Part shown: in pieces, positions 1 to 8,872 of the stretch
Layout: every line of letters starts with the position of its first letter
Numbering within the stretch: the stretch's first letter is position 1
NCBI GenBank assembly: GCA_029855985.1
Contig: JAGSHR010000266.1
Coordinates: forward strand, 1 to 8,872
DNA: 8,872 bases
Source of the DNA: Candidatus Njordarchaeota archaeon
Lineage (GTDB): Archaea; Thermoproteota; JANJXX01; Panguiarchaeales; Panguiarchaeaceae
Direction of reading: 5' to 3'
The notes under the pieces: generated by a model
What the model was told of the DNA's origin: nothing
The model's database searches: none
Seen by the model: only the letters and a program-made list of their open reading frames with translations
Translations under genes and position numbers: made by a program

Positions 1-32
1 CTATTCTATGTGGATTATTAGAGTAATACTGG

Positions 33-44
33 TATTTATAAAGG
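33..44 (+). promoter_or_regulatory. TATA box for the zinc-knuckle protein gene
   Basis: The sequence TTTATAAA at 35-42 is a good archaeal TATA box. The usual spacing of about 26 nt places the transcript start near 62-68. That leaves a leader of 30-35 nt before the proposed TTG start at 99. A second, weaker TATA-like run (AAATAAAAG, 72-80) would start transcripts close to 99 itself. The choice between them cannot be made from sequence. Confidence 0.45.
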
Positions 45-98
45 CGGGCTCCTCTAAAAACCTTAATGGGTAAATAAAAGAAAGCAATTAAAAATTAT

Positions 99-903
99 TT
101 GACAAACCAAATTATACAAATTAAAGTGCCCAAAATGTGGAACCTATCTCGACATTAAAGTTGATTTAAATGATTTAGAGTTCGAAGGGGGAATAGCTAA
201 GGTTGCTGTTTTTCACGGCGACCCCCCACACAGCTTAATTTTATACATTGATGAAGAAGGAAAAGTGAGAGGGACCGAAGTAGCAGACTTCGTGTATTTA
301 ATGTCTAAAAAAGAGAAGTTAACTGAAGAAGAATATAAACAGTTTGAGAGCCATATTGGTGTTAAGACGACGGCTACAATGTATAGCGCTATGATTGCTG
401 ATATCCCTGTTTATATTTTGACAAAAGATGATACCACAAAACCCGCAGAGTTTATGAGAAAATTCCTAAAGGACTTCCCAGAAAGAATACCTATACTTGA
501 AAACGAACTGCTTGAAGAGTTCGGTATTTCCGTGATCGACCTAGATTTCTTTAAGGAGTACAGAGACGAGGTCATGAAGGGGATCATTTACAACTTGATG
601 GTTGGTGACATTGAACAAGATGTTAACTTCAGTTACATGAAAAATATTGTTAGAAAGACTATCAAGAAGGGATACAAGGGCCTCGTGGAGAGGTATACGG
701 AGGCAAAAAGGCTCAAATTATTGTTCGAGAAATTCTATGATGAAGTTGTTAACGCCCCAAAGCAGGTGAGTCTGAAGGAATTAAAGAAGAAATACGAGTT
801 TTCCAATGCTGAGGCAAAGTACTTCCTAGAACTCTTCACCCTTAAGAATCCAGAGTTAAAAGGAAAAATAAAGGACGATATCAAGCTTCTGGGCATTTTC
901 TAA
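99..903 (+). CDS. Uncharacterised zinc-knuckle protein, N-terminus disrupted by an apparent +1 shift
   Basis: I do not recognise a named function. The reading frame that ends at 903 is open back to a TGA at 100 and encodes an N-terminal CPKCG zinc knuckle (codons 127-141). A segment with two histidines (FHGDPPHS, 211-234) follows and could complete a Cys2His2-type metal site, which is my inference. Next comes a strand-rich stretch (LILYIDEEGKVRG), then a long, mostly helical, Lys/Glu-rich region to the C-terminus. No ATG, GTG or TTG lies in frame before GTG 265, and starting there would drop the zinc knuckle and leave 212 residues. In the neighbouring frame, TTG 99 reads MTNQIIQIK. Skipping one base at 126 joins this to CPKCGTYLDIK, giving a natural-looking protein of about 267 residues. 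I therefore mark the gene from 99 and treat the break as an indel, a sequence error or, less likely, a programmed shift. It is convergent with the suf operon. Confidence 0.6.
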
Positions 904-906
904 AAT

Positions 907-924
907 GTTTAAAAAATTTTAAAC
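907..924. terminator. AT-rich inverted repeat between convergent genes, probable bidirectional terminator
   Basis: GTTTAAAA at 907-914 and TTTTAAAC at 917-924 are perfect inverted arms of 8 bp around a central AA. The repeat sits in the 44-bp gap between the stop of the rightward zinc-knuckle gene (903) and the stop of leftward sufU (948). Read leftward, the strand carries T-runs (TTTTTT, then TTTT), which match U-rich archaeal termination. On the plus strand, further T5 runs lie at 953-957 and near 973-977. The hairpin has no GC pairs beyond the ends, so the U-tracts matter more than the stem. Confidence 0.5.
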
Positions 925-947
925 ACTCCACTTCGAAAACTTACTTC

Positions 948-1361
948 TCACTCTTTTTGATATCTATTTGTGTTTTTCGAGAGATAATTTATTATTCCTT
1001 TCTTTAGTACTCTATAGGATAGTAAAGCGCATTTTAGACGCACGGGTCCAAGTGGTATACCAATGGCATCTAACAGTTCTTTTTCATTCATTTCAGTTAG
1101 GTCTTCGATGCTTCGACCTATGATCATTTCTGTTAGAATGGCTGCTGATGCTTGGCTTATGATGCATCCTTTGCCCTCGAATTTTGCCTCTTTGACTTTT
1201 CCTTGGTTATCAAGTTTGATGTATATTTGTACAACGTCACCGCATGATATGTTTTCATCTTTTGCGATAATGTCGGCGTTTTCTATTTTACCTTTTGTTG
1301 TTGCGTACTTATAGTAATCCAGTAATATTCGTGTTTTCTCGATTAAGTCTTCTTCACCCAT
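948..1361 (-). CDS. sufU: IscU/SufU-type Fe-S cluster assembly protein
   Basis: This 137-residue protein belongs to the IscU/SufU (NifU N-domain) fold. The three ligand cysteines are visible: C40 in SCGD with D42 beside it, C66 in GKGCIIS, and C111 in RLKCALL. The residue before the last cysteine is Lys (K110), as in SufU, where IscU has His. The spacing C66-C111 is 45 residues, however, close to IscU, so the roughly 17-20 residue insertion that marks Gram-positive SufU is absent. In the family, IscU builds clusters on these ligands, while SufU is a zinc protein that takes persulfide sulfur from SufS. Its position as the last gene of the suf operon, 14 bp after sufS, suggests it receives sulfur from SufS. 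The ATG start is preceded by a G-rich Shine-Dalgarno run (AGGGGGA). It could equally be labelled an IscU-like scaffold. Confidence 0.88.
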   Translation of the reverse strand: MGEEDLIEKTRILLDYYKYATTKGKIENADIIAKDENISCGDVVQIYIKLDNQGKVKEAKFEGKGCIISQASAAILTEMIIGRSIEDLTEMNEKELLDAIGIPLGPVRLKCALLSYRVLKKGIINYLSKNTNRYQKE

Positions 1362-1375
1362 TTTATTCCCCCTAA

Positions 1376-2599
1376 TTATAACACTTTTCTAATTGCTTTT
1401 AATGTGTCAACTAGTACATCTACCTCTTGTATCGTGTTGTATAGGTAAAAGCTCACACGCGTTGTCGCGGTTAAGCCAAGGTATCTCATTAATGGTTGAG
1501 CGCAGTGATGACCGGCTCGAACAGCGATCCCCCCTAATTGATCTAGAAACATTGACACATCGTGCGGGTGAACGTCATCGAAAGTAAATGATATTACTCC
1601 CGTTCTATCCTTTAAATCTCGGGGACCGATTATTTCTATGAAGTCAAGTTCGCTTAATCGCTCTAGGGCATACTTTGTTAGTTTTTCTTCGTGCTTGAAT
1701 ATGTTTTGTATACCAATTTTGTTAATGTATTCTATTGCCGCACTCCACCCTATTCCCCCAATTATGTTGGGTGTTCCGGCTTCAAATTTCCACGGGATGT
1801 CATTCCAAGTTGAATCATCCAATTTTACCTCTCTAATCATGTCTCCACCATATAGGAAGGGTTCCATTGATTCCAGTAATTCCTCTTTACCGTAAAGGGC
1901 GCCGATCCCGGTGGGTCCTAACATTTTGTGACCCGAGAAGGCGTAGAAATCAGCGTTGAGTTCGCGTACGTCCACCTTCATTCTGGGAACAGATTGGGCG
2001 CCATCTATAACTAAAATGGCTCCTCTTTCGTGTGCTACTTTACCTATCTCTTTAACTGGATTTATAACACCTAAAACGTTTGACACATGCGTTACCGAAA
2101 CGATTTTTGTTTTATCTGTGATAACCTTATCCAACTCGCTAAGATCCAGTCTGTAATCTTCTGTTAGCTTTATGTATTTTAGTTTGGCTCCTTTCTTTTT
2201 CGCTAATTGTTGCCATGGTACGAGGTTTGCGTGATGTTCCATTATTGTTATAACTATTTCGTCTCCTTGTCTAATGTTGTTCATTCCCCAAGAGTACATT
2301 ACCAAGTTTAGTGCTTCTGTCGCGTTTTTAACGAAAACTATTTCCCTCCAAGTCTTCGCGTTTACTAGTTCGGCGACTTTTCTATGAGCGTCTTCGTATT
2401 TCTCTGTTGCTTCTTCACCCAAGGTGTGTATGGATCTATGTATGTTTGCGTTATAGTTTAGGTATGCGTCCTTTATGGCCTCTACAACCTGTATCGGTTT
2501 TTGAGTTGTTGCTGCGTTATCTAGATATATTAGTTGTTTTCCGTGGATTTTTCTCTTGAGAATTGGGAAGTCCTCTCTAATCTTGTTTACATCGATCAA
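1376..2599 (-). CDS. sufS: SufS cysteine desulfurase (PLP-dependent)
   Basis: This is a full-length class II cysteine desulfurase of 407 residues. It converts cysteine to alanine and carries the sulfur as a persulfide for Fe-S cluster assembly in the cytoplasm. Visible residues are the PLP-binding Lys225 in SGHKMLGP, the EHH motif with His123 stacking on PLP, Asp199 in VIDGAQ binding the pyridine nitrogen, the persulfide Cys366 in RAGHHCAQP, and Arg381 near the C-terminus for substrate carboxylate binding. The start is TTG. It is supported by a GGTGA Shine-Dalgarno site (minus strand, 2607-2611) with 7 nt spacing and by the lack of any ATG nearby in frame. It follows sufC by 59 bp and precedes sufU by 14 bp. 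A TATA-like run (CTTTTTATAGG, minus strand, about 2621-2632) lies upstream and may be a weak internal promoter. Confidence 0.95.
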   Translation of the reverse strand: MIDVNKIREDFPILKRKIHGKQLIYLDNAATTQKPIQVVEAIKDAYLNYNANIHRSIHTLGEEATEKYEDAHRKVAELVNAKTWREIVFVKNATEALNLVMYSWGMNNIRQGDEIVITIMEHHANLVPWQQLAKKKGAKLKYIKLTEDYRLDLSELDKVITDKTKIVSVTHVSNVLGVINPVKEIGKVAHERGAILVIDGAQSVPRMKVDVRELNADFYAFSGHKMLGPTGIGALYGKEELLESMEPFLYGGDMIREVKLDDSTWNDIPWKFEAGTPNIIGGIGWSAAIEYINKIGIQNIFKHEEKLTKYALERLSELDFIEIIGPRDLKDRTGVISFTFDDVHPHDVSMFLDQLGGIAVRAGHHCAQPLMRYLGLTATTRVSFYLYNTIQEVDVLVDTLKAIRKVL

Positions 2600-2658
2600 T
2601 TTTATTTCACCTAGTAATTTCCTATAAAAAGTTAAATAAATTGATTGTGTTTAGCTCT

Positions 2659-3420
2659 CTATTCTGCAGGTGTTCTTTTGGCTAGCCAGGTATAACCCTT
2701 TTTCTCCAATGTTTGAGCCAACTCGTGTCCACCACTTTTAACTATTTTTCCGTCAATCATCACGTGCACGTAATCTGGTGTTATGTAGTCAAGAATCCTC
2801 TTGTAGTGAGTTATTATTAGCAGTCCAACTTGGCTCGCTATCTCATTTACGGTGTTTGCAACTGCCCTTATGGAGTCAATATCTAACCCAGAATCAACCT
2901 CATCAAGTATAACCATTTTTGGTTTTAGGAGGAGCATTTGCACTATCTCAAACCTCTTTTTTTCTCCACCAGAAAAACCGTCGTTGAGATACCGGTACAT
3001 GAACTGGGAATCTAATCCAAGTTTTTGCAGGGAGGCTTTGAATTCGTTGATGAACATGGGATAGCTCACAATATTTTCTCCTCTTGCCTTTCTGATATTA
3101 TTAACCGCTGTTCTTAAGAAATCTAACGTTTTGACTCCTGGTATAGCAAGGGGGTACTGGAATGCTAGGAATAATCCTAGTTTTGCTCTTTCTTCTGGCT
3201 CAAGATCTAGTATACTTTTACCATTGAACAGAATGTCTCCTTTGGTTACTTTATAATTTGGGTGACCCATTATCACGTGTGTTAATGTGCTTTTTCCGCT
3301 TCCATTTGGACCCATTATGGCGTGGATTTCACCGGTTTTGATCTTTAAATTTATGCCTTTTAAGATTTCTCTTCCTTCAACTTCGGCGTGAAGATTTTTT
3401 ATTTCCAGGATGTTATTCAT
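2659..3420 (-). CDS. sufC: SufC Fe-S assembly ATPase
   Basis: SufC is the soluble ABC-type ATPase that binds SufB and SufD to form SufBC2D and powers cluster assembly. It has no membrane partner. The 253-residue sequence shows, in order, the Walker A motif GPNGSGKST (37-45), the Q-loop Gln88 in AFQYP, the signature FSGGEKKR (149-156), Walker B ILDEVDSGLD (171-180) with Asp173 and Glu174, and the switch His205. The DEVDSGLD wording is typical of SufC rather than of transporter ATPases. The ATG start has a GGTGA Shine-Dalgarno site (minus strand, 3426-3430) 5 nt upstream. It lies 44 bp after sufD in the same operon. Confidence 0.97.
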   Translation of the reverse strand: MNNILEIKNLHAEVEGREILKGINLKIKTGEIHAIMGPNGSGKSTLTHVIMGHPNYKVTKGDILFNGKSILDLEPEERAKLGLFLAFQYPLAIPGVKTLDFLRTAVNNIRKARGENIVSYPMFINEFKASLQKLGLDSQFMYRYLNDGFSGGEKKRFEIVQMLLLKPKMVILDEVDSGLDIDSIRAVANTVNEIASQVGLLIITHYKRILDYITPDYVHVMIDGKIVKSGGHELAQTLEKKGYTWLAKRTPAE

Positions 3421-3464
3421 TTAATTCACCTTCATAAAATAAAATTTTGTTAAATTTAATAATA

Positions 3465-4751
3465 CTATAAACGCAAGGAGGATTCCCATTTCTCTGTTAA
3501 CTTGGATAAGAGAGCTAATTTCACCTTATCAGATGGAATTTTCTCGACAGCCGGTTGGAGAGCACCAAAAACTATTAGTCTTTTCGCTTCGTTATCACTT
3601 AAACCTCTCGTTCTCAAGTAGTACACCTGTTCTTCGTCTATTGGGCCAACGGAAGCTGAGTGCGTTGCTCTAACATCGTTAGTTTTAATTTCTAACCCAG
3701 GTATGTCAAAGGCTGAGGCTTCTTTACTTAATAAAATTATGTGAGATTCTAGCAGGGCGTCAGACTTATACGCTTCGTTTCCAATATCAATCAATCCGTT
3801 GTAAACGAGCCTAGCAGAATCCTTTAATGCACCCCTATTTAAAATTCTTCCCTGCGTACCTTGCGAAATGTGTTTAAGTTTTGAGTTGAGGAAGTACTTT
3901 TCACTGTTTGAACCAAAAACAATTTCAATGTGGTTAACAGATGAATATTCACCACCAAGAATATTTGTTATCTCTGAATAATTATAGCTGCCTCCAAGCC
4001 AAGCGTAGGTTGATTCTATGTTTGATTGCCTGCTTGCCTGTGTCTTCCTTATGTTTAAAGTGTTAACTTTTGTGCTAACATCGTGAATGTATGCGTTTTT
4101 TAAAGTTGATCCTTCGCCTACAGCTACTTGGTTATTGTTCACTATCCTTATGTGATTATAGAGGTTTACCTCTCTGATTTCCTCTATTAGTTTTGCATGT
4201 GAGTTATCGCCGATAATTGTAACATTTAACTCGGAGATCTGGAGGTCTCCCTGCGTGTAGTATCGAAGTATCCTTATTGGAAACTTAATCGAAACATCTT
4301 TTGGTATATGGATGTATATTCCCCTATTGAAGGTTAATAGAGAGTATAACTCGATTAGACTGGGGCCACTCTCAATTGACTTGTAAACAATGTTCATAAT
4401 TTTTTTACCGTTCTTTTCGTCAACATCTGAAATGTTTTTCACTACCACGTTGTTGTTTTTTAACTCTCTGTTTGGATCGTATATTTCGTGAATCACTCCG
4501 TTTACAACAATGATGTTTATGGCATTGTCTAAATCTGGATTAAAGTCCACTTTTATAGTATCTGTTTTGGCTTTATATCTTGTGTCCCTAAACCAATCCC
4601 TCAAAATCTTGTTTTCATCAAAATGCCTATCCTTCCTAGGTCTAACCTGATTTATCATAATATCTGCTTTTCTCCTTATGCCCTCAACCCAAGTAATTTG
4701 ATCGCCATTTTTTTCCTTGTTTTTATTAATCTCTAGTGACCTCTCTAACAT
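3465..4751 (-). CDS. sufD: SufD, SufB/SufD-family scaffold subunit
   Basis: This 428-residue protein is the SufD partner of SufB in the SufBC2D complex. The N-terminal third is weakly conserved and mostly helical. The central part is the repetitive beta-strand core of the family, and the end carries the family hallmark THSASVGPIDEEQVYYLRTRGL. His364 in that motif corresponds to the conserved SufD histidine at the SufB interface. No cysteine occurs anywhere in the protein, which fits a subunit that does not carry sulfur itself and separates it from SufB. It starts 13 bp after the sufB stop, and that gap is itself a strong Shine-Dalgarno sequence (GGGGGGAGAG), so the two are translated from one message. 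The SufD label rather than a second SufB rests on the shorter length, lack of cysteine and operon position. Confidence 0.92.
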   Translation of the reverse strand: MLERSLEINKNKEKNGDQITWVEGIRRKADIMINQVRPRKDRHFDENKILRDWFRDTRYKAKTDTIKVDFNPDLDNAINIIVVNGVIHEIYDPNRELKNNNVVVKNISDVDEKNGKKIMNIVYKSIESGPSLIELYSLLTFNRGIYIHIPKDVSIKFPIRILRYYTQGDLQISELNVTIIGDNSHAKLIEEIREVNLYNHIRIVNNNQVAVGEGSTLKNAYIHDVSTKVNTLNIRKTQASRQSNIESTYAWLGGSYNYSEITNILGGEYSSVNHIEIVFGSNSEKYFLNSKLKHISQGTQGRILNRGALKDSARLVYNGLIDIGNEAYKSDALLESHIILLSKEASAFDIPGLEIKTNDVRATHSASVGPIDEEQVYYLRTRGLSDNEAKRLIVFGALQPAVEKIPSDKVKLALLSKLTEKWESSLRL

Positions 4752-4764
4752 GATCTCTCCCCCC

Positions 4765-6165
4765 TTAACCCACTGCCCCTTCCATTTCCAATTCTAACAA
4801 CTTGTATAGCTCTATTGCAAATTGGGGCGGTAATTCCTTGACAAATGGTTCGACGAAACCCATAACAATCATGTTAACAGCTTCTTGTTCATTGAGACCC
4901 CTCGATCTCAAATAGTACAATTGTTCCTCCCCAATTTTCCCAACAGTCGCCTCGTGAGACACCGTTGCATTTTCGTTTTGGATTTCAAGTGTTGGAAATG
5001 TATCTGATCGCGATTTTTTATCGAGTATCAACGCGTCACATCTTATACTTAACTTTGCGTTATCCGCTTTCTTAGATACAACAAAGAGTCCTCTAAACGT
5101 GTTTTGGCCTCCTCCAGTACTAATAGATTTCGATACCACGCTCGATGAGGTATTCGGTGCCAAGTGGAAAACTTTTGCACCAGCATCGATTTGTTGCCCC
5201 GATCCAGAATAAGCGAGGGAGATAACCTTAGCTTTCGCTCCTTTACCAGCTAATATTATCCCAGGGTACTTCATTGTAACTTTACTTCCAAAGTTTCCGT
5301 CAATCCATTCTATGGTGGCATTTTCCTTTGCAAGCGCCCTCTTCGTAACCAAGTTATATACGTTTTTGGACCAATTTTGAATGGTCGTGTATCGAACCTT
5401 GGCGCCTTTCTCAGCTATAATTTCCACTACAGCTGCATGAAGCGATGAAGTCGAATAAAGAGGTGCAGTACACCCCTCGATATAGTGGACGGTGCTCCCC
5501 TTCTCTGCTATTATCAATGTTCTCTCGAATTGTCCTACGTTAGCAGCGTTTATTCTAAAATAAGCGTAAAGAGGAACTTTCACTTGAACTCCTTCGGGTA
5601 CATATACAAAACTCCCGCCACTCCAAAAAGCAGTGTTTAACGCAGCAAACTTGTTATCTTCAGGCGGTACAACTGTACCGAAGTACTTGCGAACAATCTC
5701 AGGATACTCTTTTAATCCCGTATCCATGTCTAAGAAAATTACGCCTTCTTCCTCTAAGTCTTTTTTAATGTTGTGGTATACAACTTCGCTCTCATATTGT
5801 GCACCTACACCTGCTAAAAATTTTTGTTCGGCCTCTGGTAAACCGAGTTTCTCAAAGGTTCTCTTAATGTACTCTGGGATTTCATCCCAGCTATTGGATT
5901 TTTTGTCGGTTGGTTTTATGTAATAAATGATCTCATCAAAGTTTATTCCTGACAAATCAGCGCCCCAAGTTGGCATTGGTTTTTTGAGAAAAGCTCTAAA
6001 ACCTCTTAACCTCATTTCAAGCATCCATTTTGGTTCCCCTTTCATTTTGGAGATTTCCTTAATTAGTTTTTCCGATAGTCCCTTTGGGGCCTTGTAGACA
6101 TAATTTTCGGGATCTTTAAAATCGTATTTTGTTAGGTCTATTTCTGGGATTTCTAGTTTTGACAT
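4765..6165 (-). CDS. sufB: SufB Fe-S cluster scaffold protein
   Basis: SufB is the scaffold on which the Suf pathway builds the cluster, receiving sulfur from SufS/SufU. The 466-residue sequence is full length. The N-terminal part contains the SufB-type run SGGSFVYVPEGVQV (182-195). Cys232 in EGCTAP matches the cysteine proposed to accept sulfur in E. coli SufB (Cys254). His404-Glu405 in SHEATVGKIGEEQLYYLRSRGL match the conserved His-Glu at the SufB-SufD interface. The position equivalent to E. coli Cys405 is not cysteine here (DKKSRSDTFP); Gram-positive SufB also lacks it. Only one other cysteine (Cys376) is present. The ATG start has a GGGTG Shine-Dalgarno site (minus strand, 6173-6177) spaced 7 nt. 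It is the first gene of the five-gene operon, directly under the palindrome-controlled promoter. Confidence 0.97.
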   Translation of the reverse strand: MSKLEIPEIDLTKYDFKDPENYVYKAPKGLSEKLIKEISKMKGEPKWMLEMRLRGFRAFLKKPMPTWGADLSGINFDEIIYYIKPTDKKSNSWDEIPEYIKRTFEKLGLPEAEQKFLAGVGAQYESEVVYHNIKKDLEEEGVIFLDMDTGLKEYPEIVRKYFGTVVPPEDNKFAALNTAFWSGGSFVYVPEGVQVKVPLYAYFRINAANVGQFERTLIIAEKGSTVHYIEGCTAPLYSTSSLHAAVVEIIAEKGAKVRYTTIQNWSKNVYNLVTKRALAKENATIEWIDGNFGSKVTMKYPGIILAGKGAKAKVISLAYSGSGQQIDAGAKVFHLAPNTSSSVVSKSISTGGGQNTFRGLFVVSKKADNAKLSIRCDALILDKKSRSDTFPTLEIQNENATVSHEATVGKIGEEQLYYLRSRGLNEQEAVNMIVMGFVEPFVKELPPQFAIELYKLLELEMEGAVG

Positions 6166-6191
6166 GTTGGTGCACCCATTAACTAATATTC

Positions 6192-6224
6192 ATAACACTG
6201 TTATTCTTCTTATAACATTGTTAT
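6192..6224. promoter_or_regulatory. Twin palindromic operator at the suf promoter
   Basis: Two copies of the 13-bp palindrome ATAACA-N-TGTTAT lie at 6192-6204 (centre C) and 6212-6224 (centre T). The second extends to a 15-bp perfect palindrome (6211-6225). Their centres are 20 bp apart, about two helical turns, so a regulator would bind both on the same face of the DNA. The right copy overlaps the TATA box at 6222-6229. The left copy covers the predicted transcription start. This arrangement fits repression by a dimeric winged-helix-type factor, possibly responding to Fe-S, iron or redox status. The factor is not encoded in the window and its family is unknown. Confidence 0.6.
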
Positions 6225-6229
6225 ATATA
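6222..6229 (-). promoter_or_regulatory. TATA box of the suf operon
   Basis: TATATATA at 6222-6229 is followed on the leftward strand by AAC and preceded by an A/T-rich run. With the usual archaeal spacing, transcription would begin near 6200, giving a leader of about 35 nt before the sufB ATG. That leader carries the GGGTG Shine-Dalgarno site. The box overlaps the first three bases of one operator palindrome. Confidence 0.6.
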
Positions 6230-6337
6230 GAATAAATAAAAATATAGACACAACAAACCAGAACGAGATAGACGCTCAACAAAAACCAAATAAGTGGGTA
6301 ATCACAGACAATATAAAAGTTAAGAAATATGAAAAGA

Positions 6338-6973
6338 TTAGACCTCAAGATCCTCTACTTCGACTTCCTCGTTTAAATCGATATCGACCTCGATTTCCTT
6401 TACGCTTTCTTCTTCGCCTTCCTCGAACATTCTGCTGCCAAAGATGTTAAAGAATAATCCTGGTATCAAACCGACTGCAAAGCCTATAAGGGCTACTTCT
6501 ATTGCGTTTCCTAAGTATACTATGTTACTAGGGTTAAGCGCGTAACCTATAATTGGAGTGACGATCGTGGCGATAACAGATGAAAGAAGGTATTCTTTGG
6601 AGTTTCTTGACATTAAACCAATGAAAATAGCTGCACCAATAAATGGGAAGATCAGGGAGAAGAAAAATCTCGCTGGATCACCTTTGTTGAATCCAAAGGC
6701 GAGGACTTCCGATAAATGAGCTCCTAAGAAACTCTCAATTATTCCGCCAATTTGACCGTATATCACAATAAATCCTGCTAGGATTTTCATGTAGTCAGCT
6801 GTCACACTTACATTAGTGTAGTCTGTTAGGTTGATGGCATAGCCGTAGCTTGACGCGATGAGATTAGCGTTATTTGCGATTTCATCAACGATAATTAGGA
6901 ATATTACAAAGGATACTAAGACTCCTGTTAATATTTCCATTATGAGACTTTTTACTTTTAAATCAAATTCCAT
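6338..6973 (-). CDS. Uncharacterised polytopic membrane protein with acidic C-terminal tail
   Basis: I do not recognise this 211-residue protein. It has four or five hydrophobic segments: about 10-29, 63-85 (Gly/Ile rich, possibly re-entrant), 103-121, 128-147 and 156-179. The loop after the first segment (30-62) contains two N-glycosylation sequons, NLT at 48 and NVS at 54. Together with the lysines at positions 6 and 8, this suggests that the loop faces outside and the N-terminus is cytoplasmic. The last 28 residues (184-211) are almost all Glu, Asp and hydrophobic residues, perhaps an interaction tail. The ATG start has a GGTG Shine-Dalgarno site (minus strand, 6981-6984) with 7 nt spacing. 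It is transcribed toward suf but is separated from sufB by 172 bp holding the suf promoter, so it is probably a separate unit. A T-rich run on its own strand (6312-6337) may end its transcript. Confidence 0.7.
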   Translation of the reverse strand: MEFDLKVKSLIMEILTGVLVSFVIFLIIVDEIANNANLIASSYGYAINLTDYTNVSVTADYMKILAGFIVIYGQIGGIIESFLGAHLSEVLAFGFNKGDPARFFFSLIFPFIGAAIFIGLMSRNSKEYLLSSVIATIVTPIIGYALNPSNIVYLGNAIEVALIGFAVGLIPGLFFNIFGSRMFEEGEEESVKEIEVDIDLNEEVEVEDLEV

Positions 6974-7294
6974 TAAACAACACCAAAAGCTAAGTCTATC
7001 AATTTTTCTAAAACTGTTACTTAAAGTATCTTTTCATGCTTACATAAATGTGTATACTTTTATAATGTATAAAAGTTTAAGCAAAAACACCAACTGAAAG
7101 GGATTATTTAGCGTTAAGACATTAAACTTTAACAACAATAAGAAATGCGCAAAAAACCAATGCGGCACATGTGTTAAATGGGATACCTTAAAATACCAAA
7201 AAGATAAATAAATTATGAAAAATCTTCAAAGATATTATACCTAACACTCCAACAACAATTGAACTTAACAATCTGTTAGAAAAGGCGCATAACA
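6974..7294. other. 321-bp intergenic region between divergent genes
   Basis: No gene is supported here; the longest conventional open frame on the plus strand is about 10 codons (ATG at 7144). The region holds the leader of the membrane-protein gene, the palindromic divergent promoter at 7056-7076 and a stretch of A-rich DNA. It also holds a weak TATA-like element (GATATTATAC, 7231-7240) close to the GTPase gene, and an inverted repeat TAACA-ATC-TGTTA at 7266-7278. If the plus-strand TATA at 7068 is used, the GTPase message would have a leader near 200 nt, long for an archaeon. The nearer element is therefore the likelier GTPase promoter. Confidence 0.5.
7056..7076. promoter_or_regulatory. 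21-bp palindrome with back-to-back TATA boxes
   Basis: ACTTTTATA (7056-7064) and TATAAAAGT (7068-7076) are perfect inverted arms of 9 bp around ATG. Each strand therefore reads TATAAAAGT, a near-ideal archaeal TATA box. The leftward box predicts a transcript start near 7034 and a leader of about 60 nt for the membrane-protein gene. The rightward box predicts a start near 7098. The perfect symmetry may reflect a divergent promoter, a dimeric regulator site, or both. Confidence 0.5.
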
Positions 7295-7852
7295 ATGGTA
7301 TTCATTGACAAAGACGGAAATATAAGAATCAAAGTAGTGATATATGGTCCTGCGCGCAGCGGCAAAACCACCCTAATAAAAAGAATAGTCGAACTTGGAA
7401 AAGAATTCTGGAGAGCACACGTTAGAAGCATTGAGGATATCGAGGGAAACACGTTATTCTTCGATTTCGCACCCTTCCAATACAAGAATAGACCATTAGC
7501 ATTAGACATGTACACTGTCCCAGGAAAAAGAATCCACCTGTACCAGCGTGAAACATTGTTGAAAGGAGCAGATGTCATAATATTTGTTGCAGATTACCAA
7601 GAAGATAGACTCGACGATAACCTGGCAAGTCTTGAAGAACTAGAAAGAATAGTGAACTCTAAGATACCCGTTATCATAGCTCTAAACAAATATGATCTCG
7701 TTTACAGGTTCCCTAGAGAGAAATTCATCCCCAAGATACCTAAAAACCTGAATGTAAAAGAGATTCTAAACACATCCGCTAAGCTAGATTACAATGTGGA
7801 CAAACTTTTCAAGTATGTGATCGAGACTGCGCTATCCAATTTTGCCCCATAA
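7295..7852 (+). CDS. MglA-like small Ras-family GTPase
   Basis: This 185-residue protein is a small G-protein. The motifs are G1 GPARSGKTT (18-26), a switch I region ending TLFFDFAP with Thr53, G3 as TVPG (74-77) instead of the Ras DxxG, G4 NKYD (131-134) and G5 TSA (160-162). TVPG, TLFFDF and the following LLKGADVIIFVAD stretch are hallmarks of the MglA group, known in bacteria for polarity and motility control and widespread in archaea with unknown roles. Two residues that matter for GTP hydrolysis in bacterial MglA differ: the Gln after TVPG (MglA Gln82) is Lys78, and the intrinsic arginine (MglA Arg53) is Asn52. No lipid-attachment cysteine or transmembrane segment is visible, so it is probably cytoplasmic. 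No roadblock-type MglB partner lies beside it. The ATG has no clear Shine-Dalgarno site. The G1 motif lies early (residue 18), which supports this start. Confidence 0.9.
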   Translation: MVFIDKDGNIRIKVVIYGPARSGKTTLIKRIVELGKEFWRAHVRSIEDIEGNTLFFDFAPFQYKNRPLALDMYTVPGKRIHLYQRETLLKGADVIIFVADYQEDRLDDNLASLEELERIVNSKIPVIIALNKYDLVYRFPREKFIPKIPKNLNVKEILNTSAKLDYNVDKLFKYVIETALSNFAP

Positions 7853-7883
7853 TTATTATTAGAATCAAAAGGCACTTTGACGA

Positions 7884-7899
7884 GGGAAAGATTTTTAAT
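7884..7899 (+). promoter_or_regulatory. BRE/TATA promoter of the tRNA gene
   Basis: A purine-rich BRE-like stretch (GGGAAAG) followed by ATTTTTAAT lies about 33-45 nt upstream of the tRNA. The predicted transcript start is near 7920, about 10 nt before the mature 5' end, which is normal for archaeal tRNA genes. It overlaps a loose AT-rich inverted repeat after the GTPase stop codon. Confidence 0.45.
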
Positions 7900-7931
7900 T
7901 ATTTCTCGAATTACATTAATATAGCCCAAAT

Positions 7932-8006
7932 GCCGGGGTGGGGTAGCTGGCATCCTGAGGGACTGTGGATCCCTTGACGCGGGTTCGAATCCCGCCCCCG
8001 GCACCA
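7932..8006 (+). tRNA. tRNA-His (anticodon GTG)
   Basis: A full cloverleaf folds by hand. The acceptor GCCGGGG (7932-7938) pairs with CCCCGGC (7996-8002) over 7 bp. The D arm has G18-G19. The anticodon stem AGGGA/TCCCT encloses loop CTGTGGA with anticodon GTG at 7965-7967. The T stem GCGGG/CCCGC encloses loop TTCGAAT. The discriminator is A8003 and CCA is encoded at 8004-8006. The GTG anticodon reads CAC/CAT, so the gene is tRNA-His. The usual identity pair G-1:C73 is missing: base 73 is A and the genomic base before the stem is T7931. G-1, if present, would have to be added after transcription by a Thg1-type enzyme. The all-GC acceptor and T stems suggest life at high temperature. No intron is present. 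Confidence 0.93.
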
Positions 8007-8118
8007 AAACAGTGCCTTCACCCAGCACTTAAACTAAACTAGAAGGAGCGCATCTTAAGCATCCTCTAGCCATCTTGAAATCAAAGTAATATGAGCTAAG
8101 AGGATTCTAAAGTATTAT

Positions 8119-8622
8119 TTATAGTGCATTTAGGGTTCTTTCTATTTTTTCTTTTAGTTTTTGGGGATCATTATTTCCATTTGAAAGCTCTTGTTCGATT
8201 TTTTGTGCTAGTTTTTCCATTATTTTTGAGAGTTTTCGGATCGAGGCTCTGCTAGACACCTCCATGAAGATGTATCCTAGGGTTTCTCTTCCAAACTCGT
8301 CTTTCATCTTAAATGTTTTAATGAGTCCCTTACTTTTGTATACGCCTTGGATTATCTCAGTATGTTTAGATAGAATCAAGAGTTCTGTTAGTGCCCCCGG
8401 ATTGAATGCGAACTTTTTTGCCATATAGCTTTTGTTACTATAATAGTAAAATTTTGTTATAGCCCCTAAGTTCGCATCGTTAAAAACTATGATTACTCCG
8501 TGGACTTTGTATTTAAGAGCGAAGTCCTCAATATTAAGCTCTAGGGGTTCATTATGTAAACTATCCTCGATTGATAGATCACCAGCGACGCTCTGGAAAC
8601 TATTATCAGTATTCGACGTCAT
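8119..8622 (-). CDS. Uncharacterised small protein, possible longin/roadblock-like fold
   Basis: I do not recognise the family. I choose the ATG at 8622 (167 residues, MTSNTDNS...) because GAGG lies 6 nt upstream. A longer frame begins at ATG 8673 (184 residues, MCFITRIP...) but has a poorer ribosome site. The first 25-30 residues are polar and probably disordered. Residues about 40-125 alternate strand-like runs (GVIIVFND, AITKFYYY, GYIFMEVS) with a helix-like one (GALTELLILS), compatible with a small alpha/beta domain of the longin/roadblock kind. The C-terminal part (about 128-167) is charged and helical, likely coiled coil. In archaea and bacteria such folds often pair with small GTPases, and an MglA-like GTPase lies nearby on the other strand. 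That link is inference. A strong TATA box lies upstream (minus strand, 8735-8744). Confidence 0.6.
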   Translation of the reverse strand: MTSNTDNSFQSVAGDLSIEDSLHNEPLELNIEDFALKYKVHGVIIVFNDANLGAITKFYYYSNKSYMAKKFAFNPGALTELLILSKHTEIIQGVYKSKGLIKTFKMKDEFGRETLGYIFMEVSSRASIRKLSKIMEKLAQKIEQELSNGNNDPQKLKEKIERTLNAL

Positions 8623-8734
8623 GGTAATCCTCTGCTTAACCCATATTCTTGGTATTCTAGTGATGAAACACATTTTTGATTACTCAGCTCGTTCTTGAGG
8701 TAATCGAAAGAATACATTAAGGTATAGTCTTTAA

Positions 8735-8744
8735 TTTTTTATAA
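8735..8744 (-). promoter_or_regulatory. TATA box for the leftward small-protein gene
   Basis: On the leftward strand the sequence reads TTATAAAAAA, a strong archaeal TATA box. The predicted transcript start is near 8714. That leaves a leader of about 40 nt to the ATG at 8673, or about 90 nt to the preferred ATG at 8622. This distance slightly favours the longer protein, while the Shine-Dalgarno site favours the shorter one. Confidence 0.5.
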
Positions 8745-8872
8745 GGTTTATCGATTGAGATTGAATTCATTATCTGCATGGTTAATTTTTTGAATATTAT
8801 TTAAAAATAATTAAATACTATATCAAAAAAGTTATTGACTGGTAATAAACCTTCTGTAAATGGAATTTAAAC
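8745..8872. other. AT-rich right edge without a supported gene
   Basis: Beyond the promoter of the leftward gene the DNA is AT-rich with frequent stops in all frames. An ATG at 8860 opens a frame that runs off the window after four codons, with a weak TATA-like run (about 8811-8824) upstream. It could be the start of a rightward gene, but there is too little sequence to claim one. Confidence 0.3.

Follow-up and report, generated by a model that had tools for sequence, protein, structure and literature searches.

Twin palindromes in the suf promoter of a Njordarchaeota archaeon, a conserved archaeal element at Fe-S and sulfur genes, and its candidate regulator

The window, i.e., the whole stretch of 8,872 nucleotides analyzed here, contains five suf genes on the minus strand. 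The first is sufB (4765..6165; PF01458 and PF19295), followed by sufD (3465..4751; PF01458), the ABC ATPase gene sufC (2659..3420; PF00005 and neighbours), the cysteine desulfurase gene sufS (1376..2599; PF00266) and a gene for a SufU/NifU-N scaffold-like protein (948..1361; PF01592). Since the intergenic gaps measure just 13 to 59 bp and the strand is the same throughout, sufBDCSU reads as a single operon. The sufB promoter region spans 6166-6337 (172 bp), and the next open reading frame beyond it (6338-6973, minus strand) encodes an unassigned protein of 211 aa, for which the databases hold just two relatives. The window also encodes a small Asgard-like GTPase (7295-7852) with a 62% match named Njordarchaeia. 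At the thresholds used, this GTPase is matched in 102 of 227 Asgard genomes versus none of 30 other genomes.

Two perfect palindromes are located in the sufB promoter region, the sufB-proximal ATAACACTGTTAT (6192..6204) and the sufB-distal ATAACATTGTTAT (6212..6224), neither of which has an assigned strand. They differ only at the central base and their centres lie 20 bp apart, which confirms the description in the earlier note. Palindrome 2 adjoins and shares bases with a predicted TATA-like box (CTATATATAA, 6221..6230, minus strand), and the centre of palindrome 1 lies about 27 bp downstream of this box and about 33 nt ahead of the sufB ATG (6165). The pair would thus cover the TATA box with one copy and the surroundings of the transcription start with the other, in agreement with the positions claimed earlier, both landmarks being predicted from the sequence.

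A single palindrome of this kind is unremarkable, as the window contains five perfect 6-N1-6 palindromes versus a mean of 3.2 in shuffled sequences. The pair is a different matter. No two palindromes with the same arms fell within 60 bp of each other in 1,000 shuffles of the window or in 20,000 dinucleotide shuffles of 6166-6337, and in the latter set ATAACNNNGTTAT appeared once in 17 shuffles and twice in none, so that the earlier judgement that chance is very unlikely holds for the pair. Perfect matches to ATAACANTGTTAT are confined to these two sites in the whole window; with one or two mismatches allowed, two further places are found (7289-7301 and 1378-1390). The copy at 7289-7301 (ATAACAATGGTAT, one mismatch) overlaps the GTPase start codon and is probably a chance occurrence.

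The sufB promoters of other archaea were compared for the same element. Among the 44 genomes of the Caldarchaeum group (including the bin G002), SufB was found at an E-value of 1e-100 or better in 20, and 19 of these 20 have a perfect ATAAC-N3-GTTAT at sufB, starting 8 to 29 nt ahead of the position aligned with SufB residue 1. As background, 82.7 kb of these same loci contain one site. The window's own 13-mers recur in several of these promoters (L169, L173-L176, L180, and L183). The one exception (locus L182 of G257, with a SufB of 47% identity) carries ATAACGGAGTTAT ahead of sufC, which heads a sufCB operon. In an additional genome (G237), a site precedes a SufB gene with a long open frame. 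At this locus (L226) and at L111 and L112, the SufB frames are 740-845 aa long with an interrupted match, suggestive of inteins.

The element extends beyond this group. A phylum-wide sample of 398 genomes gave 12 new loci, nine with an N3 site, two with an N4 site and one with none. Forty more sufB promoters of the phylum, those examined among 65 sufB rows (G539 to G297), comprise 29 with N3, three with N4 (L280, L297, and L299) and eight with neither. In all three sets of promoters, an N3 core was counted when perfect and within 112 bp at sufB. We read many of the genomes in the phylum sample as ammonia oxidizers, judging by SufB similarity and promoter sequences. All five Marsarchaeota sufB loci have the variant ATGAC-N4-GTCAT. 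The predicted operator consensus is ATRAC-N3/4-GTYAT. No site was found at sufB in 69 bacterial loci, 16 Asgard promoters and two other archaeal loci. An Asgard origin of the element was considered and rejected, since none of the 16 Asgard sufB promoters has a site. The arms keep their letters across lineages and the centres vary (the arms being fixed by the selection of perfect sites), and the flanks of non-redundant sites hold little information (0.13-0.37 bits per base). The upstream regions of relatives, both in the Caldarchaeum group and in the wider phylum, thus keep the core in several lineages, and the lack of conservation that the earlier note named as grounds for refutation did not appear. 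Its motif, ATAACA-N-TGTTAT, has to be redrawn in part: the palindrome is conserved elsewhere, but the single-base centre is a local detail of this organism's copies and the centre of the core is free over three or four bases.

Two further features of sufB promoters were seen. Many of the loci L263-L284 belong to one clade with similar sufB promoters; these have a second element in common, near TTAGCTNNAGCTATTTAGCTNNGCCTA and 30-50 bp upstream of the TATA-like box. In the Asgard genome G001, TTAACGATAGTAAA lies upstream of sufB (L100) and TTAACGTAGGTAAA upstream of a gene for HTH-Cys, a small helix-turn-helix protein described below (L335); these are perhaps a diverged N4 form.

Genome-wide, the excess of sites is confined to those Caldarchaeum-group genomes that have the window-type SufB. 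These 20 genomes (G002, G003, and G235-G252) contain the pattern 80 times and the reversed pattern 23 times, versus 78 and 92 for the remaining 24. We collected 69 distinct sites with their flanks, a partly hand-picked set in which sites were chosen for recurrence or apparent relatedness and automatically supplied loci were added. From 53 of these 69 a gene of the searched classes reads away, and 16 have none. The 53 sites belong to SufB (20), SufC (8), an HTH-ferritin fusion and/or a binding protein (18), the HTH-riboflavin kinase RbkR (4), a sulfurtransferase (2) and HTH-Cys (1). The HTH-ferritin genes (L096:671-1456 and L084:679-1410, with the family in L134-L163) encode a C-terminus with weak Pfam matches to Rubrerythrin/Ferritin_2 (E-values of 0.002-0.02; 1.7e-5 in L247). 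The fusion is possibly an iron-sensing regulator, and its promoters often have related palindromes such as TTTACAGTGTAAA. The palindromes at RbkR may link flavin and Fe-S control.

Over all lineages, the target classes comprise sufC, rhodanese sulfurtransferase, ferredoxin, nitrite/sulfite reductase, PF12974 binding protein, FTR1 permease, DsrE-like and ThiF-rhodanese genes. One operator is common to suf and other Fe-S or sulfur genes within each of eight genomes (G238, G239, and the following six). G494, G507, and G582 have sites at sufB, sufC, the PF12974 binding protein and nitrite/sulfite reductase; G446 has them at sufB, in the gap that separates sufC from HTH-Cys, at a distance of 119 bp from the FTR1 iron permease gene and where a DsrE-like gene starts; G564 and G624 have them at sufB, sufC, HTH-Cys, rhodanese and a PLP-dependent enzyme. 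Sites at sufB and rhodanese are found in G532. In the ammonia-oxidizer-like genomes, the recurrent second target is a 100-aa ferredoxin with a site at 11 to 61 bp in seven genomes (L407, L409, L410, L412, L417, L418, and L426), confirmed as a 4Fe-4S ferredoxin for L407. Genome-wide, the pattern is no commoner than its reverse in most of the 26 genomes counted, and in the ammonia-oxidizer-like ones it is mostly the rarer of the two, so that chance sites exist there and the case for these organisms rests on the sufB and ferredoxin promoters. Intragenic sites also occur, as seen at L408, L419, L428, L429, and L430 in the subset of listed sites that was inspected. The possibility left in the earlier note that such palindromes are scattered at random through coding DNA is thus countered by the excess of 80 over 23 and by the 53 of 69 sites at relevant genes, the latter in a partly picked set, but it keeps some force for the ammonia-oxidizer-like genomes without a genome-wide excess. 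The element is real and linked with Fe-S, sulfur and iron genes, of which we are nearly certain. The view that it is a site, here a predicted one, for an archaeal regulator of Fe-S biogenesis gains support from both the conservation at sufB and the target classes.

A candidate for this regulator surfaced in searches with the HTH-ferritin fusion, which returned a smaller HTH protein, here called HTH-Cys. This protein of about 120-150 aa combines an XRE-like HTH with additional helices and has a Cx2[H/C]...Cx2C motif in its C-terminal part. In an alignment of 46 HTH-Cys proteins, the three cysteines are invariant and the histidine is present in at least 90%; it is replaced by cysteine in G564 and G624. 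Profile matches were found in all 80 genomes searched (out of 98 first listed) at an E-value of 0.001, being weak or partial in Sulfolobus-like genomes. The ammonia-oxidizer-like genomes each have one strong match and nothing else of that HTH family. In G244, a 0.9 Mb bin, the profile finds the HTH-ferritin gene only, though sufB of this genome has a site. HTH-Cys is also present in at least six of the eight genomes without an N3 or N4 site at sufB (G370, G279, G330, G348, G543, and G598). The HTH-Cys protein of G446 has an identical counterpart under the name 'Thermoprotei archaeon'. When three HTH-Cys proteins were scanned against Pfam and NCBIfam, the matches were HTH_3, HTH_ParB and similar domains. 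An AlphaFold model has confident helices and a weak motif region (mean pLDDT of 86, with 68 and 48 for the last blocks). A fold search with this model gave no matches at an E-value of 0.001 or better, and a profile search of solved structures gave HTH-sized top matches only, none of them good. As HTH-Cys has no other recognized domain, the Cys/His motif would be its natural sensor; alternatively, the motif may hold a structural metal, since the ThiR-like genes that adjoin HTH-Cys carry the same Cx2H...Cx2C.

The promoters of the HTH-Cys genes themselves contain the element more often than expected. A perfect ATRAC-N3/4-GTYAT is found at the own promoter in four of 51 genomes (G242, G446, G564, and G624), versus a mean of 0.05 and a maximum of 2 in 400 shuffles; with at most one mismatch, the count is 12 of 51 versus a mean of 1.7 and a maximum of 6. 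In G446, HTH-Cys and sufC are divergent with the perfect palindrome ATAACTTAAGTTAT in between. No site, even with one mismatch, was found at the other 39 promoters, including most ammonia-oxidizer-like ones and all three of Marsarchaeota, and autoregulation of HTH-Cys is therefore not general. All four perfect sites share their spacing with sufB of the same genome. Among the eight one-mismatch sites the spacing agrees in five (G257 compared at sufC), the other three (G238, G239, and G240) having N4 at HTH-Cys versus N3 at sufB. The predicted recognition helix varies along with the half-site. Lineages whose sites have ATAAC arms read S-N-Y at this helix. ATGAC half-sites are found in Marsarchaeota and, alongside ATAAC, in G564 and G624, and the helix of all of these reads S-K-Y or S-R-Y. 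An exception is formed by G461 and G532, with an S-Y-Y helix and ATAAC sites. This apparent co-variation involves few independent lineages and is a lead rather than statistical proof.

HTH-Cys is quite probably the reader of the element, judging from these sequence comparisons. The operator and its regulon could also be real with another protein as regulator, such as the HTH-ferritin fusion, RbkR, a ThiR-like HTH-ThiN protein or one that we did not recognize. HTH-ferritin and the adjoining gene for the PF12974 binding protein share a site in eight Caldarchaeum-group genomes (18 sites at either or both), the HTH of the fusion is related to that of HTH-Cys, an RbkR-like gene (HTH-CTP-dependent riboflavin kinase) has a site at its start in G242-G245 (L233, L235, L238, and L240), and ThiR-like genes adjoin HTH-Cys. 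However, HTH-ferritin was matched (E-value of 5e-17 or better) in 32 of the 44 group genomes and in neither G241 nor G250, both of which have the sufB site, and it was dropped as the main candidate for this reason. In the ammonia-oxidizer-like genomes, moreover, the HTH-Cys profile, an indirect measure, detects HTH-Cys alone and no HTH-ferritin or ThiR-like gene. We consider a different regulator unlikely, although RbkR, which was looked at within these loci only, stays a candidate.

Two readings without such a regulator are far less probable. The palindrome could function as a hairpin of the leader RNA, with a 5-bp stem and a loop of 3-4 nt, or be part of the core promoter itself. Its location is consistent with the latter: in N3 promoters with a TATA-like box scoring 7 or more of 8, the site centre lies 10.5-21.5 bp downstream of the box, a distance from a biased search that looked only about 20 bp upstream of the site. 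Against this reading, the site in Marsarchaeota and in the promoters of the G251/G461 type (L251 and L253), judged by eye, is positioned upstream of the box or over it. A stem would permit any compensatory pair, but the arms keep their letters, with the reservation that perfect sites were selected. Most promoters are without a site, and the co-occurrence at Fe-S and sulfur genes is left unexplained, so that we regard this reading as very improbable. It is more improbable still that the window pair arose by coincidence or local duplication, independently of the element conserved elsewhere in archaea. In favour of this reading, the comparisons cover relatives outside the window's own genus and family only, and the window's GTPase is Asgard-like while the 16 Asgard sufB promoters are devoid of sites. 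Against this stand the two perfect copies, which no shuffle reproduced and which share both gene and place in the promoter with the element of other archaea. Moreover, among the genomes searched the SufB of the window is closest to that of G446 (71%), and the N4 form is present in the sufB promoter of that genome.

From the observed conservation of the sites, their promoter position, the common target classes and the partial co-variation of site and HTH-Cys, we infer that the twin palindromes are two operators of a dimeric regulator, most likely HTH-Cys, that controls Fe-S assembly together with sulfur and iron genes in many archaea (probability of about 70%). HTH-Cys presumably occurs in the window's organism as well. 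A dimer bound around the TATA box and transcription start would keep the transcription machinery from assembling, hindering TBP, TFB or RNA polymerase whether the site is upstream of, over or downstream of the box. Repression by one or two dimers is favoured, since a bound protein would be an obstacle at either position. The two window sites, being 20 bp or about two helical turns apart, could accommodate two dimers bound to the same side of the double helix. With the Cys/His motif as the gauge of Fe-S or metal status, suf would be switched off once clusters suffice. Sensing of Fe-S by the motif is about evenly balanced in our view, if anything slightly doubtful. More tentatively still, HTH-Cys may be a general regulator of Fe-S and sulfur homeostasis in Thermoproteota, including ammonia-oxidizing archaea, that senses through its C-terminal Cys/His motif, represses sufB and partner genes and extends to the deep lineage represented by the window; it would have arisen from the ThiR-like HTH family as an independent counterpart of IscR, its specificity shifted by one helix residue and one base.

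To our knowledge, little is known about the regulation of Fe-S cluster assembly in archaea. In open-access PMC, which excludes subscription papers, we recognized no earlier account of this motif, nor any of a Thermoproteota regulator for Fe-S, and a copper-limitation motif differs in sequence from the present element (PMC7785015). For the phylum, ammonia oxidizers included, our analysis offers a single operator, a group of target genes and a candidate protein. Half-site, spacing and recognition helix changing in parallel would make a natural case of regulator-operator co-evolution.

Several known systems can be compared. SufR is a regulator of the suf/isc type in cyanobacteria. RisR of Myxococcus is likewise reported to regulate suf or isc genes; both are bacterial, and the 69 bacterial sufB loci are without such a site. 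SurR of Thermococcales binds GTT-N3-AAC. It is described as an archaeal regulator of redox and sulfur metabolism (PMC10746257). SurR thus resembles the present system in being archaeal and in having paired half-sites spaced by 3 bp, but the window and its relatives have AAC-N3-GTT with ATAAC arms. ThiR is an archaeal thiamine regulator that combines an HTH with a ThiN domain. The N-terminal part of ThiR aligns with almost all of the HTH-Cys profile and shares the Cx2H...Cx2C motif. HTH-Cys differs in standing alone (none of the three scanned proteins matched ThiN), and ammonia-oxidizer-like genomes lack a ThiR-like match. IscR is the bacterial Fe-S regulator of the Rrf2 family, in which three cysteines and one histidine bind a [2Fe-2S] cluster. 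HTH-Cys has an XRE-like HTH instead, no Rrf2 domain being found in the same three scans, and both ligand spacing and DNA site differ. The likeness would lie in a negative feedback on suf exerted by an unrelated protein, with three cysteines and one histidine as possible cluster ligands.
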